A stretch of DNA of 64,000 nucleotides, from the NCBI GenBank assembly GCA_036268055.1, contig DATAUW010000005.1, forward strand, positions 1-64,000. Reading direction: 5' to 3'. Made by a program: the position numbers and the translations under genes. Shown piece after piece: positions 1 through 64,000 of this stretch. Numbering within the stretch: position 1 is the first letter of the stretch; each line of letters starts with the position of its first letter. Source of the stretch: Verrucomicrobiia bacterium. Its GTDB lineage: Bacteria; Verrucomicrobiota; Verrucomicrobiia; Limisphaerales; Pedosphaeraceae. The notes below the pieces were generated by a model, which did no database searches, was not told where the DNA came from, and saw only the letters and a list, made by a program, of their open reading frames with translations.

Positions 1-317
1 CGTCGAAACTGACTGGCTGGCAGGTGGATATTGAGCCGGAAGTGGTAGTCACGATGGGCTTTGAGCAGAAGGTGGCCGCGGCGGTGAAGACGTTGGCGGC
101 GATTCCGGGCATCACGCAGCAACAGGCGGATGTGCTGGTGCATCACGGCTTGACACGTCTGGAAGATTTAGCGCAGGCAGATGTGAGCGATTTGGCGGAG
201 ATTCCCGAGATTGGGGAACAGGCGGCGGCGATACTGGAAGCGGTGCGCGCGGAAGCGGCACGGCGGGCGGTGAAGCTGAGCGAGGGAGAAGTGCCGCCGG
301 CGGCGCCGGTGGTTTGA
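1..317 (+). CDS. nusA: Transcription termination/antitermination factor NusA, C-terminal end (partial)
   Basis: The reading frame is open from base 3 and runs to the TGA at 315-317, so the gene starts before the window. The first residues, SKLTGWQVDIEPE, match the end of the NusA KH-domain region, which normally closes with a 'LTGW.IDI' motif. The rest is a helix-hairpin-helix-like tail (IPGITQQQADVLVHHG, then IPEIGEQAAAI) of the type found at NusA C-termini, ending in an Ala/Pro stretch. NusA binds RNA polymerase and RNA to modulate pausing and termination. Its position before infB and rbfA is the usual bacterial order. A GTG at 24 is an internal codon, not the start. Confidence 0.9.
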   Translation, partial: SKLTGWQVDIEPEVVVTMGFEQKVAAAVKTLAAIPGITQQQADVLVHHGLTRLEDLAQADVSDLAEIPEIGEQAAAILEAVRAEAARRAVKLSEGEVPPAAPVV

Positions 318-367
318 TTTTCGAAGGTTGTCATGAATTCGAGAAATTTTTGGCAACTTAATATGCT

Positions 368-419
368 GCGGCTGGTCGGAGGACCGACACAGCCGCGCTC
401 CGGGGGCAGATGCGCCCGG
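368..419 (+). promoter_or_regulatory. Two consecutive hairpins in the nusA-infB gap
   Basis: The 215-base gap between nusA and infB holds a long stem: 368-379 pairs with 384-396, 12 base pairs with one bulged A at 389 and an AGGA loop. A second stem follows (400-404 with 415-419). No T-tract follows either, so they do not look like an intrinsic terminator. They could be an RNA processing site or a translational control element in the infB leader. This is inference from base pairing done by eye. Confidence 0.45.
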
Positions 420-532
420 TGGATTTGAAGGCGTGGAAAATGAATAGTGCTTATACCAGTGGTTATGTTACGCTGTTAAGCCGATGAAGGCTTGGTTGCA
501 AAATTGGCCCGTAGAAAGAGATCAAATAGATT

Positions 533-3067
533 ATGCCCGTTCGTATTTACGACATTTCGAAAAAACTCGGCCTCGAGAACAAAGACGTTCTTGCCAAGGC
601 CAAGGAGTTGGGCATTTCTGCCGCGAAAGTGCCGTCCAGTTCGCTGGACAAAATCACCGCTGAATATCTCGAAAATGAATTGGCCGGCAATGTCGCCGCC
701 CGCCCCGCTCCGGTGCCTCCCGCCGAGCCTGATAAGATAATTCTCGTCACCGCCCCGCCCGAACCTCCACCCGCGCCACCTGAGCCGGTTGTTCCCGAAA
801 TTCCTGTGGTCGTTGCCGAAGTTCCGCCCGCGCCGGTTCATGAAGTGCCGACGGAAAATGGCGAAGTCCCCGCTGCTGCCGTGGTCGAGGCGCCCGCACC
901 GATTATTTCTGCGGCTCCAGCACCCATTGCGCCCGCGCCGGTCACGCCGCCGCCGCCGACTCCTCCACCGGTTCCCGCTGGTCCGCAAGTCGGCGATAAA
1001 GTTGGATTTGTTCAGTTGCCCTCGAAGCCCGCGCCTCGCACGGGCGATAAGGTCGGCTCGGTAAAATTGCCACCACGCCCCGTTGCTCCTGGACCTGGCG
1101 GTGGACGCCCTGACTTTTCACGCGGTGGACGTCCCGGTGACAATCGTAATTTCCGCGGCGGTGTTCCGCCCACGCAAGGCCGTCCGGCGGCGCCCGGCAC
1201 ACGGCCTGGCGATTGGCGCGGCGGCCCAGCCAAACCCGCCACTCCTGCGGCTCCAAAATTTACCGGCCCGGAAACCGGCGAGATCATCAGCCTCAAACCG
1301 CCGATTGTCGTCCGCGAACTGGCGGAACAACTCAAGCGCAAGCCGTTTCAACTCATTGCCGATCTGATGGAGTTGGGCGTGTTCGCGAACGTGAACCAGG
1401 CGATTGAGGAAGAGATCGCCAAAAAGGTTTGCGCCAAACACGGCTTCCGTTTCGAAGTGGAAAAGCGCGAGCGCGGCAGTGGCATCGTCCACGCGCCCAT
1501 CAAGAAAGTCGAACTCGACGTCGAAGACAAACCTGAGACGCTCAAGCCGCGCGCCCCGGTCGTCACGATCATGGGCCACGTTGACCACGGCAAAACCACC
1601 TTGCTCGACGTCATTCGCAAAACGAATGTCGTTTCGGGCGAAGCCGGCGGCATCACCCAGCACATCGGCGCTTACACCATCGCCTTCCCCCACCCCGAGC
1701 GGAAGAACGAACTGCAACAGATCACCTTCCTCGACACGCCCGGCCATGCTGCGTTCAGTTCCATGCGCGCGCGCGGCGCGAATGTCACGGACATCGTTGT
1801 ACTCGTAGTCGCGGCGAATGACGGCGTCATGCCGCAAACTTTGGAAGCCTTGAGCCACGCGCAAGCGGCAAAGGCGGAAATCATCGTCGCCGTCAACAAG
1901 AGCGATCATCCGAACGCGAACCCGATGCGCGTGCGCCAGCAGTTGCAGGAAAAAGGCCTCGTCTGCGAAGAATGGGGTGGCAAGACTTTGTTCGTGGATG
2001 TTTCCGCGCTCACCAAGCAGGGCGTTCCGAAATTGCTCGAAACCATTTTGCTCCAGGCGGAAATCATGGAGTTGAAGGCCAACCCCGACCGCCGCGCCAA
2101 GGGCAACGTGATCGAATCCGGCCTCGAACCCGGCGGCCCGACCGCCACAGTGCTCGTGCGCAAAGGCACCTTGCGCACTGGCGATATCGTCATCTGCGGC
2201 CAGTATTACGGCAAGGTCCGCGCGCTCATCAATGAAGAGAACAAGCGCGAAAAAGAAGCCGGCCCTTCTGTCGCGGTGAAATTGCTCGGCCTTAATGGCG
2301 TGCCCGAAGCCGGTCTCGAATTTAGCGTCGTCGAAAACGAAAAAGAAGCGCGCGATCTCGCGGAAAAGCGCGCAATGGAAGCTCGTGCGCTCGGCCAGGA
2401 AGCCCGTGCCAAAGTTACGCTCGAAAACCTTTTTGCCACAATGACTTCCAATGCCGGTAAGGTGTTGAAAGTCGTTGTCAAGGCGGATACCCAGGGTTCT
2501 GTCGAGGCCATCGTCGAAGCGCTGAACAAAATCGAATCTGATAAAGTCGCGCTCGAAGTCATTCACAGTGCGGTCGGCACCATTACGGAGTCCGACGTCT
2601 CACTCGCCTCGGCGTCGAGCGCGGTCATCCTCGGTTTCCACACGCGCATTGACAACGGCGTTTCCGATTCCGCCAAGCGCGAAGGCGTGCAGATCAAACT
2701 GTATGCGATCATTTACGAATTGATTGACGAAGTGAAAGTCTCGCTCGCGGGATTGCTCGATCCGATTCTCAAGGACGTCGTGCTCGGCTCGGCCGAAGTG
2801 CGGAAGATTTTCGACTTGTCCAAGGGCGGCCCGGTGGCGGGTTGCATGGTCACGGCGGGACGCATCGTGCGCGGCAAGGTGCGCGTCATGCGCCGCAAGG
2901 GCTTGATTTACGAAGGCGTCACCCAGACGCTGCGCCGGTTCCAGGACGAGGTCAACGAAGTCCGCGCCGGTATGGAATGCGGCATTCGCATCGAGGGGTT
3001 TGGAGATTTCCAGGTGGGCGATGTGATTGAGTGCTATGCCGTCGAGCGCATCACCCAAAAACTCTAA
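533..3067 (+). CDS. infB: Translation initiation factor IF-2
   Basis: 844-residue GTPase that brings initiator tRNA to the 30S subunit and promotes subunit joining. The N-terminus ([18 protein letters not shown]) is the usual IF2_N fold. It is followed by a long Pro/Ala-rich and then Gly/Arg-rich linker (about residues 60-250), then a second IF2_N-like region. The G domain carries GHVDHGKT at 348-355 (G1), DTPGHAAF from 401 (G3) and NKSD at 455-458 (G4). The remaining domains extend to the end with the expected IF-2 architecture. Length is ordinary for the family; the variable linker accounts for species differences. It sits between nusA and rbfA, as in most bacteria. Confidence 0.98.
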
Positions 3068-3081
3068 TCCAACCAGCAACC

Positions 3082-3453
3082 ATGCCGTCGCTCCGACTTC
3101 AACGCGTACGCGAATTGCTCAAACGCGAGATCGGTGAAATCATCCGCCGCGAAATTCCCGTGGGCGAAGCTGGCCTCATCACGGTCAACGACGTGATTTG
3201 CAGCAGCGACCTGCACAGCGCCACGGTTTTTCTTGGCATCCTCGGCAACAACGACCAGCAGAAACGCGGGCTCGAGGCATTGAACACGCATCGCAAGCAC
3301 ATTCAGGGACTGGTCGGCAAAGCCGTCGTCCTCAAATACACCCCGACGCTGCGTTTCATCATTGACGATTCCGTCGAACAGGGAAACAAAGTGCTCAAGA
3401 TCATTGAAGAATTGGACCACGCCAGCGATGAAACCACATCCGAAAATAATTGA
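3082..3453 (+). CDS. rbfA: 30S ribosome-binding factor RbfA
   Basis: 123 residues from the ATG at 3082, 14 bases after the infB stop. RbfA is a small KH-fold factor that binds the immature 30S subunit near the 5' end of 16S rRNA and is needed for its maturation. The frame is open further upstream to 3031, but that would overlap infB, and MPSLRLQRVRELLKREIGEI is the typical family beginning. The core shows GLITVNDVICSSDLHSATVF and the conserved LKYTPTLRFIIDDSVEQG segment. No clear Shine-Dalgarno sequence precedes it, so translation is probably coupled to infB. Its end overlaps the next gene by 26 bases. Confidence 0.95.
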   Translation: MPSLRLQRVRELLKREIGEIIRREIPVGEAGLITVNDVICSSDLHSATVFLGILGNNDQQKRGLEALNTHRKHIQGLVGKAVVLKYTPTLRFIIDDSVEQGNKVLKIIEELDHASDETTSENN

Positions 3454-4411
3454 TCGCATTCTCGAAGGCATCAGTCAGCACAAAACCTTTTGTGTAGTCG
3501 GCCACGTGCGTCCCGACGGCGATTGCATCGGCTCGCAACTCGGCCTGACGCTTGCCTTGCGCGACCAGGGAAAAAAAGTCACCTGCTGGAACGAAGACCG
3601 CGTGCCGACCAAGCTCGCGTTTCTCGATCCCGAAAAAATTGTCCAGAAACCCAGCGGCCTAAAAGATTTCGACTGCGTCATCGCAACTGACTGCGCGAGT
3701 TTCGAGCGGCTCGGCGCGGCGGGTGTCAATCTCGGTAAGCGCAAGCTTTTCATCAATATTGATCATCACGCCAGCAACACGCGCTACGCGGACCTCAACT
3801 GGATTTCCGACAAGGAACCGTCGAGCGGCGAAATTATTTACCGCCTCCTGAAAGTCGCGAACTGGCCGATCACCCCGGCGATTGCCGATTGCCTTTTCAC
3901 CGCTGTCTCCACGGATACGGGCTCCTTCCAATATCCCAGCACGCGCCCGAGCACTTACAATGTCGCCGGCGAACTCGTCAAACGCGGCGCAAATCTCGCC
4001 AAAATCTGCGACGAAGTTTACCAGTCTTATCCCCTCTCCCGCGCGCGCCTGTTGCAGCACGTTTACAATTCCTTCCGTCTGCAACACGACGATCAGATCG
4101 CTTATTTCTGGCTCAAGAAAGCCGATTTCCTCCGCACCGGCGCGGAGACGGACGACTCCGAAGGTTTGATTGATCACATCCGCGCCATCGAGCCGGTGAT
4201 CATCGCCTGTGTCTTCGAGGAACTTGAACCCGACATGACGCGCATCAGCCTTCGCTCCAAAAGCGAAAAAGTGAACGTCAACGAAATCGCCGCGCTCTTT
4301 GGCGGCGGTGGACATCGCGCCGCCGCCGGTGCGCGCATTCCCGGTCCGCCTCTCGCCACGCAACGGCGCGTTCTCACAGCGGTGAAGAAGGCGCTCGACG
4401 CCGCGGCATAA
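3428..4411 (+). CDS. nrnA: DHH-family phosphoesterase, NrnA-type (nanoRNase / pAp phosphatase)
   Basis: 327-residue DHH/DHHA1 phosphoesterase. Members cleave 2-4-mer RNAs and often dephosphorylate pAp, in the cytoplasm. The N-terminal metal-binding motifs are visible: VRPDGDCIGS near the start, ATDCAS, and the name-giving DHH at 112-114 (FINIDHHASN). DHHA1 shows GGGGHRAAAG at about 292. I chose ATG 3428, which gives MKPHPKIIDRIL; the longer frame only translates the end of rbfA in another phase. The gene overlaps rbfA by 26 bases, indicating coupled translation. The rbfA-nrnA-truB-ribF order is widespread. Whether it acts on nanoRNA, pAp or both cannot be read from sequence. Confidence 0.93.
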   Translation: MKPHPKIIDRILEGISQHKTFCVVGHVRPDGDCIGSQLGLTLALRDQGKKVTCWNEDRVPTKLAFLDPEKIVQKPSGLKDFDCVIATDCASFERLGAAGVNLGKRKLFINIDHHASNTRYADLNWISDKEPSSGEIIYRLLKVANWPITPAIADCLFTAVSTDTGSFQYPSTRPSTYNVAGELVKRGANLAKICDEVYQSYPLSRARLLQHVYNSFRLQHDDQIAYFWLKKADFLRTGAETDDSEGLIDHIRAIEPVIIACVFEELEPDMTRISLRSKSEKVNVNEIAALFGGGGHRAAAGARIPGPPLATQRRVLTAVKKALDAAA

Positions 4412-4419
4412 TTTTATTT

Positions 4420-5127
4420 ATGCACGAATTTGACGCCCTCGACGGCGCATTGTTGATTGATAAGCCCGCCGGCCCGACCTCGCACGATGTCGTGGACGCC
4501 ATCCGCCGCGAATTTCGCCTGAAAAAAGTCGGGCACTGTGGCACGCTGGACCCCAACGCCACCGGCCTGCTCATCATCGTTCTGGGCCGCGCCACCAAAC
4601 TTTCCGAGAAGCTGATGTCGTCCGACAAAGTTTATGCTGGCACAATCAAGTTTGGCGAAACCACCGACAGCTATGATGCCGCCGGCGAATTGGTCGCGTC
4701 GCTCCCAGTACCGCTCACATCCGTCGAGGAATTGAACCAACTCGCGACCACTTTTGTCGGCGATCAAATGCAAATGCCGCCGATGGTTTCCGCCATCAAA
4801 AAAGAAGGTGTGCCGCTCTACAAACTGGCCCGCAAAGGCGTGGAGGTTGTGCGCGAGCCGCGTTTCATCCACATCTACAATTTTAAATTTTCGGAATATC
4901 ACGAACCATTCGGGCATTTTCGCGTTGCGTGCACGAAGGGCACTTATGTCCGCAGCCTCGCGCATGACCTTGGCCAGAAACTTGGCTGCGGTGCGCATCT
5001 CTCCACCTTGCGCCGCGAAGTCTCCGGCAAATTTGACGTCGCCAACGCGATTGAATTTGAAGAAGTGCTCGGCCTGCCGCTGAGCGGATTGGAAAAACGC
5101 GTCATTCCGTTTTTGAAGTTGATCTGA
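4420..5127 (+). CDS. truB: tRNA pseudouridine(55) synthase TruB
   Basis: 235 residues. TruB isomerises uridine 55 in the T-loop of nearly all tRNAs. The sequence opens with LDGALLIDKPAGPTSHDVV, the TruB N-terminal motif, and has the catalytic Asp at position 44 in GHCGTLDPNATG. The RNA-binding motif YAGTIKFGETTDSYD and the YVRSLAHDLG segment are also present. Compared with E. coli TruB (about 314 residues) it lacks most of the C-terminal PUA-like part, as do many shorter TruB proteins. It begins 8 bases after nrnA and lies 16 bases before ribF. There is no convincing Shine-Dalgarno sequence ahead of the start. Confidence 0.96.
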   Translation: MHEFDALDGALLIDKPAGPTSHDVVDAIRREFRLKKVGHCGTLDPNATGLLIIVLGRATKLSEKLMSSDKVYAGTIKFGETTDSYDAAGELVASLPVPLTSVEELNQLATTFVGDQMQMPPMVSAIKKEGVPLYKLARKGVEVVREPRFIHIYNFKFSEYHEPFGHFRVACTKGTYVRSLAHDLGQKLGCGAHLSTLRREVSGKFDVANAIEFEEVLGLPLSGLEKRVIPFLKLI

Positions 5128-5143
5128 TTTCGGAACCGGGGAT

Positions 5144-6067
5144 ATGAAAATCATCCGCTCCGCCGCTGAACTGCAAACGATGGGGCGCAAGGTTTCGCTC
5201 GCCATCGGTTTTTTCGACGGCGTCCACCTCGGCCATCAGCAGATCATTCGCCAAACGATTTCCGACGCGCGCCAATATGATGGCCTCGCGCTGGTGGTGA
5301 CCTTCGACCGTCATCCCGGCAGCGTCGTCGCGCCGCAACGCGTTCCCCCGCTCATTTATTCGCTTCCGCAAAAACTGCGCGTCATTGAATCGCTCGGCGC
5401 CGATGCGCTTCTGCTCATCCATTTCGACAAGCCGTTCAGCGAGCAAGCCGGCGATGTTTTCATCCACGGCCTTTCGCGCGACCTCGGCCAGGTCCAAAGC
5501 ATCTGCGTGGGCAGCAATTTTATTTTCGGCCACAAACGCGGCGGCAATGTGGCGTTGCTCAAGACTCTCGGCGCGGAACTGCATTTCGCCGTGCATGGCT
5601 TGGCGGCGGTTTCGCTGGACAACCGCATCGTCAGCAGCACGCGCATCCGCGAAACGATTCGTGCGGGCAGTCTCGATGCCGCCAGCCAAATGCTCGGACG
5701 CGCTTACTCGATGGCCGGAATCATTGTTCGCGGTGATGAACTTGGCCGCAAACTTGGATTTCCGACCGCGAACCTCGACGTGACCGGACTCCTCGCTCCC
5801 CCCAATGGCGTTTACGCCGTTCACGCAAAAATAGGCGGACAAACGCATCGCGCCGTGGTCAACATCGGTCTCCGTCCCACGTTGAATCAACCGACGCCAC
5901 TGTTGCGCGTGGAAGCGCACCTCCTCGATTTCAACGGCGATCTTTATGGTCAGGAAATGGAAATCACCTTCCGCGAAAAACTGCGCAATGAACAAAAATT
6001 TTCCTCCCTCGACGAATTGAAAGCGCAAATCGCCAGCGACCTCGAGAAAGCCCGCAGCCACTTTTAA
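5144..6067 (+). CDS. ribF: Bifunctional riboflavin kinase / FAD synthetase
   Basis: 307 residues. RibF phosphorylates riboflavin to FMN and adenylates FMN to FAD. The N-terminal nucleotidyltransferase half has IGFFDGVHLGHQQII at about 21-35, the HxGH-type signature, and the ISSTRIRE-like segment (IVSSTRIRETI). The C-terminal flavokinase half contains GRKLGFPTANLD and NIGLRPT. A GGGG run just before the ATG could serve as ribosome-binding site. It closes the nusA-infB-rbfA-nrnA-truB-ribF operon and faces the histidine kinase on the other strand, with 13 bases between the two stops. Other riboflavin genes (ribBA, ribH) lie at 33-35 kb. Confidence 0.96.
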   Translation: MKIIRSAAELQTMGRKVSLAIGFFDGVHLGHQQIIRQTISDARQYDGLALVVTFDRHPGSVVAPQRVPPLIYSLPQKLRVIESLGADALLLIHFDKPFSEQAGDVFIHGLSRDLGQVQSICVGSNFIFGHKRGGNVALLKTLGAELHFAVHGLAAVSLDNRIVSSTRIRETIRAGSLDAASQMLGRAYSMAGIIVRGDELGRKLGFPTANLDVTGLLAPPNGVYAVHAKIGGQTHRAVVNIGLRPTLNQPTPLLRVEAHLLDFNGDLYGQEMEITFREKLRNEQKFSSLDELKAQIASDLEKARSHF

Positions 6068-6080
6068 CTGTAGGCCAAGG

Positions 6081-8696
6081 TTAAGCCTGCGGAACCGTCG
6101 GCCCGGGATTGCGAATCACTTCATCCAGCACCCGGCCCAAATCCTCCATCACATACGGCTTGGGAATTACGCCGCTGAAACCAAATTCACGGAAGCTCGC
6201 CATCACCGGATCGTAAGAATAACCGCTCGATACAATCGCCTTCACCGTCGGGTCCATTTCGCGCAGGCGGCGAATCGCCTCCTTGCCACCCATGCCCTCG
6301 GGAATCGTCAGGTCCATGATGACCGCCGAGAACGGATTCCCCCCGCGCTTGGATGCCATGTAACGCTGCAACGCCTCCGCGCCATCCTTCGCCACTTCGA
6401 CTTCGTAACCCATCAACTCCAGCATCTCGCGCACGAGACTGAGGATGTCCTGCTCGTCATCCATCACTAGCACGCGCCCCTGGCCGAAAAACCGTTTCTG
6501 ATCCACTTCGGCAGCCGGCGTCTCCATCGCTTTGACGGACGCCGGCAAATAAATCTGGAACGTGCTCCCACGGCCAACGTGCGTATCCACGTTGATTTGC
6601 CCCTCATGCTTGCGAATAACCGAATACGCGCTCGCCAGTCCCAGCCCGCGCGCATGTTTGCGCGTCGTGAAATATGGATCGAAAATGCGCGGCACGTCTT
6701 CCGGTTTGATGCCCATGCCGAAATCGCGAATCATGATCTTCACGTATTTTCCCGCAGCCAATGGCGGCAAAAATCCATCCGTGAATTCCACATTGTCCAC
6801 GCGCACTTCGATCTTGCCGCCCTCCGGCATTGCTTGGACGGCGTTAAGCACGATGTTATTGATCACCTGGCGAAATTGGCCTTCGTCCACTTCCACCGGC
6901 CAAATATCGGTGGGCAGCGAAAACTCGCAATGCACATTGCTGCCGTGCAGCGCAAAAAGCGTTGCCTCGCGAATGCTGTTGGTGACTTGCACGCGCGTGC
7001 GAATCGGCGCGCCGCCGCGCGCGAACATCACCAGTTGTTGCGTCAGGTCCTTGGCGCGCAACGCGGATTTCTCCATTGCGGCGAGCCGCTCGAGGATTTT
7101 TTCGGTCGAGTGCGCGCTCATCCGGGCAAGCGACAAATTGCCGATGATGCCTTGGAGAATATTATTGAAGTCGTGCGCGATGCCGCCCGCCAGCAAGCCC
7201 ACCGATTCCAGCTTGCTTTCCTTGAGCAACTCCGCCTCCGATTTTTGTTTCGCCGTCACGTCGCGAAAAACCACCACCGCGCCGACGATGCCCCCATCGC
7301 GATCGCGAATCGGCGCCGCGCTGTCCGAGATGAGCCGTTCGGTGCCGTCGCGAGAAATCAGAATCGCCGGCTGATCCAATCCGCGCGCCACGCCTTCGCG
7401 CAAGGCGTTCTCCAACGGATTCGCGACGGATTCGCGAGTGTGTTCGTGAACGACGTTGAACATCGCCGAGAGCGGCATGCCCACGGCTTCGGCTTGCGAC
7501 CACCCGGTTAATTGTTCCGCGACTTTATTGATGGAAAGCACCCGGCTCATCATATCCGTGGTGATGACGCCATCCGCGATGGAATACAGCGTGACCGCCA
7601 GGCGCTCCTTCTCGGCCGCCAGCGCCGTCTCGGACTTGCGCAACTTCGCGGTGATGGCCTCAGAGCGCGCGCGGGCGTTGACTTCGGCACAAGTGATGCC
7701 GAACAATAAAAAACTCAGCGTAAGCCAGCACACCAGTGAGATCGTCGGCAAGCTGCGCTCGGATTCCGTGGCGAACAAGGGCTGCGAAATAAAATAAAGC
7801 GTCCACGTGCGGTTCAACACCGGTAAGGTGACGCGTTGCAACAGTTGACCCGATCCGTGCCGCGCGGCTTCAACAAAATCCGCATCGCCATATAATAAAT
7901 GCTCGCGATCAATTACCGTGCCGTCAAACACTTCGCATCTGACCATGCCGTTGGTCTGATTGCCAAAGATGCCGTTTATGAATTTGTCCGACTCAAAATT
8001 GGCGAAAATAAATCCCTGAAGCGATGCTTGGCGTTCAGCCACAGTCGTCACCGGCGCACCCGGGCGATAGACCGGAAGATAAATCACGAAACCGCCGTGG
8101 CCGTCATTGGTCTTCTCGCGATTCAAAAAAACTTTAGCGGTCGCCTTGGGCTCGCCGGTGTCGCGGGCCAGCGCCATGAACGGCTGGCGGTCGGGATCGG
8201 TGAAATGATCATGGCCAACGCCCGCATGCAATTCGTGATCGAAGTGGTTGATATACGCGACGGGAAAATAAGTCGGACGCGGCGTGTCCGGCACGATGCG
8301 CATGGGCCGCCCCGCCAGCCGATTGCTTTCCACATACGCGTCCTTGTCGCTGGCCTCCACGCGCTCGATGTAACCAAGCGTCCCGATTCCTGGATATAGA
8401 CTGGGAATCTCCACGCTCGCCAGGTATTGCTGCCATTGCTCGGGACTGACGACCGTATTCGCCATGAACAACCCGCGCACGCCCATCATCTGGTCCACGT
8501 AATGCGGAATGCGCTGTTCGATGGCCTCCCGCTGTTCGCGAACGATGCGTTCAAAGCGGGTGCGCTCGCGCGTTTCGACATTATCGCGCACGCGAAAATA
8601 AACCACCGCCGTCGGAATCAGCGAAAGCGCCAAGACCAAATACGCCACCTGCATCCGCCGGACGTGTTGTCGGAGGGATGTTAGAACCCGTTCCAT
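6081..8696 (-). CDS. Membrane hybrid sensor histidine kinase with CHASE, PAS and receiver domains
   Basis: 871 residues. A membrane segment near 18-35 is followed by an extracytoplasmic CHASE-type sensor (the QWQQYLASVEIPSLYPGIG and GTLGYIERV segments are typical) and a second membrane segment near 318-340. The cytoplasmic part has a PAS domain (about 360-475), a HisKA-type domain with phospho-acceptor His508 in GIAHDFNN, an HATPase domain (IRDFGMGIKPED, FTTRKHARGLGL), and a C-terminal receiver with Asp795 in VIMDLTIPEG. It would sense a small extracellular ligand and signal by phosphotransfer. No response regulator with an output domain is adjacent. It is divergent from the moxR operon. The ligand is unknown. 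Confidence 0.93.
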   Translation of the reverse strand: MERVLTSLRQHVRRMQVAYLVLALSLIPTAVVYFRVRDNVETRERTRFERIVREQREAIEQRIPHYVDQMMGVRGLFMANTVVSPEQWQQYLASVEIPSLYPGIGTLGYIERVEASDKDAYVESNRLAGRPMRIVPDTPRPTYFPVAYINHFDHELHAGVGHDHFTDPDRQPFMALARDTGEPKATAKVFLNREKTNDGHGGFVIYLPVYRPGAPVTTVAERQASLQGFIFANFESDKFINGIFGNQTNGMVRCEVFDGTVIDREHLLYGDADFVEAARHGSGQLLQRVTLPVLNRTWTLYFISQPLFATESERSLPTISLVCWLTLSFLLFGITCAEVNARARSEAITAKLRKSETALAAEKERLAVTLYSIADGVITTDMMSRVLSINKVAEQLTGWSQAEAVGMPLSAMFNVVHEHTRESVANPLENALREGVARGLDQPAILISRDGTERLISDSAAPIRDRDGGIVGAVVVFRDVTAKQKSEAELLKESKLESVGLLAGGIAHDFNNILQGIIGNLSLARMSAHSTEKILERLAAMEKSALRAKDLTQQLVMFARGGAPIRTRVQVTNSIREATLFALHGSNVHCEFSLPTDIWPVEVDEGQFRQVINNIVLNAVQAMPEGGKIEVRVDNVEFTDGFLPPLAAGKYVKIMIRDFGMGIKPEDVPRIFDPYFTTRKHARGLGLASAYSVIRKHEGQINVDTHVGRGSTFQIYLPASVKAMETPAAEVDQKRFFGQGRVLVMDDEQDILSLVREMLELMGYEVEVAKDGAEALQRYMASKRGGNPFSAVIMDLTIPEGMGGKEAIRRLREMDPTVKAIVSSGYSYDPVMASFREFGFSGVIPKPYVMEDLGRVLDEVIRNPGPTVPQA

Positions 8697-8705
8697 ACCA
8701 GTAAA

Positions 8706-8724
8706 CTAGCAGTTTATGTGCTAG
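8706..8724. promoter_or_regulatory. Inverted repeat between the divergent kinase and moxR genes
   Basis: CTAGCA, seven bases, TGCTAG: a perfect 6-base inverted repeat about 10 bases before the kinase start and about 90 bases before moxR. It has the size of a dimeric regulator's operator. The rest of the 120-base gap is AT-rich, but I could not fix a -35/-10 pair with confidence. Confidence 0.35.
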
Positions 8725-8816
8725 AAATCATTTATTGTCCACAAAGATTTGTTTGAAAAAATACGTGAACGGATTTTCTGGTTTTTTTGTCCATCCAAAG
8801 TAAGGTTTTGTAAACA

Positions 8817-9806
8817 ATGAACACAGGTATTAGCGCAATCAACAACGCCGTGCAGGAATCCAGTGCCTTTGTGCGGCCTCTCTTCAACGAAATCGGAAAA
8901 GTCGTCATCGGCCAAAGTTATCTGGTGGAGCGGTTGACGATCGGTTTGCTCGCCAATGGCCACGTCCTCCTCGAAGGTGTGCCCGGATTGGCCAAAACGC
9001 TCTCCGTCAAATCACTCGCCTCCTGCCTCAGCGTGAAATTTTCACGCCTTCAGTTCACTCCCGACATGCTCCCCGCCGACGTCATCGGTACGCAAATCTA
9101 CAATCCGCAATCGGGCAATTTCACCGTCCGCCGCGGCCCGATCTTTGCCAACCTCGTCCTGGCCGATGAAATCAACCGCGCGCCCGCCAAGGTGCAAAGC
9201 GCGTTGCTCGAAGCCATGCAGGAAAAGCAAGTCACCATCGGCGACCAGACGTTCAAGCTCGAAGAACCATTCCTCGTGCTCGCGACGCAAAATCCGATTG
9301 AGCAGGAAGGCACTTATCCCCTGCCCGAAGCACAGGTGGATCGCTTCATGTTGAAACTCAAAATCGGCTATCCGTCGCGCGAGGAAGAGCGGCAGATTTT
9401 GGAATTGATGGCGCATACCACGAATTTGCCGAGCGCCAGTCCCGTGGTGACGGCCCAGCAGATTTTTGAAGCGCGCAAGGTCATCAATGATATTTACATT
9501 GATGACAAGGTGAAGGATTACATCGTGGATTTGGTTTGCGCCACGCGCGAACCGGAGACTTACAAAATCCAGGTGAAAGATTTCATCCAACTCGGCGCTT
9601 CCCCGCGTGCGACAATCGCGCTCACGCTCGCCTCCAAAGCCTACGCCTTCCTCAAAGGCCGCGGCTACGTCACGCCACAGGACGTGAAAAGCATCGGCAT
9701 GGACGTTCTCCGCCACCGCGTTGCCATCACCTACGAAGCCGAAGCTGAAAATAAAACGAGCGAGACGGTAATTCAAAAGATTTTTGATGAATTGCCGGTG
9801 CCGTGA
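8817..9806 (+). CDS. MoxR-family AAA+ ATPase
   Basis: 329 residues. MoxR ATPases act as chaperones that, with VWA-domain partners, assemble or activate protein complexes, often at the envelope. The Walker A motif GVPGLAKT lies at 54-61 and the Walker B motif LVLADEIN around 112-119, with the MoxR-typical FTPDMLPADVIGT between them and TQNPIEQEGTYPLPEAQ (sensor region) after. The C-terminal lid region reads GASPRATIALTLASKAYAFLKGR, also typical. It leads an operon of DUF58, DUF4381-like and VWA genes, the arrangement known from Bat (Bacteroides aerotolerance) loci. The gap to the next gene is 55 bases; all following genes overlap. Confidence 0.96.
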   Translation: MNTGISAINNAVQESSAFVRPLFNEIGKVVIGQSYLVERLTIGLLANGHVLLEGVPGLAKTLSVKSLASCLSVKFSRLQFTPDMLPADVIGTQIYNPQSGNFTVRRGPIFANLVLADEINRAPAKVQSALLEAMQEKQVTIGDQTFKLEEPFLVLATQNPIEQEGTYPLPEAQVDRFMLKLKIGYPSREEERQILELMAHTTNLPSASPVVTAQQIFEARKVINDIYIDDKVKDYIVDLVCATREPETYKIQVKDFIQLGASPRATIALTLASKAYAFLKGRGYVTPQDVKSIGMDVLRHRVAITYEAEAENKTSETVIQKIFDELPVP

Positions 9807-9861
9807 GCCTCTTTAGAATTCATTTACTTCCCGTCGAAATTCACGGCGGTATTAAACGCTA

Positions 9862-10821
9862 ATGATTCCTCGCGAAATCCTAAAAAAAATTCGTCAGATC
9901 GAGATCCGCACCAACCGGCTCGTGAGTGAAACCCTCGCGGGGCAGTATCACAGTGTCTTCAAGGGTCAGGGCATGAACTTCGACGAGGTGCGCGAATATC
10001 AGCCCGGCGATGAAGTGCGCGCGATTGATTGGAACGTCACCGCGCGCATGAATCATCCGTTCGTGAAAAAATTCGTCGAGGAACGAGAACTCACACTGAT
10101 GCTCGTCGTGGATTTGAGCGGCTCCGGTTTGTTCGGTTCCGGCGAACAATCGAAACGCGAACTCGCCGCGGAGATCGCCTCGGTGCTCGCCTTCTCCGCG
10201 ATCCGCAACAACGACAAAGTCGGCTTGATTCTTTTCACCGAGGAAGTCGAAAAATTTATTCCGCCGCGCAAAGGCCGACGCCATGTGCTGCGCGTGATCC
10301 GCGAGATTCTATTTTTTTCGCCGAAACGGCGCGGCACGAATTTGAATCTCGCACTGGAATTTCTCACCCGCGTTACGCCGCATCGCGCCATCGCCGCTGT
10401 CGTCTCCGATTTTCTTGGCCAAAACACGACCGAGAGCAAGCCGCATGAAGGCTCGCGTCGGCAAACCGGTTTGGTGCTGCCGCAGTCTTTGGCGCTGGCA
10501 TCGTTCACGGCTCTGCGGCAGGCGAATCGCCGTCACGACGTCGTGGCGATCCAAATCACTGACCGTTTTGAACTCGAATTGCCCGCGCTCGGCCGCCTCG
10601 TGCTCAAGGATGCCGAAACCGGTGAAGTGGTCGAAGTCAATACCGGCGACGCACGCAAACGCGAGGCCTTCGCCCAACGTCAGGCCAAGGCGCAGGCGGA
10701 TTTGTTGACAGTATTTCGCGCCGCGAAGATTGATTCGATTCAGTTGCGCACGGATCAGCCGTACGGCATGGCGCTCGGCCGGTTTTTTGAAACTCGCGAA
10801 AAGAGGCGGTTGCACGGATGA
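9862..10821 (+). CDS. DUF58 domain protein (MoxR operon)
   Basis: 319 residues. The hallmark DUF58 segment EVREYQPGDEVRAIDWN is present, and the protein also has a degenerate VWA-like DLSGSG motif after it. DUF58 proteins almost always neighbour moxR and are thought to be adaptors in MoxR/VWA systems, though their biochemical role is not settled. No membrane segment is obvious, so this one is probably cytoplasmic. It ends in a 4-base ATGA overlap with the following gene, so the pair is translationally coupled. Confidence 0.93.
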   Translation: MIPREILKKIRQIEIRTNRLVSETLAGQYHSVFKGQGMNFDEVREYQPGDEVRAIDWNVTARMNHPFVKKFVEERELTLMLVVDLSGSGLFGSGEQSKRELAAEIASVLAFSAIRNNDKVGLILFTEEVEKFIPPRKGRRHVLRVIREILFFSPKRRGTNLNLALEFLTRVTPHRAIAAVVSDFLGQNTTESKPHEGSRRQTGLVLPQSLALASFTALRQANRRHDVVAIQITDRFELELPALGRLVLKDAETGEVVEVNTGDARKREAFAQRQAKAQADLLTVFRAAKIDSIQLRTDQPYGMALGRFFETREKRRLHG

Positions 10822-11393
10822 ATACCAACCCAGCCGCGCCCGCCAATCTCACGAATTTATCCGCCGCGAATGACATTCGCGCGCTCAAGCCACCCATTGA
10901 TATTCCCAATGGCTGGCTCTGGTTTTGGATTATTCTCGCGCTGGTGGTCATCGCGGTCGCGGCTTATTTCCTGTGGCAGCGCTGGCGCAAAAAGCAGGAC
11001 GAACCGGTGATCGTCCCCGTCATTCCCCCACATGAGCGCGCCCGTCAAAAGCTTCAGGAAGCGCTCGCGCTCTTTTCGCAACCGCGCCCGTTCTGCATTT
11101 TGGTTTCGGACACCGTGCGGCAATATCTTGAGGAGCGTTTTAATTTCCACGCACCCGAACGTACCACCGAGGAATTTCTTCACGAACTCCGGGCGACCGA
11201 TTTATTAATGCCCGATCAAAAGGAAAGCCTCGGCGAATTTCTTTCCGTCTGCGACATGGTGAAGTTCGCCCGCTATGAACCGGGCCAGCCGGAATTGCAA
11301 GCGCTCCACGAATCTGCCGTTCGGCTCGTGGATGAAACCGAGCCGCAACCCGTCGTCCGGGACGCTTCCACCAGCACGACCGTGACCGCATGA
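10818..11393 (+). CDS. DUF4381-like single-pass membrane protein of the Bat operon
   Basis: 191 residues. A hydrophobic segment at about 33-53 (WLWFWIILALVVIAVAAYFL) follows a short N-terminal part; a basic stretch RWRKKQ after it suggests the larger C-terminal part is cytoplasmic. This part has PPHERARQKLQEAL and a helical region with FCILVSDTVRQYLEERF, as seen in DUF4381-type proteins of MoxR/Bat operons. Function is not known beyond that association. It is coupled by 4-base overlaps on both sides to the DUF58 gene and the first VWA gene. Confidence 0.8.
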   Translation: MNTNPAAPANLTNLSAANDIRALKPPIDIPNGWLWFWIILALVVIAVAAYFLWQRWRKKQDEPVIVPVIPPHERARQKLQEALALFSQPRPFCILVSDTVRQYLEERFNFHAPERTTEEFLHELRATDLLMPDQKESLGEFLSVCDMVKFARYEPGQPELQALHESAVRLVDETEPQPVVRDASTSTTVTA

Positions 11394-12406
11394 GTTTCGC
11401 GCATCCATACGTTTTATTGTGGCTGCTGCTGCTGCCGGTGCTCGCCTGGCTGAAAGGCCGGCGTTCGCGGCAACCGGCATTTCTTTATTCGTCGGTGCAG
11501 TTGGTCAAAGGCATCATCGGCATCACGCGCTCGAACGCCGGCGCCATCCTGATCAAGCTGCGCTGGCTGGCCCTCGCGATCTTCATCATTGCCATGGCGC
11601 AACCGCGCCTGACGCACAGCGAAACCACTGTGAGCGCGAGCGGCGTGGATATTGTGCTGGCGCTCGACATGTCGGGCAGCATGATGGCCGAGGATGACGG
11701 CTTTGAATTGAACGGTCAGCAAGCCACACGCTTCGCCATCGCCAAGGATGTGTTGAAACGCTTCATCGGGAAACGTCCCAATGACCGCCTAGGCCTGGTG
11801 ATTTTCGCGACGCACGCCTTCGTGGTCGTGCCGCCGACGCTGGACCACGATTTTTTTGCCGAGAACCTTGACCGTCTCGACATTGGCATGGAAGGTTTTG
11901 ATGATCACGCCACGGCGATCGGTTCGGCGCTTTCGACCTGCCTCAATCGCCTGCGCGATTTGAAATCGAAAAGTAAAATCGTGATCCTGATGACCGACGG
12001 CGAAAATAATTCCGGCAAAGTCCCGCCACTCACGGCGGCTGAGGCGGCGCAGGCGCTCGGCGTGAAAGTCTATACGGTCGGCGTGGGCACGCGCGGGCAG
12101 GCGCGCATCGCGACTGGCCGCGTGGATGTTTTTGGGCGCAAGGAATATCAGCGCATCCCCGTGGACGTGGACGAAGTCACGCTCTCGAAAATTGCCAGCA
12201 TGACCGGCGGAAAATATTATCGCGCCGACAGTTCGGACACGATGAGGAAGATTTACGCGGACATTGATCGTTTGGAAAAGACCGATGCCCAGGTGAAAAA
12301 ATATACGCAATACAACGAATTTTTTCCGTGGGTGATTTTGCCGGGACTGTTTGTGCTGCTGCTGGAAGTGATCCTGACGCACACGATCTGGAGGAAGCTG
12401 CCATGA
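11390..12406 (+). CDS. BatA-like VWA-domain membrane protein
   Basis: 338 residues. Two N-terminal membrane segments (about 6-20 and 55-71), a VWA domain with the MIDAS motif DMSGSM at 93-98, and a C-terminal membrane segment (VILPGLFVLLLEVIL). This is the BatA/BatB topology, with the metal-binding VWA domain held near the membrane. ILMTDGENNSG is the expected later part of the VWA fold. It overlaps both neighbours by 4 bases. In Bat systems these proteins are linked to oxidative-stress tolerance in some bacteria, but the mechanism is unclear and the role here is inferred from family and context. Confidence 0.92.
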   Translation: MSFAHPYVLLWLLLLPVLAWLKGRRSRQPAFLYSSVQLVKGIIGITRSNAGAILIKLRWLALAIFIIAMAQPRLTHSETTVSASGVDIVLALDMSGSMMAEDDGFELNGQQATRFAIAKDVLKRFIGKRPNDRLGLVIFATHAFVVVPPTLDHDFFAENLDRLDIGMEGFDDHATAIGSALSTCLNRLRDLKSKSKIVILMTDGENNSGKVPPLTAAEAAQALGVKVYTVGVGTRGQARIATGRVDVFGRKEYQRIPVDVDEVTLSKIASMTGGKYYRADSSDTMRKIYADIDRLEKTDAQVKKYTQYNEFFPWVILPGLFVLLLEVILTHTIWRKLP

Positions 12407-14097
12407 GAATCGCCGCGCCGCAGATGCTTTGGTTGATTGTGCTTTTGGTGGGGCCGTTGATCGCATTTTTGTGGTGGGCCTGGCGCAAGCGCGAGCAACT
12501 CATCACGCAATTTATTTCCACGCGATTGCTTGGACATTTGAAAGTGGGCTTCTCACCGAGCCGGCAAAAGGCGCGGCTCGCCATGATCGTCACTGCAGTC
12601 GTGTTGATCATCTTCGCGCTGGCGCGTCCGCAATGGGGAGTGACGCGGGAGGAAGCACGATTGCGCGGGCTCGACATCATCCTCGCGGTTGATACTTCCA
12701 ACAGCATGCTCGCCGAAGACGTTTCGCCAAATCGCCTCGCGCGCGCCAAACTCGCGGCATTGGATTTGATGAAACGCGCGAAGACGGATCGCCTGGGTTT
12801 GGTCGCATTTGCCGGCGACGCTTTTCTGGAATGCCCATTAACGCTGGACGATGCCGCATTCAGTCAAAGCGTCAATGCCTTGGACACAACCACGATTTCG
12901 CAAGGCGGAACCGCCGTGGCCGAAGCGATTAATGAAGCGCGCAAGGCGTTCAAGAAGGAATCCGACGCGCATAAAGTTTTGGTGCTGCTGACGGACGGCG
13001 AAGACCATGACAGTGACGCCGTGGGCGCGGCGGAGAATGCGGCGAAGGAAGGCGTAGTGATTTTCACAGTCGGCATCGGCACGCCCGAGGGAGAGGTTTT
13101 GCGCATCCGCAACGAGCAAGGGCAACTGGATTATATCCGCGACGAAGCGGGCAATCCGGTGAAGTCAAAACTCGATGAAGATTTGTTGCGCAAGCTCGCG
13201 AGTGTCACCAAGGGTTTTTATCTTCCGTTGCGCGGAACGAAAACGATGGATTCGATTTACGATCAGGGCATCGCTCCCCTGCCCAAGTCGGAAAGCTCGG
13301 TGAAGACCTTCCAAAACTATCATGAACGGTATCAATGGCCGCTGGCATTGGCAGCGGCATTATTGATCCTGGAAATGTTTTTGCCGGACCGTTCGCGCCG
13401 CCGCTCGAAAAAACCACCCGTGGCAACGGCGGCGGTGGTTCCCCTGGCCATCTTGCTAATGTTGCCGATGGGCGCATCGGCAAGCCCGGGCAGTGCATTG
13501 CGGGAATACAATGACGGCAAATACGACGAGGCTTTGAAGGATTACAACCAGGCGTTGGAAAAACATAAAGACGATCCGCGATTGCATTTCAATGCGGGCG
13601 CAGCGGCATATCAAAGCCGGCATTTGGATGAGGCAGCGAAGGAATTCAACGAGGCATTGGCAGCGACTCAGGATTTGCAATTACAACAGCGCGCCTATTA
13701 CAACCTGGCCAATACGATGTATCGTGCGGGGCAGCAGGCCTCCGACCCGCAGAAAAAGCAGGAAGCGTGGGAGAATGCGATCAAGGGTTACGAGAGCGCT
13801 TTGAAACTGAACCCGCAGGATCCGGACGCAAAGTTCAACCAGGATTTCGTGACGAAACAACTGGAAGAATTAAAGAAGCAACAGCAATCGCAGAGTGACA
13901 GCAAAAATATCGAACCGAGCGACGCCGCAAAACGGGCCAAGGCCATCGCGGACGAACAGATGCAGCGTCGCAATTATCGCCAGGCCCTGGAGACGATGGA
14001 ATCCCAGTTGCAGCGCGACCCGACCACGAGCTATTACCAGGATTACATGAAAAGACTAAAGGAGGTTGTGGATGTTCAGGAAAATACTGGCCATTAG
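12403..14097 (+). CDS. BatB-like VWA protein fused to a BatC-like TPR domain
   Basis: 564 residues from the ATG at 12403, which overlaps the previous stop by 4 bases (a longer frame only reads through the previous gene). Two N-terminal membrane segments (about 8-26 and 58-75) precede a VWA domain with DTSNSM at 97-102 and LLTDGEDHDSD. A membrane segment follows near 312-329. After a basic patch comes a second hydrophobic stretch at 340-361 ending in ASA, like a signal peptide, and then TPR repeats (ALREYNDGKYDEALKDYNQA, HFNAGAAAYQSRHLDEAAKE and so on). In many genomes BatB and the TPR protein BatC are separate, so this looks like a gene fusion that kept the BatC signal peptide. Confidence 0.9.
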   Translation: MRIAAPQMLWLIVLLVGPLIAFLWWAWRKREQLITQFISTRLLGHLKVGFSPSRQKARLAMIVTAVVLIIFALARPQWGVTREEARLRGLDIILAVDTSNSMLAEDVSPNRLARAKLAALDLMKRAKTDRLGLVAFAGDAFLECPLTLDDAAFSQSVNALDTTTISQGGTAVAEAINEARKAFKKESDAHKVLVLLTDGEDHDSDAVGAAENAAKEGVVIFTVGIGTPEGEVLRIRNEQGQLDYIRDEAGNPVKSKLDEDLLRKLASVTKGFYLPLRGTKTMDSIYDQGIAPLPKSESSVKTFQNYHERYQWPLALAAALLILEMFLPDRSRRRSKKPPVATAAVVPLAILLMLPMGASASPGSALREYNDGKYDEALKDYNQALEKHKDDPRLHFNAGAAAYQSRHLDEAAKEFNEALAATQDLQLQQRAYYNLANTMYRAGQQASDPQKKQEAWENAIKGYESALKLNPQDPDAKFNQDFVTKQLEELKKQQQSQSDSKNIEPSDAAKRAKAIADEQMQRRNYRQALETMESQLQRDPTTSYYQDYMKRLKEVVDVQENTGH

Positions 14098-14713
14098 CCT
14101 CGCTTTAATTCCACTCGCGGCTCACGCGGAAACGGCGGACGATTATTTTCATCGTGGCGCGCAACTCTATATCCAGGGCGACAAGCCCAAGGCGATTCAG
14201 CAAATCGTGACGGGTTTGCAGCAATTCCCGAACGACCCGAAGCTTCAGCAAATTGCGGTGATATTACGGAAAGAGGAGCAACAACAGCAGAAAAAGAATC
14301 AGCAGCAAAAACAGCAAAATCAATCACAGCAAGACAAGGATAAAAACGGCCAGTCGCAGCAAGGTCAGAATTCGGCCAAGGATAAGCAAAATTCGCAAGG
14401 GCAAAAAAAAGACCAGGCTAAAGAAAAATCCGAGGAGCAGAAGCAGCAGGAAAAGGACGAGCAGGCTCAAGCGGGAGATAAAAAAGACGAGCAACAAAAA
14501 CAGCAGCAAGCGCAACAAGAGCAAGCAGCCCAGGAAGCAAAAGACAAAGCCACTGAGGAAGCGCAAAAAGAAGCCCAGATGATGGCTGCCGGGGAGATGA
14601 CTCCGAAGCAGGCGCAACAGTTATTGGACGCGGAAAAGGACGACGAGCACGTGTTCCAAGTCGCGCCGCCGAACAAAAACACGAGCCAGAGCCGGGCTTA
14701 TAAAAATTGGTAG
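14072..14713 (+). CDS. Exported Gln/Lys/Glu-rich protein with N-terminal TPR-like region
   Basis: 213 residues from ATG 14072, which has a textbook ribosome-binding site (GGAGG at 14061-14065, six-base spacing), rare in this window. A signal peptide (FRKILAISLALIPLAAHA) is followed by a single TPR-like helical hairpin (DDYFHRGAQLYIQGDKPKAI). About 110 residues made almost only of Q, K, E, D, A, S and N come next, and the C-terminus reads MTPKQAQQLLDAEKDDEHVF. It overlaps the BatB/TPR gene by 26 bases and ends the Bat operon. Similar low-complexity proteins accompany Bat loci. An A8 run at about 14403-14410 could cause slippage. No BatD gene follows. Confidence 0.82.
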   Translation: MFRKILAISLALIPLAAHAETADDYFHRGAQLYIQGDKPKAIQQIVTGLQQFPNDPKLQQIAVILRKEEQQQQKKNQQQKQQNQSQQDKDKNGQSQQGQNSAKDKQNSQGQKKDQAKEKSEEQKQQEKDEQAQAGDKKDEQQKQQQAQQEQAAQEAKDKATEEAQKEAQMMAAGEMTPKQAQQLLDAEKDDEHVFQVAPPNKNTSQSRAYKNW

Positions 14714-14841
14714 GCATTGTGAGCCGCGCAGGGCTTGTCGAATATCGCGATTTCAATTCCCGATTGATCTTCGCTTGTGCGACTGAATTCTCGTTGCTAA
14801 GGTTTCGTCGAACCTCATCACGAACCGATGCCATTATCTCT

Positions 14842-15897
14842 ATGAAATGCGGAAACTTTTCTTTTGGAACTTTTGTTTTGTCTTCAACGCTGATCGCCGG
14901 GGCGTTCGCGCCCTGCTACGCCGCACCCGATCCGAACTGGGTGGATCATGATCGCGACCGGCCTTTGCCGCCGGTGGTCACGCCCGCCATCAATTCGACC
15001 GATGATAAAGTGGGCAAAGCGCCATCGGATGCCGTCGTGCTTTTCGACGGCGCGGATATTTCGCAATGGGTGAAGCTCGACGACGGCAGCCCGACCAAAT
15101 GGATCGTGCGCGACGGTTATATGGAATGCGTGCGCGGCAGTGGTTACGTGCGCACGCTGCAATGTTTCGGTGATTGCCAATTCCACGTCGAGTGGTGCAC
15201 GCCGAACCCACCACACGGAGAAGGCCAGGGCCGCGGCAACAGCGGCGTGTTCATGGGCTTCGACCGTTATGAAACACAGGTGCTCGATTCTTATGAGAGC
15301 AAGACTTACGCAGACGGCTCGGCGGGCTCCATCTACGGCCAGTATCCTCCGCTCGCAAACGTCACTTTGCCGCCCGGCAAATGGCAGACGTACGACATCA
15401 TTTACACCGCGCCGCGATTCGATGCCGCTGGCAAATTGCTTTCGCCCGCGCGCGAGACGGTGATTCACAATGGCGTGCTCATCCAAAATAACGTCGAGTT
15501 GACCGGCCCGACTTCTTGGCTCGAACGCGCGCCTTACGTGGCGCATCCCGAGAAGCAGCCGATCGCTTTGCAGGACCACGGCAATCCCGTCCGCTACCGC
15601 AATATCTGGGTGCGCGAACTCGGCAAACCGGGCAAGAAAGAATTCATGCTGCCGGAAGCGACGCTGGAAAGTTACAGCGGAACTTACGATGGCAGCCTCA
15701 GAATTTCCCACGAGAACCATCAACTCGTGGCGATGTTCCAAGGCATTCGCTTCGTCATGTTCGCGGAATCACCGACCCACTTTTTCGCGAAGACAACGGA
15801 CCTGCAACTGGATTTCGTGACCGGCGACGGCGGCAAAGTTACCGGCGTGAAATGGTCAGTCGGCGAAGGCAGCGGAAGTTTGGCCACCAAAAAATAA
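14842..15897 (+). CDS. Exported DUF1080 protein (3-keto-disaccharide hydrolase family)
   Basis: 351 residues from ATG 14842, which gives a clean signal peptide (cut after CYAA). The longer open frame before it has no signal-like start. Typical DUF1080 features are VVLFDGADISQWV near the beginning, the GNSGVFMGFDRYETQVLDSY motif, and LQDHGNPVRYRNIWVREL at the end of the domain. The fold is a concanavalin-like sandwich; some members hydrolyse 3-keto-glycosides, others are uncharacterised. A C-terminal extension of about 80 residues (ESYSGTYDGSLRISHENHQL and following) is beta-rich. These proteins are very common in Planctomycetes and Verrucomicrobia. It stands alone and is closed by a strong terminator. 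Confidence 0.9.
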   Translation: MKCGNFSFGTFVLSSTLIAGAFAPCYAAPDPNWVDHDRDRPLPPVVTPAINSTDDKVGKAPSDAVVLFDGADISQWVKLDDGSPTKWIVRDGYMECVRGSGYVRTLQCFGDCQFHVEWCTPNPPHGEGQGRGNSGVFMGFDRYETQVLDSYESKTYADGSAGSIYGQYPPLANVTLPPGKWQTYDIIYTAPRFDAAGKLLSPARETVIHNGVLIQNNVELTGPTSWLERAPYVAHPEKQPIALQDHGNPVRYRNIWVRELGKPGKKEFMLPEATLESYSGTYDGSLRISHENHQLVAMFQGIRFVMFAESPTHFFAKTTDLQLDFVTGDGGKVTGVKWSVGEGSGSLATKK

Positions 15898-15942
15898 TTG
15901 TCCGCGTTTAGCGCGCGGAGATTCCAATTCAAAAAAACAAAA

Positions 15943-15975
15943 CCCCCGGCCGAAATCTTCGACCGGGGGTTTTTT
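15943..15975. terminator. Intrinsic terminator between the DUF1080 gene and rplI
   Basis: A GC-rich stem (15943-15954 with 15958-15969, one mismatch) is followed by a run of T (15970-15975) and preceded by runs of A (around 15931-15942). It can therefore stop transcription from both sides, which suits the two convergent genes. Confidence 0.9.
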
Positions 15976-15991
15976 GAAATAGATCAGCAGC

Positions 15992-16597
15992 TTACTTGCC
16001 TTTGTCGCCCTTCGCAGCGCGGGGCTTGCGTTCGGCTTTTTCAGGACGTTCCGCAACCTGGGCGGTTTCGCCCCGCTTGCCGCGCTTTTCAGTGCGCTCT
16101 TCTCTTTCCGGCGCCGGAGCTTCCTCGGCTTTGGGCAGCGGATTGAGACTTTCCACGCGCACTTTCAAGGTGGTCGTCACGCCGTGATAGAGGCGCAATT
16201 CCACTTCGTGTTCGCCGAGCGTGCGGATCGGATGTTCGAGATGGATTTTCTTTTTGTCCAGCGCGACGTCGAATTGCGTCTTGAGCTGGTCGGCGATGGT
16301 GCCGGAAGTGACGGAACCAAACATCTTGCCATCTTCGCCGGTCTTCACAGCCACGACCGCCGTGAGCTTGGACAAGCTGCGCGACAGTTCGGTCATGTGG
16401 TTGAGTTCTTCCGCTTCGCGTGTGGCGCGGCGCTGCTTGAGCGCTTCGATGCGGCGTTTGTTCGCGCCGGTCAGCGGGATCGCGAAACCTTGCGGAAACA
16501 AATAATTGCGGGCGTAGCCGGCGGCAACCTTGATCTGGTCGGACTCGGCGCCCAAGCCGACGATATTATGGGTAAGAATGACTTCAGTTTTTGGCAT
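15992..16597 (-). CDS. rplI: 50S ribosomal protein L9 with basic C-terminal tail
   Basis: 201 residues. The first 150 form L9: the N-terminal domain (MPKTEVILTHNIVGLGAESD, GYARNYLFPQGFA), a long connecting helix, and the C-terminal rRNA-binding domain (GKMFGSVTSGTIADQL). L9 binds 23S rRNA and reaches out from the L1 side of the ribosome. About 45 extra residues at the end are rich in Glu, Arg and Lys (EREERTEKRGKRGE and so on), beyond the usual 148-150. The gene is last in the prs-rplY-pth-rpsF-ssb-rplI operon; rpsR, usually just before rplI, is absent. Confidence 0.97.
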   Translation of the reverse strand: MPKTEVILTHNIVGLGAESDQIKVAAGYARNYLFPQGFAIPLTGANKRRIEALKQRRATREAEELNHMTELSRSLSKLTAVVAVKTGEDGKMFGSVTSGTIADQLKTQFDVALDKKKIHLEHPIRTLGEHEVELRLYHGVTTTLKVRVESLNPLPKAEEAPAPEREERTEKRGKRGETAQVAERPEKAERKPRAAKGDKGK

Positions 16598-16655
16598 ACA
16601 AATTTTTCGTTAAAGGTTCAAGTTGAGCGCAACACTTCGCGCCCGCAAATCATCA

Positions 16656-17114
16656 TCAAAATGGAACGTCATCGTCTTCCGGCGGCGGACCGTCGGAATC
16701 GGGACTCTCGGCTTTCGAACTCGGCGGCGCAGGACGGCTGCTGCTGCGCGGCGAATCAGGCGCACCGCCTTCACCGCGATCACCACCGCCAAGGAATTGA
16801 AAACCTTCCAGCACCACGCCCATTCGCTGGCGTTTCTGGCCGGTTTGTTTGTCGTCCCACTGGTCGAGCTTGAGGCGGCCTTCGATCATCAACGGGCGGC
16901 CTTTTTTCATGTACTGCGCGATCGTCTCAGCCTGGCGTCCGAAAGCATCCACGTCAATGAACGTGACTTCTTCCTTCGACTCGCCGGACTCACTGCGCCA
17001 CGTGCGATTGACGGCCAGCCCAATCTTGGCAATAGCAATCCCCTTGGGAGTGTAGCGCAACTCGGGGTCGCGCGTCAGGTTCCCAATCAGGATGACTTTG
17101 TTGTAACTGGGCAT
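16656..17114 (-). CDS. ssb: Single-stranded DNA-binding protein
   Basis: 152 residues. The OB fold occupies about 1-110, starting MPSYNKVILIGNLTRDPELRY with LAVNRTWRS and EVTFIDVDAFGRQAE. A flexible Gly/Ser/Pro tail follows. The last residues PPPEDDDVPF are the acidic tip that binds replication and repair partners. SSB coats single-stranded DNA in replication, recombination and repair. It lies 6 bases after rpsF and 58 bases before rplI. The position between rpsF and the next ribosomal gene is standard and marks this as the housekeeping SSB. Confidence 0.97.
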   Translation of the reverse strand: MPSYNKVILIGNLTRDPELRYTPKGIAIAKIGLAVNRTWRSESGESKEEVTFIDVDAFGRQAETIAQYMKKGRPLMIEGRLKLDQWDDKQTGQKRQRMGVVLEGFQFLGGGDRGEGGAPDSPRSSSRPAPPSSKAESPDSDGPPPEDDDVPF

Positions 17115-17120
17115 GAACGC

Positions 17121-17435
17121 TTAGGCGGCAGTGGCTTCAGCCTTGGGCGCGTTCGCTTCGGTGAACATGACGCGAAATACGTCGTCGTTCAGCGCGAACT
17201 TGCTCTGCAACTGCGGCAGCGTAGCGGCCGGGCTCGAGAAAATGACGTTGACGTAGAAGCCCGAATTGAACTTCTTGTCGGCCACGCGCGAAAAGCTGCG
17301 CTTGTCCATTTTCTGCACCGTCTCGACGCGCCCACCGGCGGCGTTGATATCCGCGGACAGCTTGTCAATCGTGTCCTTGATCGCTTCTTCTTTGCCTGCG
17401 GTGTTCAATATGAACAACCCTTCGTATCGTTTCAC
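17121..17435 (-). CDS. rpsF: 30S ribosomal protein S6
   Basis: 104 residues. S6 is a small ferredoxin-like-fold protein of the 30S platform that normally pairs with S18. MKRYEGLFILNTAGKEEAI is the typical start and VNVIFSSPAATLPQLQSKFALNDDVFR the later half. The start codon is GTG, overlapping the pth stop by 4 bases (GTGA), so translation is coupled. The partner gene rpsR (S18), commonly in the same operon between ssb and rplI, is not in this window. Confidence 0.96.
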   Translation of the reverse strand: MKRYEGLFILNTAGKEEAIKDTIDKLSADINAAGGRVETVQKMDKRSFSRVADKKFNSGFYVNVIFSSPAATLPQLQSKFALNDDVFRVMFTEANAPKAEATAA

Positions 17436-18067
17436 TCTGTTTTCCTTTTCTCTTCCGGGACTTTTATCACCCCGTTAAATTGATTCATTGCTTTCTCGGT
17501 CCCGCTGTCCAGCCAGGCCTCAACCTGTGCCGACGCCGCCGTCAAAATCTGTTCTACCGTCACCATCTCCACCGCCGTGAATGGCGCCAAAACATAACCC
17601 GTTATCTCCCGCCGGCCATCCGCCGTCCGGCCAATGCCCAATCGCTGCCGCGCAAACTCCGGGCTCGCCACATGTTGCTCGATGGATTCGAGTCCGTGAT
17701 GGCCACCGCTGCTGCCGCGCGCCCGCAAACGAATTTCGCCAAACGGCAAATCGGCATCGTCCACCGCGACCAACAACCGCGCCAGCGGCAACCGATAAAA
17801 TCCCACTATCGCACCGACCGTTTCGCCGCTCGCGTTCATAAACGTCTGCGGCTGCGCCAGCAAAACCGTGCGACCGTTTCGTTCCACCCGCGCGACCTGC
17901 GACTGAAACTTTTTTTCGGTCATCCACGACGCCTTCCACCGTTCCGCAAGCCGTTCCACCAGTAAAAAACCGATGTTGTGCCGCGTCCGGGCGTATTTGG
18001 CGCCGGGATTTCCCAACCCTACGATGAGATATAAATTCTCCACGGCCGGGTCGGGTGAAGCGGCCAA
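17432..18067 (-). CDS. pth: Peptidyl-tRNA hydrolase
   Basis: 211 residues by the longest reasonable frame. Pth releases peptides from tRNAs that dropped off the ribosome. LIVGLGNPGAKYARTRHNIGF holds the catalytic His (about position 30); QTFMNASGETVGAI and VVDDADLPFGEIRLRARGSSGGHHGL-type segments match the family core. The frame begins at TTG 18067; a GTG at 18043 gives a start closer to the usual 'MxLIVGLGNPG' and is an equally good choice. There is a 23-base gap after rplY and a 4-base overlap with rpsF. A 3' extension of about 15 residues over the standard length is present. Confidence 0.95.
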   Translation of the reverse strand: MAASPDPAVENLYLIVGLGNPGAKYARTRHNIGFLLVERLAERWKASWMTEKKFQSQVARVERNGRTVLLAQPQTFMNASGETVGAIVGFYRLPLARLLVAVDDADLPFGEIRLRARGSSGGHHGLESIEQHVASPEFARQRLGIGRTADGRREITGYVLAPFTAVEMVTVEQILTAASAQVEAWLDSGTEKAMNQFNGVIKVPEEKRKTE

Positions 18068-18090
18068 ATTCTCTTCGGCCGCCTAAAAAA

Positions 18091-18837
18091 TTACTTCTTC
18101 TTCTCGGCCTTTTTCTCCGCGCCCTTGTCGGCTGCCTTGGCAGCGGGAGCAGCGGCTTTATCGCCAGCCTTCGCGGCCGGAGCAGCGCCGTCTTCCTTCT
18201 TCTCCTTGATCATTTCGACTTCAGCCGAGCCAGTGGCACCCGCTTCAGCAGCGGCGGTCTCAGCGGCTTCGGTCACCGGCGCGGCGACGGCGATGACGGA
18301 GATGTGTTTGTCGCCGAGGATCTCAACGCCTTCCGGCGCCTTGATGTCACCGATGTGAATCGCCTGGCCGATTTCGAGGGCGCTGACATCCACATGAATG
18401 ACTTCCGGCAAATCTTTCGGCAATGCGCGCGCGCGAATCTTGAACAAAACGTGTTCGAGAATGCCGCCGCCGTTTTTCACACCTGTAGCTTCGCCGACGG
18501 TTTCGACCGGCACCATGATCGAAACTTTTTCGTTCTCGGCGACTTCATGAAAATCCACATGCAGCACCTTGCCGCTCAAGGCATGATGCTGGACTTCCTG
18601 CACCAGCGCGAGGCGCTTGGGCCGGGCATCGTCCTTGACCGCGAGGTCAACCAGCAGGTTTTCCGAGGCGGAATGATGAATCAAATCGTCCAATTCCTTC
18701 GAGGTGACTTCGAGGTTTTGGGGCTTTTGCTGGCGGCCATAGATCACGGCGGGGATGCGGCCGGTATCGCGAAGTTTTTTGGAGCCACCGCGACGCGCCT
18801 GCGTGCGGGGAAAGGCATTCAATAATACAGATTTCAT
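18091..18837 (-). CDS. rplY: 50S ribosomal protein L25 (Ctc family) with Ala/Lys-rich tail
   Basis: 248 residues. The N-terminal L25 domain (about 1-95, LNAFPRTQARRGGSKKLRDTGRIPAVIYG) binds 5S rRNA. The C-terminal TL5/Ctc domain follows (about 96-190). The last 50 or so residues are nearly all Ala, Lys, Glu and Asp and probably unstructured. Ctc-type L25 proteins are often stress-related. It follows prs by 25 bases and precedes pth, the common prs-ctc-pth arrangement. Confidence 0.95.
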   Translation of the reverse strand: MKSVLLNAFPRTQARRGGSKKLRDTGRIPAVIYGRQQKPQNLEVTSKELDDLIHHSASENLLVDLAVKDDARPKRLALVQEVQHHALSGKVLHVDFHEVAENEKVSIMVPVETVGEATGVKNGGGILEHVLFKIRARALPKDLPEVIHVDVSALEIGQAIHIGDIKAPEGVEILGDKHISVIAVAAPVTEAAETAAAEAGATGSAEVEMIKEKKEDGAAPAAKAGDKAAAPAAKAADKGAEKKAEKKK

Positions 18838-18862
18838 TTTTTAAATCGGCTTGGCGAACGCA

Positions 18863-19807
18863 CTAACTCGTGCGCCCGCCTTTAAATTCAAACAGCGAAG
18901 TGACTGACGAATTACTATGAATTCGGCTGATGGCTTCGCCCAGCAACCCCGCAACTGACAAGGTATTAATCTTTATCCCGTCAATAGCGGGGCGTAGGAC
19001 AGTATCAGTTGTGATTAATTCGTCAATATTTGATTTTCGCAATCTTTTGATGCCCACTTCATTCAAGATCGCGTGGGACACACAGGCGTATATCTTCTTG
19101 GCGCCCTTCTTCTTAAGCAACGCGGCGGCAGTCGTTAAAGTGCCTGCCGTTTCGGTCAAATCATCCACCATCAGTACGTTTTTACCACGGATTTCGCCAA
19201 TAACCGTCATGGATTCAATTTCCATCGCATTCTTCCGCCGCTTGGCCACGATGGCGAGGTCCGTCTCCAAAACCTGCGAGTAGGCATGCGCCATTTTCAA
19301 GCCGCCCACGTCCGGGCTGACGACCAGCAAATCCTTGATCGCTTTTTTCCTGAGGTAATCATACATCACCGGCGCGGCGTAAAGATGGTCCACTGGAATA
19401 TCGAAAAATCCCTGTATCTGCTGCGCGTGCAAATCCATCGTAAGAATGCGATTCGCTCCGGCGGCAACGATGAGGTTCGCAACCAATTTCGCCGTGATCG
19501 GCACGCGCGGCTGGTCTTTGCGATCCTGACGCGCGTATCCGTAGAACGGCATCACCGCCGTGATGCGCGAGGCGCTCGCCCGCCGCAACGCATCAATCAT
19601 GATGAACATCTCCATCAAATGATGGTTCGTCGGCGGCGAAGTGGATTGGATGACGAACACGTCCTCCCCGCGCACGTTCTCCTCGATTTTCACGAACGTC
19701 TCGCCGTCGGGAAACGAAGTGACCGCACACTTGCCCAGCTCGAGATTGATCGAGGCGCAAATGGATTTTGCCAGTGGCAGATTCGAAGTGCCGCTAAAAA
19801 TTTTCAC
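18863..19807 (-). CDS. prs: Ribose-phosphate pyrophosphokinase (PRPP synthetase)
   Basis: 314 residues, the standard length. The enzyme makes PRPP from ribose 5-phosphate and ATP for nucleotide, His, Trp and NAD synthesis. Motifs: FPDGETFVKI, STSPPTNHHLMEM, the flexible-loop/ATP segment YARQDRKDQPR, and the PRPP-binding loop VDDLTETAGTL. The start is GTG at 19807. An ATG two bases upstream is in another frame and is followed at once by a stop. A minus-strand terminator-like hairpin lies about 30 bases before the start, suggesting attenuation or an upstream small RNA. It leads the operon to rplI. Confidence 0.97.
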   Translation of the reverse strand: MKIFSGTSNLPLAKSICASINLELGKCAVTSFPDGETFVKIEENVRGEDVFVIQSTSPPTNHHLMEMFIMIDALRRASASRITAVMPFYGYARQDRKDQPRVPITAKLVANLIVAAGANRILTMDLHAQQIQGFFDIPVDHLYAAPVMYDYLRKKAIKDLLVVSPDVGGLKMAHAYSQVLETDLAIVAKRRKNAMEIESMTVIGEIRGKNVLMVDDLTETAGTLTTAAALLKKKGAKKIYACVSHAILNEVGIKRLRKSNIDELITTDTVLRPAIDGIKINTLSVAGLLGEAISRIHSNSSVTSLFEFKGGRTS

Positions 19808-19837
19808 ATCGCAATTAAATTGTTACAAGCTGCCGAC

Positions 19838-19862
19838 AAAAAAAGCCACCGGCGACGGTGAC
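19838..19862 (-). terminator. Minus-strand terminator-like hairpin just before prs
   Basis: On the minus strand CACCG pairs with CGGTG across a TCGC loop (19860-19856 with 19851-19847), extended by a wobble and a G-C pair, and is followed by seven T. It sits 30 bases before the prs start, with no gene upstream in that direction for about 500 bases. It may attenuate prs or end an unannotated transcript. Confidence 0.6.
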
Positions 19863-20325
19863 TTTCGAAAAAGGTTGGAACACTCTAACGATCCACCCCG
19901 CCCGCGCAAGCGCAATCGTAAAAATCATCGGCCATCGTTCCTGACGAGCCGCAGTTTTAGCCAAAATTTCCAGGAACAACAAAATGTTTTAAAGCGCGCT
20001 AGGGCGGTGCTGCCGCATCGCCGAAGTCCCGCCAGGAACGACAGATACCTGCCCAGCAATTTATTTGCTGGGTTGAAATCCCCTTCAAACCAAGTCCGGT
20101 AAAAGACGAAATTACCTTTTCGTGAAACCAAACCAATTCCCCTAGAGACACAACCCAAAAACCATCCCATCTCCTCCGCATCCTCAAAAAAATCACATCC
20201 AAAAAAATTTCTTCCCATCCCCCTTTTGCGCCTTTGCGTTCTGCGTCTCTGCGTCAAAAAGCCCGACCCCAAATCGTTACCCGCATCAATATCCCCGCTT
20301 GCCAACCGCAGCCCCGGTTTGTTTA
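19863..20325. repeat. Long intergenic stretch with dispersed-repeat-like elements before lpxC
   Basis: No credible gene lies in this stretch between the divergent prs and lpxC/fabZ genes. At 20052-20072 is a perfect 8-base stem (CCCAGCAA with TTGCTGGG, 5-base loop), flanked by a GC-rich segment (20001-20040) that resembles widespread PVC intergenic elements. At about 20224-20260 is a run of near-repeats of the form TTTGCG/CTGCGTC, also seen at 28250-28322. Long frames across it translate only these repeats. The last 60 bases should contain the lpxC promoter, which I could not fix. Confidence 0.55.
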
Positions 20326-21678
20326 ATGCTCCCCGTGTTACAACAGCAAACTATCGGCCGCCCAGTGTCTTTTTCCGGCATCGGTCTCCACAGCGGCAAC
20401 CGCGTTAACATGACCTTTCTACCGGCTGCCCCCGGCGCGGGCATCCGCTTCCGCCGCGTTGACCTCGAAGGCAAACCGGAGATCGAAGCGCGCGTCGAAA
20501 ATGTTGTCGAGACCAACCGCTCCACCACCATCGGCAAGGGCAACACCAAAATCCACACCGTCGAACACGTCCTCGCCACCTTCGCCGGTTTCGGCATTGA
20601 TAACGCCATCGTCGAACTCGACGCCAACGAACCGCCTATCGCCGACGGCAGTGCTCGCGAATATTGCAAGATGATTGACAGCGCCGGCCTCGTCGCCCAA
20701 CCCGAGCGGCGCGAAGCCTACACCGTCACCGAGCCGATCGAATTGCAGATGGGCGAGACCGAGATGGCGTTGTTTCCCAATGACGTTTTCAAACTGACCT
20801 GCACCAGTTCCGACAAACACGGACGTTTCACCCAAATGTTCAGCGTCGAGATTTCCCCGAAGACCTGGGAACGCGACCTCGCGCACGCGCGCACTTTTTG
20901 CTTTTACGAGGAGATCGAATACCTCATCAAGAACGGCCTCATCCGCGGCGGCAGCCTCGAGAATGCCGTGGTCGTTCGCGACGATGCCGTGCTCACCACC
21001 GAACCGCTGCGTTATCCCAACGAATTCGTCCGCCACAAGATGCTCGACATCCTCGGCGACCTTTCGCTGATCGGCCGTCCATTGTGCGGACACCTGATCG
21101 CCGTCAAACCCAGCCACTCGGCGAACTGCGAACTCGCCCGCCTCATCACCGCGCAAATGCGCAAGCCGCTCATCAGCGCGCAAATGTTTTCCCCCCCGGC
21201 CGCGCCCGAACCCGCTGCCGCGCCGACTCCCATCAAACTGGAGGACGGCATGTCGCTCGACATCACCCAGGTGATGAAAATCCTGCCGCATCGTTATCCT
21301 TTCCTGATGGTGGACAAGGTCACGAAAATCGTTGGCAACAAAATCACCGCCATAAAAAACGTCAGCGTGAACGAGCCTTTTTTCCAGGGCCACTTCCCCG
21401 AGCACCCCATCATGCCCGGCGTATTGCAACTCGAAGCCATCGCGCAGGTCGCCGGAATCCTCACGCTTCAACGCGCCGAAACTTTCGGCAAACTCGCCTA
21501 TTTCATGTCCGCCGAAAGTGTTAAATGGCGCAAACCCGTCCGCCCGGGCGATACCATCGTCATCGAAGTGGAACTTTATAAATCTCGTGGAAAAATCGGC
21601 AAAGCCCGCGGCGTTTGCCTCGTGGACGGAGAACCCGTCAGCGAGGCCGACGTGACTTTCATCCTTATGGATGCCTAG
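20326..21678 (+). CDS. lpxC/fabZ: Bifunctional UDP-3-O-acyl-GlcNAc deacetylase / 3-hydroxyacyl-ACP dehydratase (LpxC-FabZ fusion)
   Basis: 450 residues. The LpxC half (about 1-290) makes the first committed step of lipid A synthesis. Its zinc ligands are visible: His81 in TVEHVLATF, and His237 with Asp241 in RHKMLDILGD. The FabZ half starts near 309 and removes water from 3-hydroxyacyl-ACP: catalytic His322 in LPHRYPFLMVD and Glu370 in MPGVLQLEAIAQ. ATG 20326 is the first start fitting the LpxC N-terminus (QQQTIGRPVSFSGIGLHSG). Such fusions are known from Bacteroidetes, Chlorobi and parts of the PVC group. The two halves compete for or produce the same 3-hydroxyacyl pool. It precedes lpxA by 9 bases. 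Confidence 0.97.
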   Translation: MLPVLQQQTIGRPVSFSGIGLHSGNRVNMTFLPAAPGAGIRFRRVDLEGKPEIEARVENVVETNRSTTIGKGNTKIHTVEHVLATFAGFGIDNAIVELDANEPPIADGSAREYCKMIDSAGLVAQPERREAYTVTEPIELQMGETEMALFPNDVFKLTCTSSDKHGRFTQMFSVEISPKTWERDLAHARTFCFYEEIEYLIKNGLIRGGSLENAVVVRDDAVLTTEPLRYPNEFVRHKMLDILGDLSLIGRPLCGHLIAVKPSHSANCELARLITAQMRKPLISAQMFSPPAAPEPAAAPTPIKLEDGMSLDITQVMKILPHRYPFLMVDKVTKIVGNKITAIKNVSVNEPFFQGHFPEHPIMPGVLQLEAIAQVAGILTLQRAETFGKLAYFMSAESVKWRKPVRPGDTIVIEVELYKSRGKIGKARGVCLVDGEPVSEADVTFILMDA

Positions 21679-21687
21679 AGTGACGCA

Positions 21688-22461
21688 ATGGAAACCATTC
21701 ATCCCTCTGCGGTCATTCATCCGCGCGCACAAATCGGCGCAGGCTGCCTCATTGGCCCCTACTGTGTCATCGGCGAAAATGTTTCCCTTGGCGAAGGCTG
21801 CAAACTGCATTCGCACGTCGTCATTGATGGCCACACCCGCCTCGGCGCGAAAAACGAGATTTATCCCTTCGCCAGCATCGGCCTAAAGACGCAGGACTTG
21901 AAATGGAAAGGCGGCATCACCCGCACCGAAATTGGCGATCAAAATACCATCCGCGAATACGTCACCATTCATAGCGCCACCAGCGATGGCAACGTCACCC
22001 GTGTCGGTTCGCACAATAATCTTTTGGCATACTCCCATGTCGCGCACGATGTCACCATCGGCAACCACGTCATCATGTCAAACGTCGGCACGCTCGCCGG
22101 CCATGTCACCGTGGAGGATTACGTCATCCTCAGCGGGCTCGCCGCCGTCCATCAATTTTGCCGCATCGGAAAAATGGCCATCATCGGCGGCTGCTCAAAA
22201 GTCGTGCAGGACGTTCCCCCCTTCATGCTCGCCGACGGCAACCCCGCCGAAACCCGCACCGTCAACAAAGTCGGCATGGAACGCCACGGCATCGCCGAGG
22301 AAGTCCAGACCGCCATGCGCCAGGCCTACAAAATTTTATTTCGCGAAGGCCTCACCATCCCCAACGCCGTCGCGCGCATCGAAAAAGATTTGCCCAAATC
22401 CCCCGAACTGGACCACCTCCTCCAATTCGTCAAAACCAGCGAACGCGGCATCAGCAAATAA
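21688..22461 (+). CDS. lpxA: UDP-N-acetylglucosamine O-acyltransferase LpxA
   Basis: 257 residues. LpxA transfers 3-hydroxyacyl from ACP to UDP-GlcNAc, the first reaction of lipid A synthesis. The protein starts with left-handed beta-helix hexapeptides (IHPSAVIHPRAQIGAGCLIGPYC) and shows NTIREYVTIH, the AYSHVAHDVTIGNHVIMSN motif with the catalytic His, and the GLAAVHQFCRIG loop. The helical C-terminal domain is NKVGMERHGIAEEVQTAMRQAYKILFR. Length equals the usual 255-262. It is in one operon with lpxC/fabZ, separated by 9 bases. Confidence 0.97.
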   Translation: METIHPSAVIHPRAQIGAGCLIGPYCVIGENVSLGEGCKLHSHVVIDGHTRLGAKNEIYPFASIGLKTQDLKWKGGITRTEIGDQNTIREYVTIHSATSDGNVTRVGSHNNLLAYSHVAHDVTIGNHVIMSNVGTLAGHVTVEDYVILSGLAAVHQFCRIGKMAIIGGCSKVVQDVPPFMLADGNPAETRTVNKVGMERHGIAEEVQTAMRQAYKILFREGLTIPNAVARIEKDLPKSPELDHLLQFVKTSERGISK

Positions 22462-22518
22462 GCCCGCATACCATATCCATTAGGACGCCGCTGCCGCGCC
22501 GGTAACATCTCCCAACAG

Positions 22519-23310
22519 ATGCGCACTCAAAAAATCCCCATCGCCCTGGCCATCGCCGGTTCCGACAGCGGCGGCGGCGCAGGCGTGCAGGCCGACCTCA
22601 AAACTTTTGCCGCGCTCGGCGTTCACGGCACGAGCGCCATCACCTGCCTCACCGCGCAAAACCCCGCGCGCGTTTCCCGCATCGAACCGTGCAGCCCGCT
22701 CATCATCCGTCGGCAAATCGAAACCGCCTTCGCCAAACTTCCTCCCGCCGCGATCAAAACCGGAATGCTTTTCTCCGCCGAAATCATCCGCGCCGTCGCC
22801 AGTTGCTTGAAGCAACGTCCCAATGCGCTTCTCGTCATTGACCCCGTGATGATTTCCACCAGCGGTCGCCGTTTGCTGAAGCCTGACGCGATGAAAGTTC
22901 TCCAGCAAAAACTTTTTCCCCTCGCCTCGCTCATCACCCCCAATCTTGACGAAGCCTCCGTGCTCCTCGGCGCGCCACTCCGTTCGCTCGATGACATGCG
23001 CAAAGCCGCCCGCGAACTTCATCGCCGCTTCGGCTGCGCCACACTCATCAAAGGCGGCCATCTCCCCAACGCCACCCGCGCCACCGATATTCTTTTCGAT
23101 GGCAAAAAAGAATTGCGGCTCACCTCACCGTTTATTCCGGGACTGCGTTTGCACGGAACCGGCTGCACTTATTCCGCCGCCATCACGGCGCATCTCGCGC
23201 TCGGCGCATCGTTGCCACAAGCCGTCATGCGCGCGAAGCGTTACATCACCCACGCCATTCTCCACCGCCAAACTGCCGGAGAACATACGGTGTTGAATCA
23301 CTTCCATTGA
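22519..23310 (+). CDS. thiD: Hydroxymethylpyrimidine / phosphomethylpyrimidine kinase
   Basis: 263 residues of the ribokinase fold. ThiD phosphorylates HMP and then HMP-P for thiamine synthesis. [21 protein letters not shown] is the typical start, [10 protein letters not shown] and the [14 protein letters not shown] segment follow, and the catalytic region [11 protein letters not shown] has Cys216 (212-216 being HGTGC). The gap of 57 bases after lpxA shows no TPP-riboswitch core, and no other thi gene is nearby. The gene could be the salvage-type HMP kinase; pyridoxal kinase activity (PdxK/ThiD mixed function) cannot be excluded from sequence. Confidence 0.93.
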
Positions 23311-23323
23311 AGGAACGACACCG

Positions 23324-23458
23324 ATGGGCATTACAAAAATGGTGCTTTTTTCCACCCCTCCCAACCGTAACATTTTGACCGCTGCGGCGTCTTTGAAATC
23401 AGATGGATTGTTCGCCGTGCTGGACAAAACGCCCAATGCGAATCGGACGCTCCATTAA
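23324..23458 (+). CDS. Possible 44-residue small protein
   Basis: A short frame begins at ATG 23324, 13 bases after the thiD stop, with AAGGAA about ten bases upstream as a possible ribosome-binding site. It ends at TAA 23456-23458. The translation (MGITKMVLFSTPPNRN and so on) has no recognisable domain, signal peptide or membrane segment. The frame could be chance; the weak ribosome-binding site and placement directly after thiD are the only support. Confidence 0.2.
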   Translation: MGITKMVLFSTPPNRNILTAAASLKSDGLFAVLDKTPNANRTLH

Positions 23459-23501
23459 ATGAATAAATAAAAATAGTAAGTCCGTCTAAACAATAACAAC
23501 T

Positions 23502-23843
23502 ATGAAAAGGTCAACTTGGTTAAAGCCGGTATTGCTCCTCGCCAGCGCGTCTTTGCTTGCCACTGGTTGCGTATATCGCCGGGTGGTTTACACGCCTCCA
23601 CCCCCACCGGTCGCCGGCGAAGTCGTTGTGCCTGCCGCGCCGCCGCCCCCGGTCGTCGAAAGCGTCACAATTACACCGGCTCCCGGATACGTCTGGGTCG
23701 CGGGCGCGTATAGCTGGGAGGGACGATGGGTCTGGGAACCCGGTCACTGGGCACACCCGCCGCGTCCGGGCGCAGTCTGGATCATAGGCGGATACGCGTA
23801 TCGCGGTGGACGCCACGTTTGGGTGCGCGGCTACTGGCGGTAA
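23502..23843 (+). CDS. YXWGXW-repeat-type outer-membrane lipoprotein
   Basis: 113 residues. The N-terminus is a lipoprotein signal with lipobox LATG-C at Cys23 (KPVLLLASASLLATGCVYRR). A Pro/Val-rich linker (TPPPPPVAGEVVVPAAPPPP) follows, then aromatic-rich repeats of the WxxGxW kind: YVWVAGAYSWEGRWVWEPGHW, WIIGGYAYRGGRHVWVRGYW. Such small proteins are frequent in PVC and proteobacterial genomes and are presumed envelope-attached, with no proven role. It stands alone between thiD and a minus-strand cytochrome gene, and ends at a terminator. Confidence 0.8.
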   Translation: MKRSTWLKPVLLLASASLLATGCVYRRVVYTPPPPPVAGEVVVPAAPPPPVVESVTITPAPGYVWVAGAYSWEGRWVWEPGHWAHPPRPGAVWIIGGYAYRGGRHVWVRGYWR

Positions 23844-23865
23844 ATCAATCGAAGTTTTTTCCCAT

Positions 23866-23895
23866 CGGCTTTCGGGTTCGCGCGAAAGCCGTTTT
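23866..23895. terminator. Intrinsic terminator after the YXWGXW lipoprotein gene
   Basis: A perfect 9-base stem (23866-23874 with 23883-23891) is followed by TTTTA and preceded by a T/A-rich stretch. The genes on both sides converge here. The opposing cytochrome gene ends within a few bases, its stop codon lying inside the 3' end of this element. Confidence 0.75.
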
Positions 23896-24859
23896 ACTTT
23901 TTCGCTTCCTTGGTTTCAACGGCCTTTGTCTGCGCTGCCTGAGCCGCCGGTTCATTTTCCCAGCCGCGCGAAATGTCCAGCTTCGGCAGCGCCTTTTGCA
24001 ATTCCAGCGCGCCCTTGTCAGTCACCTTTGTCTGCCACAAATAAATATGCCGCAGATTCGCCAGCCCCTTGAGCGATTCCATTCCTGCATCCGTGACGCT
24101 CGTCGCATACAGATTCAGATAAACCAAATGCGACAGTCTCTTCAGATGCGCGAGTCCCGCATCGCCAATCTGCGTTTGCTCCAAATGCAGTGTCACTAAA
24201 TTCGTGAGCCCGCCGATATTCTGCAAACCCGCATCAGACACTTTCGTCCCCGAAAGATTCAACCCCACCAAACTCGGAATGCTTTTCAAAACCACAAGAT
24301 TCGCATCCGTCACGTTCGTCCCGCGTCCGCGAAAACTTATTTCCCGCCACGTCAGGTTCGTCGCCAGCGGACGCACCATCACTCCCATCGCCTCGACTTT
24401 CGCCATCGCCGCCGTTTCGTCCGGCGATGCCTTCACCGGCGTCAAACTCGCGTAAGGAGAAACTTCCGCCGTCGCCTCGGCCGCCTTCGCGATGATCGTC
24501 TCCGGCCAATTCGCGCCCTCATTGATCCAATCGCGTATGAGGTCGGTTTGTTTCTTCGTCAGCAAATCGCCCTTGCTCGGCATCACGTCGTCATCACCTT
24601 CCGGCAAAGTGATGCGCCGATACAAATCGCTCTTGTCCGCGTATCCCGGAATGAGTATCACGCCCTCCTTGCCACCCTTGAACGCCGCCGCCTTCGAGTC
24701 CAGCCGCAATTCGCCCTTTTGCTTGTCCGGCCCGTGGCACTTGAGGCACGCGTCCTGGAAAATCGGCGCGATGTCCTTTTCAAAATCAACCGCTGCTCGC
24801 GCCGAAATCACCGCGCCCGCCAATCCTGCCAACGCCATTGTTAAAACTAATTTTCGCAT
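23894..24859 (-). CDS. Exported planctomycete-type cytochrome c with leucine-rich repeats
   Basis: 321 residues from ATG 24859 (a GTG directly before it is possible). A signal peptide ends near ARA (about 20-22). The cytochrome part has a heme-binding C38-LK-C41-H42 motif inside APIFQDACLKCHGPDKQKGELRLDS, the form common in Planctomycetes/Verrucomicrobia, with MPSKGDLL holding a likely axial Met. The C-terminal half is leucine-rich repeats (LVGLNLSGTKVSDAGLQNIG, LVTLHLEQTQIGDAGLAHL and so on). These proteins are exported and presumed to carry electrons or tether partners in the periplasm. It follows the M16 pair by six bases, so probably shares its transcript. Confidence 0.88.
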   Translation of the reverse strand: MRKLVLTMALAGLAGAVISARAAVDFEKDIAPIFQDACLKCHGPDKQKGELRLDSKAAAFKGGKEGVILIPGYADKSDLYRRITLPEGDDDVMPSKGDLLTKKQTDLIRDWINEGANWPETIIAKAAEATAEVSPYASLTPVKASPDETAAMAKVEAMGVMVRPLATNLTWREISFRGRGTNVTDANLVVLKSIPSLVGLNLSGTKVSDAGLQNIGGLTNLVTLHLEQTQIGDAGLAHLKRLSHLVYLNLYATSVTDAGMESLKGLANLRHIYLWQTKVTDKGALELQKALPKLDISRGWENEPAAQAAQTKAVETKEAKK

Positions 24860-24865
24860 CACGAA

Positions 24866-26383
24866 TTATTTTGCCGGCGTCGCCATCGGCTTCATCGTCA
24901 TCGGATCGCGCAACGGCAATTCCTTCACCGGCCCGCTCGTCAACTCCTGCAGCGTCATCGGATGATCCGGCAGCTTCATGGAAATGTCGGCCTTGTTGCC
25001 CACAATCAAAATCACCGCCTTGTCCGGCGTCAGGTATTTTTTCGCCACGCGTTCCACGTCATCTTTCGTGACCGCCTCGATGTGCCGGCGATAATTGCGG
25101 AAATATTCCGGGTCACGCGCGTAACGGCCGGTGAATTCGTCCTGCGCGAAAATCGAAGCCACTTGCGCCTTCGTCGCGAAGTTATGCGGAAACCGGTCAA
25201 TGTAACCGTGCTTGGAGGTGTTCAATTCCAGATCGCTCGGCGGCGCTTCCGCCAGTTTTTTCATCTGCTGCAATACGATCGAGGCCGCATAAGTCACCGT
25301 GCGCGACTTGGACTGATAACCCGCCGTGAACCGCGACGGAGAATAAATGCCGCCGGGAAAACTCGAATAAGCCGAATACGCCAGCCCTTCGTCCGAACGC
25401 ACGCTGCTCATGATGCGCGAAGTGAATCCGCCGCCGCCAAGAATATCATTCATCACCTGCACCGCGTAATAATCCGGGTCTTGCCGCATGATGCCCGGCA
25501 AAAGAATGGACACGCGCCCCTGGTTCACGTCTTTATCCACAATATATACCCCAGGCGATGCCAGCACCGTGTTCGTCGGAATCGGTCCCGGCTTCTCGCC
25601 CTTGAACGGCCAATCCGCAAACAGCGTTTCCAGTTTTTTGGTCATCTCGGCGCGGTCAAAATCACCGCTCACCGCCAAAATAAAATTGTCGGGATGAAAC
25701 CATTTTTTGTGAAACGCTTCGATGTCTTCGCGCGTGATGCTGTTGATCGAGGCCTCGGTCGAATAATGGTTCTCAAAGAAGTCGTCGCCATTCGCCAGGA
25801 ATCCATATTCGCGCCCTTCGATGCCTTCCGAATCGTCATTGCGCTGTTTCATGTCCAGCAAAATCTGCTGTTTGCGCAGCGCGATTTTGTCATCCTGAAA
25901 CCGCGGCGTCGTCAGCACGTCGCGCAACAGACCCAGCCCCTCATCCAGGTCCTTGGTGAGCAAATTCAAATTCACCGACCCCTGCGTTTCGCCTACGCCT
26001 GAGTTCAACTGCGCCGCCAGAAACGCAAGCCGCTCCTCCAACTCCTCCGCCGACTTCGCCTTCGTCCCGCCGCGCACCAGCAGGTAACCCGTCAACCCGG
26101 CCAGTCCTTCCTTGCCGGCCGGCTCAAGATAAGTGCCCACGCGCACCAGCACAGAAATGTTCACCAGCGGCAGCGTGCGGTCGGGCACCACGTACGCGAT
26201 CGGGCCGCTTTTTAATTCAACGCGATAGAACGATGGCGAAGGCGGCTCATAAACCAGCGGTGGATATTTCAATTCCTCCGGCCGACGCACGATGCCGTCC
26301 TGACTGGGCGATTGTGCCTGCGAAATCAATGTGACCATCGCCATCGCCGCCGCCAAAATGGAAGTAAAACGCAAGGTTCTCAT
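24866..26383 (-). CDS. M16-family peptidase homologue lacking the zinc motif (non-catalytic subunit)
   Basis: 505 residues with a signal peptide (MRTLRFTSILAAAMAMVTLISQAQ). The fold follows M16 (LPLVNISVLVRVGTYLEPAGKEGLAGLTG, YYAVQVMNDILGGGGFTSRIMSSVR), but the place of the metal motif HxxEH reads GLAGLTGYLL, so no zinc is bound and no cleavage is expected. This matches the beta-like subunits that pair with an active M16 partner, as in mitochondrial processing peptidase. The gene overlaps the active partner by 4 bases (ATGA), consistent with one-to-one production. Confidence 0.93.
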   Translation of the reverse strand: MRTLRFTSILAAAMAMVTLISQAQSPSQDGIVRRPEELKYPPLVYEPPSPSFYRVELKSGPIAYVVPDRTLPLVNISVLVRVGTYLEPAGKEGLAGLTGYLLVRGGTKAKSAEELEERLAFLAAQLNSGVGETQGSVNLNLLTKDLDEGLGLLRDVLTTPRFQDDKIALRKQQILLDMKQRNDDSEGIEGREYGFLANGDDFFENHYSTEASINSITREDIEAFHKKWFHPDNFILAVSGDFDRAEMTKKLETLFADWPFKGEKPGPIPTNTVLASPGVYIVDKDVNQGRVSILLPGIMRQDPDYYAVQVMNDILGGGGFTSRIMSSVRSDEGLAYSAYSSFPGGIYSPSRFTAGYQSKSRTVTYAASIVLQQMKKLAEAPPSDLELNTSKHGYIDRFPHNFATKAQVASIFAQDEFTGRYARDPEYFRNYRRHIEAVTKDDVERVAKKYLTPDKAVILIVGNKADISMKLPDHPMTLQELTSGPVKELPLRDPMTMKPMATPAK

Positions 26384-27960
26384 TTCGCTTCCTCCTCTTT
26401 TGCCGCGCCCGCTTTTCTTGTGAAAATGCTCACCACTCGATTTTCTTTCGTAAAATATTTTTTCACCACCCGCTGCACGTCTTCCGCCGTCACCGCCTGG
26501 ATTTTCGGCCCCTCGTCATTTATCTCCCGCCAATCGCCCTCGCCCTCGCTATGGATCAACTGGTAGAGAATGGCCATGTTACCCGACAGCTTTCGGTATT
26601 CACCTGCCGCGAATTCGTTCTTCACCTTCTGCAATTCCTCCGGCGGCACCGGAGTCTGTTTCAATTTGTCCAGTTCGTCATAAATCCCGTGTTCCACGTC
26701 CTCAGGTGTTTTGCCTTCCGCGGCTTCACCGCTGATATCAAAAAGTCCCGCCCATTTCTTCGCGTCCGGTCCGGCTTCCACCGAAGTCGCCACTTTTGAG
26801 CCCAGCACCAGCCCCTTATAAAGCCGCCCCGTCCGCGTCGAAAGCAACTGCGCCAGCACCCGCAAGGCCGGCTCATCCTTGTGTCCGAAAGGAACCGCAT
26901 GCCATTCTATATCCACTTGTGGATTCGCCTCGGCCTCGGCATACATGCGCTTCTCCGCAAGTTGCTTCACCTCGATCGTGATCACATCCGGCGGATTCTT
27001 CCGTCCCGCTGGAATGCGCTCGAAATATTTCTCCGCCAGTTGAACCGCTTCGTCAGTCTTAAAATCTCCCACCAAAATCAGCGTGATATTTTGCGGCGAA
27101 TAATAAATGGAATAAAACTCGTCCGCCTGCGCCTTCGAGATGGATGAAATATCCGACGGCCACCCGATCACCGGCCAATGATACGATGCCGATTCCCATG
27201 TCATCGAATTGGCTTCCTCTTCAAATTTTCCCAGCGGCGTTGAATCCGTGCGCATGCGGCGCTCTTCAAACACCACGTCGCGCTCCGCGTAAAATTCGCG
27301 GAAAATCGGCTTGCGAATGCGCTCCGACTCCATCCACATCCAAAGCTCAAGCTTGTTCGCCGGCACGCTCACGAAATACGCCGTCATGTCTTCCATCGTG
27401 AAGGCGTTCATGCCCGAAGCTCCATTCGCGCTGTAAATTTGGTCGAATTCATTTTTGACCAAAACCTTGCGCTCCTCCTGCACCAGTTCATTGAACTTTT
27501 TATTAAGCTCATTCCAGCGCGGCGTCTTATTTTCCGGCTTCATCAAATCGTCAATCTCGCCCCGGCGATACTCCGCGCGCATCTTTGCTTCCTCCACGCG
27601 CATCTGGTCCCGCACCTGTTCCTGTTCGGCAAGAATTTCCAGGTCCTTTTTATAATCCGTCGTGCCGATGGTTTCCGTCCCCTTGAACATCATATGCTCG
27701 AACAAATGCGCAATGCCTGTGATGCCTTCGCGCTCGTTCGACGAACCCACATGCGCCACCCAGCCGCCCGCCAGCGAAGGTTCGTCATGCCGCTCGACCA
27801 GCAACAGCTTCATGCCGTTCGAGAGAATTTTTTCCGTGACCGGAACTTTTTGCGCGTGCAGCGGCAAAAGAAAAGCCGCTTGAAGCAGGCCGGCGACAAC
27901 CAGCCAGCGCCTGCCGCGTGATGTGAGTCGGGAAGAGCTTTCAAACATATGAGTTATCAT
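26380..27960 (-). CDS. M16-family zinc metallopeptidase (active subunit), exported
   Basis: 526 residues. A signal-peptide-like N-terminus (RWLVVAGLLQAAFLLPLHAQ) is followed by KLLLVERHDEPSLAGGWVAHVGSSNEREG and the inverted zinc motif HLFEH (GIAHLFEHMMFKG), and a downstream acidic residue completes the site. Later, NITLILVGDFKTDEAVQLAEKYF and the EWHAVPFG segment match the family. It is likely periplasmic, degrading small peptides or processing exported proteins together with its inactive neighbour. Start: ATG 27960; another ATG at 27948 gives a cleaner signal sequence and is equally plausible. Confidence 0.93.
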   Translation of the reverse strand: MITHMFESSSRLTSRGRRWLVVAGLLQAAFLLPLHAQKVPVTEKILSNGMKLLLVERHDEPSLAGGWVAHVGSSNEREGITGIAHLFEHMMFKGTETIGTTDYKKDLEILAEQEQVRDQMRVEEAKMRAEYRRGEIDDLMKPENKTPRWNELNKKFNELVQEERKVLVKNEFDQIYSANGASGMNAFTMEDMTAYFVSVPANKLELWMWMESERIRKPIFREFYAERDVVFEERRMRTDSTPLGKFEEEANSMTWESASYHWPVIGWPSDISSISKAQADEFYSIYYSPQNITLILVGDFKTDEAVQLAEKYFERIPAGRKNPPDVITIEVKQLAEKRMYAEAEANPQVDIEWHAVPFGHKDEPALRVLAQLLSTRTGRLYKGLVLGSKVATSVEAGPDAKKWAGLFDISGEAAEGKTPEDVEHGIYDELDKLKQTPVPPEELQKVKNEFAAGEYRKLSGNMAILYQLIHSEGEGDWREINDEGPKIQAVTAEDVQRVVKKYFTKENRVVSIFTRKAGAAKEEEAK

Positions 27961-28385
27961 CGGTTTGAAAGATAGATTAATCCAACACCGTTCAAGCGCA
28001 ATCCAAAATCAACCACCAAATCCCTCCAACGTGCATCTCCTCACCGTTCTTAAAATTGCGCGCCACCCCTCCAAGCACGAAGTCCTGGGGGATCGCACGC
28101 GTCCCGCGTGCAGTGGCCGGCGTCCCGCCGACCACCCCTTTATTCATCTCTCTCTATCAATAATTACCTAAATCAAACTGACGGTCGAGACGCTCCGTCA
28201 GCACACACGAAAAACGCGTATGTTCCGCCCCCTAACCACTCCCTTTCTTCTCTCTGCGCCTCTGCGTCAAACCAAAAAACAACTGCCCGCACCCCCCTCT
28301 CCGCGTCTCCGTATCTCCGCGGTTCAATCCCCGCTCAACCAAAACTCATTGCCCATCGCACACGCAGGCGATACCGTGAACCTTC
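27961..28385. repeat. Intergenic stretch with three palindromes and simple-sequence repeats
   Basis: This 425-base gap between divergent genes contains no credible gene. It holds a perfect stem at 28095-28111 (7-base arms, TCC loop), a second at 28118-28130 (5-base arms, TCC loop) and a third at 28178-28201 (7-base arms CTGACGG/CCGTCAG). Runs of CTCTGCGTC and CTCCGCGTCTCCG type lie at about 28250-28322. The palindromes belong to the mini-hairpin family described in the findings. Confidence 0.6.
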
Positions 28386-29384
28386 ATGAAGGTTCTCATA
28401 GACCATCAGAACCCGTTTCTGCTGATGCACGGCGGCCTGCAAATCCAGATCGAGCAGACCAAAGCCGCCCTCGACGCCATCGGCGTTGACACTGAATTTT
28501 TGCGCTGGTGGGATCCTTCCCAACGCGCCGACGTCATCCATTTTTACGGACGCCCCAGCGGCGCCTATATAGATTTCGCCCATCAAAAAGGCATCAAGAT
28601 CGTGATGCTACATCTCCTCACCGGCCTTGGATCGCGCGCCGCGTGGAAGCGGCGTGTGCAAAAAATCGTCACCAGCGCCGGCATCAAAGCGTTGCCCGGC
28701 CTCGCCGCCGCTTATAAATGGGATGCCTATCGCTCAGCCGACGCGTTGATCGCTAATACCGCGTGGGAAAAATATTTGATGCACGATAATTTCGGCGTGC
28801 CGCTGGAAAAAATCCACATCGTGCCCAACGGCGTCGAGGAAGTTTTTCTGCGTAGCGCCCCCGTCGAGCGCGGCGAATGGCTCGTATGCACTGCCACCAT
28901 CGCTGGACGCAAACGCGTGCTCGAACTCGCCCAAGCCGCCGCCACCGCGCAAACTCCGCTCTGGATCATCGGCAAACCCTACGGCGAAAATGATCCTTAC
29001 GCACAACAATTCCTTACCTTCGCCAAACAGAATCCAAAATTCATCCGTTACGAAGGCCCCGTCAGCGACCGCGGCGCGCTCGCAAAAATTTATCGCGCCG
29101 CCCGCGGCTTCGTTCTTTTGAGCACGATGGAAACGCGCAGCCTCTCTTCCGAGGAAGCCGCCGCTTGTGAGTGCCCGTTGTTCCTGAGCGACCTCCCCTG
29201 GGCTCGCGATGTCTTCCACGAACAGGCCGCGTATTGCCCGGCGGATTCCTCACCCGCCCAGATCGCTCCGCTGCTGAAGAAATTTTACGACGAAGCTCCG
29301 TCACGTCCGAAACCGGCTAAGCCCAAATCCTGGACCGAAGTCGCCCACGAATTTCGCGCGGTGTATGAATCCGTGCTCCGCTAA
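28386..29384 (+). CDS. Glycosyltransferase (GT-B, group 1 type)
   Basis: 332 residues. MKVLIDHQNPFLLMHGGLQIQIEQTK opens with the usual N-terminal Rossmann strand; the donor-side half has YKWDAYRSADALIANT, HIVPNGVEEVFL and ESLSSEEAAACECPLFLSDLPWA-type segments. The conserved acceptor/donor E-x7-E region appears as LSSEEAAAC. It would transfer a sugar from a nucleotide donor, probably for cell-surface polysaccharide or glycan. There is no signal or membrane segment. It converges with a second glycosyltransferase across only 15 bases. Sugar and acceptor cannot be told. Confidence 0.86.
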   Translation: MKVLIDHQNPFLLMHGGLQIQIEQTKAALDAIGVDTEFLRWWDPSQRADVIHFYGRPSGAYIDFAHQKGIKIVMLHLLTGLGSRAAWKRRVQKIVTSAGIKALPGLAAAYKWDAYRSADALIANTAWEKYLMHDNFGVPLEKIHIVPNGVEEVFLRSAPVERGEWLVCTATIAGRKRVLELAQAAATAQTPLWIIGKPYGENDPYAQQFLTFAKQNPKFIRYEGPVSDRGALAKIYRAARGFVLLSTMETRSLSSEEAAACECPLFLSDLPWARDVFHEQAAYCPADSSPAQIAPLLKKFYDEAPSRPKPAKPKSWTEVAHEFRAVYESVLR

Positions 29385-29399
29385 AACGCCCGGTTTAAT

Positions 29400-30551
29400 T
29401 CACGCGCTGCGCCCCAGCACTTCACGATAAATTTCCACATGCCGTTGCGCGATGACCTTGGGATGATAACGCTCCTTCATCGTTTCCAGCGCGCCGCTCG
29501 ATTTGGGAAAACCTTTTCGCACCCATTCGGCCATGCCCGCCGTCAAACCATCCCAATCCTCGCCGTCAAATAATTTCGCGCCGGGAATTCCTTCGCTGAT
29601 ATCAATGATTCCCCCCAGCCGCGCGCCGAAAAATGCCAACTCCCGCGCCAGCGCCTCCGCGACGACCAGGCCAAACGCCTCTTCATTGGGGAAATGCACG
29701 AGCCCGTGCGCTTCGTCGAACATCGCGACCAGTTCCGCAGTGGATTTTGTGCCGAGATATTTCGCATAACCCGCCGTTTCCGCCTCACGAATCTGTTCCA
29801 AAAACTTGACCGCATACTCGTTCTTCGGATGCGCGCTGCCCACGAATTGGAATTCAATATTGAGCCCCTGTTCATGCAATCGCCGCGCCACCTGTAGCAA
29901 GTCCATCTGCCGTTTGCGTTCCGTCACCACGCCCACATTGATAACCACGCACTTGTCCGTTCGCGCGGCGCGGCGCGGCGCGTCAAAAAAATATTCGCGG
30001 ATGGGATTTGCCACCCGCCACGTTTTTGCGGCGCGCGGCGCTACAAGGCTTTCAGTGTAAGCGGAATTGCAGAACACCCCGCCTGCGCGTTTTAACGTCA
30101 CATTCTCCAGTTGTGCGGCCAGCCAGCCGAAGCTCGCCAGCGGCGCTTTGAACAGCCGCGCCAGTTCCGCCATATTGCCGTGAATCGTCACCACGTTCGG
30201 GAACTTTGAGAAAACCGTGCTGATGGAACATTCGCGCTCCGTCCCCTGACCGTGCACAAGGTCCGGCTTGATGGCTTTCAATTTGCGGCGCACCGCGCGA
30301 ACGCAACCCTGATACGACGTCCGCATCCATCCGATTTTTGGCACGTATAAACTGTGAAAAAAAATGTTGTCCGCAAGTTTCTCCGGCGACTTCATCGGCT
30401 TCTGCGTGCAGGAAACCACGTGCATTTCCAAATCGCGCAGCCCCGCAAAACCCTGCATCAGAGCTTCGGGCGCCGCGCCAAAATGCGGAACCGTTTCCGC
30501 ATAACTGTGAAAATGTTCGCGATTGTCGGTCGTCACCAGGGCAATCTTCAT
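29400..30551 (-). CDS. Glycosyltransferase family 4-like
   Basis: 383 residues from ATG 30551; a TTG at 30560 would add three residues. The GT-B fold is indicated by MKIALVTTDNREHFHSYAET, the central VVTIHGN and the donor region GLVHFPNEEAFGLVVAEALARELAFFGARLGGIIDI, which contains the E-x7-E motif (EEAFGLVVAE). GGAG abuts the ATG directly, which is too close for an ideal ribosome-binding site. It would act on surface polysaccharide or lipid-linked glycans. Neighbours are two other glycosyltransferases, forming a small cluster. Confidence 0.88.
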   Translation of the reverse strand: MKIALVTTDNREHFHSYAETVPHFGAAPEALMQGFAGLRDLEMHVVSCTQKPMKSPEKLADNIFFHSLYVPKIGWMRTSYQGCVRAVRRKLKAIKPDLVHGQGTERECSISTVFSKFPNVVTIHGNMAELARLFKAPLASFGWLAAQLENVTLKRAGGVFCNSAYTESLVAPRAAKTWRVANPIREYFFDAPRRAARTDKCVVINVGVVTERKRQMDLLQVARRLHEQGLNIEFQFVGSAHPKNEYAVKFLEQIREAETAGYAKYLGTKSTAELVAMFDEAHGLVHFPNEEAFGLVVAEALARELAFFGARLGGIIDISEGIPGAKLFDGEDWDGLTAGMAEWVRKGFPKSSGALETMKERYHPKVIAQRHVEIYREVLGRSA

Positions 30552-30647
30552 CTCCTGCAACCTAACAAGCGCACCGCGCCGAGTTAAGCAAATAAAGTTA
30601 AAACCCCCGCGCGAAAGCCTTCATCCCGCGCTTCGCCAAATCTTTTT

Positions 30648-31820
30648 CTACGAACGTCGAAATGCTTTTTCGTACAACTCAACATGGCGTGCCACCATTT
30701 GTTCCACCGTCATGCCCTTGTCCAAAATAGACGCCGCCCCGCGCCTGCCATATTCCGCGCGCAGTCCCGGATTCGACATCAGCCGCGCCAGCGCGCGCGC
30801 CATGCCGCCAGCGTCGCCTTTATTCACCAACAACCCCGTCCGTTCATGCTCAATCAATTCAGGAATGCCGCCCACGCGCGTGCCGATCGCCGGGCAACCC
30901 ACGAACAAAGCCTCCTGCAACGCCAGCCCCAGCGCTTCCTCATTTGAAGGCTGCGCGTAAACGCCGGCGCGGCGCATCAACTCCATCGCGTCTGTGCGTG
31001 CGCCCAGCAATACGATGCGGTCCGACAATCCCGGTCTTTTGGAAATCTCCCGGATTTTTTCCGCCGCAGATTCTTCCAGCACATCCCCCGTGAGCCACAG
31101 TTTCCATTCAGGAAATTGTGCCGCAATTTCTGCGAACGCTTCCACCAAAACCGGTTGCCCTTTGCGCCAGGCAATGTGTCCCACATTTAAAATAATCGGC
31201 TCGCGCGCCGGCGGCTCAGGTGGCTGCGATTGTGCCCGCAAACGCGAATGATATATCTGCGAAAATTTTCTGCGCACCGGCGCGTACCACTTTTGCAACT
31301 TTTTCAAGTCATGCTGCGATACCGCGATCTCCCGTTGCACGTTCGCGAGAAATTGCATCTTGCCCGCCCACGCCAGCGGCAGCATGGCGAGCTTGAACCA
31401 CAGCGGTTTTTGCGGCCCGCAATAACCGAAGAGCAAGCTTACCACCAGATGCGTCGTCGAAAAAACCGGTATGCCCAATTTGTTTACGAAAGGAATTGGG
31501 CTATGTCCGGGAAAACGGTTGCCCCAGCCGTAATTGCCACCCGAATGGAAATGCGCAAGCTGGCATCCATGTCGCGACAAGTTCTCGGCAAGGGCTCGCG
31601 AGTTTCGCGGCGAAACCTCCCTTGGATTCCATATAATTTGAGCGGAAATTATTTTTGCCAGCGGATGTTTTTGCACATCTTCCACCTTGTCGGGCGAAAC
31701 AAGTATGAGGTCATAATTTTCATGCAACCCCTCCAATAAAGTTTCCACCAGCACGCTCACCCCGCCGCGGAACGCGATCGGGTATTCGAGGCACAGGGCA
31801 ATTTTTTTTCTCTCGGGCAT
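30648..31820 (-). CDS. Glycosyltransferase family 4-like
   Basis: 390 residues. KKIALCLEYPIAFRGGVSVLVETLLEGLHENYD and HFHSGGNYGW form the N-terminal half; the donor-binding half contains NVGHIAWRKGQPVLVEAFAEI, QPSNEEALGLALQEALFVG (E-x7-E type) and GGIPELIEHERTGLLVNKGDAG, all characteristic of group 1 glycosyltransferases. Transfer of a sugar from a nucleotide donor to an extracellular glycan precursor is expected. The gene is upstream of the previous glycosyltransferase on the same strand, 96 bases away. A 10-base-stem inverted repeat lies about 25 bases before its start. Confidence 0.9.
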   Translation of the reverse strand: MPERKKIALCLEYPIAFRGGVSVLVETLLEGLHENYDLILVSPDKVEDVQKHPLAKIISAQIIWNPREVSPRNSRALAENLSRHGCQLAHFHSGGNYGWGNRFPGHSPIPFVNKLGIPVFSTTHLVVSLLFGYCGPQKPLWFKLAMLPLAWAGKMQFLANVQREIAVSQHDLKKLQKWYAPVRRKFSQIYHSRLRAQSQPPEPPAREPIILNVGHIAWRKGQPVLVEAFAEIAAQFPEWKLWLTGDVLEESAAEKIREISKRPGLSDRIVLLGARTDAMELMRRAGVYAQPSNEEALGLALQEALFVGCPAIGTRVGGIPELIEHERTGLLVNKGDAGGMARALARLMSNPGLRAEYGRRGAASILDKGMTVEQMVARHVELYEKAFRRS

Positions 31821-31844
31821 GAATCAATGGCCACCGCAGAACCA

Positions 31845-31872
31845 TTCTTGATTGGTTCTGCGATAAGGCAAA
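31845..31872. promoter_or_regulatory. Perfect inverted repeat between divergent genes
   Basis: Ten-base arms (CGCAGAACCA and its complement) with an eight-base loop. The repeat lies 25 bases upstream of the minus-strand glycosyltransferase and about 100 bases upstream of the propeller gene. No T-tract follows on either side. It could be an operator or a leader stem; I did not identify promoters. Confidence 0.4.
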
Positions 31873-31974
31873 AAACTAACCGCTGCTTCCGGTGGAAAAA
31901 AGCTTAATATCTTTACCGCTGCGCATCGAATATGATTACCTTTACCCACTGTCGGAACTGGCAGCGATTTTTTT

Positions 31975-33117
31975 ATGAGATCAGGGAATCGAAATACCCT
32001 TTACATATTTGTTCTTGCGTCGGTTCTGGTCGCGCTCGCGTCTCGGGCAGACGACATTCCCTCGCAAATTTGGGAAGCCTTCATCGGGCAGGAAGTGGAC
32101 TCCTCCCCCGCCATTGCGAGCGACGGAACGATTTACGTCTCGGCCAGTGGTTACATCGGCTTTTCCGATATGTCGGGTGGCAAACTCGCCGCCTTCACGC
32201 ACTCAGGCAAAAGAAAATGGATGTTCAAAACCAGTTCCGACATCAAGTCCTCGCCCGCGATTGGTGACGATGGCACAATTTATTTTGGCAGCCGCGACCG
32301 CCGGTTGTACGCGCTGAATCCCGCTGGCGAAAAAAAATGGTCGTTTGAAACCGGCTCATGGGTTGACGCCTCGGCTGCCATCGCCAAGGACGGCACCATT
32401 TATTTCGGCGGTTGGGATACGAACTTCTACGCGTTGAATCCCGACGGAACCAAAAAATGGATGCTTGCGACTGGCGGTCCCATCGAGTCCTCCGCCGCTA
32501 TCGCCAAAGATGGCACGATTTATTTTGGATCGCACGACCGGATTTTCTACGCGCTGAATCCCGATGGCAGCACGCGATGGAAATTCCCTACCGGCGGCGC
32601 AATCCTTTCATCACCCGCCTTGGACGTCGCCGGAAATATTTATTTCACCTCGACGGACGGAAATCTTTACGCACTGAATCCCGATGGTTCCAAAAAGTGG
32701 AGCTTGTGGACGGGTGGAATCGAAACCCCTTCCCCAGTTCTCGATGGCGACGGAAATATTTACCTCGGTGTAAATAATATGTTTTGGGGAATCAGCAGCA
32801 CCGGTAAAAAGAAATGGGACTTCGGCCATCCCACGATTTATGGCGCCGCCACGATTGCCGCCGATGGAATGATTTTTTTCTGTGGTATAAACGAGGGCGC
32901 CGGAGTCCTGTATGGTTTCACTCCCGACGGAATCAATAAAAGCTATATCAGCCTGAATGGCGAAGCAAAAAGTTCCCCCGTGATTTCTGAAGACGGCACT
33001 ATTTATGTCGGCGCTTATTATTTCCACGCGCTCAAACAAAATATAAAACCCGCCAAAACCGGCTGGCCAAAATTTCGCGGTGGCCCCAAACAAACCGGAC
33101 GCGCCGACCTGGATTAG
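31975..33117 (+). CDS. Exported PQQ-like beta-propeller protein
   Basis: 380 residues with a signal peptide (TLYIFVLASVLVALASRAD). The mature part is about eight repeats of the pattern SSPAIGDDGTIYFGSRDRRLYALNPAGEKKWSFETG, each supplying a propeller blade with aromatic and DG/ALN motifs. They resemble PQQ/YWTD-like or BamB-type repeats. Such proteins may bind cofactors, sugars or partner proteins; function is not predictable. The last line, KFRGGPKQTGR, is a common end for this family in Verrucomicrobia. It stands alone between divergent and convergent neighbours. Confidence 0.85.
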   Translation: MRSGNRNTLYIFVLASVLVALASRADDIPSQIWEAFIGQEVDSSPAIASDGTIYVSASGYIGFSDMSGGKLAAFTHSGKRKWMFKTSSDIKSSPAIGDDGTIYFGSRDRRLYALNPAGEKKWSFETGSWVDASAAIAKDGTIYFGGWDTNFYALNPDGTKKWMLATGGPIESSAAIAKDGTIYFGSHDRIFYALNPDGSTRWKFPTGGAILSSPALDVAGNIYFTSTDGNLYALNPDGSKKWSLWTGGIETPSPVLDGDGNIYLGVNNMFWGISSTGKKKWDFGHPTIYGAATIAADGMIFFCGINEGAGVLYGFTPDGINKSYISLNGEAKSSPVISEDGTIYVGAYYFHALKQNIKPAKTGWPKFRGGPKQTGRADLD

Positions 33118-33199
33118 TTTTCGCTCCAGCGTCCAAGGCATCGTTTCAAATCGAGGATTTTGTTGAATTTCCTCTCCCTGCGGTTACTTTGCAGCACTT

Positions 33200-34399
33200 A
33201 TGACGAAGTGGCTCAACTCTATTGAATCGGTCATCGCGGACTTGCGCAAAGGCCGCATAGCGATCGTGGTGGATGACGAAGACCGCGAAAACGAAGGCGA
33301 CCTCATCATGGCCGCCGAATGCGCTACCGCCAAAACGATCAATTTCATGGCGCGCTTCGGGCGCGGTTTGATTTGCGTGCCCGCCACTTCCGAACGCCTC
33401 AAGCAGTTGGGCATCGAGCAAATGGTCGCGAAGAATCGCGAGAGCTTCAAAACTGATTTTCAGGTTAGCGTGGATGCCGCCGCCGGCGTCACCACTGGCA
33501 TCAGCGCCGCCGACCGCGCACGCACGATTCAAATCATGGCGGACCCCACCGCGCTCCCCACCGATCTCGTACAACCCGGCCACGTGTTTCCCTTGCGCGC
33601 AAAACCCGGCGGCGTCCTGCAACGCTCCGGCCATACGGAAGCCGTCGTAGATCTGGTTCAACTCGCCGGCTGCCGCCCGGTCGGTGTGTTGTGCGAAATC
33701 ATGAATGACGACGGCACGATGGCGCGCCTGCCGCAGTTGATTAAATTCGCGCGGAAACACAAGCTGAAGATTTGCAGCATCGAGGCGTTGATCAAGTACC
33801 GCCGCGAACGCGAGAAATTAGTCGAACGAGTTGAGACGGTGAAAATGCCGACCGAACACGGCGAATTCGATTTGCATTTATATCGCTCGAAGGTGGACGG
33901 CGAACACCACATCGCGCTCGTGCATGGCGAAGTCGCCGGACAAAAAGATGTTCTGGTGCGCGTCCATAGCGAATGTCTCACCGGCGATGTCTTTGGCTCG
34001 TGCCGCTGCGATTGCGGACCGCAACTTCATCACGCCATGCGCATGGTCGCCGAATCGGGCCGCGGCGTGGTCGTTTATATGCGGCAGGAAGGTCGCGGCA
34101 TCGGGCTCGCACCGAAGATTCGCGCGTATAAATTGCAGGAACAAGGTTATGACACTGTCGAAGCCAACAAAAAACTGGGCTACGGTATGGATCTGCGCGA
34201 ATACGGTCTCGGTGCGCAAATCCTCGCCGACCTCGGCATCAAACACATCCGCCTGCTGACGAACAATCCAAAAAAAGTCGTCGGCCTGGAAGGTTACGGC
34301 ATGGAGATCGTCGAGCAGGTGCCGATCAAAATCCGGCCGAACAAACACAACGCAAAATATCTCAAAACCAAGCGCGATAAGCTTGGCCACCTGTTGTAA
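33200..34399 (+). CDS. ribBA: Bifunctional 3,4-dihydroxy-2-butanone-4-phosphate synthase / GTP cyclohydrolase II
   Basis: 399 residues covering both branches that feed riboflavin synthesis. RibB (about 1-205): [34 protein letters not shown]. RibA (about 206-399): [22 protein letters not shown] with the zinc cysteines, [27 protein letters not shown]. Both sets of catalytic motifs look intact, so both activities are expected. The gene precedes a VOC protein gene and ribH on the same strand, so riboflavin genes are clustered here, while ribF is far upstream at 5.1-6.1 kb. No FMN riboswitch was seen in the 82-base gap before the start. Confidence 0.97.
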
Positions 34400-34407
34400 A
34401 TTAACGC

Positions 34408-34770
34408 ATGAAAATCTTTGAACTGGACCACGTCGCGCTGCACGTGAAAGACCTCGATGCCAGTTGCAAATTTTACCGTGAGGTGATGCAGTTACAATCG
34501 CTGCCGCGCCCGGCGTTCGATTTTCCCGGCGCCTGGTTTCGGCTTGGCGAGCATCACGAGTTGCACCTGATCGGCGGCCGTTCGCAATCCGTGATTTCTC
34601 ATCGGCAGGGAAATCATTTCGCGTTGCGTGCGGAAAATCTCGACCCGTGGGAAAACCATTTCAAACATATCGGCTTCACGAAATATCTGCGCAAATTACG
34701 CCCTGACGGCGCAGGTCAGATTTTTTTCGAAGACCCGGACGGCCACGTGATCGAGTTGTGCGCAAAGTAA
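34408..34770 (+). CDS. VOC (glyoxalase/bleomycin resistance) family protein
   Basis: 120 residues of the VOC fold: LDHVALHVKDLDASCKFYREVMQL at the start, WFRLGEHHELHLIGG in the middle and QIFFEDPDGHVIELCA at the end. Two beta-alpha-beta-beta-beta modules bind a metal in most members, with His in DHVALHV and Glu in GHVIELC as the usual ligands. Reaction unknown. Its position between ribBA and ribH, with 8- and 22-base gaps, suggests co-transcription, but VOC proteins are not known as riboflavin enzymes, so the link may be only one of transcription. Confidence 0.9.
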   Translation: MKIFELDHVALHVKDLDASCKFYREVMQLQSLPRPAFDFPGAWFRLGEHHELHLIGGRSQSVISHRQGNHFALRAENLDPWENHFKHIGFTKYLRKLRPDGAGQIFFEDPDGHVIELCAK

Positions 34771-34792
34771 TCGTTTCGACGGAAATAAATTT

Positions 34793-35263
34793 ATGCTGAC
34801 TGTAGTGGGTGGAAAAAAAATAAAAATTTCGGGCGGCAACTTTGTCATCGTCGCTTCGCTCTACAACGACCGTTACGTCGGCGCGATGCTCCGCTCGGCA
34901 CAAGCGGAATTAAAGCGTGCCGGCGCGGCAAAAATCCAAATCGTCCGCGTGCCGGGAGCTTACGAAATTCCCGTCGTCGCCTCGAAACTTGCGCGCACTC
35001 AAAGCCGCGAACTTTCCGCAATCATTTGCCTCGGCGTGATTCTGCGTGGTCAAACCGTCCATGCCGAGCATATCGGCACTGCCGTCAGCCATGCGTTAAT
35101 GGAAATCCAACTGCGCGACGAAGTGCCCGTCATCCACGAAGTATTGCTCCTGGAAAACGAGGAACAGGCGCGCGCGCGTTGCCTCGACAAAAAATTCAAT
35201 CGCGGCACCGAGGCCGCGCAAACCGCGCTTGAAATGGCGCGGGTAATGCGCTCGCTGGACTAA
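34793..35263 (+). CDS. ribH: 6,7-dimethyl-8-ribityllumazine synthase
   Basis: 156 residues, the standard length. It condenses 5-amino-6-ribitylaminouracil with dihydroxybutanone phosphate. NFVIVASLYNDRYVGAML starts the fold, VRVPGAYEIPVVASKLA is the substrate-binding loop, and CLGVILRGQTVHAEHIG holds the likely catalytic His. The end reads NRGTEAAQTALEMARVM, typical. The segment VIHEVLLLENEEQARAR differs from the common 'PV.FGVLT' motif, a mild divergence. It completes the ribBA-VOC-ribH set and is followed by a stem-loop shared with recA. Confidence 0.93.
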   Translation: MLTVVGGKKIKISGGNFVIVASLYNDRYVGAMLRSAQAELKRAGAAKIQIVRVPGAYEIPVVASKLARTQSRELSAIICLGVILRGQTVHAEHIGTAVSHALMEIQLRDEVPVIHEVLLLENEEQARARCLDKKFNRGTEAAQTALEMARVMRSLD

Positions 35264-35279
35264 ACTTCGTACGGACAAA

Positions 35280-35301
35280 CGGCCGGCAAAAATGCCGGCC
35301 G
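35280..35301. terminator. Stem-loop between converging ribH and recA
   Basis: A perfect 9-base GC-rich stem (35280-35288 with 35293-35301) with an AAAA loop lies in the 69-base gap between the stops of ribH and recA. No T-tract follows on the plus strand and only a short T run follows on the minus strand, so it is a weak terminator or a 3' end stabiliser. Confidence 0.5.
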
Positions 35302-35332
35302 CAAGTCGTGGAATTTAATTTGTTAGCCGCAA

Positions 35333-36448
35333 TCAGGCCGCCGCAGCGACCGGTGGCGCATTCCGTTTGGCCAAAATCGCCTCCACGATCTTCTTCGCCA
35401 ATTCCGGTTTTTCCGCCAGCGCTTTTTGCGCCGCATCTTTGCCCTGCCCGATTAGCTCACCCTCGAATTGCAGCCACGCGCCTTTCTTGTCCACCGCGCC
35501 GATTTCGATGCCCACGTCCAGGATGCTGCCTTCCTTGTTGATGCCGTGATTGTAGATGATGTCGAACTCCGTTTCCGCGAACGGCGGCGCGACCTTATTT
35601 TTCACCACCTTCACCTTGACATGATTGCCCGTCGCATGGCCAGCCGCATCCTTTAGCGTTTCCTTGCGGCGAATATCCAAACGCACGCTTGCATAAAACT
35701 TCAACGCCTTGCCGCCCGGCGTCGTCTCAGGATTGCCGAACATCACGCCGACTTTCTCGCGCAACTGGTTCGTGAAAATGCAGGTCGTCTTCGACTTGTT
35801 CAAAATCGCCGTGAGCTTGCGCAATGCCTGGCTCATCAAACGCGCCTGCATGCCCATCGTCGCCATGCCCATCTCGCCTTCCAATTCCGCTTTCGGCACT
35901 AGCGCTGCAACCGAGTCAACCACGATAACATCCAGCGCATTCGAGCGCGCCAGAGTTTCGCAAATCGTCAAAGCCTCTTCGCCGCTGTCCGGTTGCGAAA
36001 CCAGCAAGTCGTCGAGATTCACCCCGAGCTTCTTCGCATAAGCCGGATCCAGCGCGTGCTCCGCGTCAATGAACGCCGCGAGGCCACCCATCTTTTGCGC
36101 GTTGGCGATCACGTGCAACATGAGCGTCGTTTTTCCGGAAGATTCTGGCCCAAAAATTTCCACCACGCGGCCGCGCGGCAAACCGCCCACGCCCAACGCG
36201 AGGTCCAGTCCCAGCGCGCCCGTCGGAATCACTTCGATGCCCACCTTCGCGCGTGCGTCGCCCAGCCGCATGATGCTTCCATCGCCGTAAGTCTTGGTGA
36301 TGGTGGAGATAGCGGCATCGAGATCGCGCTGGCGCGTGGCGGACACCACCAGGCGGCCATTCTCGCCCACCCGCGTGTCGGGCGCGGCCTTCGCGGCGGT
36401 TTTTTCGGAAGTTTTTTCAGCGGATTTTTCAGCGGTTTTTGGCGGCAT
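35333..36448 (-). CDS. recA: Recombinase A
   Basis: 371 residues. RecA forms filaments on single-stranded DNA for strand exchange and for LexA cleavage. Walker A GPESSGKT lies at 100-107; [59 protein letters not shown] are the DNA-binding loops and core. An N-terminal extension of about 35 residues, rich in Lys, Ala and Glu ([20 protein letters not shown]), precedes the conserved part, and an Ala/Pro tail ends it. The ATG follows a strong -10 by 7 bases with no room for a leader (see promoter entry). It stands apart from lexA or other SOS genes. Confidence 0.98.
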
Positions 36449-36455
36449 AGATTGA

Positions 36456-36484
36456 ATTATATTTTGGAAATTATTTTCTGATAA
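36456..36484 (-). promoter_or_regulatory. Sigma-70-type promoter of recA, apparently leaderless
   Basis: On the minus strand a -35 candidate TTATCA (36484-36479, four of six matches to consensus) is followed by a 17-base spacer and a perfect TATAAT (36461-36456). Seven bases then lead directly to the ATG at 36448, so the transcript start would coincide with, or lie next to, the start codon. No Shine-Dalgarno sequence is present. Confidence 0.6.
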
Positions 36485-36487
36485 ACA
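36474..36487 (-). promoter_or_regulatory. LexA-like box overlapping the recA -35
   Basis: TGTTT-ATCA-GAAAA on the minus strand fits the published verrucomicrobial LexA motif TGTTC-N4-GAACA at eight of ten fixed positions. It covers the -35 element, where a repressor would block transcription. Match judged by eye; LexA is not in the window. Confidence 0.45.
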
Positions 36488-36520
36488 GGTTTGATGAGAT
36501 TAATCGGCTGCTGACGTTAG

Positions 36521-36718
36521 TCAATCGCCGGTTGGATTTTTCTTTTGCGGCGAGACGTAAATGCCGCGCGGCCAAGCGGGCAATGGCGCGGCGAAAGCGT
36601 CGCGCCAGCGGTTTTCGGTTGCATGGTCCCACAAGGGCGATTCATCTTTTTCATGAGCGCATCCTCTCAGGGTGCGTTGGACAATGACTGTCCAAGACAA
36701 TTTTTTCTCGGAGCGCAA
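36521..36718 (-). CDS. Uncertain 65-residue frame upstream of recA
   Basis: A 65-codon frame (MRSEKKLSWTVIVQRTLRGC and so on) lies between the FGE gene and recA. It contains no recognisable domain and is spanned by an inverted repeat at 36677-36695. The C-terminal part reads DAFAAPLPAWPRGIY. It may be a chance frame across intergenic sequence. Reported only because it occupies most of the 282-base gap; confidence is low. Confidence 0.15.
   Translation of the reverse strand: MRSEKKLSWTVIVQRTLRGCAHEKDESPLWDHATENRWRDAFAAPLPAWPRGIYVSPQKKNPTGD
36677..36695. promoter_or_regulatory. Inverted repeat in the FGE-recA gap
   Basis: TTGGACA, five bases, TGTCCAA: a perfect 7-base palindrome. No T-tract is present on either side, so it is not an intrinsic terminator. 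It resembles a dimeric regulator's binding site, though its target is unclear. Confidence 0.3.
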
Positions 36719-36730
36719 AAAAATTTCTCC

Positions 36731-37852
36731 CTACTTATCCATCACACAACGAAAACCCGTATTGGACAAGCCGGTGTCCGGCGTGCATTTCATCCGCGCG
36801 CTCACGCGATAGCCGGTGCAATAAACATCGCTGCATAAATACGAACCACCGCGTTGCACCCGCTTTTGCGCGCCCGGTTCGTGCGGATCAAAACTGTTGT
36901 TCGGTCCCGGAGGATTTTGCGCCGGGCTTTGCGCATAATAATCCGGGCGATACCAATCCGCGCACCACTCCCAAACATTCCCGGACATATCGTAGAGACC
37001 GTAACCGTTCGACGGAAACGATGCGACCGGCGCCAGCCCCGCGAAGCCGTCATCGGAAGAATTTTGATTGGGAAAATGTCCCTGCCAAATATTCGCCTGC
37101 CACTGGCCATGCGGGTTTTTTTCACTGCCCCACGCATACGGCTGCCGTTCCAATCCACCGCGCGCGGCATATTCCCATTCGGCTTCGGTCGGGAGACGCT
37201 TGCCCGCCCAGCGCGCATAAGCCACTGCGTCATCCCAAGCTACTTGCACCACGGGAAATTTCTCACGGCCAACGATAGTCGAGTCGGGACCTTGCGGATG
37301 CCGCCAGTTCGCGCCCGGCACATAACGCCACCACGCCAGTTCATTATCCAACGAGACCGCTTCCGCCGGCGCCGTGAAAACTAACGCGCCTGGAACTAAC
37401 ATCTTCGGGTCCGTATCCGGAAAATCTTTTACGCTCGGCGCGCGCTCGGCAACCGTCACATAGCCTGTCGCCTCGACAAATTTCGCAAACTGCTCATTAA
37501 CGACTTCGGTGCGGTCTATCCAAAAACCATTCACGGTAACCTGATGCACGGGCATTTCATCCGGCGCGCCGTTCTCCGCGCCCATCGAAAAAGTCCCGCC
37601 GCGCAGCCAGATCATTCCATTGGTGGAAGTAGCGGGTTTCACGGGCGGCGGCGAATTTGTGGGAATGACGAACGGCGTCGGCTTCCAAGGCGCGATGTTC
37701 GTGGACATGGGAACAAAAAAATCCTGCACGCGATTCTCCCGCGTTTGCGTGATCGCGTGCAGCATCCATACCACCCAAAGCATGCCGCCGATCACAAAGG
37801 CGCTGATGAAAATCATCGGCCATAGACGCGGATTGGGTTTCGATTCGTTCAC
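36731..37852 (-). CDS. Membrane-anchored formylglycine-generating enzyme (FGE/SUMF1)
   Basis: 373 residues. An N-terminal membrane segment (about 11-32) anchors the enzyme, probably facing the periplasm. The FGE-sulfatase domain begins at MIWLRGGTFSMGAENGAPDEMPVHQVTVNGFWIDRTEVVNEQFA and ends CVMDK. Unlike many SUMF1-like proteins it keeps both active-site cysteines, Cys340 and Cys345, in YLCSDVYC with the correct five-residue offset, and NTGFRC at the end. FGE oxidises a Cys in a CxPxR motif of sulfatases to formylglycine, using copper and oxygen. This makes aerobic sulfatase maturation likely. No sulfatase gene is in the window. Confidence 0.94.
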   Translation of the reverse strand: MNESKPNPRLWPMIFISAFVIGGMLWVVWMLHAITQTRENRVQDFFVPMSTNIAPWKPTPFVIPTNSPPPVKPATSTNGMIWLRGGTFSMGAENGAPDEMPVHQVTVNGFWIDRTEVVNEQFAKFVEATGYVTVAERAPSVKDFPDTDPKMLVPGALVFTAPAEAVSLDNELAWWRYVPGANWRHPQGPDSTIVGREKFPVVQVAWDDAVAYARWAGKRLPTEAEWEYAARGGLERQPYAWGSEKNPHGQWQANIWQGHFPNQNSSDDGFAGLAPVASFPSNGYGLYDMSGNVWEWCADWYRPDYYAQSPAQNPPGPNNSFDPHEPGAQKRVQRGGSYLCSDVYCTGYRVSARMKCTPDTGLSNTGFRCVMDK

Positions 37853-37986
37853 GCAAAAATTATTTCACCAGGATACGCAAAAGCCAACAGGCAAATTGGA
37901 AAGGACACATCGGCACCTCCCATGTGGTAGCGTGGCGCTGCCGCGTTGCCTCTGAAGGCAAACTTTTTCGGCGTAAAAAATCAGAA

Positions 37987-38913
37987 TCAAATCCGCGCCC
38001 GCTTGGAATTCTTCAAAATATTTTCATACGCCGCATTGATTTTTTTAATCTCCTCGTCCGACGGCATCTTCGTGCGCGGCCTCAACCCGGCGGACGCGTC
38101 GGGATGATAAATCTTGGCCAGTTGCCGATAGCGCTTTTTCACCGCCGAAAGCGGCGCGAACGGCGGCAAACCCAGCGCGAGATACCACGCGATTTTTTCC
38201 GCGCTCTCTGAATCCGCAGGAGCCTCGTCAAAGTTTGGTTCCGATTTGGGTGGCGGTTCCGTCCACGGTGGATCTTCCTCACGCTGCGCCTCGGGAATGC
38301 GATTGAGCGCGATGGCTATCTCCCGCCGCAATTCCGGCGATAGCATCACCACGCCATGCCGATGCGTCAGCCAGATGACGCCGGAAATATTTCGCAACTG
38401 CGGCAGCAGCCGCACGGCATCCGGCCCGCTGAGTTTGGCGCTCAATTCCTCGATGGGAAATTTGTGCCGCCGGTCAAACAGCCAAAGCAAAATCTCCGCG
38501 ACGCGCGGCACGTCGCATTGCATCAGCCGCCAGCTTTTTTCCAGGCAATTAATACCCAGCCCACACTGGGCCGGTCCGCCAAGAAAAAATTCGGCGAGAA
38601 TCAAATACAACGGACGGTCTGCACGGTCATCAGAATAATTGGGGCGAGACCAGCTAATTAACGACGCCATAAAAATCAGCAATACGAGAAATAGGAAAGT
38701 CCTCGCCGCCACTGCCAGCGTGAATTTGTCCGACGCCCTCAATTCAATTAGTAGAATGGGGCCGAAAACCACGGCCATGAGGCCGATGCCCAAGGCCAAA
38801 AAAACCGCCCCCTCAAGAAATTGCTGCCACGCCTCGCCGCGCAACCGCCGCCGCAGCCACGCGTTCAAACCCAATGCGCGGTCCACCCGCAACGCTTTCG
38901 GCCCCGTATTCAT
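37987..38913 (-). CDS. Membrane protein with C-terminal J domain
   Basis: 308 residues from ATG 38913 (an upstream TTG at 38928 is possible). Two membrane segments lie at about 35-85 (FLEGAVFLALGIGLMAVVF and FLFLVLLIFMASLIS). A winged-helix-like region follows (RVAEILLWLFDRRHKF), and the C-terminus is a J domain with HPD at 270-272 in AKIYHPDASAG. J domains stimulate Hsp70 ATPase, so it may recruit DnaK to the membrane. This layout, with the J domain last, differs from DnaJ. It lies between the FGE gene and the pseudopilin gene on the same strand; the 27-base spacing to the latter suggests co-transcription. Confidence 0.85.
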   Translation of the reverse strand: MNTGPKALRVDRALGLNAWLRRRLRGEAWQQFLEGAVFLALGIGLMAVVFGPILLIELRASDKFTLAVAARTFLFLVLLIFMASLISWSRPNYSDDRADRPLYLILAEFFLGGPAQCGLGINCLEKSWRLMQCDVPRVAEILLWLFDRRHKFPIEELSAKLSGPDAVRLLPQLRNISGVIWLTHRHGVVMLSPELRREIAIALNRIPEAQREEDPPWTEPPPKSEPNFDEAPADSESAEKIAWYLALGLPPFAPLSAVKKRYRQLAKIYHPDASAGLRPRTKMPSDEEIKKINAAYENILKNSKRARI

Positions 38914-38940
38914 GTTGTCCGCTGCCAAACAACGCGCAGG

Positions 38941-39735
38941 TTACGGCTCCGTGTCCGCCTGTTCAAGCACTTGAAGGATGCGGTCGAACGCGCCAAGGAT
39001 GCTCGAGTAGTCCATGAGATTCACCGTGTAACGCCCATCGGCGTTTTGCCGCGCAACCGCGTGGCCATCGGCAAAAAGCACGTCGGCAAATTGCTGGTGA
39101 TGATGCGTGCTCGGCTTCACTCCATATTCGGCAAGGCTCGTTGGGCAAAGAAAAATCGTGTCCACCGCTAGCGCGCGAATCGGCAACCCATTGCGGTTGT
39201 CGCCGAGATTGTCCAGTTGCAGGTGCGCTGGCGCATCCACAAAGGCCGGCGTGTCGTGCAGCAAAGTATTTCCACCGTGCCGGTAATAATAACTCGACTG
39301 CGCCTGATAAAGCCCGACCTTGCCAAGCTCAGCATCGCTATCGAATGGCTGGTCGCTGCTCGGGCAAAACAAAACCTTCGACTGAAAACTCAGGTAGGGA
39401 TTAAGCAGCAAACCCAGCCCAACCAGATCGCCATTTTGCAACGAGATCAAACTCGTCGGCGCGCCGGTGGACGGATAAAAATCTGACGGATTAGTATATG
39501 GCGGCGCGGTCGGCCCATACGGAATTCTCCCCGACCAATCGCTTGCATACGAATGAATGGCAAGTCCCAGTTGCCGCAAATTTGAGACGCACGCGATCCG
39601 CTTGGATTTCTCGCGCGCGGATGCCAGCGCCGGGAGCAATAATGCCGCGAGAATCGCGATGATCGCGATGACGATGAGCAGTTCAACGAGTGTGAACGCC
39701 TGGCGCAATCGCCATGAACCATTTATTTGCATCAC
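38941..39735 (-). CDS. Type II secretion/pilin-like pseudopilin (prepilin N-terminal methylation domain, H-X9-DG type)
   Basis: 264 residues. The prepilin motif is clear: [22 protein letters not shown], with cleavage before Phe and the Glu at +5 of the mature protein. The rest resembles the large PVC-specific pseudopilin group, including [21 protein letters not shown] (an H-X9-DG-like ending) and [18 protein letters not shown]. Such proteins are numerous in Planctomycetes and Verrucomicrobia; their partner machines are mostly unknown. It is followed, 43 bases away, by the three-repeat exported protein gene. Confidence 0.93.
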
Positions 39736-39778
39736 TCAGTTTCATCCACGCCCGTAATGGCCACTCAAGCCGAGGCGC

Positions 39779-42049
39779 TCATTCCTGAAGAGACCCGATC
39801 GGGCGAGATCCAGGCGTTGGCGGCAACGGTGGCAGCGGCGGCGATATTCCCCGCGACGGCTGCGGCACCTCTAATTGCCGCACCAGGTAGAAACGCTCGT
39901 TCACGCTCGCGTTGGTGTCAACGAAAGAAACGCTGCCGGTTTGGCTCATGACCGTCGCGATGTTCGTCCAATTCGCCGACGTCAGGTTCGTGGACGAAAA
40001 AATTGCAAACGCCAGGTTCGCGTCACTGACAAGGGTAAATCCGAATTGCCCGCTCTTCTCCGTCGGCTGCGCCAGCGACGTCGGCACGAACTCCGCCAGC
40101 CGCACATTATCCAAATCCCACACGCCGCCAACAAACTGCAACTGGGTCGTCGTCTGGATAGCAATGCCAATATTTTTTCCCGCCCACGGATCGGTCGGGC
40201 GCACCTGCGGCACGTTGACCTCGTAATCGAGCAGATGGGTCGCATTCGTAAACACATTCGTAAGGTAAGTGACATTGTTCGCCGCAACCGTCACCACATT
40301 ATTTGACAGGTCACGATAATACAGGCTTAACTCAATCGAAGACCCGTTCGTCAACTGCTCTTCCTGGCTCGTCGTCAATCCCACCGTCAGCGTGTACGCT
40401 TTGCCAACTTTGAATTTGCGATTGAACGCATGCGTCGGGATGCCATTCAACCAATCTGTCGAATTCACATCCTGAAAAAACCCCACGCCCGGGTCCGCAA
40501 AAATGTATGCCAGTTGATTACCCTCCGCATTATCAATGAAATCCGGCGTGCCCGAGGCGTTGATGAAAAGACCCGTGAGCTGATCCGCGTCTCCGGCGTT
40601 CGTCACGCCCGGCACAGCGAATTTCTGCCACGAATCAATCCGCGTATCCACGAATTCCGTCGGCTGCGATTCAAACGAAAAATTCGGGATGCCCGTTTCA
40701 TTCAACCGGACATTATCCAAATCCCACACACCTCCTATCAACTCTGGCGCGACCGTGCTGGCGAATTTGATGCCGATATTCTGTCCCGCCCACACATCGG
40801 TGGCCTTGACCGTCGGCACCTTCACTTTGAAATCAATTAATTGATCCAGATTGGTGAAAATGTTCGTGTCATAAGTCACCGTGGTTTCGCCCACCGTGAC
40901 CATGTTGCTGAAGGCATCGCGATAATACAGGCTCAACTGAAGCGTGGAACCCTGAACCAATGGTGACTCAGTGCTTGAAGTGAGGCCGACGGTCAGGTCG
41001 TAGGCTTTGCCCACGACGTAAGTGGCATTGAACGCATGCGTCGGCAAGCCGTTCGACCAATCGGTGCTGTTGAAATCCTGGAAAATGCCCGCGCCGGGAT
41101 CGGCAAATATAAATCCAACTTGATTACCCTCGGCATTATTGATGGTCAACGGTGTTCCCGGCGGATTGATGAAAAGCCCGGTGAGTTGGTCGTTATCTTC
41201 GGCATTCGTCACGCCCGGCACCGCAAGCTTCTGCCACGAATCAATGCGTGAGTCCGCGAAATCGGTCACTTGCGATTCAAAGGAAAAGTTCGGCACGCCA
41301 ACCAATTCCGTCAGGCGTACGTTGTCCACGTCCCAAACCCCGCCGATGTCTTGCAGCGGAGTCGTCGCGACTATTTCAATGCCTATATGCTGCCCGGCCC
41401 ATGCGTCGTTGGTGCTCACCGGTGGAACATTGACATGAAAATCCAGCAAGTGCGTCAGGTCGGTGAACACATTCGTGTCATACGTGACGGTAGTGGACGC
41501 CACCGTGATCATGTTGCTCGAAGCCTCGCGATAGTAGAGGCTCAACTGAAGCGTGGAACCGTTCGTCAACGGCTCCTCCATGCTCGTCGTCAGCCCCACC
41601 GTCAGCGTGTAGGATTTGCCGGGATTGAACGTCGCGTTGAACGCATGCGTCGGCACGCCGTTCGACCAATCCGTGTTGTTAAAATCCTGGAAAATCCCCG
41701 CTCCGGGATCCGCAAAGATAAACCCGATCTGGTTGCCATCGGCATTCCCAATGAAATCAGGCGTGCCCGGAAAGTTGATGAATAGTCCGGTGAGCTGGTC
41801 GTTATCTTCGGCGTTCGTCACGCCCGGCACCGCGAGTTTTTGCCACGAATCAATGCGTGGATCGGCAAAATCCGTCAACTGCGATTCAAAGGAAAAGTTT
41901 GGCACATAAATATCCGTCGCCGTCGCCGCGCCAACCCATGACAGCAGCATAACGAGAACCAAAATAGCCGCGCGCCAATATGAACGAAAATGAATTTGAA
42001 TGCCTTGCCAATTATTTTTCAAGTTGTCCTGCCTTCCTTGGATTTTCAT
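39779..42049 (-). CDS. Large exported protein with three tandem ~200-residue repeats
   Basis: 756 residues from ATG 42049; the longer frame to 42130 adds an unlikely N-terminus. A signal peptide (RAAILVLVMLLSWVGAATAT) is followed by three near-identical units starting at about residues 49, 252 and 454. Each begins VPNFSFESQ and includes DSWQKLAVPGVTNAEDNDQLTG, GIFQDFNNTDWSNG, LTVGLTTS, LSLYYREASS and GVWDVDNVRL. The last 100 residues differ and end in a Pro-rich stretch. The repeats look like carbohydrate-binding-module-like beta domains (an NFSFE start and a DNVRL end are common there). Substrate unknown. Confidence 0.85.
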   Translation of the reverse strand: MKIQGRQDNLKNNWQGIQIHFRSYWRAAILVLVMLLSWVGAATATDIYVPNFSFESQLTDFADPRIDSWQKLAVPGVTNAEDNDQLTGLFINFPGTPDFIGNADGNQIGFIFADPGAGIFQDFNNTDWSNGVPTHAFNATFNPGKSYTLTVGLTTSMEEPLTNGSTLQLSLYYREASSNMITVASTTVTYDTNVFTDLTHLLDFHVNVPPVSTNDAWAGQHIGIEIVATTPLQDIGGVWDVDNVRLTELVGVPNFSFESQVTDFADSRIDSWQKLAVPGVTNAEDNDQLTGLFINPPGTPLTINNAEGNQVGFIFADPGAGIFQDFNSTDWSNGLPTHAFNATYVVGKAYDLTVGLTSSTESPLVQGSTLQLSLYYRDAFSNMVTVGETTVTYDTNIFTNLDQLIDFKVKVPTVKATDVWAGQNIGIKFASTVAPELIGGVWDLDNVRLNETGIPNFSFESQPTEFVDTRIDSWQKFAVPGVTNAGDADQLTGLFINASGTPDFIDNAEGNQLAYIFADPGVGFFQDVNSTDWLNGIPTHAFNRKFKVGKAYTLTVGLTTSQEEQLTNGSSIELSLYYRDLSNNVVTVAANNVTYLTNVFTNATHLLDYEVNVPQVRPTDPWAGKNIGIAIQTTTQLQFVGGVWDLDNVRLAEFVPTSLAQPTEKSGQFGFTLVSDANLAFAIFSSTNLTSANWTNIATVMSQTGSVSFVDTNASVNERFYLVRQLEVPQPSRGISPPLPPLPPTPGSRPIGSLQE
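40088..41905 (-). repeat. Three tandem ~600-base DNA repeats inside the exported repeat gene
   Basis: Units lie at about 41905-41297, 41296-40691 and 40690-40088 on the minus strand and encode 203, 202 and about 201 residues. They match in most positions at the protein level and in long blocks at DNA level, so they arose by tandem duplication. Confidence 0.85.
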
Positions 42050-42255
42050 TGCGAACCGGGTGAAAGTAAAATTTGTAAATGGAAATATTAGAGCGCGTGC
42101 CGCCGCAGCGATGCTGCATAGCCATTGCATAATGCCGGTGGCTTTTGCCCGGCAAAATGAAATGAAAACGTCGGCATGCCAAAAATCTTGGAGAACGGTT
42201 TAAACCTGCGCAAGTGAATTTGTGACCATGTCGTTTCTTGCCTCCGTATTTTTCG

Positions 42256-43809
42256 TCACGGAATATCTTTGATTAAAATATCGTCCGACTCGTATTCCGT
42301 CGGCCAATTTTTCACAACCGGTGTCAGAAAATCCCGGTAGGTCACGCGCGGCTGCTTGCTCTGGCCCGGATTGATTTGCTGCAACGCCGTTAGTAATGGC
42401 GATTCGCTCACCATGATCAGTTTCGTATAACCAAGCGTCTTCAAGCGATTGAGCGTCTCAGGATTCTCCAGCATCTTCGTGTCCCAGATGGATAATCCCT
42501 GCCGGTCCGACAAAATGAATTCCTTCCCGCCCCACCCGCCGCCTTCCATCAATATTTTCTCCGATGGCGTGCTATATTTTTGGATGATCTTGGCCATGTC
42601 GTAAGGATACGGGTCAAAGTCCAGCACGACTTTCATCCCCATCAATCCCTGCACCACCGACAAGCCCAGCACGATCGCCACCACCAGCCACATCAGGTTC
42701 ACCTGCCATTGCGGCGCCAGCGCCAGCCGCTTTTCTCCTTCGCCCGCCGCTTGCGCGCACAGGATCGCGAACGCCGGTGTGAACATGAGATAATAATGCG
42801 AGTGATGCAGCACGAGATGGGTGAACACCAGCGTCGTCACGAAACCCGCCAGCAATATCCATTTGGCGAACACGGTTTCCTTGATGAAAAAGAACGCATA
42901 AAGAAACAATCCCACCAGCGCGAAACTGCCGAAGCAGCTATTGAGAATGCGCCACCCGCCCTTGAGCCAATTCCCCGGCATGAGCCGGTAATGCAAATCG
43001 CCGAAATACCAGAATGACGATTCCGAATTTGACACGCGCAAATCCATCAGAGGAAGTTCCGCCTGCGCCAAACATTTGTTGGAATAATGCGTCCACGAAA
43101 AAAAGACCGCCACCACCACCAGGCCGACCGCGCTCAATGCCACCCACGCGCGCACTGAATTCTTATGCCGGGTGGCCAGCAGGAAAAAACAGACCATTCC
43201 TGCCGCCATGAAAAATGGCAGTTTGGAAACCGCCGCCAGCGCCCCCGCCGCGCAAGCCAGCACCCACCAAACCACGCCGGGATTCCGCACGAGCTTGACG
43301 CCGCAATACAAAAACCAGATCGCCGCCGCGATGGATAATCCGTCCGGACTGGCATTGCCCGCGTAGATAAAAACCAGCGGTTGCGCCAGGAAAAACACCA
43401 GCGTCCACCACGCGCAATGTTCGCCGACGAATATTTTCGTCAGGCAAAACAACGGAAATAAACACGTGAAAAAAATCAGTAGCGAAACGACGTTCGCCCA
43501 ACCGTGCCACGGTCCCATCACCTTGAACGTCAGCGCCGCCAATCCCTGCCACACGGGAAATTCGAGCGGCGTTGGCGTGCCATTCGCATTGAAACCGACG
43601 ATCACCGGCCGCAGCAAATCAATGTGCCCCTTGTAATATCCCAGCGCCGTGCCCAAATGCTGGTCGCGAAAAACTGGATGGCCCGCGCGCGCGTTTTTAA
43701 TGTGAAAAACACAACTCGCCAGCGCCAGCAACAGCGCGAGAATCAGCAAATGCAGATTGCTCCAGCCGCCAGCTTCTTTTTTGCCAGTCATCATCGGAGG
43801 CATAGACAT
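42256..43809 (-). CDS. Multi-pass membrane glycosyltransferase, GT39/ArnT-like
   Basis: About 517 residues from ATG 43809 (a longer frame to 43884 would overlap the larB leader). Some 10-12 hydrophobic segments are visible (LLILALLLALASCVFHI, VVSLLIFFTCLFPLFCLT, and others). The first loop holds PVFRDQHLGTALGYYKGHIDLLRPVI with an acidic Asp, as in GT39-type enzymes that take sugar from a lipid-linked donor. The extended C-terminal soluble part begins after FDPYPYDMAKIIQKY. It would add a sugar to lipid A or an exported polymer. The C-terminal domain is periplasmic in related enzymes. Confidence 0.85.
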   Translation of the reverse strand: MSMPPMMTGKKEAGGWSNLHLLILALLLALASCVFHIKNARAGHPVFRDQHLGTALGYYKGHIDLLRPVIVGFNANGTPTPLEFPVWQGLAALTFKVMGPWHGWANVVSLLIFFTCLFPLFCLTKIFVGEHCAWWTLVFFLAQPLVFIYAGNASPDGLSIAAAIWFLYCGVKLVRNPGVVWWVLACAAGALAAVSKLPFFMAAGMVCFFLLATRHKNSVRAWVALSAVGLVVVAVFFSWTHYSNKCLAQAELPLMDLRVSNSESSFWYFGDLHYRLMPGNWLKGGWRILNSCFGSFALVGLFLYAFFFIKETVFAKWILLAGFVTTLVFTHLVLHHSHYYLMFTPAFAILCAQAAGEGEKRLALAPQWQVNLMWLVVAIVLGLSVVQGLMGMKVVLDFDPYPYDMAKIIQKYSTPSEKILMEGGGWGGKEFILSDRQGLSIWDTKMLENPETLNRLKTLGYTKLIMVSESPLLTALQQINPGQSKQPRVTYRDFLTPVVKNWPTEYESDDILIKDIP

Positions 43810-43905
43810 ATCCGAGCGCGATGCCAACGCAAGCCAAAAGCCATTGGTTGAAAAGCCGGCATTCCGCACCCGATTGAAACCCAAACTTGAAACCTACCAT
43901 CTTCA

Positions 43906-43930
43906 AATTCCGTACTCCGCATTCCGCACT
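43906..43930. repeat. ATTCCGCA-type simple repeats before larB
   Basis: In the gap before larB, related units ATTCCG(T/C)A occur at 43906-43930 and again at 43861-43868. This type of array is common in intergenic regions of PVC genomes. No gene is found in the 160 bases between the divergent starts. Confidence 0.4.
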
Positions 43931-43972
43931 TTCTCGCGTGACCATCCCTCGATTCCATGTCACCTTGCCTTT

Positions 43973-44746
43973 GTGACAACCAGCGAAGCCACTGCACTCT
44001 TGGAAAAATTTCGCGCCAGCGGCGTCAGCCGTGACGATGTCCTCCGCGCATTTCAAGCCGCGCCCGTCGCGGACCTCGGCTTCGCGCAGGTGGACACTCA
44101 TCGCGCGCTGCGCAAAGGTTTTCCCGAGGTGATTTTCGGCGCGGGTAAAACGCCGGAGCAAGTCGTCAAAATTGCCGCCAAACTTTTGGAGTCGGAAAAA
44201 CACGTTCTCATCACCCGCATCACCGATGCCCACGCGCGCGCCGTTCGCAAAACATTTAAACACGCCACGCATCACGAAATGGCGCGCTGCCTCACTATCG
44301 AGAAAGAACCTGTGCGCCCGCGTCCGGGAATCATCGCGGTGGTTTGCGCGGGCACAAGTGATTTGCCTGTCGCCGAGGAAGCCGCCGTCACCGCGGAGAT
44401 CATGGGCAATCGCGTCGAGCGAATTACCGACGTTGGCGTCGCGGGACTGCATCGCCTATTCGGCAAATTGCCTATCATTCAAAGCGCGAACGTCGTCGTC
44501 GTCGTCGCGGGCATGGAAGGCGCGCTGCCCAGTGTCGTCGCGGGGCTGGTTGCCAAACCCGTGATCGCCGTGCCCACCAGCGTCGGATATGGCGCAAATT
44601 TCGGTGGGCTTGCGGCCTTGCTCGGCATGCTCAACAGTTGCGGCAGCGGCGTGACCGTCGTAAATATTGATAACGGATTCGGCGCGGGTTACGCCGCCAG
44701 CCAAATCAACGCCCTTGCATTTTCCCAAAAGCGTGGCAACTCGTAG
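43973..44746 (+). CDS. larB: Pyridinium-3,5-bisthiocarboxylic acid mononucleotide nickel-cofactor synthesis protein LarB
   Basis: 257 residues from GTG 43973 (an upstream in-frame open region lacks a plausible start). LarB carboxylates nicotinic acid adenine dinucleotide, the first step to the nickel-pincer nucleotide cofactor of lactate racemase. The protein shows the AIR-carboxylase-like core: GKTPEQVVKIAAKLL, VVCAGTSDLPVAEEAAVTAEIMGNRVERITDVG, VVVVVAGMEGALPSVVAGLVAKPVIAVPTSVGYGANFGG. Length fits the family. It is followed 5 bases later by larC. The larE and larA genes are not in the window. Confidence 0.93.
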   Translation: MTTSEATALLEKFRASGVSRDDVLRAFQAAPVADLGFAQVDTHRALRKGFPEVIFGAGKTPEQVVKIAAKLLESEKHVLITRITDAHARAVRKTFKHATHHEMARCLTIEKEPVRPRPGIIAVVCAGTSDLPVAEEAAVTAEIMGNRVERITDVGVAGLHRLFGKLPIIQSANVVVVVAGMEGALPSVVAGLVAKPVIAVPTSVGYGANFGGLAALLGMLNSCGSGVTVVNIDNGFGAGYAASQINALAFSQKRGNS

Positions 44747-44751
44747 CAACG

Positions 44752-46059
44752 ATGAAATCTTTGTATCTCGATATTTTCAGCGGCCTCAGCGGCGATATGT
44801 TTATCGGCGCGATGATTGATCTCGGCGTGGACGCCGCCGCGCTGGAACACGAACTCAAAAAACTTCGCGTCTCCGGCTACCATCTCCATGTTAAGCGTGC
44901 GCAAAAATCCCAAATCGAAGGCGTCAAGTTTGATGTCCATCTGCACGAGCATCACGCGCACGAATCGCACGAACACCACGAGCATGAGCACGCCCATGCG
45001 CATCATCATGGCCATGAACATGACCACGACCACACGCACGAACAGGAACATGAACATAACCATGAGGAGCATCGCGATTTTCTCGCCATCAAACAGTTGA
45101 TCCACACCAGCGCGCTCTCTGCGTGGGTAAAAGAAAAATCGCTGAATATTTTTTATCGCATCGCGGTGGCTGAAGGGAAGATTCACGGTTGTGCTCCCGA
45201 CAAAGTCCACTTTCACGAAGTCGGCGCGGTGGATTCCATCGTGGACATTGTGGGTGCGTGCATCGCCTTGGAATTGCTTGGCAAGCCTCGCGTTTTTTCC
45301 GCGCCCGTCACCGAAGGCACCGGCTGGATCAAGTGCGCCCACGGACGCCTTCCCATCCCCGCGCCCGCCACGCTCGAGATTCTCGGCGCGCGCGGCATCG
45401 CCGTTACGCAATGCGAAGAACCGCACGAACTTGTCACGCCGACCGGCGCGGCGATCCTCGCGGAGTTCGCCGAAAGCTTCGGGCCGATGCGTGGACTTGT
45501 GGCCAGCCGCATCGGTTTCGGCCTCGGCACGCGCGATAACAAAACGCGTCCCAACGTCGTCCGCGCCATTCTTGGCGAAATCACTTTGACGGAATCCACC
45601 GCCGCGCACGATTGGGAGACCGACACCATCGCCATTCTCGAAACCAACCTTGACGACATCAACGCCGAAATCCTCGGCCATTTTGTTGAACAAACTTTGG
45701 CTGCCGGCGCGCTCGATGTTTTTCACACGCCGATCCAGATGAAGAAAAATCGTCCCGGCGTATTGCTAACCGTTTTGTGCGCCGCTAACGATGCCGATAA
45801 ATTCAGCGAACTGATGCTGCGCCAAACCAGCGCCTTTGGCGTGCGCCGCTCGACTGCCGAACGCCGAAAATTGCGTCGCGAATTCATCACCGTCGAAACT
45901 CAATACGGCCCTGTCACCGTCAAACTCGGTAAACTCGACGGCAAAATCGTGCAAGCCTCGCCCGAGTACGAATCCTGCCGCAAACTCGCCGAGCAAACCC
46001 AGGCGCCGCTGAAATCCATTTACGAAGCCGCACAAAAAGCTTTCAAGCCGGCACATTGA
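44752..46059 (+). CDS. larC: Nickel-pincer cofactor nickel-insertase LarC with His-rich loop
   Basis: 435 residues. LarC inserts nickel into the pincer cofactor precursor. MKSLYLDIFSGLSGDMFIGAMIDLG is the typical start. Residues about 63-107 are a very dense His/Glu/Asp region (HEHHAHESHEHHEHEHAHAH and on), suited to bind nickel. KVHFHEVGAVDSIVDIVGA and CAHGRLPIPAPATLEIL are family landmarks. In Lactobacillus plantarum LarC is made by programmed frameshift from two frames; here one intact frame encodes it. It sits directly behind larB and 3 bases before the next gene. Confidence 0.94.
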   Translation: MKSLYLDIFSGLSGDMFIGAMIDLGVDAAALEHELKKLRVSGYHLHVKRAQKSQIEGVKFDVHLHEHHAHESHEHHEHEHAHAHHHGHEHDHDHTHEQEHEHNHEEHRDFLAIKQLIHTSALSAWVKEKSLNIFYRIAVAEGKIHGCAPDKVHFHEVGAVDSIVDIVGACIALELLGKPRVFSAPVTEGTGWIKCAHGRLPIPAPATLEILGARGIAVTQCEEPHELVTPTGAAILAEFAESFGPMRGLVASRIGFGLGTRDNKTRPNVVRAILGEITLTESTAAHDWETDTIAILETNLDDINAEILGHFVEQTLAAGALDVFHTPIQMKKNRPGVLLTVLCAANDADKFSELMLRQTSAFGVRRSTAERRKLRREFITVETQYGPVTVKLGKLDGKIVQASPEYESCRKLAEQTQAPLKSIYEAAQKAFKPAH

Positions 46060-46062
46060 TAG

Positions 46063-46704
46063 ATGCAAGCCCTCGCTTCCCAAACTGATTTCGCCACGCT
46101 GCTCGAAAAAGAGCGCGCCATCGTTTTCATTTTCTTTCCGTGGTCGGCCAGCGCCGTCGAGTCGCGCGCCGTCGTCGAGGAATGGGAAGATAAAATGGCC
46201 GCGCAACCCGACCAAAATTCGTTTGAAGTTTCCGAGCTTTCGCCTGACGAATGTTCCTGGGCCTGGAAATGGCTCAATGAATCGTTGCTCGATGAATACG
46301 AAGCCGCGCCCGTAAATGGCAGCGTTGTCTGGCTGAAGCGCGGCTCCGTCGTGGGCCGCGTGGATTTCGCCGCGATGGCCGGAACAAAAGTCCTAGCGCG
46401 CACAACCGCCGCCTGTTTCAGCGATGACAAAAACGCCGCCTCGCATTCGAGCTTTAATTCCGAGTTGCTGCAAATTCTCTGCTGCCCGGAAACGCATCAA
46501 AAATTGAAACTCGCCCCACGCGCGCTGATCGAAAAATTAAATCAACAAATCAGCGCGGGCCGCGTGCAAAATCGTTCCGGCCAGCCCATCACCGATGCCC
46601 TTGACGGCGGCCTCGTGCGTGCCGATGGCAAATTTCTTTATCCCCTGCGCCAAAACATTCCCGTCCTCCTCGTGAACGAAGCGATTCCGCTCGCGGGAAT
46701 TTAA
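46063..46704 (+). CDS. Thioredoxin-like / Trm112-like fusion protein with degenerate cysteines
   Basis: 213 residues. The first 110 resemble a thioredoxin fold (AIVFIFFPWSASAVESRAVVEEWEDKM), but the place of the CxxC motif reads FPWSASAVE, with no cysteine, so redox activity is not expected. The last 80 resemble a Trm112 small zinc domain: LLQILCCPETHQKLKL and GGLVRADGKFLYPLRQNIPVLL, yet the usual second pair of cysteines is missing. It begins 3 bases after larC and is presumably co-transcribed with the nickel-cofactor genes. Role unknown; it could be a binding or scaffold protein. The Trm112 assignment is moderate. Confidence 0.65.
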   Translation: MQALASQTDFATLLEKERAIVFIFFPWSASAVESRAVVEEWEDKMAAQPDQNSFEVSELSPDECSWAWKWLNESLLDEYEAAPVNGSVVWLKRGSVVGRVDFAAMAGTKVLARTTAACFSDDKNAASHSSFNSELLQILCCPETHQKLKLAPRALIEKLNQQISAGRVQNRSGQPITDALDGGLVRADGKFLYPLRQNIPVLLVNEAIPLAGI

Positions 46705-46710
46705 AAAGCG

Positions 46711-47133
46711 TCACATCCGCTTTTCATCCACGTCAATAAAGTCCACGAACGTCTGGATGTCATCGCGATGTTCACAGCCGATTTGCTTCTTGCGCATCTT
46801 CAAGCGATCCGCCACTTCGCCGGGCTCCTTGCCACGATTGAATATAAATTCGCGAAACGCCGCTTTCTCAGCCTCCGTCTTTTTGATGTGCGCGCGCACC
46901 CAGTCGCACACCTGCCCGTCGGTCGCGGAATTTTTTACGACCTCGATCATCTGCTCCGCCGTCACGCCTGCGGCCTTGAGCCACGCGCCATCAAAGCCAT
47001 TGGTAAAATTTTCCTGGTAATCGGAATGCAATTTGTCCGCGAGATGCAGGCGAATTTTGTCCACGAAACGCGGCAGATAAACCCAGCCGCACATCGTTTC
47101 GCGCGGACTGCGGGGAAAAATAAGTTCACTCAT
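46711..47133 (-). CDS. DUF5069 family protein
   Basis: 140 residues from ATG 47133; the longer frame to 47202 is not supported. MSELIFPRSPRETMCGWVYLPRFVDKIRLHLA is the conserved start of this family of unknown function, frequent in Verrucomicrobia. The rest is helical, with charged residues (KKTEAEKAAFREFIFNRG, HRDDIQTFVDFID). No signal or membrane segment, so probably cytoplasmic. It is convergent with the preceding gene and divergent from the flavoprotein gene, 89 bases away. Confidence 0.85.
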   Translation of the reverse strand: MSELIFPRSPRETMCGWVYLPRFVDKIRLHLADKLHSDYQENFTNGFDGAWLKAAGVTAEQMIEVVKNSATDGQVCDWVRAHIKKTEAEKAAFREFIFNRGKEPGEVADRLKMRKKQIGCEHRDDIQTFVDFIDVDEKRM

Positions 47134-47222
47134 GCGCGCAATATTCGACCGGGCTGGCGTTCCTGTCAACTGCGCCCGAATAAAAATTGAAAAGCACGCC
47201 ATTCAAATACATCTTAGGCGCG

Positions 47223-48668
47223 ATGAACGAAATGGATTTTGATGTGGCGGTGATCGGCGGCGGCAGTGGCGGTTACGCGGCGGCGCGCATCACGGCCAAG
47301 TCGGGCTTGCGCACTGCCGTGATCGAGGGCGGCGAAGAAGTCGGCGGCCTGTGCATCCTGCGCGGCTGCATGCCGACCAAGGCGCTGCTTTACGCAGCCT
47401 ACGTCAAGCGGCTCGCACAACATCCTGAAACCTGGGGCATTCACACCGGCGGCGCCACCGTCAACTTCCCCGAAGTCATGGCCCGCAAAACCGCGATGGT
47501 CAAAGAATTCGCGGATTATCGCGCGGGGCAATTAAAGAATGGCGCGTTCAAATTCATCCGGGCGAACGCGCGCTTTCTCGATCCACATAAGCTCGCCCTC
47601 GGCACCGGCGAGAAACTTACCGCCAAAAAATTTCTCATCAGCACCGGCTCGACGGTCGCGCCTTCGCCCTTTCCTTTCCTCGACGAACTTGATTGCCTCG
47701 ACAGTGATTCCGCCTTGAGCCTCACCGAATTGCCCAAGTCCATGATCGTTCTCGGCGGCGGCGCGGTAGCGATTGAATTCGCGCAAATTTTCGCGCGCCT
47801 CGACGTGAAGGTGACGTTGATCCAGCGCAGCTCACACTTGCTCCCAAGTTTCGACGAAGATGCCGCCGATGAATTGGCCAAAGTATTTCGCCGCGAAGGC
47901 ATGACGGTTTACACCGGCACGAAACTCACCGGCGCGGCCCGCAAAACCGGGATGAAGCAAGTCACCTTCGAGCACGATGGCAAAACCGGGACGGTCGAAG
48001 CCCAGGAAGTTTTGTACGCGCTCGGACGCATTCCCAACACCGCCTCGCTCGGCCTCGATAAAGCCGGCGTCGAAACTGAAAAACATCGCATCATCACGAG
48101 TTCCACGATGCAAACATCGGCGAAGCATATTTACGCGGCGGGCGATTGCACCGGGCCGCACGAGATCGTTCATCTCGCGGTGACGCAGGGAGAAATCGCC
48201 GGGCACAATCTCCTGAAGCACGACAAGCCGCGCCACATGGATTATCGCCTATTGATTTCCATCGTCTTCACTGAACCGCAAGCCGCAACCGTTGGCCTCA
48301 CGGAAAAAGAAGCGAAGAAGAAAAATATTCCTTATGTCACCGCGAGCTATCCGTTCGCCGATCATGGCAAGTCGCTCATCATGGAAGCGAAAGACGGTTT
48401 TGTGAAATTGCTGGCCGATCCAAAAACCGGCGAGATCATCGGCGGCGCGTGCATCGGCCCGATCGGCGGCGAATTGATCCACGAAATTGTCGCAGCGATG
48501 TATAAGCGCATGAATGTGGCGGAGCTAGCTGCCATGCCGCACTATCATCCCACGCTCATGGAAATCTGGACTTATCCCGCCGAAGAACTCGCTGAAAAAA
48601 TCCCCGGTTACATTCCTGGATACGTGCCCTTGGATTTTGTCGCCCACGAACGCCACAAAGGCGGCTAA
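47223..48668 (+). CDS. FAD-dependent pyridine nucleotide-disulfide oxidoreductase (class I)
   Basis: 481 residues from ATG 47223 (a start at 47187 is less like the family). The FAD motif is DVAVIGGGSGGYAAARIT. The redox-active disulfide is Cys44-Cys49 in GGLCILRGCMPTKALL, and the C-terminal pair His442-Glu447 in HYHPTLMEI completes the class I active site. It resembles dihydrolipoyl dehydrogenase and mercuric reductase, but no lipoate, mercury or pyruvate-dehydrogenase genes are nearby, so the substrate is open. It converges with the NIPSNAP gene. Confidence 0.92.
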   Translation: MNEMDFDVAVIGGGSGGYAAARITAKSGLRTAVIEGGEEVGGLCILRGCMPTKALLYAAYVKRLAQHPETWGIHTGGATVNFPEVMARKTAMVKEFADYRAGQLKNGAFKFIRANARFLDPHKLALGTGEKLTAKKFLISTGSTVAPSPFPFLDELDCLDSDSALSLTELPKSMIVLGGGAVAIEFAQIFARLDVKVTLIQRSSHLLPSFDEDAADELAKVFRREGMTVYTGTKLTGAARKTGMKQVTFEHDGKTGTVEAQEVLYALGRIPNTASLGLDKAGVETEKHRIITSSTMQTSAKHIYAAGDCTGPHEIVHLAVTQGEIAGHNLLKHDKPRHMDYRLLISIVFTEPQAATVGLTEKEAKKKNIPYVTASYPFADHGKSLIMEAKDGFVKLLADPKTGEIIGGACIGPIGGELIHEIVAAMYKRMNVAELAAMPHYHPTLMEIWTYPAEELAEKIPGYIPGYVPLDFVAHERHKGG

Positions 48669-48682
48669 CCATTACAAGAGAG

Positions 48683-48702
48683 GGCGAGCGTCCACGCGAG
48701 CC
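48683..48702. repeat. Mini-hairpin between converging genes
   Basis: GGC-GA-GCG, loop TCCA, CGC-GA-GCC: an interrupted stem of six base pairs, member of the dispersed palindrome family described in the findings. It sits exactly in the 38-base gap between the stops of the flavoprotein and NIPSNAP genes. Confidence 0.5.
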
Positions 48703-48706
48703 GTAA

Positions 48707-49462
48707 CTATTTCATCGGCGAATAATCCGTCGGAACCATATAAATCGAATTCACCCCGTTTTGCACGGTGAGCGGCCCGTTTTTTTCCGAATCCGCTTTT
48801 GCCTTCACCCAATCCGCATCGTCACGAAAAGCTTTCCATGCCGCCGCCGCACCGTCCTTGTCTTTGTGCGCCAGTATATATATGAGCGTTTCGCCCGCGC
48901 CGTCCTTTTTCTCCGTCGGCACGAAATAACCCACTTGCGACAAACCATGTTTGTCAAAAAGCGCCGAGGTATGATCGCGAAAACGCGTGAGCAAATCATC
49001 CAGCTTACCCGGCGCAGCGTGATAAGTGCGCAATTCAAACAAGCGCGGCGCGCCATTCGCTGACGGTTGCACCACCGGCGAAAAATCCGTCGCGGTCAGA
49101 AAAACCGAATCCGCCTTGTTCACCAATCTTCCATTTACCCCGGAAGCTTTTTCTACGGCCTGCCACTCCGGGTCAGCGCCGAACTCCTTCCACGCTTGCC
49201 TCCGCGCCTCGCGACTTGGAAAAGCCAGCAGATAAATCAAGACATTGTTTGTATTATCCACCGGAATCCAATAGCCGATGCTCGTCATGTTGTGCTTCGC
49301 AAAAATCGCCAGCGTATGATTACGGAACCGCGCGCTCAAATCATCCAGTTTACCGGCGGCGGCGTGATAGGTGCGCAATTCGAAAAATCGCATCTCCTTG
49401 TCGGCGGAAAAACCGGTGGCCTGCATCAACGCAAAAGCTGCGAGGCATAAAATGAATTTCAT
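48707..49462 (-). CDS. Exported protein with two NIPSNAP domains
   Basis: 251 residues. A signal peptide (KFILCLAAFALMQATGFSAD) precedes two copies of the NIPSNAP/EthD-like dimeric barrel: FFELRTYHAAAGKLDDLSARFRNHTLAIF (about 26-54) and LFELRTYHAAPGKLDDLLTRFRDHTSALF (about 140-168), each with IGYWIP/VGYFVP and LIYLLAFPS/LIYILAHKD. The internal duplication replaces the dimer with a single chain. NIPSNAP functions are poorly known. Such exported forms are common in PVC bacteria. Two mini-hairpins follow the gene upstream, at 49522-49620. Confidence 0.9.
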   Translation of the reverse strand: MKFILCLAAFALMQATGFSADKEMRFFELRTYHAAAGKLDDLSARFRNHTLAIFAKHNMTSIGYWIPVDNTNNVLIYLLAFPSREARRQAWKEFGADPEWQAVEKASGVNGRLVNKADSVFLTATDFSPVVQPSANGAPRLFELRTYHAAPGKLDDLLTRFRDHTSALFDKHGLSQVGYFVPTEKKDGAGETLIYILAHKDKDGAAAAWKAFRDDADWVKAKADSEKNGPLTVQNGVNSIYMVPTDYSPMK

Positions 49463-49640
49463 GCGGCGACGCTAGCACTCGCTTATGACGACGGCGAGAA
49501 AATTTCACCTCCTGACGGACCGCGAGTCCATGATTCGCAGCAATCTACAATTAAGATTGCCGCGCCAGGCTGATTTGAGACGGCAATCTTCGCGGAAGTT
49601 GCTGTGGGTCATAGACCCGCGATCCGCAAGGGCATAAAAC
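49463..49640. repeat. Gap with two GCGGGTCTATGACCCGC-type hairpins
   Basis: Two members of the mini-hairpin family lie here: 49522-49538 (7-base arms with one G-T pair, CAT loop) and 49604-49620 (7-base arms, ATA loop, inverted orientation). Between them is a perfect 7-base stem at 49540-49560 (GCAATCT/AGATTGC). Nothing else is recognised; they may serve as terminators, RNA processing sites or mobile repeats. Confidence 0.55.
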
Positions 49641-52418
49641 TCACGCCGCCGTCGAAACCAGTTGCGTGCCCGGCTGAGCATCCAGGCAATCGCGCACGAG
49701 TTGGGCGAGTTGCGGCGCGGCGTACGGCTTCGCCAGAAACGGCCCGCCCGGCAAGCCCGATTCGCGTCCCATGACTTCCGCGCTGTAACCGCTGGTATAA
49801 ATCACCTTCAAGTTGGGCTGGCGAATTTTTAATTGCCGTGCAAGGTCCGCGCCGCTCAAGCCTTCCGGCATCACCATATCTGTCAGCAACAAATCAATAT
49901 TGCCGCTCTGCCCGTCCCAAACTTTCAACGCCTCCACACCATTCGCCGCCTCGAGCACCTGATAATGGCAGCTCTGCAAAATCTCCCGCACCCATTCGCG
50001 AACGATGGCTTCGTCTTCCACCAGCAAAATGGTTTCGTTTCGGCCGAGCGGAATCGCAGTCGGTTGCGCGGTGGCAGCTTCGGCAGTTTGTTCAACGGCT
50101 TTGCTCGCCGGCAAATAAATATAGAAAGTCGTTCCCACGCCGACTTCGCTTTTCACTTCGATCCAGCCCTCGTGCTGTTTCACGATGCCATAGACCGTTG
50201 CGAGTCCGAGTCCTGTGCCTTTGCCTACTTCTTTCGTCGAAAAAAATGGTTCGAAGATTCGGCCCAGCGTTTGTTTGTCCATGCCGGTGCCCGTGTCCGC
50301 GACGCTCAAGCAAACCGCCTGACCCGCGCGCGCGTCAGGATGCGATTGCGCCTGCACCGCATCCACGTCCACCACCGAAGTCGTGATGATCAACTGCCCG
50401 CCTTTGGGCATAGCGTCACGCGAATTCACCGCGAGGTTCATGATCACCTGCTCTAACATGCCGGTGTCCGCCATGAGCATCGGTAACGCCGCTGCGTATT
50501 TCGTCTCGACCACGATGTCTTCGCCGAGCAATCGCCCGAGCATGTTCGTCAAATTGCGCAACACCGTATTCAGGTCCAGCGAGCGCGGCTGCAATACTTG
50601 TTTGCGGCTGAACATCAGCAGTTGCCGCGTCAATGCCGCCGCGCGGCGTGACGCATTCGTGATCTGTTTCAACGGCCCCGTCAATGCGGCGTCACCATCA
50701 TAGCGTCCGAGCAAATAGTCCGAGTAACCCTGGATGACCGTGAGAATGTTATTGAAATCATGCGCGACGCCCGCCGCAAGTTGTCCCACCGATTCCAATT
50801 TTTGCGCGTGGCGAAATTGTGCTTCGAGATTTTGCATGTCGGTGATGTCCACACCGTAGCAATGCACCACCTGGCTCGCTGTGATGGGAAAAAACGACCA
50901 CGAAATCGTCCGGTCGCCACACGAAACTTCTTCGCTTAATTTTTTCTGCGCTGAGACCAGCGCTTGCCGTGCGATCTCCGACGCATTCACCGGCAAAATA
51001 TCCTGTGGATGCGGTCGCCCCAGCGAAGTCGCCATCGCTTGCGCCGCGTCGTTGAAATAAGTCAGTTCGCCTTGCGCATCGAACTCAAGCACCGGATTGG
51101 GATTGACTTGCGGAAATGCCGCGAGTTTTTGGATCTGGCGCTCGGCTTGTTTGCGCTCGGTGATGTCCGTCAAACTGCCCGACGCGCCAAGAATGCTTCC
51201 GTCCGCGTTCAACGTGCGCTGCGCATAGACTTCCACCCAGCACACTTTTCCGTCCTTGGTCAGCAATCGAGTCTCGTAACGGCAATAGTCAAGCTTGCGC
51301 TCCATCAACTGCAAAAAGATATGACTGTTGCGCTGGCGATCGTCGTGATGAATGAATTCGAGGAACAAACTGCCAAGCACTTCCTTGATTTCAAAACCGG
51401 TGATTTCGCGCCACGCCGGATTCAACGCCGTCCAATGGCCAAACTCGTTCACCTGGAAAACAACTTCCTTCAGGCTCTCGACCACGGAACGATATTTCAC
51501 TTCGCTCGCATCCAGCGCTTCTTCAGAACGCTTGCGTTCGACGCTCAGCGCAATGCCATTCGCGACCGAACCCATTTCCTGGATCACCGCCGGCGAAAGC
51601 GGTTGATGCGAAAAAATACTCATCAACCCGATCAACCGATGATCGAGAATCAGCGGGTAACCGGCATACGCCACGATGCCTTCGCGCTGCACCCAATCGG
51701 GACAGGGAATGCGTGGATCACCCGCGACATGGTTCACCAAAACCGGTTTGCCATCGCCGATGAATTCCTGCGTGAGCGTGATGTGCGTGACGGGATTATC
51801 TTTTGCGGGATTGCTGTGGATGGCCGCCGCGCTGGCTTCGAGATGAAGCGTTTTGTGATTGGGATCGAGAATCCAGATCTGCGCGAGATGCACATTCAGA
51901 TAGCGCACCATCGAATCAGCGCAGCGATATAAAATCGCGCTCAACGTCTCCGGCTGTGTCAGTGCCAAACCGATCTCTTCGCCGAACGCCGCCAAACTCG
52001 CCTGTTCAAAAGCCGCACTGGCCGTCGCGCGCTTGTGTTCCAGCGCATAACGAATCGCGCGTTCGAGCGAATCCGCGCGCAATTCCGCCTTCACCAGATA
52101 ATACGCCGCTCCCGCCTTCATCGCCTCCACGTCTACTTGATGCGCGCCGAGGCCGGTCAGCAAAATGATCGGCGCCTGGCAACCCTTCGACTGCGCCTCC
52201 GTCAAAAGTTCAATGCCGTTTCGCGCCCCTAGCCGATAGTCCAGCAGGCAAACGTCATGCTGATTGCGCAACATGACTTCAAGCCCTTGAGTGTACGACT
52301 TGACCCATTCCAGTTGAAACCGCCGCCCCTTCATGTTCGTGAAGAGACCGCGCGTAAGGATATAATCATCCTCGTCATCCTCGACGAGCAACACCCTGAT
52401 TAAGTCCAACTCGTTCAT
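49641..52418 (-). CDS. Hybrid histidine kinase with N- and C-terminal receiver domains
   Basis: 925 residues from ATG 52418; the frame continues upstream only into the neighbouring gene. Order: N-terminal receiver (VLLVEDDEDDYILTRGLF, Asp near 58 in LLDYRLG), a GAF domain, a PAS domain (with FGHWTALNPAWREITGF), a second PAS-like region, HisKA with His553 in AHDFNN, HATPase (GTGMDKQTLGRIFEPFF), and a C-terminal receiver with Asp847 in LLTDMVMPEG. No membrane segment is present, so it is cytosolic. It is the last gene of a three-gene phosphorelay (sensor kinase, single receiver, this kinase). Confidence 0.93.
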   Translation of the reverse strand: MNELDLIRVLLVEDDEDDYILTRGLFTNMKGRRFQLEWVKSYTQGLEVMLRNQHDVCLLDYRLGARNGIELLTEAQSKGCQAPIILLTGLGAHQVDVEAMKAGAAYYLVKAELRADSLERAIRYALEHKRATASAAFEQASLAAFGEEIGLALTQPETLSAILYRCADSMVRYLNVHLAQIWILDPNHKTLHLEASAAAIHSNPAKDNPVTHITLTQEFIGDGKPVLVNHVAGDPRIPCPDWVQREGIVAYAGYPLILDHRLIGLMSIFSHQPLSPAVIQEMGSVANGIALSVERKRSEEALDASEVKYRSVVESLKEVVFQVNEFGHWTALNPAWREITGFEIKEVLGSLFLEFIHHDDRQRNSHIFLQLMERKLDYCRYETRLLTKDGKVCWVEVYAQRTLNADGSILGASGSLTDITERKQAERQIQKLAAFPQVNPNPVLEFDAQGELTYFNDAAQAMATSLGRPHPQDILPVNASEIARQALVSAQKKLSEEVSCGDRTISWSFFPITASQVVHCYGVDITDMQNLEAQFRHAQKLESVGQLAAGVAHDFNNILTVIQGYSDYLLGRYDGDAALTGPLKQITNASRRAAALTRQLLMFSRKQVLQPRSLDLNTVLRNLTNMLGRLLGEDIVVETKYAAALPMLMADTGMLEQVIMNLAVNSRDAMPKGGQLIITTSVVDVDAVQAQSHPDARAGQAVCLSVADTGTGMDKQTLGRIFEPFFSTKEVGKGTGLGLATVYGIVKQHEGWIEVKSEVGVGTTFYIYLPASKAVEQTAEAATAQPTAIPLGRNETILLVEDEAIVREWVREILQSCHYQVLEAANGVEALKVWDGQSGNIDLLLTDMVMPEGLSGADLARQLKIRQPNLKVIYTSGYSAEVMGRESGLPGGPFLAKPYAAPQLAQLVRDCLDAQPGTQLVSTAA

Positions 52419-52423
52419 CGCGC

Positions 52424-52876
52424 TCAATTTTTGACCGGCAACAAAACCACTTTGAACCAGTATTCCACCACGGTCCGCAACACACCCACGAGGGCCGCAA
52501 ACGCCACCGGCTTGGAGATAAATGAATTTGCGCCCAGCGAATAAACTTTCGCCACGTCCGTCTCTGCCGCGGAAGTGGTCAGCACGACCACCGGAATTCT
52601 TTGCCATTCGGGGTTGGCCTTGATTTCCTTTAACGCCTCGCGTCCGTCTTTGCGTGGCATGTTCAAATCCAAAATGATCAGGCCGGGCCGGGGCGCGCTC
52701 GCGGGCGCGGCGAATTTATTCCGGCGATGCAAATAATCCAGCAACTCCACGCCGTCCTCAACGAATTGCACGTCGAGGTTCGCGCCGATTTCCTTGAAAG
52801 CGTCCTGCGCGAGCAGGCGATCGTCGGAATCGTCTTCAGCTACAAGAATGACATTGGGTTTCGTGCTTGGCGTCAC
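52424..52876 (-). CDS. Single-domain response regulator (Rcp1-like)
   Basis: 150 residues, a lone receiver: ILVAEDDSDDRLLAQDAF, Asp70 in LIILDLNMPRKDG, VVVLTTSA and FISKPVAF. It lacks an output domain and should pass phosphate between kinases rather than bind DNA. Rcp1-type receivers are typical partners of PAS/GAF kinases. Its start overlaps the stop of the upstream kinase by 4 bases (ATGA), and it ends 5 bases before the next kinase, so all three are one transcript. Confidence 0.93.
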   Translation of the reverse strand: MTPSTKPNVILVAEDDSDDRLLAQDAFKEIGANLDVQFVEDGVELLDYLHRRNKFAAPASAPRPGLIILDLNMPRKDGREALKEIKANPEWQRIPVVVLTTSAAETDVAKVYSLGANSFISKPVAFAALVGVLRTVVEYWFKVVLLPVKN

Positions 52877-54693
52877 TGCGGCTCCTCACTTTTGGGCTGC
52901 TGGAGCGGCAGGATGACGATGAAAGTCGAGCCTTCGCCGAGCTTGCTTTGCGCCGTGATCAAACCGCCGTGGCGATCGGAAATGCGGCGGCAAACGGCGA
53001 GACCCACACCCGTCCCCTCATATTCGCTGCGTCCGTGCAGACGTTGAAATACCGTGAAAACTTTTTCCAAATATTTTTCTTCAAAACCGATGCCGTTGTC
53101 CTGCACCGTGAGCAGGCAAAATTTATCGCCGGGCTTGGCATCGCGCGAACGCTTGGGTAGCGCGGCCTCTTCCTGGATTTGATCGCGCGTGATGATTTGC
53201 GCCTCGACTTTCACGCTCGGCACCGCGCCGGGCGCCTGGAATTTAAGCGCATTGCCCAAAAGATTTTGCAGAAGCTGGCGCATCTGCGTCGGGTCCGCCT
53301 GAATGGTCGGCAGCCGGCTCACCTGCACATTCGCGGAGGTTTGCTCGATGCGATGTTCCAGGTCCACGAGCACTTCTGCCGTGACCGCGCCGAGATCAAC
53401 CGGCACGAGCGGCTGTGAAGAACTGATCACGCGCGAAAACGTCAGCAGGTCATTAATCAATTTCTGCATGCGCGCAGCAGCGCTTTGCATGCGGTCAAGA
53501 TAGTCGCGACCTTCGTCAAGCTGCACTGTCTCGCACTTAACCTTGAGCCGGTCGCCGAACGCCTGGATTTTGCGCAACGGCTCCTGTAAATCATGCGAAG
53601 CAACGTAGGCAAACTCTTCCAACTCCCGATTGGAACGCGCAAGTTCCATCGCTTTTTGATTGAGCTTGTCTTCCGCGTGCCGCCGCTCGGTGATGTCCTT
53701 GAACGTCACCACCGCGCCGACAATTCTCTCGTTCTCGCGAATCGGCGTGCGCACATACTCGGCGGGAAAACTCGAACCGTCCTTGCGAAAAAAAATCTGT
53801 TCCGGCAACGGCTGGCCTTGCGGATCGCGTAGCCAGTTTGTTCCTTCTTTTGCACCGTCATCTTTCCCCCCGCGCGCCTTGTTTCCGAAAAAAATCGCAT
53901 CTTCGCTCTGGCCCACCAGCTCTTCGATTTTCCAGCCTGTGCATTTGGCCGCGACCGGATTTACAAACGTCGCCCGGCCCAACAAGTCAAAACCGCAGAT
54001 GCCTTCCGCCGCCGAATTCAAGATAAGTTCGTTGCGGCGCTGCAATTTTTGCAATTCCACCGTGCGTGCCTGCACGTGCATTTCGAGCACGTCCTTGGAG
54101 CGTTCGAGTTGGTGGGTTTGTTGCGCCAGATTTTTTTCGGTTTCGCGGCGTTGCTCCAATTCGCGTTCAAGCGCGCCGTGATTCTCCACCACCTTGGCGA
54201 GCCGAACTTCGGCTGCGGCGCGCGCATCGCGGGCTTCTTCTTCGGAGACGCGGGCATCGGCCAGTTGGCCCAAAAGTCGGTGAGCACGAAGATTCGCTTC
54301 TTCAGCCGCATGCGCGCCGCCTTTTGACCAATTACTCCACAGCCAGCGGCTGCTCCAGATCGCGACCGTAAAAAGTCCCGCGCCGCTGGCAACCGCCGCC
54401 AAAGCCAATTTCAATGCCCAGCGATTGGCTTGTTCCAAAATCACCGCCAAGTCCCGCGCCGATGAACCGGTGGATTTGTTCACGATTTGGGCAGCGATGA
54501 AATGTAATCCCTGCAAACCGGACATGTATGCCCAGACACTGCCCACGATTGCGACCAGCAAAACAGCGGTTGCGAAGATCACGACTATCTTGAGTTCCGG
54601 TGATTTTTTGGGCTTCGCGTCAGTGCGCGCCGGTTCTTCTGCCCACACTCCCGTGGTGTCCAAGGGCTGCGCTTTGGTGTCAAAAAATATCAT
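52873..54693 (-). CDS. Membrane sensor histidine kinase with coiled coil and PAS domain
   Basis: 606 residues from ATG 54693; an ATG at 54741 would add 16 residues and is less likely. Two membrane segments lie at about 35-57 and 96-118, enclosing a short periplasmic part. A long coiled coil (about 130-230) leads to a PAS domain (about 235-350), and the HisKA domain holds His367 in ASHDLQEPL, the phytochrome-like type. The HATPase domain ends with GTGVGLAVCRRISDRHGG. It starts the phosphorelay of three genes. A 16-base palindrome covers its start codon. Confidence 0.92.
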   Translation of the reverse strand: MIFFDTKAQPLDTTGVWAEEPARTDAKPKKSPELKIVVIFATAVLLVAIVGSVWAYMSGLQGLHFIAAQIVNKSTGSSARDLAVILEQANRWALKLALAAVASGAGLFTVAIWSSRWLWSNWSKGGAHAAEEANLRAHRLLGQLADARVSEEEARDARAAAEVRLAKVVENHGALERELEQRRETEKNLAQQTHQLERSKDVLEMHVQARTVELQKLQRRNELILNSAAEGICGFDLLGRATFVNPVAAKCTGWKIEELVGQSEDAIFFGNKARGGKDDGAKEGTNWLRDPQGQPLPEQIFFRKDGSSFPAEYVRTPIRENERIVGAVVTFKDITERRHAEDKLNQKAMELARSNRELEEFAYVASHDLQEPLRKIQAFGDRLKVKCETVQLDEGRDYLDRMQSAAARMQKLINDLLTFSRVISSSQPLVPVDLGAVTAEVLVDLEHRIEQTSANVQVSRLPTIQADPTQMRQLLQNLLGNALKFQAPGAVPSVKVEAQIITRDQIQEEAALPKRSRDAKPGDKFCLLTVQDNGIGFEEKYLEKVFTVFQRLHGRSEYEGTGVGLAVCRRISDRHGGLITAQSKLGEGSTFIVILPLQQPKSEEPQ

Positions 54694-54704
54694 ATATATA
54701 TGAT
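54689..54704. promoter_or_regulatory. Perfect 16-base AT palindrome over a kinase start codon
   Basis: ATCATATATATATGAT is fully self-complementary and contains the predicted ATG of the sensor kinase (minus strand). It could be an operator by which the phosphorelay is autoregulated, or simply a flexible AT stretch at the start. The 277-base gap to lpxI holds no gene that I recognise. Confidence 0.4.
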
Positions 54705-54981
54705 CACAAATCTCAGACTGTCGCCGCTTTGCGTGCGTCACGGCTCATTCCTGCGAGCGCTTTCCGAAAAAGCAGTTCATACGCCACGCAGCCGCGGATG
54801 CCAAAAGACCTACACGAATTTTCTCCGAAAAACCGGTTCACACGCAAGCCGCGCGCCCTGTCCCAACTCCGGACAATTCTGCCCACGAATCGGACAACTA
54901 TAATTCTTGATGCGATTTGCCAAATCGCATTCCACGACGCGCTGCTTGCCACTTGAGCCTGTCGCTCTATATGGTAAGCGG

Positions 54982-55800
54982 ATGGCTGAAGTTGATACTT
55001 TAGGTATAATCGCCGGAAACCGGACGCTGCCACTCATCCTCGCCCGCCAGGCGCGCGCGATGGGCGTGAAGAAACTGATTGCCGTCGCTTTTGAAGGCGA
55101 AACCGATCCCGCACTCGCGGGGTTGGTGGACGAAATCGTTTGGACAAAAGTTGGGCAGCTTTCCAAAATGATTTCCGCTTTCACCAGCCGCGGAGTGACG
55201 CAGTGCGTCATGGTGGGACAAATCGCGCCGAAAAATCTTTTCGATTTACGACCCGACCTGCGCGCGATGGCCGTGCTCTTCAAGCTGAAGGAAAAAAACG
55301 CCCACACGATTTTTGGCGCCATCGCCAACGAATTGAAACGCGACGGCGTGGAATTGATCGAGGCCACGCCGTGGCTAAAACCCTTGATGCCCCAGGCTGG
55401 TTTTGCCCTCGGCCCAAAACTTACGGAGGAACAATCTTCTGATGTGGCGTTTGGCCATCGCATCGCCAAGGAAATTTCGCGGCTGGAAATCGGTCAGATC
55501 GTCGTCGTGAAGAATGGCGTCGTGCTGGCAGTCGAAGGTTTTGAAGGAACCGACAAATGTCTTCAACGCGGCGGCGAATTAGCCGGTCCGAACGGCGGCG
55601 CGGTGGCTGTAAAAGTCGCGCGCGAAAAACACGACCTGCGCTTCGACATCCCCTGCATCGGGCCCAAAACCCTGGAGACTTGCGTTGCCGCCAACATTTC
55701 CGTTCTCGCGCTCGAGCCCAGCAAAACGCTTTTGCTCGAACAAAATGTCTGCGAGGAACTCGCCCATAAACATAAAATCACCCTCACGACTACCGCTTAA
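54982..55800 (+). CDS. lpxI: UDP-2,3-diacylglucosamine pyrophosphatase LpxI
   Basis: 272 residues from ATG 54982. LpxI hydrolyses UDP-2,3-diacylglucosamine to lipid X, replacing LpxH in many non-enteric bacteria. The family (formerly DUF1009) is recognised by LGIIAGNRTLPLILARQARAMGV, VMVGQIAPKNLFDLRPDLRA, and AVEGFEGTDKCLQRGGELAGPNGGAVAVKVA. The longer frame to 54907 starts poorly. It is divergent from the phosphorelay and leads to an unknown gene and gnd. The committed lipid A gene lpxC/fabZ and lpxA lie elsewhere in the window (20.3-22.5 kb). Confidence 0.95.
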   Translation: MAEVDTLGIIAGNRTLPLILARQARAMGVKKLIAVAFEGETDPALAGLVDEIVWTKVGQLSKMISAFTSRGVTQCVMVGQIAPKNLFDLRPDLRAMAVLFKLKEKNAHTIFGAIANELKRDGVELIEATPWLKPLMPQAGFALGPKLTEEQSSDVAFGHRIAKEISRLEIGQIVVVKNGVVLAVEGFEGTDKCLQRGGELAGPNGGAVAVKVAREKHDLRFDIPCIGPKTLETCVAANISVLALEPSKTLLLEQNVCEELAHKHKITLTTTA

Positions 55801-55856
55801 TGTCCGCTTTCTCCTTGAACTTCGCGCCCCATTAATTGCATTAATACAGATATTGT

Positions 55857-56363
55857 ATGTTGACCGCCCACGAAATGTTCGGATTCATGTCGCCCGCGCT
55901 CGCCGGGGAAATTCTCTCCTACGCCTTTGAAGCGGACAAACCGCTCTATCGCACCGCCATGGGCGCCATCGCCGAGGCGCGCAAAGTGCGTCCGATTTTC
56001 CTCGAGCGCCAACCGCGCCAGCAACGCCACGCCACCATGCTCAGTTCGCTCACGCGCCCGGACATGGAATTGATCGCAAATAATCTCATCCGCAACTGGC
56101 TTGTTCAAAAACAAAACGCCATGCTCGTGCAATTTTTGGATGGCCTCGGCATTCCCCACGAAAAGGGCGTGGTCGAAAATCTCCCACCCGCGATGGACGA
56201 CGCCAAGCTTCAAGCCGCCGTGGATGATCTGCTCGAAAAATTTCCTCACGAAACTGTCGCGATCTATCTTTTGGCTTTCAACGAAATGAACGAAGCCAAC
56301 TGGCCGAACCTCAAGGCAATGCTCGATAACAATCCGAAGTTGCAGTTGGGAAGCCACAGCTAG
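55857..56363 (+). CDS. Conserved-looking protein of unknown function
   Basis: 168 residues, one domain as far as I can see. The sequence is mostly alpha-helical with LTAHEMFGFMSPALAGEILSYAFEADKPLYRTAM at the start and DDLLEKFPHETVAIYLLAFNEMNEANW near the end. No signal peptide, membrane segment or known motif was found. Codon use and G/C-rich third positions look like real coding sequence. It lies between lpxI (56 bases) and gnd (105 bases) on the same strand and could be co-expressed. I do not recognise it. Confidence 0.7.
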   Translation: MLTAHEMFGFMSPALAGEILSYAFEADKPLYRTAMGAIAEARKVRPIFLERQPRQQRHATMLSSLTRPDMELIANNLIRNWLVQKQNAMLVQFLDGLGIPHEKGVVENLPPAMDDAKLQAAVDDLLEKFPHETVAIYLLAFNEMNEANWPNLKAMLDNNPKLQLGSHS

Positions 56364-56468
56364 TATCGCGGGTAACGACTTTCATTTAAAAACATCAACA
56401 CCATTAAAAAAACTGCTGGCTTACTTTGCCGGCTTTAGTATCGTATTGCGCACGAAGGGAAACTGACT

Positions 56469-57926
56469 ATGGAACCAAAAGGTGATATCGCAATGATCGG
56501 GCTCGCTGTAATGGGCCAGAACCTGATTCTAAACATGAACGATCACGGTTTCACCGTGGTCGCCTACAACCGCACCGTGGCCAAAGTGGACGAGTTTCTC
56601 GCCAATGAAGCCAAGGGCACAAACATTATCGGCGCCAAGTCCATCCCCGAGATGTGCTCGCTCCTCAAACGCCCTCGCCGCGTGATGATGCTCGTCAAGG
56701 CCGGCGCGGCCGTGGACGAATTCATCGAACAGCTTATCCCGCACCTTGAAAAGGGCGATATCATCATTGACGGCGGCAACTCGCTTTTCATTGATACCAT
56801 TCGCCGCACCAAATATCTTGAGTCCAAGGGATTCTACTTCATCGGCACCGGCGTTTCCGGCGGTGAAGAAGGTGCCCGTCACGGCCCATCCATCATGCCC
56901 GGCGGTTCCGTTGCCGCGTGGCCAGCGGTCAAAGACATTTTCCAGAAAATTTCCGCCAAGGTCGAAGACGGTACGCCCTGCTGCGATTGGGTCGGCGAAG
57001 ACGGTGCGGGCCATTATACCAAGATGGTGCATAACGGCATCGAATACGGCGACATGCAGGTCATCTGCGAAGCGTATCAGTTAATGCGCGACGGCCTCGG
57101 CATGACCCCGGACGAAATGTCTGAAGTCTTTACCGAATGGAACAAGGGTGAACTCGATTCCTTCCTCATCGAAATCACCGCCAATATTCTCAAGTTTAAG
57201 GACTCCGACGGCCTCCCGCTCGTGGACAAGATTCGCGATACCGCCGGTCAAAAAGGCACCGGCAAATGGACGGTCGAATCCTCCATGGAGTTTGGCATCC
57301 CCATCACGCTCATGGCCGAGGCCGTTTATTCCCGCTGCGTTTCCGCGCTGAAGGATGAACGCGTCACTTCTTCCAAAAAGCTTAAAGGTCCGCGCCCCAA
57401 AATCAGCGCCGACCGCAAGAAATTCTGCGAAGACATTCGCCGCGCGCTTTATGCGTCCAAAATCGTTTCCTACGCGCAGGGTTATATGCTTCTCCGCGCT
57501 GCCGCTACGAATTACAAATGGAATTTGAACTACGGCGGCATCGCCCTCATGTGGCGCGGTGGTTGCATCATCCGCAGCCGCTTCCTCGGCGAGATCAAGA
57601 AAGCCTACGATACCAATCCCAAGCTCCAAAATCTCTTGCTGGATAAATTCTTCAAGAAGGCCATCAAGGATTGCCAGCGTTCCTGGCGCAATGTCGTGGC
57701 GATGGGCGCGAAGAAAGGCATCCCTACGCCTTGCTTCTCGACCGCGTTGAACTTCTTCGACGGCTATCGCACCGAACATTTGCCCGCGAACCTGCTCCAA
57801 GCCCAGCGCGATTACTTCGGCGCCCACACTTATCAGCGCCTTGACGATCCGCCCGGAACGCCTCCGCATCACACGAATTGGACCGGCCACGGCGGCACAA
57901 CGTCGTCAAGTTCGTACAACGCTTAA
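56469..57926 (+). CDS. gnd: 6-phosphogluconate dehydrogenase, NADP-dependent, decarboxylating
   Basis: 485 residues, the long form of the enzyme. It oxidises and decarboxylates 6-phosphogluconate to ribulose 5-phosphate. Features: the coenzyme fold IAMIGLAVMGQNLILNM, the substrate loop GTGVSGGEEGARHGPSIMPGG, catalytic KMVHNGIEYGDMQ, and the C-terminal tail YFGAHTYQRLDDPPGTPPHHTNW. AAGGGA upstream serves as ribosome-binding site. It is followed by a terminator. Its product is also the precursor for the PRPP made by prs and for riboflavin, but no direct link is implied. Confidence 0.97.
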   Translation: MEPKGDIAMIGLAVMGQNLILNMNDHGFTVVAYNRTVAKVDEFLANEAKGTNIIGAKSIPEMCSLLKRPRRVMMLVKAGAAVDEFIEQLIPHLEKGDIIIDGGNSLFIDTIRRTKYLESKGFYFIGTGVSGGEEGARHGPSIMPGGSVAAWPAVKDIFQKISAKVEDGTPCCDWVGEDGAGHYTKMVHNGIEYGDMQVICEAYQLMRDGLGMTPDEMSEVFTEWNKGELDSFLIEITANILKFKDSDGLPLVDKIRDTAGQKGTGKWTVESSMEFGIPITLMAEAVYSRCVSALKDERVTSSKKLKGPRPKISADRKKFCEDIRRALYASKIVSYAQGYMLLRAAATNYKWNLNYGGIALMWRGGCIIRSRFLGEIKKAYDTNPKLQNLLLDKFFKKAIKDCQRSWRNVVAMGAKKGIPTPCFSTALNFFDGYRTEHLPANLLQAQRDYFGAHTYQRLDDPPGTPPHHTNWTGHGGTTSSSSYNA

Positions 57927-57941
57927 GCTGAATCTTTCACA

Positions 57942-57981
57942 ACTGACGGTTGACGCCTCAAGCGCAGCCGTCAGTTTTTTT
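57942..57981. terminator. Intrinsic terminator after gnd
   Basis: An 8-base stem (ACTGACGG with CCGTCAGT, 57942-57949 with 57968-57975) with an 18-base loop is followed by TTTTTTT. It serves gnd and lies at the end of the converging DUF1080 lipoprotein gene, whose stop codon overlaps the T-tract. Confidence 0.85.
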
Positions 57982-58744
57982 GTGCCTTGATGCGCTGCGC
58001 TTCATCCGCGCTCAAGTCGCGAATCTTCACGTCCCTGATTGCCGCACGCGTCTGATATGTTGCCACACCAAACGGTTTGGAATCCTCAATCTCCCCAAAT
58101 CGCAATCCAACTCGCTTCCCGGTCGTGACCACACTCACCTCTTTCTTGTCATCCAGCCACGCTTCGATCTTCGTCTCCGTTACTCGCACCCGCACGCGGT
58201 ACCACCGGTTCATGTCAAATTTCATGAAATCCGTCGTTTCATTTTCCGACGCGTCCTGGTCATCAAGACTCGACAAGCCCACCAGCGAACCGCCCCAGCC
58301 TCCGACAATCAGGCTGCAATACGAATCGCCCACCGGAAACGTCAGCCCGCAAAAAAAGTCCGAACCATCCAGTTTCATCGCGTCCAGCGCCACCTCGTAA
58401 TTCATCTTCGGCACTAGGTTCGTAAAATTGATGCCGCTCAACGATGCCCCCTCCCCGATCACGACCAATCCCTCCTCGCATTCGACTTTCGCGCCTCCGG
58501 TGAAATCTGTCACCTGCCATCCCGCAAGCGTCCGCCCGTCGAGCAGCGATTTCCAGCCTTCACCCGGCAGCGGCGCTGAAGGCACTGACGCCGCCTTGTG
58601 CAAAACCGATTCGGTTGCCGGCGCCGGCGGCCGCACCACGACAATTTCCGGCACTTCCTTCACCTGCCAATTCGGCGAAGTCTTCGACGCACAACCGGTC
58701 AGCAACATCGCTCCGGCCAGCCACAGAAAATTATTTTTCGTCAC
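57971..58744 (-). CDS. DUF1080 lipoprotein
   Basis: 257 residues from GTG 58744, chosen because it gives a lipoprotein signal with lipobox LLTG-C (NNFLWLAGAMLLTGCASK). The frame continues upstream without a signal. The DUF1080 domain follows: EGWKSLLDGRTLAGWQV, then IVGGWGGSLVGLSSLDDQDASENE in place of the usual ring motif, and FGVATYQTRAAIRDVKIRDLS. It is anchored to the outer or inner membrane. The family includes sugar hydrolases, so it may bind or cut a sugar. A second DUF1080 gene lies at 14.8-15.9 kb. Confidence 0.85.
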   Translation of the reverse strand: MTKNNFLWLAGAMLLTGCASKTSPNWQVKEVPEIVVVRPPAPATESVLHKAASVPSAPLPGEGWKSLLDGRTLAGWQVTDFTGGAKVECEEGLVVIGEGASLSGINFTNLVPKMNYEVALDAMKLDGSDFFCGLTFPVGDSYCSLIVGGWGGSLVGLSSLDDQDASENETTDFMKFDMNRWYRVRVRVTETKIEAWLDDKKEVSVVTTGKRVGLRFGEIEDSKPFGVATYQTRAAIRDVKIRDLSADEAQRIKAQKN

Positions 58745-58758
58745 GCAGATTCTCTCCG

Positions 58759-58980
58759 TCAGTAACCTTGTCGTTTCAAGATATACATGATGACGAGAAT
58801 CAAACCACACGCAAGCGACATCATCGCCGCGGAACCCACGAAATAAGACAGTGACCCCATCAGCAAACCGCCGCACAGCGGGATCCACGACTGCTGCTTC
58901 TTCCCATAAATAAAAAAGCCCGTGCCGACCGCGCCCCAAAGCAGTGACGCAATAAGTGAACTCGCGGTAAAATCAAGCAC
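58759..58980 (-). CDS. Small two-to-three-span membrane protein
   Basis: 73 residues from GTG 58980; the longer frame to 59076 adds residues unlike a membrane protein. Hydrophobic segments are SLIASLLWGAVGTGFFIYG, WIPLCGGLLMGSLSYFV and MMSLACGLILVIMYIL. Small proteins with this arrangement are known in Verrucomicrobia and Planctomycetes, without assigned function. It lies 14 bases upstream of the DUF1080 lipoprotein gene on the same strand, so both may be one transcript. Confidence 0.65.
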   Translation of the reverse strand: MLDFTASSLIASLLWGAVGTGFFIYGKKQQSWIPLCGGLLMGSLSYFVGSAAMMSLACGLILVIMYILKRQGY

Positions 58981-59003
58981 GCGCCCCCCTTTCCCCACGG
59001 AGC

Positions 59004-59020
59004 GCGGGTCTATGACCCGC
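59004..59020. repeat. GCGGGTC-TAT-GACCCGC mini-hairpin
   Basis: A perfect 7-base stem with a TAT loop, followed by AGCAAT. It is almost the same as the element at 49604-49620 read from the other strand, so both belong to one dispersed family. It lies in the divergent gap between the small membrane protein and the exchanger-like gene. Confidence 0.6.
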
Positions 59021-59148
59021 AGCAATGTGCATTTGCCCGGTGACTCCCAATCCGTCAACCATCTCCCGCCCCGCAAAAAACAATCGCCGCCCCGCCACGA
59101 TTGCCAATCGCGTTCGCTCTTGTTTAACTCCCCGCGTTGAATTCATTG

Positions 59149-60147
59149 GTGACATGGATTGAAAGCCACGGCGCGTGGAGTCCCTATTGGATGGTCGGCG
59201 TGTTTCTTGGCGCGTCGTTCGTCACAATTTGGCGGCTCGAAAGCATGTCCAGCGGCGGCTTGGAAGGCACCGTGCTCGGCACGCTGGTGACGCCTTACAT
59301 CACCGGCATGGGCAACTTGATTTTCGCCTTCGTGCTCGCGCGCAAAGGCGGTGCCGCCACGGATGTCTTTACCAATTGCCTCGTCAACAACGTCACCAAC
59401 ATGACACTTGTTCTCGGTGTGCCCGCCGCGATTTGGAAACTCAATCTTCGGCCCGAAAAAAGTGCCACTGCCAAAAAAACCGCCAAGCTGAAAAAATCCC
59501 CGCCCATCCACACCATCAATCGCCTCTCGCTGTTGCTCACGCTCACCGCCGTGCTGTTTTTCACTGGCGCGACCTGGGCGCTCGGCAAGGATGGCCACAT
59601 CGGTTTCAACGACGGCCTGGTGCTGGTTGGCCTTTTTCTTTTTTGGCAATGCATCCACATCTTCGATGTTCTCAAAACCAACGCCAGCCAGAACCGCAGT
59701 TTCAGTTGGCTGCTTCCCCTTGACCTCGCCATCCTCGCCATCGGCGCTTACGCCATATATATAAGCACCGATTGGCTGGTGGACTGGATTTCCAAAATCC
59801 ACACCGGTTTCATCAGCGTGAAATATCTTGGCTGGCTGAGTGGCTGGTTGATGGTTTTGCCGAACGCGCTGCTCGCCATTTATTACGCCGCCACCAAACG
59901 CCCCGAAGTCGTTTACACTTCGCAAGTGGGCGACAACCACATTTGCATTCCGCTGTGCATCGGCGTGTTTGCGCTCTACCAGACCATCGCCGTGCCAGCG
60001 TTCTTCGAGCCGGGCGTCTGGATTTTGATGGGCGCAACGCTGGTTCATTTTTTCTTCATTGCGATTCTGGGCCGCCTCCCGCGCATCGCGGGCTGGCTCC
60101 TGATCGCTGCCTATGGCTATTTTCTCTATGCTGGTTTGTTGAAATGA
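59149..60147 (+). CDS. CaCA-type cation/calcium exchanger-like membrane protein
   Basis: 332 residues from GTG 59149; a TTG at 59137 is an alternative. About nine to ten membrane segments. The first alpha-repeat-like stretch is TGMGNLIFAF followed by CLVNNVTNMTLVLG, the second is VLPNALLAIYYAATK then VGDNHICIPLCIGV, with the order and spacing of the Na+/Ca2+ exchanger alpha repeats. In both repeats the acidic Glu of TSLPE is replaced by Asn (MGN, LPN), while the N and D of the second halves remain. A cation exchanger function is therefore likely but with altered ion binding. It converges with the next gene. Confidence 0.7.
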   Translation: MTWIESHGAWSPYWMVGVFLGASFVTIWRLESMSSGGLEGTVLGTLVTPYITGMGNLIFAFVLARKGGAATDVFTNCLVNNVTNMTLVLGVPAAIWKLNLRPEKSATAKKTAKLKKSPPIHTINRLSLLLTLTAVLFFTGATWALGKDGHIGFNDGLVLVGLFLFWQCIHIFDVLKTNASQNRSFSWLLPLDLAILAIGAYAIYISTDWLVDWISKIHTGFISVKYLGWLSGWLMVLPNALLAIYYAATKRPEVVYTSQVGDNHICIPLCIGVFALYQTIAVPAFFEPGVWILMGATLVHFFFIAILGRLPRIAGWLLIAAYGYFLYAGLLK

Positions 60148-60150
60148 ATT

Positions 60151-60576
60151 TCACAACGTGTACACTAGCGGGTTCGCGCGGATCTTATCGCTTAATTCCA
60201 CGAACGGCACCTGCGCCTCAATCCAATTCGGATTCTTCGCAATATCTTCCATGGATTTCATCGTGTGATTGCAGATCAAATAATACCCGTCGCCCAAAAC
60301 CAGGAAAGCCTCAAACAACGTCCCCACGCCGTTCCGGGTAAATTCAAAATCACCCACCCCATGCGCCGCTTTCACCAATTCGGCCCGCAACGCCCCCAGG
60401 TCTTTCGCAAAATTTTTCAGGAAATCGTCATTCCTTGGTCCGATATAATTCAGGATGCGGCTGCGTTTTTGCGCCAGCGATACCACCGCCCACTCGTCAA
60501 ACACGACTTGTTTGTAGCGCGAATTCATCTGGTCGGCAGAGTGTTTGATGGCTTTCGTGAGTTCTTCAAGCGTCAT
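60151..60576 (-). CDS. Conserved-looking protein of unknown function
   Basis: 141 residues from ATG 60576 (the frame to 60609 adds an unlikely start). The sequence is helix-strand mixed: MTLEELTKAIKHSADQMN, FDEWAVVSLAQKRSRILNYIGPRNDDFLKNF, GVGTLFEAFLVLGDGYYLICNH. The last part resembles small ligand-binding domains, but I could not assign a family. No signal or membrane segment. It converges with the exchanger gene, leaving 3 bases between the stops. No partner gene is evident; I do not recognise it. Confidence 0.65.
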   Translation of the reverse strand: MTLEELTKAIKHSADQMNSRYKQVVFDEWAVVSLAQKRSRILNYIGPRNDDFLKNFAKDLGALRAELVKAAHGVGDFEFTRNGVGTLFEAFLVLGDGYYLICNHTMKSMEDIAKNPNWIEAQVPFVELSDKIRANPLVYTL

Positions 60577-60780
60577 AGAATGATTCCGTTGTGTCCAAAT
60601 TGCAGGCACGATTCGCCCCGAAGCAAGACAGTCCCCACCGTCAAACGACCAGGCGATCCGTCGCGCATTTTGGGTTCTTTATTATCTTTTTCGACTGTCG
60701 CAATCTCGTCCACTGGAGATAGTGCTTTCAGCTTCACGGATTAAAGCTACTGTTATACCAACCCTGAAATCGTCATTTTG

Positions 60781-61500
60781 ATGCTCGAATATTTTGCCGG
60801 CCACGAACACGCCGCCCCGATTTTTCTCGTCGCAATTTTTTTTGCCGCCACGGTGCTGGCGATGGGATGCGTCCTGCCAGCGCAAAACATTTTTGCCGCA
60901 ACTGGCATTCTCGCCGTCTTCACCGCACTCACCCAAACCGTCGGCGAAAAATTGCACGTTCCCTTCGGCCCCTTCTTCTATACGGAAAATCTCGGACGAC
61001 CGCTGCTTTATCTCGTGCCGTGGCCGATTATCATTCTTTGGCCCGCGGTCATTCTGAATTCACGCGGCGCCGTTGCGCTGATTCTTCGGCACCGCCGCGA
61101 CGCGCCCAGCTACGGCATCTTTTCCATGCTTTTGACTTGCCTGCTCACGGTTCTATTCGATGCCGCGCTCGAACCTTACGCCGCCCGCACCCACCATTTT
61201 TGGATCTGGGAAACCCAGAAACCCTTTCTCTCCTGGTACAGCGCGCCGTGGTTCAATTTCGCCTCGCGTTTTTTGATAACGCTGATTCTCCTCGCCTGCG
61301 CGATGCCGTGGTTGATCAACAAGAAGCCTGTCACCAATCCACCGCCCGATTATTTTCCTCTTGCGCTTTGGTCCGGCGCGATGATTTTTCTTATCGTCGC
61401 CAACACCACAAATCACTTGTGGCCAGCGGTCATCTTAGGAGCAATCATCACCGGAGCCGTCACGATTCTCGCGCTGAAAAATTCCCGCAGCCCGGGTTAA
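60781..61500 (+). CDS. Membrane protein of the carotenoid biosynthesis (CruF/DUF422) family
   Basis: 239 residues from ATG 60781. Six or more hydrophobic segments (PIFLVAIFFAATVLAMG, WPIIILWPAVIL, FASRFLITLILLACAMPW and so on). The conserved stretches PFGPFFYTENLGRPLLYLVP and LLTVLFDAALEPYAARTHHFWIWE match the family of carotenoid 1,2-hydratase/CruF-like proteins. In cyanobacteria and others CruF hydrates the psi end of gamma-carotene. No phytoene synthase, desaturase or cyclase gene is in the window, so the carotenoid role is only suggested by the family. It overlaps the following minus-strand stop by 4 bases. Confidence 0.75.
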   Translation: MLEYFAGHEHAAPIFLVAIFFAATVLAMGCVLPAQNIFAATGILAVFTALTQTVGEKLHVPFGPFFYTENLGRPLLYLVPWPIIILWPAVILNSRGAVALILRHRRDAPSYGIFSMLLTCLLTVLFDAALEPYAARTHHFWIWETQKPFLSWYSAPWFNFASRFLITLILLACAMPWLINKKPVTNPPPDYFPLALWSGAMIFLIVANTTNHLWPAVILGAIITGAVTILALKNSRSPG

Positions 61501-62840
61501 GCGTTGCCGCTCTTGCCTTCCGTCTCCTCCGTGACTTTGCGCGTCAGCCGCAGTTTCGCCACGCGCATGCTGTCCATTTCTTCCACGCGCAATTCGAACG
61601 CTCCCAAAGTCAGCGTATCTCCCACTTTGGGAAACCCTCCCTGCCGATGCGTCACCCACCCGCTCACCGTCGTGATCCCCTCTTCTTCCAGTGGCTGCGC
61701 CACCAACTCCGACAATTCATGCAATGGCAACCCGCCCGCCATCTCCCAGCTTGTCAATCCCATGCGCACCAGCAACGGTTTTTCCTGATCGAATTCGTCC
61801 TGTATCTGCCCAACCAATTCTTCCAAAATATTCTCCAGCGTCACCATCCCTACGGTTCCACCATATTCATCTACCACAATGGCGAAATGGAGTTGGCGTT
61901 CCAAAAATAATTGCAGCAATCTTTCGAGCCGCGCGGTTTCGGGAACGTAAATCAATTTCCGTGCAATGCCCGCCAAATCAGCCCCGCTGTGCGCCTTGTA
62001 ACGCGCCGCGAACAAATCCTTGAAATGCACCACGCCCAAAGTCTTGTCAAGGTTGCCTCGCTCACACAAGGGCAGCCGGGAATAACGTGATTTTTCCGCC
62101 ACCTCAAGGCACTCAGTGATGCTCGCGTCTGTATCCAGCATCACGATCTCCTGCCGTGGCCGCATGACTTCACGCACCTTGCGGCGGCGCAAGTCGAGCG
62201 CGTTCAGAACGATGTCACGTCCCAAACGCGTCGCGCCCGAGTGACGCTGCGACGCCGTGATCAAGAGCCGCAACTCTTCCACCGAATGTGCGTGCTCCGC
62301 TTCCGTGACCGATTCGATTCCTGCCTGCTTCAATAGCCACATCGCCGATTTGTTCAACAACCACACGAACGGAAACGTGATCCGCGCAAACCATGCCAAC
62401 GGTTGCGCCGTCCACAGCGCAACGGGAACCGTCTTACGAATCGCGATGGCTTTGGGTCCAAGTTCGCCAACCACGATCAGCAAAAATGAATTAATAAAAA
62501 ATCCCGTAAGGATCGCGACGGTGTGGCGCACCGCTGCTGATTCCACGTGAAATCCGTCAAATACCGGCGCCAATAACGCCTCAAATACCGGTTCCACCAG
62601 CATGCCCAATCCCAGGCTCGCCAGAGTGATTCCAAACTGGGTCGCACTGATCGTCGCTTCGAGATTACGCAACAGGAGCCTCACGGTCTTCGCGCGGCGG
62701 TTGCCGCCGATGACCATAGTCTCGATTTGCGTATCGCGGATTTTTACCAGAGCCAATTCTGCCGCGACAAAAAAACCGTTCAACAGCACCAGCGCGAACA
62801 CGCCAAGCAACCGCATCAAATTGGACATCATCGTTTCCAT
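61497..62840 (-). CDS. CNNM/CorC-type (HlyC/CorC) membrane protein with CBS domains
   Basis: 447 residues. A CNNM transmembrane domain (about 1-200) has four hydrophobic segments (LLGVFALVLLNGFFVAAELALVKIR, FINSFLLIVVGELGPKAI). Two CBS domains follow (about 225-340: REVMRPRQEIVMLDTDASITE; VVDEYGGTVGMVTLENILEELVG) and a CorC/HlyC C-terminal domain (MAGGLPLHELSELV and FELRVEEMDSMRVAKLRL). The family is linked to magnesium and cobalt homeostasis; in some bacteria members act as Mg/Na transporters. It is the first listed of three similar genes on this strand. Confidence 0.94.
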   Translation of the reverse strand: METMMSNLMRLLGVFALVLLNGFFVAAELALVKIRDTQIETMVIGGNRRAKTVRLLLRNLEATISATQFGITLASLGLGMLVEPVFEALLAPVFDGFHVESAAVRHTVAILTGFFINSFLLIVVGELGPKAIAIRKTVPVALWTAQPLAWFARITFPFVWLLNKSAMWLLKQAGIESVTEAEHAHSVEELRLLITASQRHSGATRLGRDIVLNALDLRRRKVREVMRPRQEIVMLDTDASITECLEVAEKSRYSRLPLCERGNLDKTLGVVHFKDLFAARYKAHSGADLAGIARKLIYVPETARLERLLQLFLERQLHFAIVVDEYGGTVGMVTLENILEELVGQIQDEFDQEKPLLVRMGLTSWEMAGGLPLHELSELVAQPLEEEGITTVSGWVTHRQGGFPKVGDTLTLGAFELRVEEMDSMRVAKLRLTRKVTEETEGKSGNA

Positions 62841-62849
62841 GCGTTCACT

Positions 62850-63839
62850 CTACAATCGCACCTCGCCGAAAATGACTTTGAGAATATCCTGCAAACTCAC
62901 GATGCCCGTCTCGCGTTTGTCGCGTCCCAGCACGATCGCCAGTCGCTGCCCGCTGCGTTGCATTCGTTTCAACGCTGCTTCGAGCCGCATGTCTTCTTCC
63001 AGATAAAGTGCAGGCTTCACATAATCCGCTGCCGATTTTTCCAAATCCAATTCCGCCTGGTACATCACGGCGCGCAAACTTAAGACGCCCACGATTCGCC
63101 GCTGATTTCCTTCCACGCGCCACACTGGCAAGCGCGACACCCGCCGTTCGCGCGCGATTTTCAGAACGTCGCCGATGTGCGTTTGCGTCGTGATCGTTTC
63201 CGCGCGTTCCATCGGAATGGCGACTTCGCGCACTTGAAGATTTTGCAAATCCAGCACGCGATTGATCATTAGGCGTTCGTCCGAGGTCAGCCCCTGCGCG
63301 GATTCCTGCATGACCAGTCGCATTTCCTCGCGGCTGCCGAAAAGTTGCCCCTGAAAAGTTTTGCCATCCGTCCAGCGCGCCAGGCCTTGCGCCAGTTTGG
63401 TCATCAATGCCACCAGCGGCGCGAGCACAAGATGGATGAATCGAAACGGTCCCGCGAGCGCCAGCGTCAACCGATTCGGAAACATGCGAAAGAGCATCTT
63501 CGGCAGCAATTCGCAGAAGGCATAAAACAAAAATACCAGCGCCAAAAAACAAACAAGCCATAATCCCGGCCATTGCCCGAGCCACGCGCGCAACCAGAAC
63601 ACCAGCAAACTCACCGCTCCCAGATTCGCGAGAGTATTGCCGACCAGGATCGTCCACAGAAAATTTTCCGGGCTGTTGAGATACGCCATGAGCACGGTCG
63701 CGCGCGGATCGCCGGTGCGCATCATTTGGCGGATGCGCAGCCGGTTCAAGGCCAGCACGCCCGCTTCCATGCCGGAAAATAAAAACGACAACACCACGCA
63801 AACGAACACTGGCAATACGATGTATAAAATATGTTCCAT
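62850..63839 (-). CDS. CNNM-domain protein with CBS pair, without CorC C-terminal domain
   Basis: 329 residues. The CNNM part (ILYIVLPVFVCVVLSFLFSGMEAGVLALNRLRIRQMMRTG, FCELLPKMLFRMFPNRL) has three to four membrane segments. A CBS pair follows (REVAIPMERAETITTQTHIGDVLKIA; RSGQRLAIVLGRDKRETGIVSLQDILKVIFG). It ends at about the second CBS, so it lacks the C-terminal transporter-associated domain of its neighbours. It may be a shorter paralogue or a partner of them. There is a 9-base gap to the next gene and 4 bases to the previous one, so the three form one transcript. Confidence 0.92.
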   Translation of the reverse strand: MEHILYIVLPVFVCVVLSFLFSGMEAGVLALNRLRIRQMMRTGDPRATVLMAYLNSPENFLWTILVGNTLANLGAVSLLVFWLRAWLGQWPGLWLVCFLALVFLFYAFCELLPKMLFRMFPNRLTLALAGPFRFIHLVLAPLVALMTKLAQGLARWTDGKTFQGQLFGSREEMRLVMQESAQGLTSDERLMINRVLDLQNLQVREVAIPMERAETITTQTHIGDVLKIARERRVSRLPVWRVEGNQRRIVGVLSLRAVMYQAELDLEKSAADYVKPALYLEEDMRLEAALKRMQRSGQRLAIVLGRDKRETGIVSLQDILKVIFGEVRL

Positions 63840-63843
63840 CGAA

Positions 63844-64000
63844 TTATTTTTTCAAAGTCTCCACCAGCACTTCGCGCACGCGCCGCTCGTCGCCCGCCAC
63901 TGCCGTCAATTTCAATCCGGAAAAAATCACCACTTCGCCCACCGCCGGAACCGATTCGCGCTCCGTTAACATCAAGCCCGCCAGCGTATCCACTTCCGGC
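63844..64000 (-). CDS. C-terminal end of a third CNNM/CorC-type protein (partial)
   Basis: On the minus strand an open frame enters from the right edge and stops at TAA 63846-63844. The visible 50 residues (PEVDTLAGLMLTERESVPAVG, IFSGLKLTAVAGDERRVREV) match the CorC/HlyC C-terminal domain, where D-T-L-A-G-L is the signature beginning. The start and the CNNM and CBS parts are outside the window. It lies 4 bases before the next gene. Confidence 0.85.
   Translation of the reverse strand, partial: PEVDTLAGLMLTERESVPAVGEVVIFSGLKLTAVAGDERRVREVLVETLKK

Follow-up and report, generated by a model that had tools for sequence, protein, structure and literature searches.

A conserved verrucomicrobial protein family with a predicted CaCA fold, asparagine at both signature glutamate positions and a probable partner protein

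We found that a gene in a verrucomicrobial contig codes for a member of a distinct and conserved clade with the predicted fold of the CaCA superfamily, in which the positions of the two glutamates described as catalytic in NCX_Mj, the model protein of this superfamily (PMC8366772 and PMC4753433, in excerpt), are both occupied by asparagine (hereafter the N/N family). The ion pocket appears to have been rebuilt, and we put at about one half the probability that these proteins are alternating-access carriers for a substrate other than Ca2+ with a soluble helper, the product of a convergent neighbouring gene. The co-occurrence of this partner gene with the exchanger is newly seen here and was absent from an earlier note on the same DNA. 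Searches of the open-licence PMC literature listed no prior description of the N/N clade or of the partner. A natural clade with invariant Asn at both catalytic positions offers a ready test of the fold without its calcium site and is informative on how CaCA proteins change substrate, and the phylogenetic pattern that ties an unnamed partner to the carrier makes both functions testable together.

Predicted fold and ion pocket of the exchanger

The DNA comes from a Verrucomicrobiia bacterium (GCA_036268055.1, contig DATAUW010000005.1, positions 1 to 64,000, forward strand); this whole stretch of 64,000 nucleotides is referred to as the window. The features of the exchanger gene are as follows.

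59137..60147 (stop included), + strand: CaCA-fold membrane protein, 336 aa from TTG 59137
59293..59316, + strand: alpha-1 signature in TM2, residues 53-60, PYITGMGN (PYCSGxGN in the family), its last residue, N60, being that of NCX_Mj E54
59374..59400, + strand: amide face of TM3, residues 80-88, NCLVNNVTN, with N80, N84 (S77 position) and N88 (N81 position)
59842..59865, + strand: alpha-2 signature in TM7, residues 236-243, GWLMVLPN, its last residue, N243, being that of E213
59923..59946, + strand: TM8 motif, residues 263-270, QVGDNHIC, with D266 (S236 position), H268 and C270 (D240 position)

An in-frame GTG at 59149, taken as the start in the earlier note, is the other possible start of this gene. 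The earlier note had aligned the protein by eye with CaCA exchangers, and the profile search does place it inside this superfamily: it matches the Pfam family Na_Ca_ex with 65.5 bits (cut-off 24.9) over two stretches that correspond to both alpha repeats. A profile search of the entire source genome (5.1 Mb, 96.21% complete) gave Na_Ca_ex matches of 42.0 and 35.1 bits, which are the two halves of this same gene, and no second Na_Ca_ex protein. NCBIfam has no family for it. Searched as a single sequence against the PDB with phmmer, the exchanger had no relative at E 10, while the family profile did find PDB relatives.

The AlphaFold2 model, built from an alignment of 35 sequences (35 of 44, nine near-duplicates being omitted), has ten long helices (pLDDT 83.0, pTM 0.84). 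Its top Foldseek matches are NCX_Mj structures (E 3.7e-6), and the best 23 entries listed by VIA-align are all CaCA proteins (NCLX, NCX1, YfkE, CAX, VCX1, CAX1 and NCX_Mj) with Z from 22.6 to 26.7, the next entry having a Z of 7.8. Structure prediction, proposed in the earlier note as a check, thus returned a CaCA fold with both NCX_Mj and CAX entries among its matches. Since the Na_Ca_ex profile, the ten helices and the structural matches agree, the protein as modelled is a member of the CaCA superfamily at the level of the fold.

We carried the numbering of NCX_Mj over to the window protein in three ways: by a profile search against the PDB chains of NCX_Mj (second repeat), by a profile-profile alignment with 20 other CaCA proteins (both repeats) and by a combined alignment. 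The 20 proteins are those of a set of 21 from which one, L152, was omitted at this step, although it is counted in the combined alignment. E213 corresponds to N243 in all three alignments, and E54 to N60 in the two that cover the first repeat, so that the replacement of both signature glutamates described in the earlier note holds. The comparison of predicted folds, which gives ranges and no residue pairs, agrees with the alignments at the level of domains.

The change in the pocket, as judged from aligned positions, is wider than the earlier note had it. At the twelve ion-coordinating positions of NCX_Mj (A47, T50, S51, E54, S77, N81, A206, T209, S210, E213, S236 and D240) the window protein has, in the combined alignment, P, T, G, N, N, N, G, M, V, N, D and C; ten of the twelve are changed, and only those of T50 and N81 are identical. 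Even at the T50 position, the family has Ser in 114 of 118 sequences and the window protein Thr. The earlier note had considered the partner Asn and Asp of the two glutamates still recognisable, which is right for the Asn (N81, here N88) but not for the Asp, as the D240 position is Cys or Ser. The conserved acid of the pocket is D266, one helix turn before the D240 position (residue 270). It had also been considered that the acids might lie elsewhere in the same helices; in the window protein this is not the case in TM2 and TM7, but it is in TM8, whose acid occupies the position of S236 and not that of D240.

The pocket carboxylates of NCX_Mj are E54, E213 and D240 (PMC8366772, in excerpt). 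Counted by position, these three would be reduced to one, D266, in the window protein. This count is not valid for every member of the family, since three relatives (L059, L082 and L094) have Asp at position 239 in TM7, where Met is usual (the T209 position); by position, this additional acid would be on the pocket side. At position 55 (59299-59301) the window protein is the sole row with Ile; Cys is found there in 111 of the 118 distinct sequences, and 7 of 127 rows are without it.

Conservation and distribution of the N/N family

The 127 family rows were composed of 44 from whole-genome searches and 80 from a genome collection, minus three duplicates, plus six more divergent sequences; removing nine repeats left 118 distinct sequences, window included. 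The collection rows are the closest 80 of 292 relatives, and they had been retrieved with two patterns, either one being enough, of which one contained N84/N85/N88 and the other H268/C270. These columns are therefore not independent in the collection loci, while N60, N243 and D266 are in neither pattern. In the pattern-free subset from whole-genome searches, N60, N243, D266 and H268 are present in 50 of 50 sequences.

N60, N243, D266, H268, N80, N84, N85, Q263 and R33 are invariant in all 118 distinct sequences, and N88 is found in 117. The D240 position is Cys in 88 and Ser in 30, never an acid, and position 274 is Cys in 116. The most divergent member (L129, 36% identity) retains both Asn, D266 and H268. 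Counted in homologues, as the earlier note had suggested, the two signature positions are thus both Asn in each of the 118 family sequences. A comparison set of 30 CaCA rows from outside the family, most of them of this phylum, has Glu throughout at the first position and in 28 cases at the second. The two deviating rows have Lys (L152) and Asp (L165) at the second position, the latter row being apparently a frame-shifted fragment with two overlapping frames. The proposal that the double loss was selected rather than random is borne out by the pocket residues, invariant across at least two classes and a few Betaproteobacteria. As to the two outcomes that it had offered, changed ion choice or lost transport, the strict conservation would favour a changed substrate over decay.

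Three of the other CaCA rows (L136, L137 and L138) belong to a different subfamily, which has Glu at both signature positions but Thr at, or close to, those of N81 and D240; of the non-family CaCA rows, L136 scores highest with the family profile. In one genome (G028, contig C59) the exchanger gene is split into two pieces (L016 and L018), with 58 bases between them that contain nine consecutive G on the coding strand. Both pieces have the Asn and were kept outside the counts; an assembly error, a frameshift or phase variation would each account for the split. Another genome (G217, contig C256, L135:1-202) carries a degraded remnant of the exchanger, with an upstream stop and an altered NNVTN motif, and has no match to the partner.

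A maximum-likelihood tree separates the 22 family rows from all others by a branch with 100/100 support. Their stem measures 4.65 changes per column, against 3.68 for that of five CAX-like rows. NCX_Mj groups with 30 other CaCA rows and not with the N/N family. Since the tree has no root, includes no eukaryotic sequences and contains some long branches, it speaks for separateness and not for the order of origin.

The family has a patchy distribution. Of 58 near relatives of the source genome 17 have it, as do 36 of 387 genomes from across the phylum, in at least two classes. The phylum search matched 49 genomes, of which the 36 at E 4e-61 or better were counted as family and 13 weaker ones left out; the latter are the G217 remnant and 12 others, and the three of these 12 that were checked are all Glu/Glu. 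The nearest relatives among the closest 80 of 292 loci are from Verrucomicrobia, and five of these 80 are betaproteobacterial (MAGs of Rhodoferax, Sideroxydans or Gallionellaceae). The order to which one of the betaproteobacterial genomes belongs (G488) has two strong exchanger matches in 200 genomes, G488 included. These copies are most simply explained by transfer, the alternative being mis-binning. Plasmid records encoded no relative at E 1e-3.

The convergent partner gene

The gene that follows the exchanger in the window is its convergent neighbour.

60151..60609, - strand: probable partner gene, 152 aa, its stop 3 bases past that of the exchanger

The same gene lies downstream of the exchanger and convergent with it in 53 of the closest 80 loci (of 292), some of which are truncated where the contig stops. 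A further 20 loci (7-13 kb) had the partner in 14 cases and the other eight neighbours seen in the window in none. Both genes are present in 34 of the 387 phylum genomes, the exchanger only in two (G105, with the most divergent copy, and G392), the partner only in none and neither gene in 351 (Fisher 8.6e-47, uncorrected for shared descent). The 58 near relatives divide into 16 with both, one with the exchanger only (G055), two with the partner only (G018 and G025) and 39 with neither, and the corresponding numbers at family level (n = 51) are 12, 1, 2 and 36. As a control, the presence of other CaCA proteins was compared with that of the exchanger in 53 near-relative genomes, and no association appeared (5 genomes with both, and 10, 12 and 26 in the remaining cells; p 0.57); the list of genomes with other CaCA proteins was compiled by hand and includes one, G040, without a sequence check.

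Co-occurrence is not a matter of linkage alone, since 10 of the 34 pairs are not neighbours but lie more than 500 bp apart: five are on different contigs, two are separated by 0.2 and 2.1 Mb and three by 1.3-2.6 kb. On the other hand, six betaproteobacterial genomes carry the exchanger, and the partner search matched none of five of them and the sixth (G490) only weakly (E 6e-4). As these genomes and G055, G105 and G392 lack a clear partner, the carrier can do without it. Dependence is thus mainly one-way, the partner being rarely seen without the exchanger.

The partner has no Pfam or NCBIfam family; in particular, a Roadblock match in Pfam was absent for the window protein and for 26 members. 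Comparison with PDB sequences gave only chance-level matches, and PADLOC had no match for the exchanger or for the partner. The partner alignment comprises 26 of 30 loci, four having been omitted for stops within the aligned stretch, which are stops at the gene's own ends. The predicted model (pLDDT 85.9) is an alpha-beta fold. Its best Foldseek match is a GAF domain, with a weak E value of 5.9e-3, and a second structural comparison gave a Lokiarchaeal Roadblock domain (Z 8.9, 99 aligned residues, 12% identity) and MglB (Z 7.9). The best structural matches are regulatory domains (Roadblock, MglB, Rag GTPase C-terminal and GAF sensor domains); both Roadblock/LC7 and MglB are included, and GAF and LuxR-type ligand domains score about alike. 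The model may therefore have a Roadblock/GAF-type fold, although the match is weak and could reflect a common arrangement.

Possible functions and other neighbouring genes

The family shares with exchangers of the NCX_Mj/YrbG type the ten-helix fold (Z 22.7-24.7 for the NCX_Mj entries), the Na_Ca_ex profile and the Asn at the N81 position, but differs in both signature glutamates, in Cys/Ser at the D240 position, in Asp at the S236 position and in ten of the twelve ligands overall. In NCX_Mj, kcat/Km falls 25-50-fold in the mutants E54A and E213A, whereas S236A and N81A are little affected, if at all (PMC4753433, in excerpt). Since loss of either glutamate is so damaging and loss of S236 or N81 matters little, an NCX-type calcium site is unlikely in the N/N family. 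The name "sodium/calcium exchanger", wherever it is given from the Pfam match alone, is probably wrong for these proteins.

The H+/Ca2+ exchangers CAX, YfkE and VCX1 have the same fold (Z 23-26), but their signature GNxxE(H) retains the Glu (PMC8366772, in excerpt) that is missing here. The closest precedent for an amide is the plant Mg2+/H+ exchanger MHX, of the NCX branch, which has Gln at the first signature position (PMC3679957 and PMC4735048, in excerpt), a residue that may explain its absent Ca2+ binding, as suggested in the available part of PMC4735048. However, MHX is described as confined to plants and has Asp in the second repeat, except in SmMHX (PMC3679957, in excerpt), where the N/N family has Asn in both.

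In the carrier reading that we favour, the two inverted repeats would keep an alternating access like that of NCX, and one pocket carboxylate in place of three would mean that the Na+/Ca2+ site has been abandoned and another substrate is moved. D266, putatively the one titratable acid within an amide-rich cage, could, perhaps with H268, couple transport to protons or to a single monovalent cation. The most likely candidates would be an exchange of the Mg2+/H+ type, by analogy with MHX, or of a monovalent cation for H+. The 152-aa partner would be a soluble regulator of the carrier or its link to a sensor. A more ambitious version, which we put forward tentatively and consider rather less probable, is that this is a CaCA branch without calcium, whose amide-rich pocket with a single Asp handles a substrate that is not known for the fold and which forms, with a dedicated soluble Roadblock/GAF-like partner, a two-part module of Verrucomicrobiota for transport or ion sensing.

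The main rival is that the protein does not transport at all and is a sensor ("transceptor"), an exchanger fold without turnover that reports the state of an ion or of the membrane to the Roadblock/GAF-like partner. The absence of both catalytic glutamates, the near restriction of the partner to genomes with the exchanger within the phylum and the regulatory nature of its best structural matches (MglB, Rag GTPase C-terminal domains and GAF sensors) are all compatible with such a role. We nevertheless find it unlikely, as the full set of invariant polar residues of the pocket is retained, the betaproteobacterial copies are without a clear partner and the match of the partner fold is weak.

Retained exchange of Ca2+ or Na+/Ca2+, with D266 and the Asn side chains replacing the glutamates, seems to us a little less plausible still. 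Apart from the CaCA fold itself, the case for it comes from NCLX, which exchanges Na+ for Ca2+ despite nine of its twelve ligands being unlike those of NCX_Mj (PMC8366772, in excerpt). The NCLX/CCX group resembles the N/N family in fold (Z up to 26.7) and in its strongly altered ligand set, and the native alpha-2 signature of NCLX is printed as GNSIGP, so that an acid at the second signature may be dispensable in some CaCA proteins (PMC8366772, in excerpt). However, the first repeat of NCLX/CCX reads GNGAPD, with Asp where the signature PYCSGxGN of the N/N family has Asn, and the NCLX_Mj chimera has an acid at both positions, D54 and D213, where the N/N family has neither (PMC8366772, in excerpt). 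The strong impairment of E54A and E213A and the small contribution of S236 in NCX_Mj (PMC4753433, in excerpt) also argue against a calcium site built around D266.

A role as transition-metal exporter, with D266, H268, C270, C274 and C55 as ligands, is improbable. D266, C270 and C274 are spaced by four in one helix, with H268 invariant and C274 in 116 of 118 sequences, and in two loci a metal permease gene is found beside the exchanger.

L129:2512-3684 and L133:2427-3554, same strand as the exchanger and directly upstream of it: SO_0444-type Cu/Zn efflux permease (NCBIfam CuZnOut_SO0444, above cut-off)

These two loci are from two genomes of one genus and are the only ones with this permease among 12 with neighbours listed; moreover, 30 of 118 sequences have Ser at position 270, and the window protein has Ile at position 55. 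Finally, a misalignment, with the acids elsewhere, or a gene in decay, to which the G217 remnant, the split gene of G028 and the Asp elsewhere in TM7 of three relatives might point, is hardly credible given three concordant alignments and strict conservation in 118 distinct sequences.

Other genes recur close to the exchanger, beginning in the window with a pair further downstream.

61497-63839, - strand: two CNNM-type genes (CNNM and CBS domains), with homologues downstream of the exchanger in other loci

The two CNNM-type genes are beside the exchanger in 21 and 20 of the closest 80 loci (of 292), and a CruF-like gene in 25 of them. As none of the three was found in the 20 further loci, they were not used as functional evidence. 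Promoter and terminator patterns were about at the level of shuffled sequence. No ion-specific riboswitch was found above Rfam thresholds in 27 loci and the window, although three SAM riboswitches were. In the 20 further loci glycolytic genes, named by eye as PGK-like and GAPDH-like, recur in four to six.
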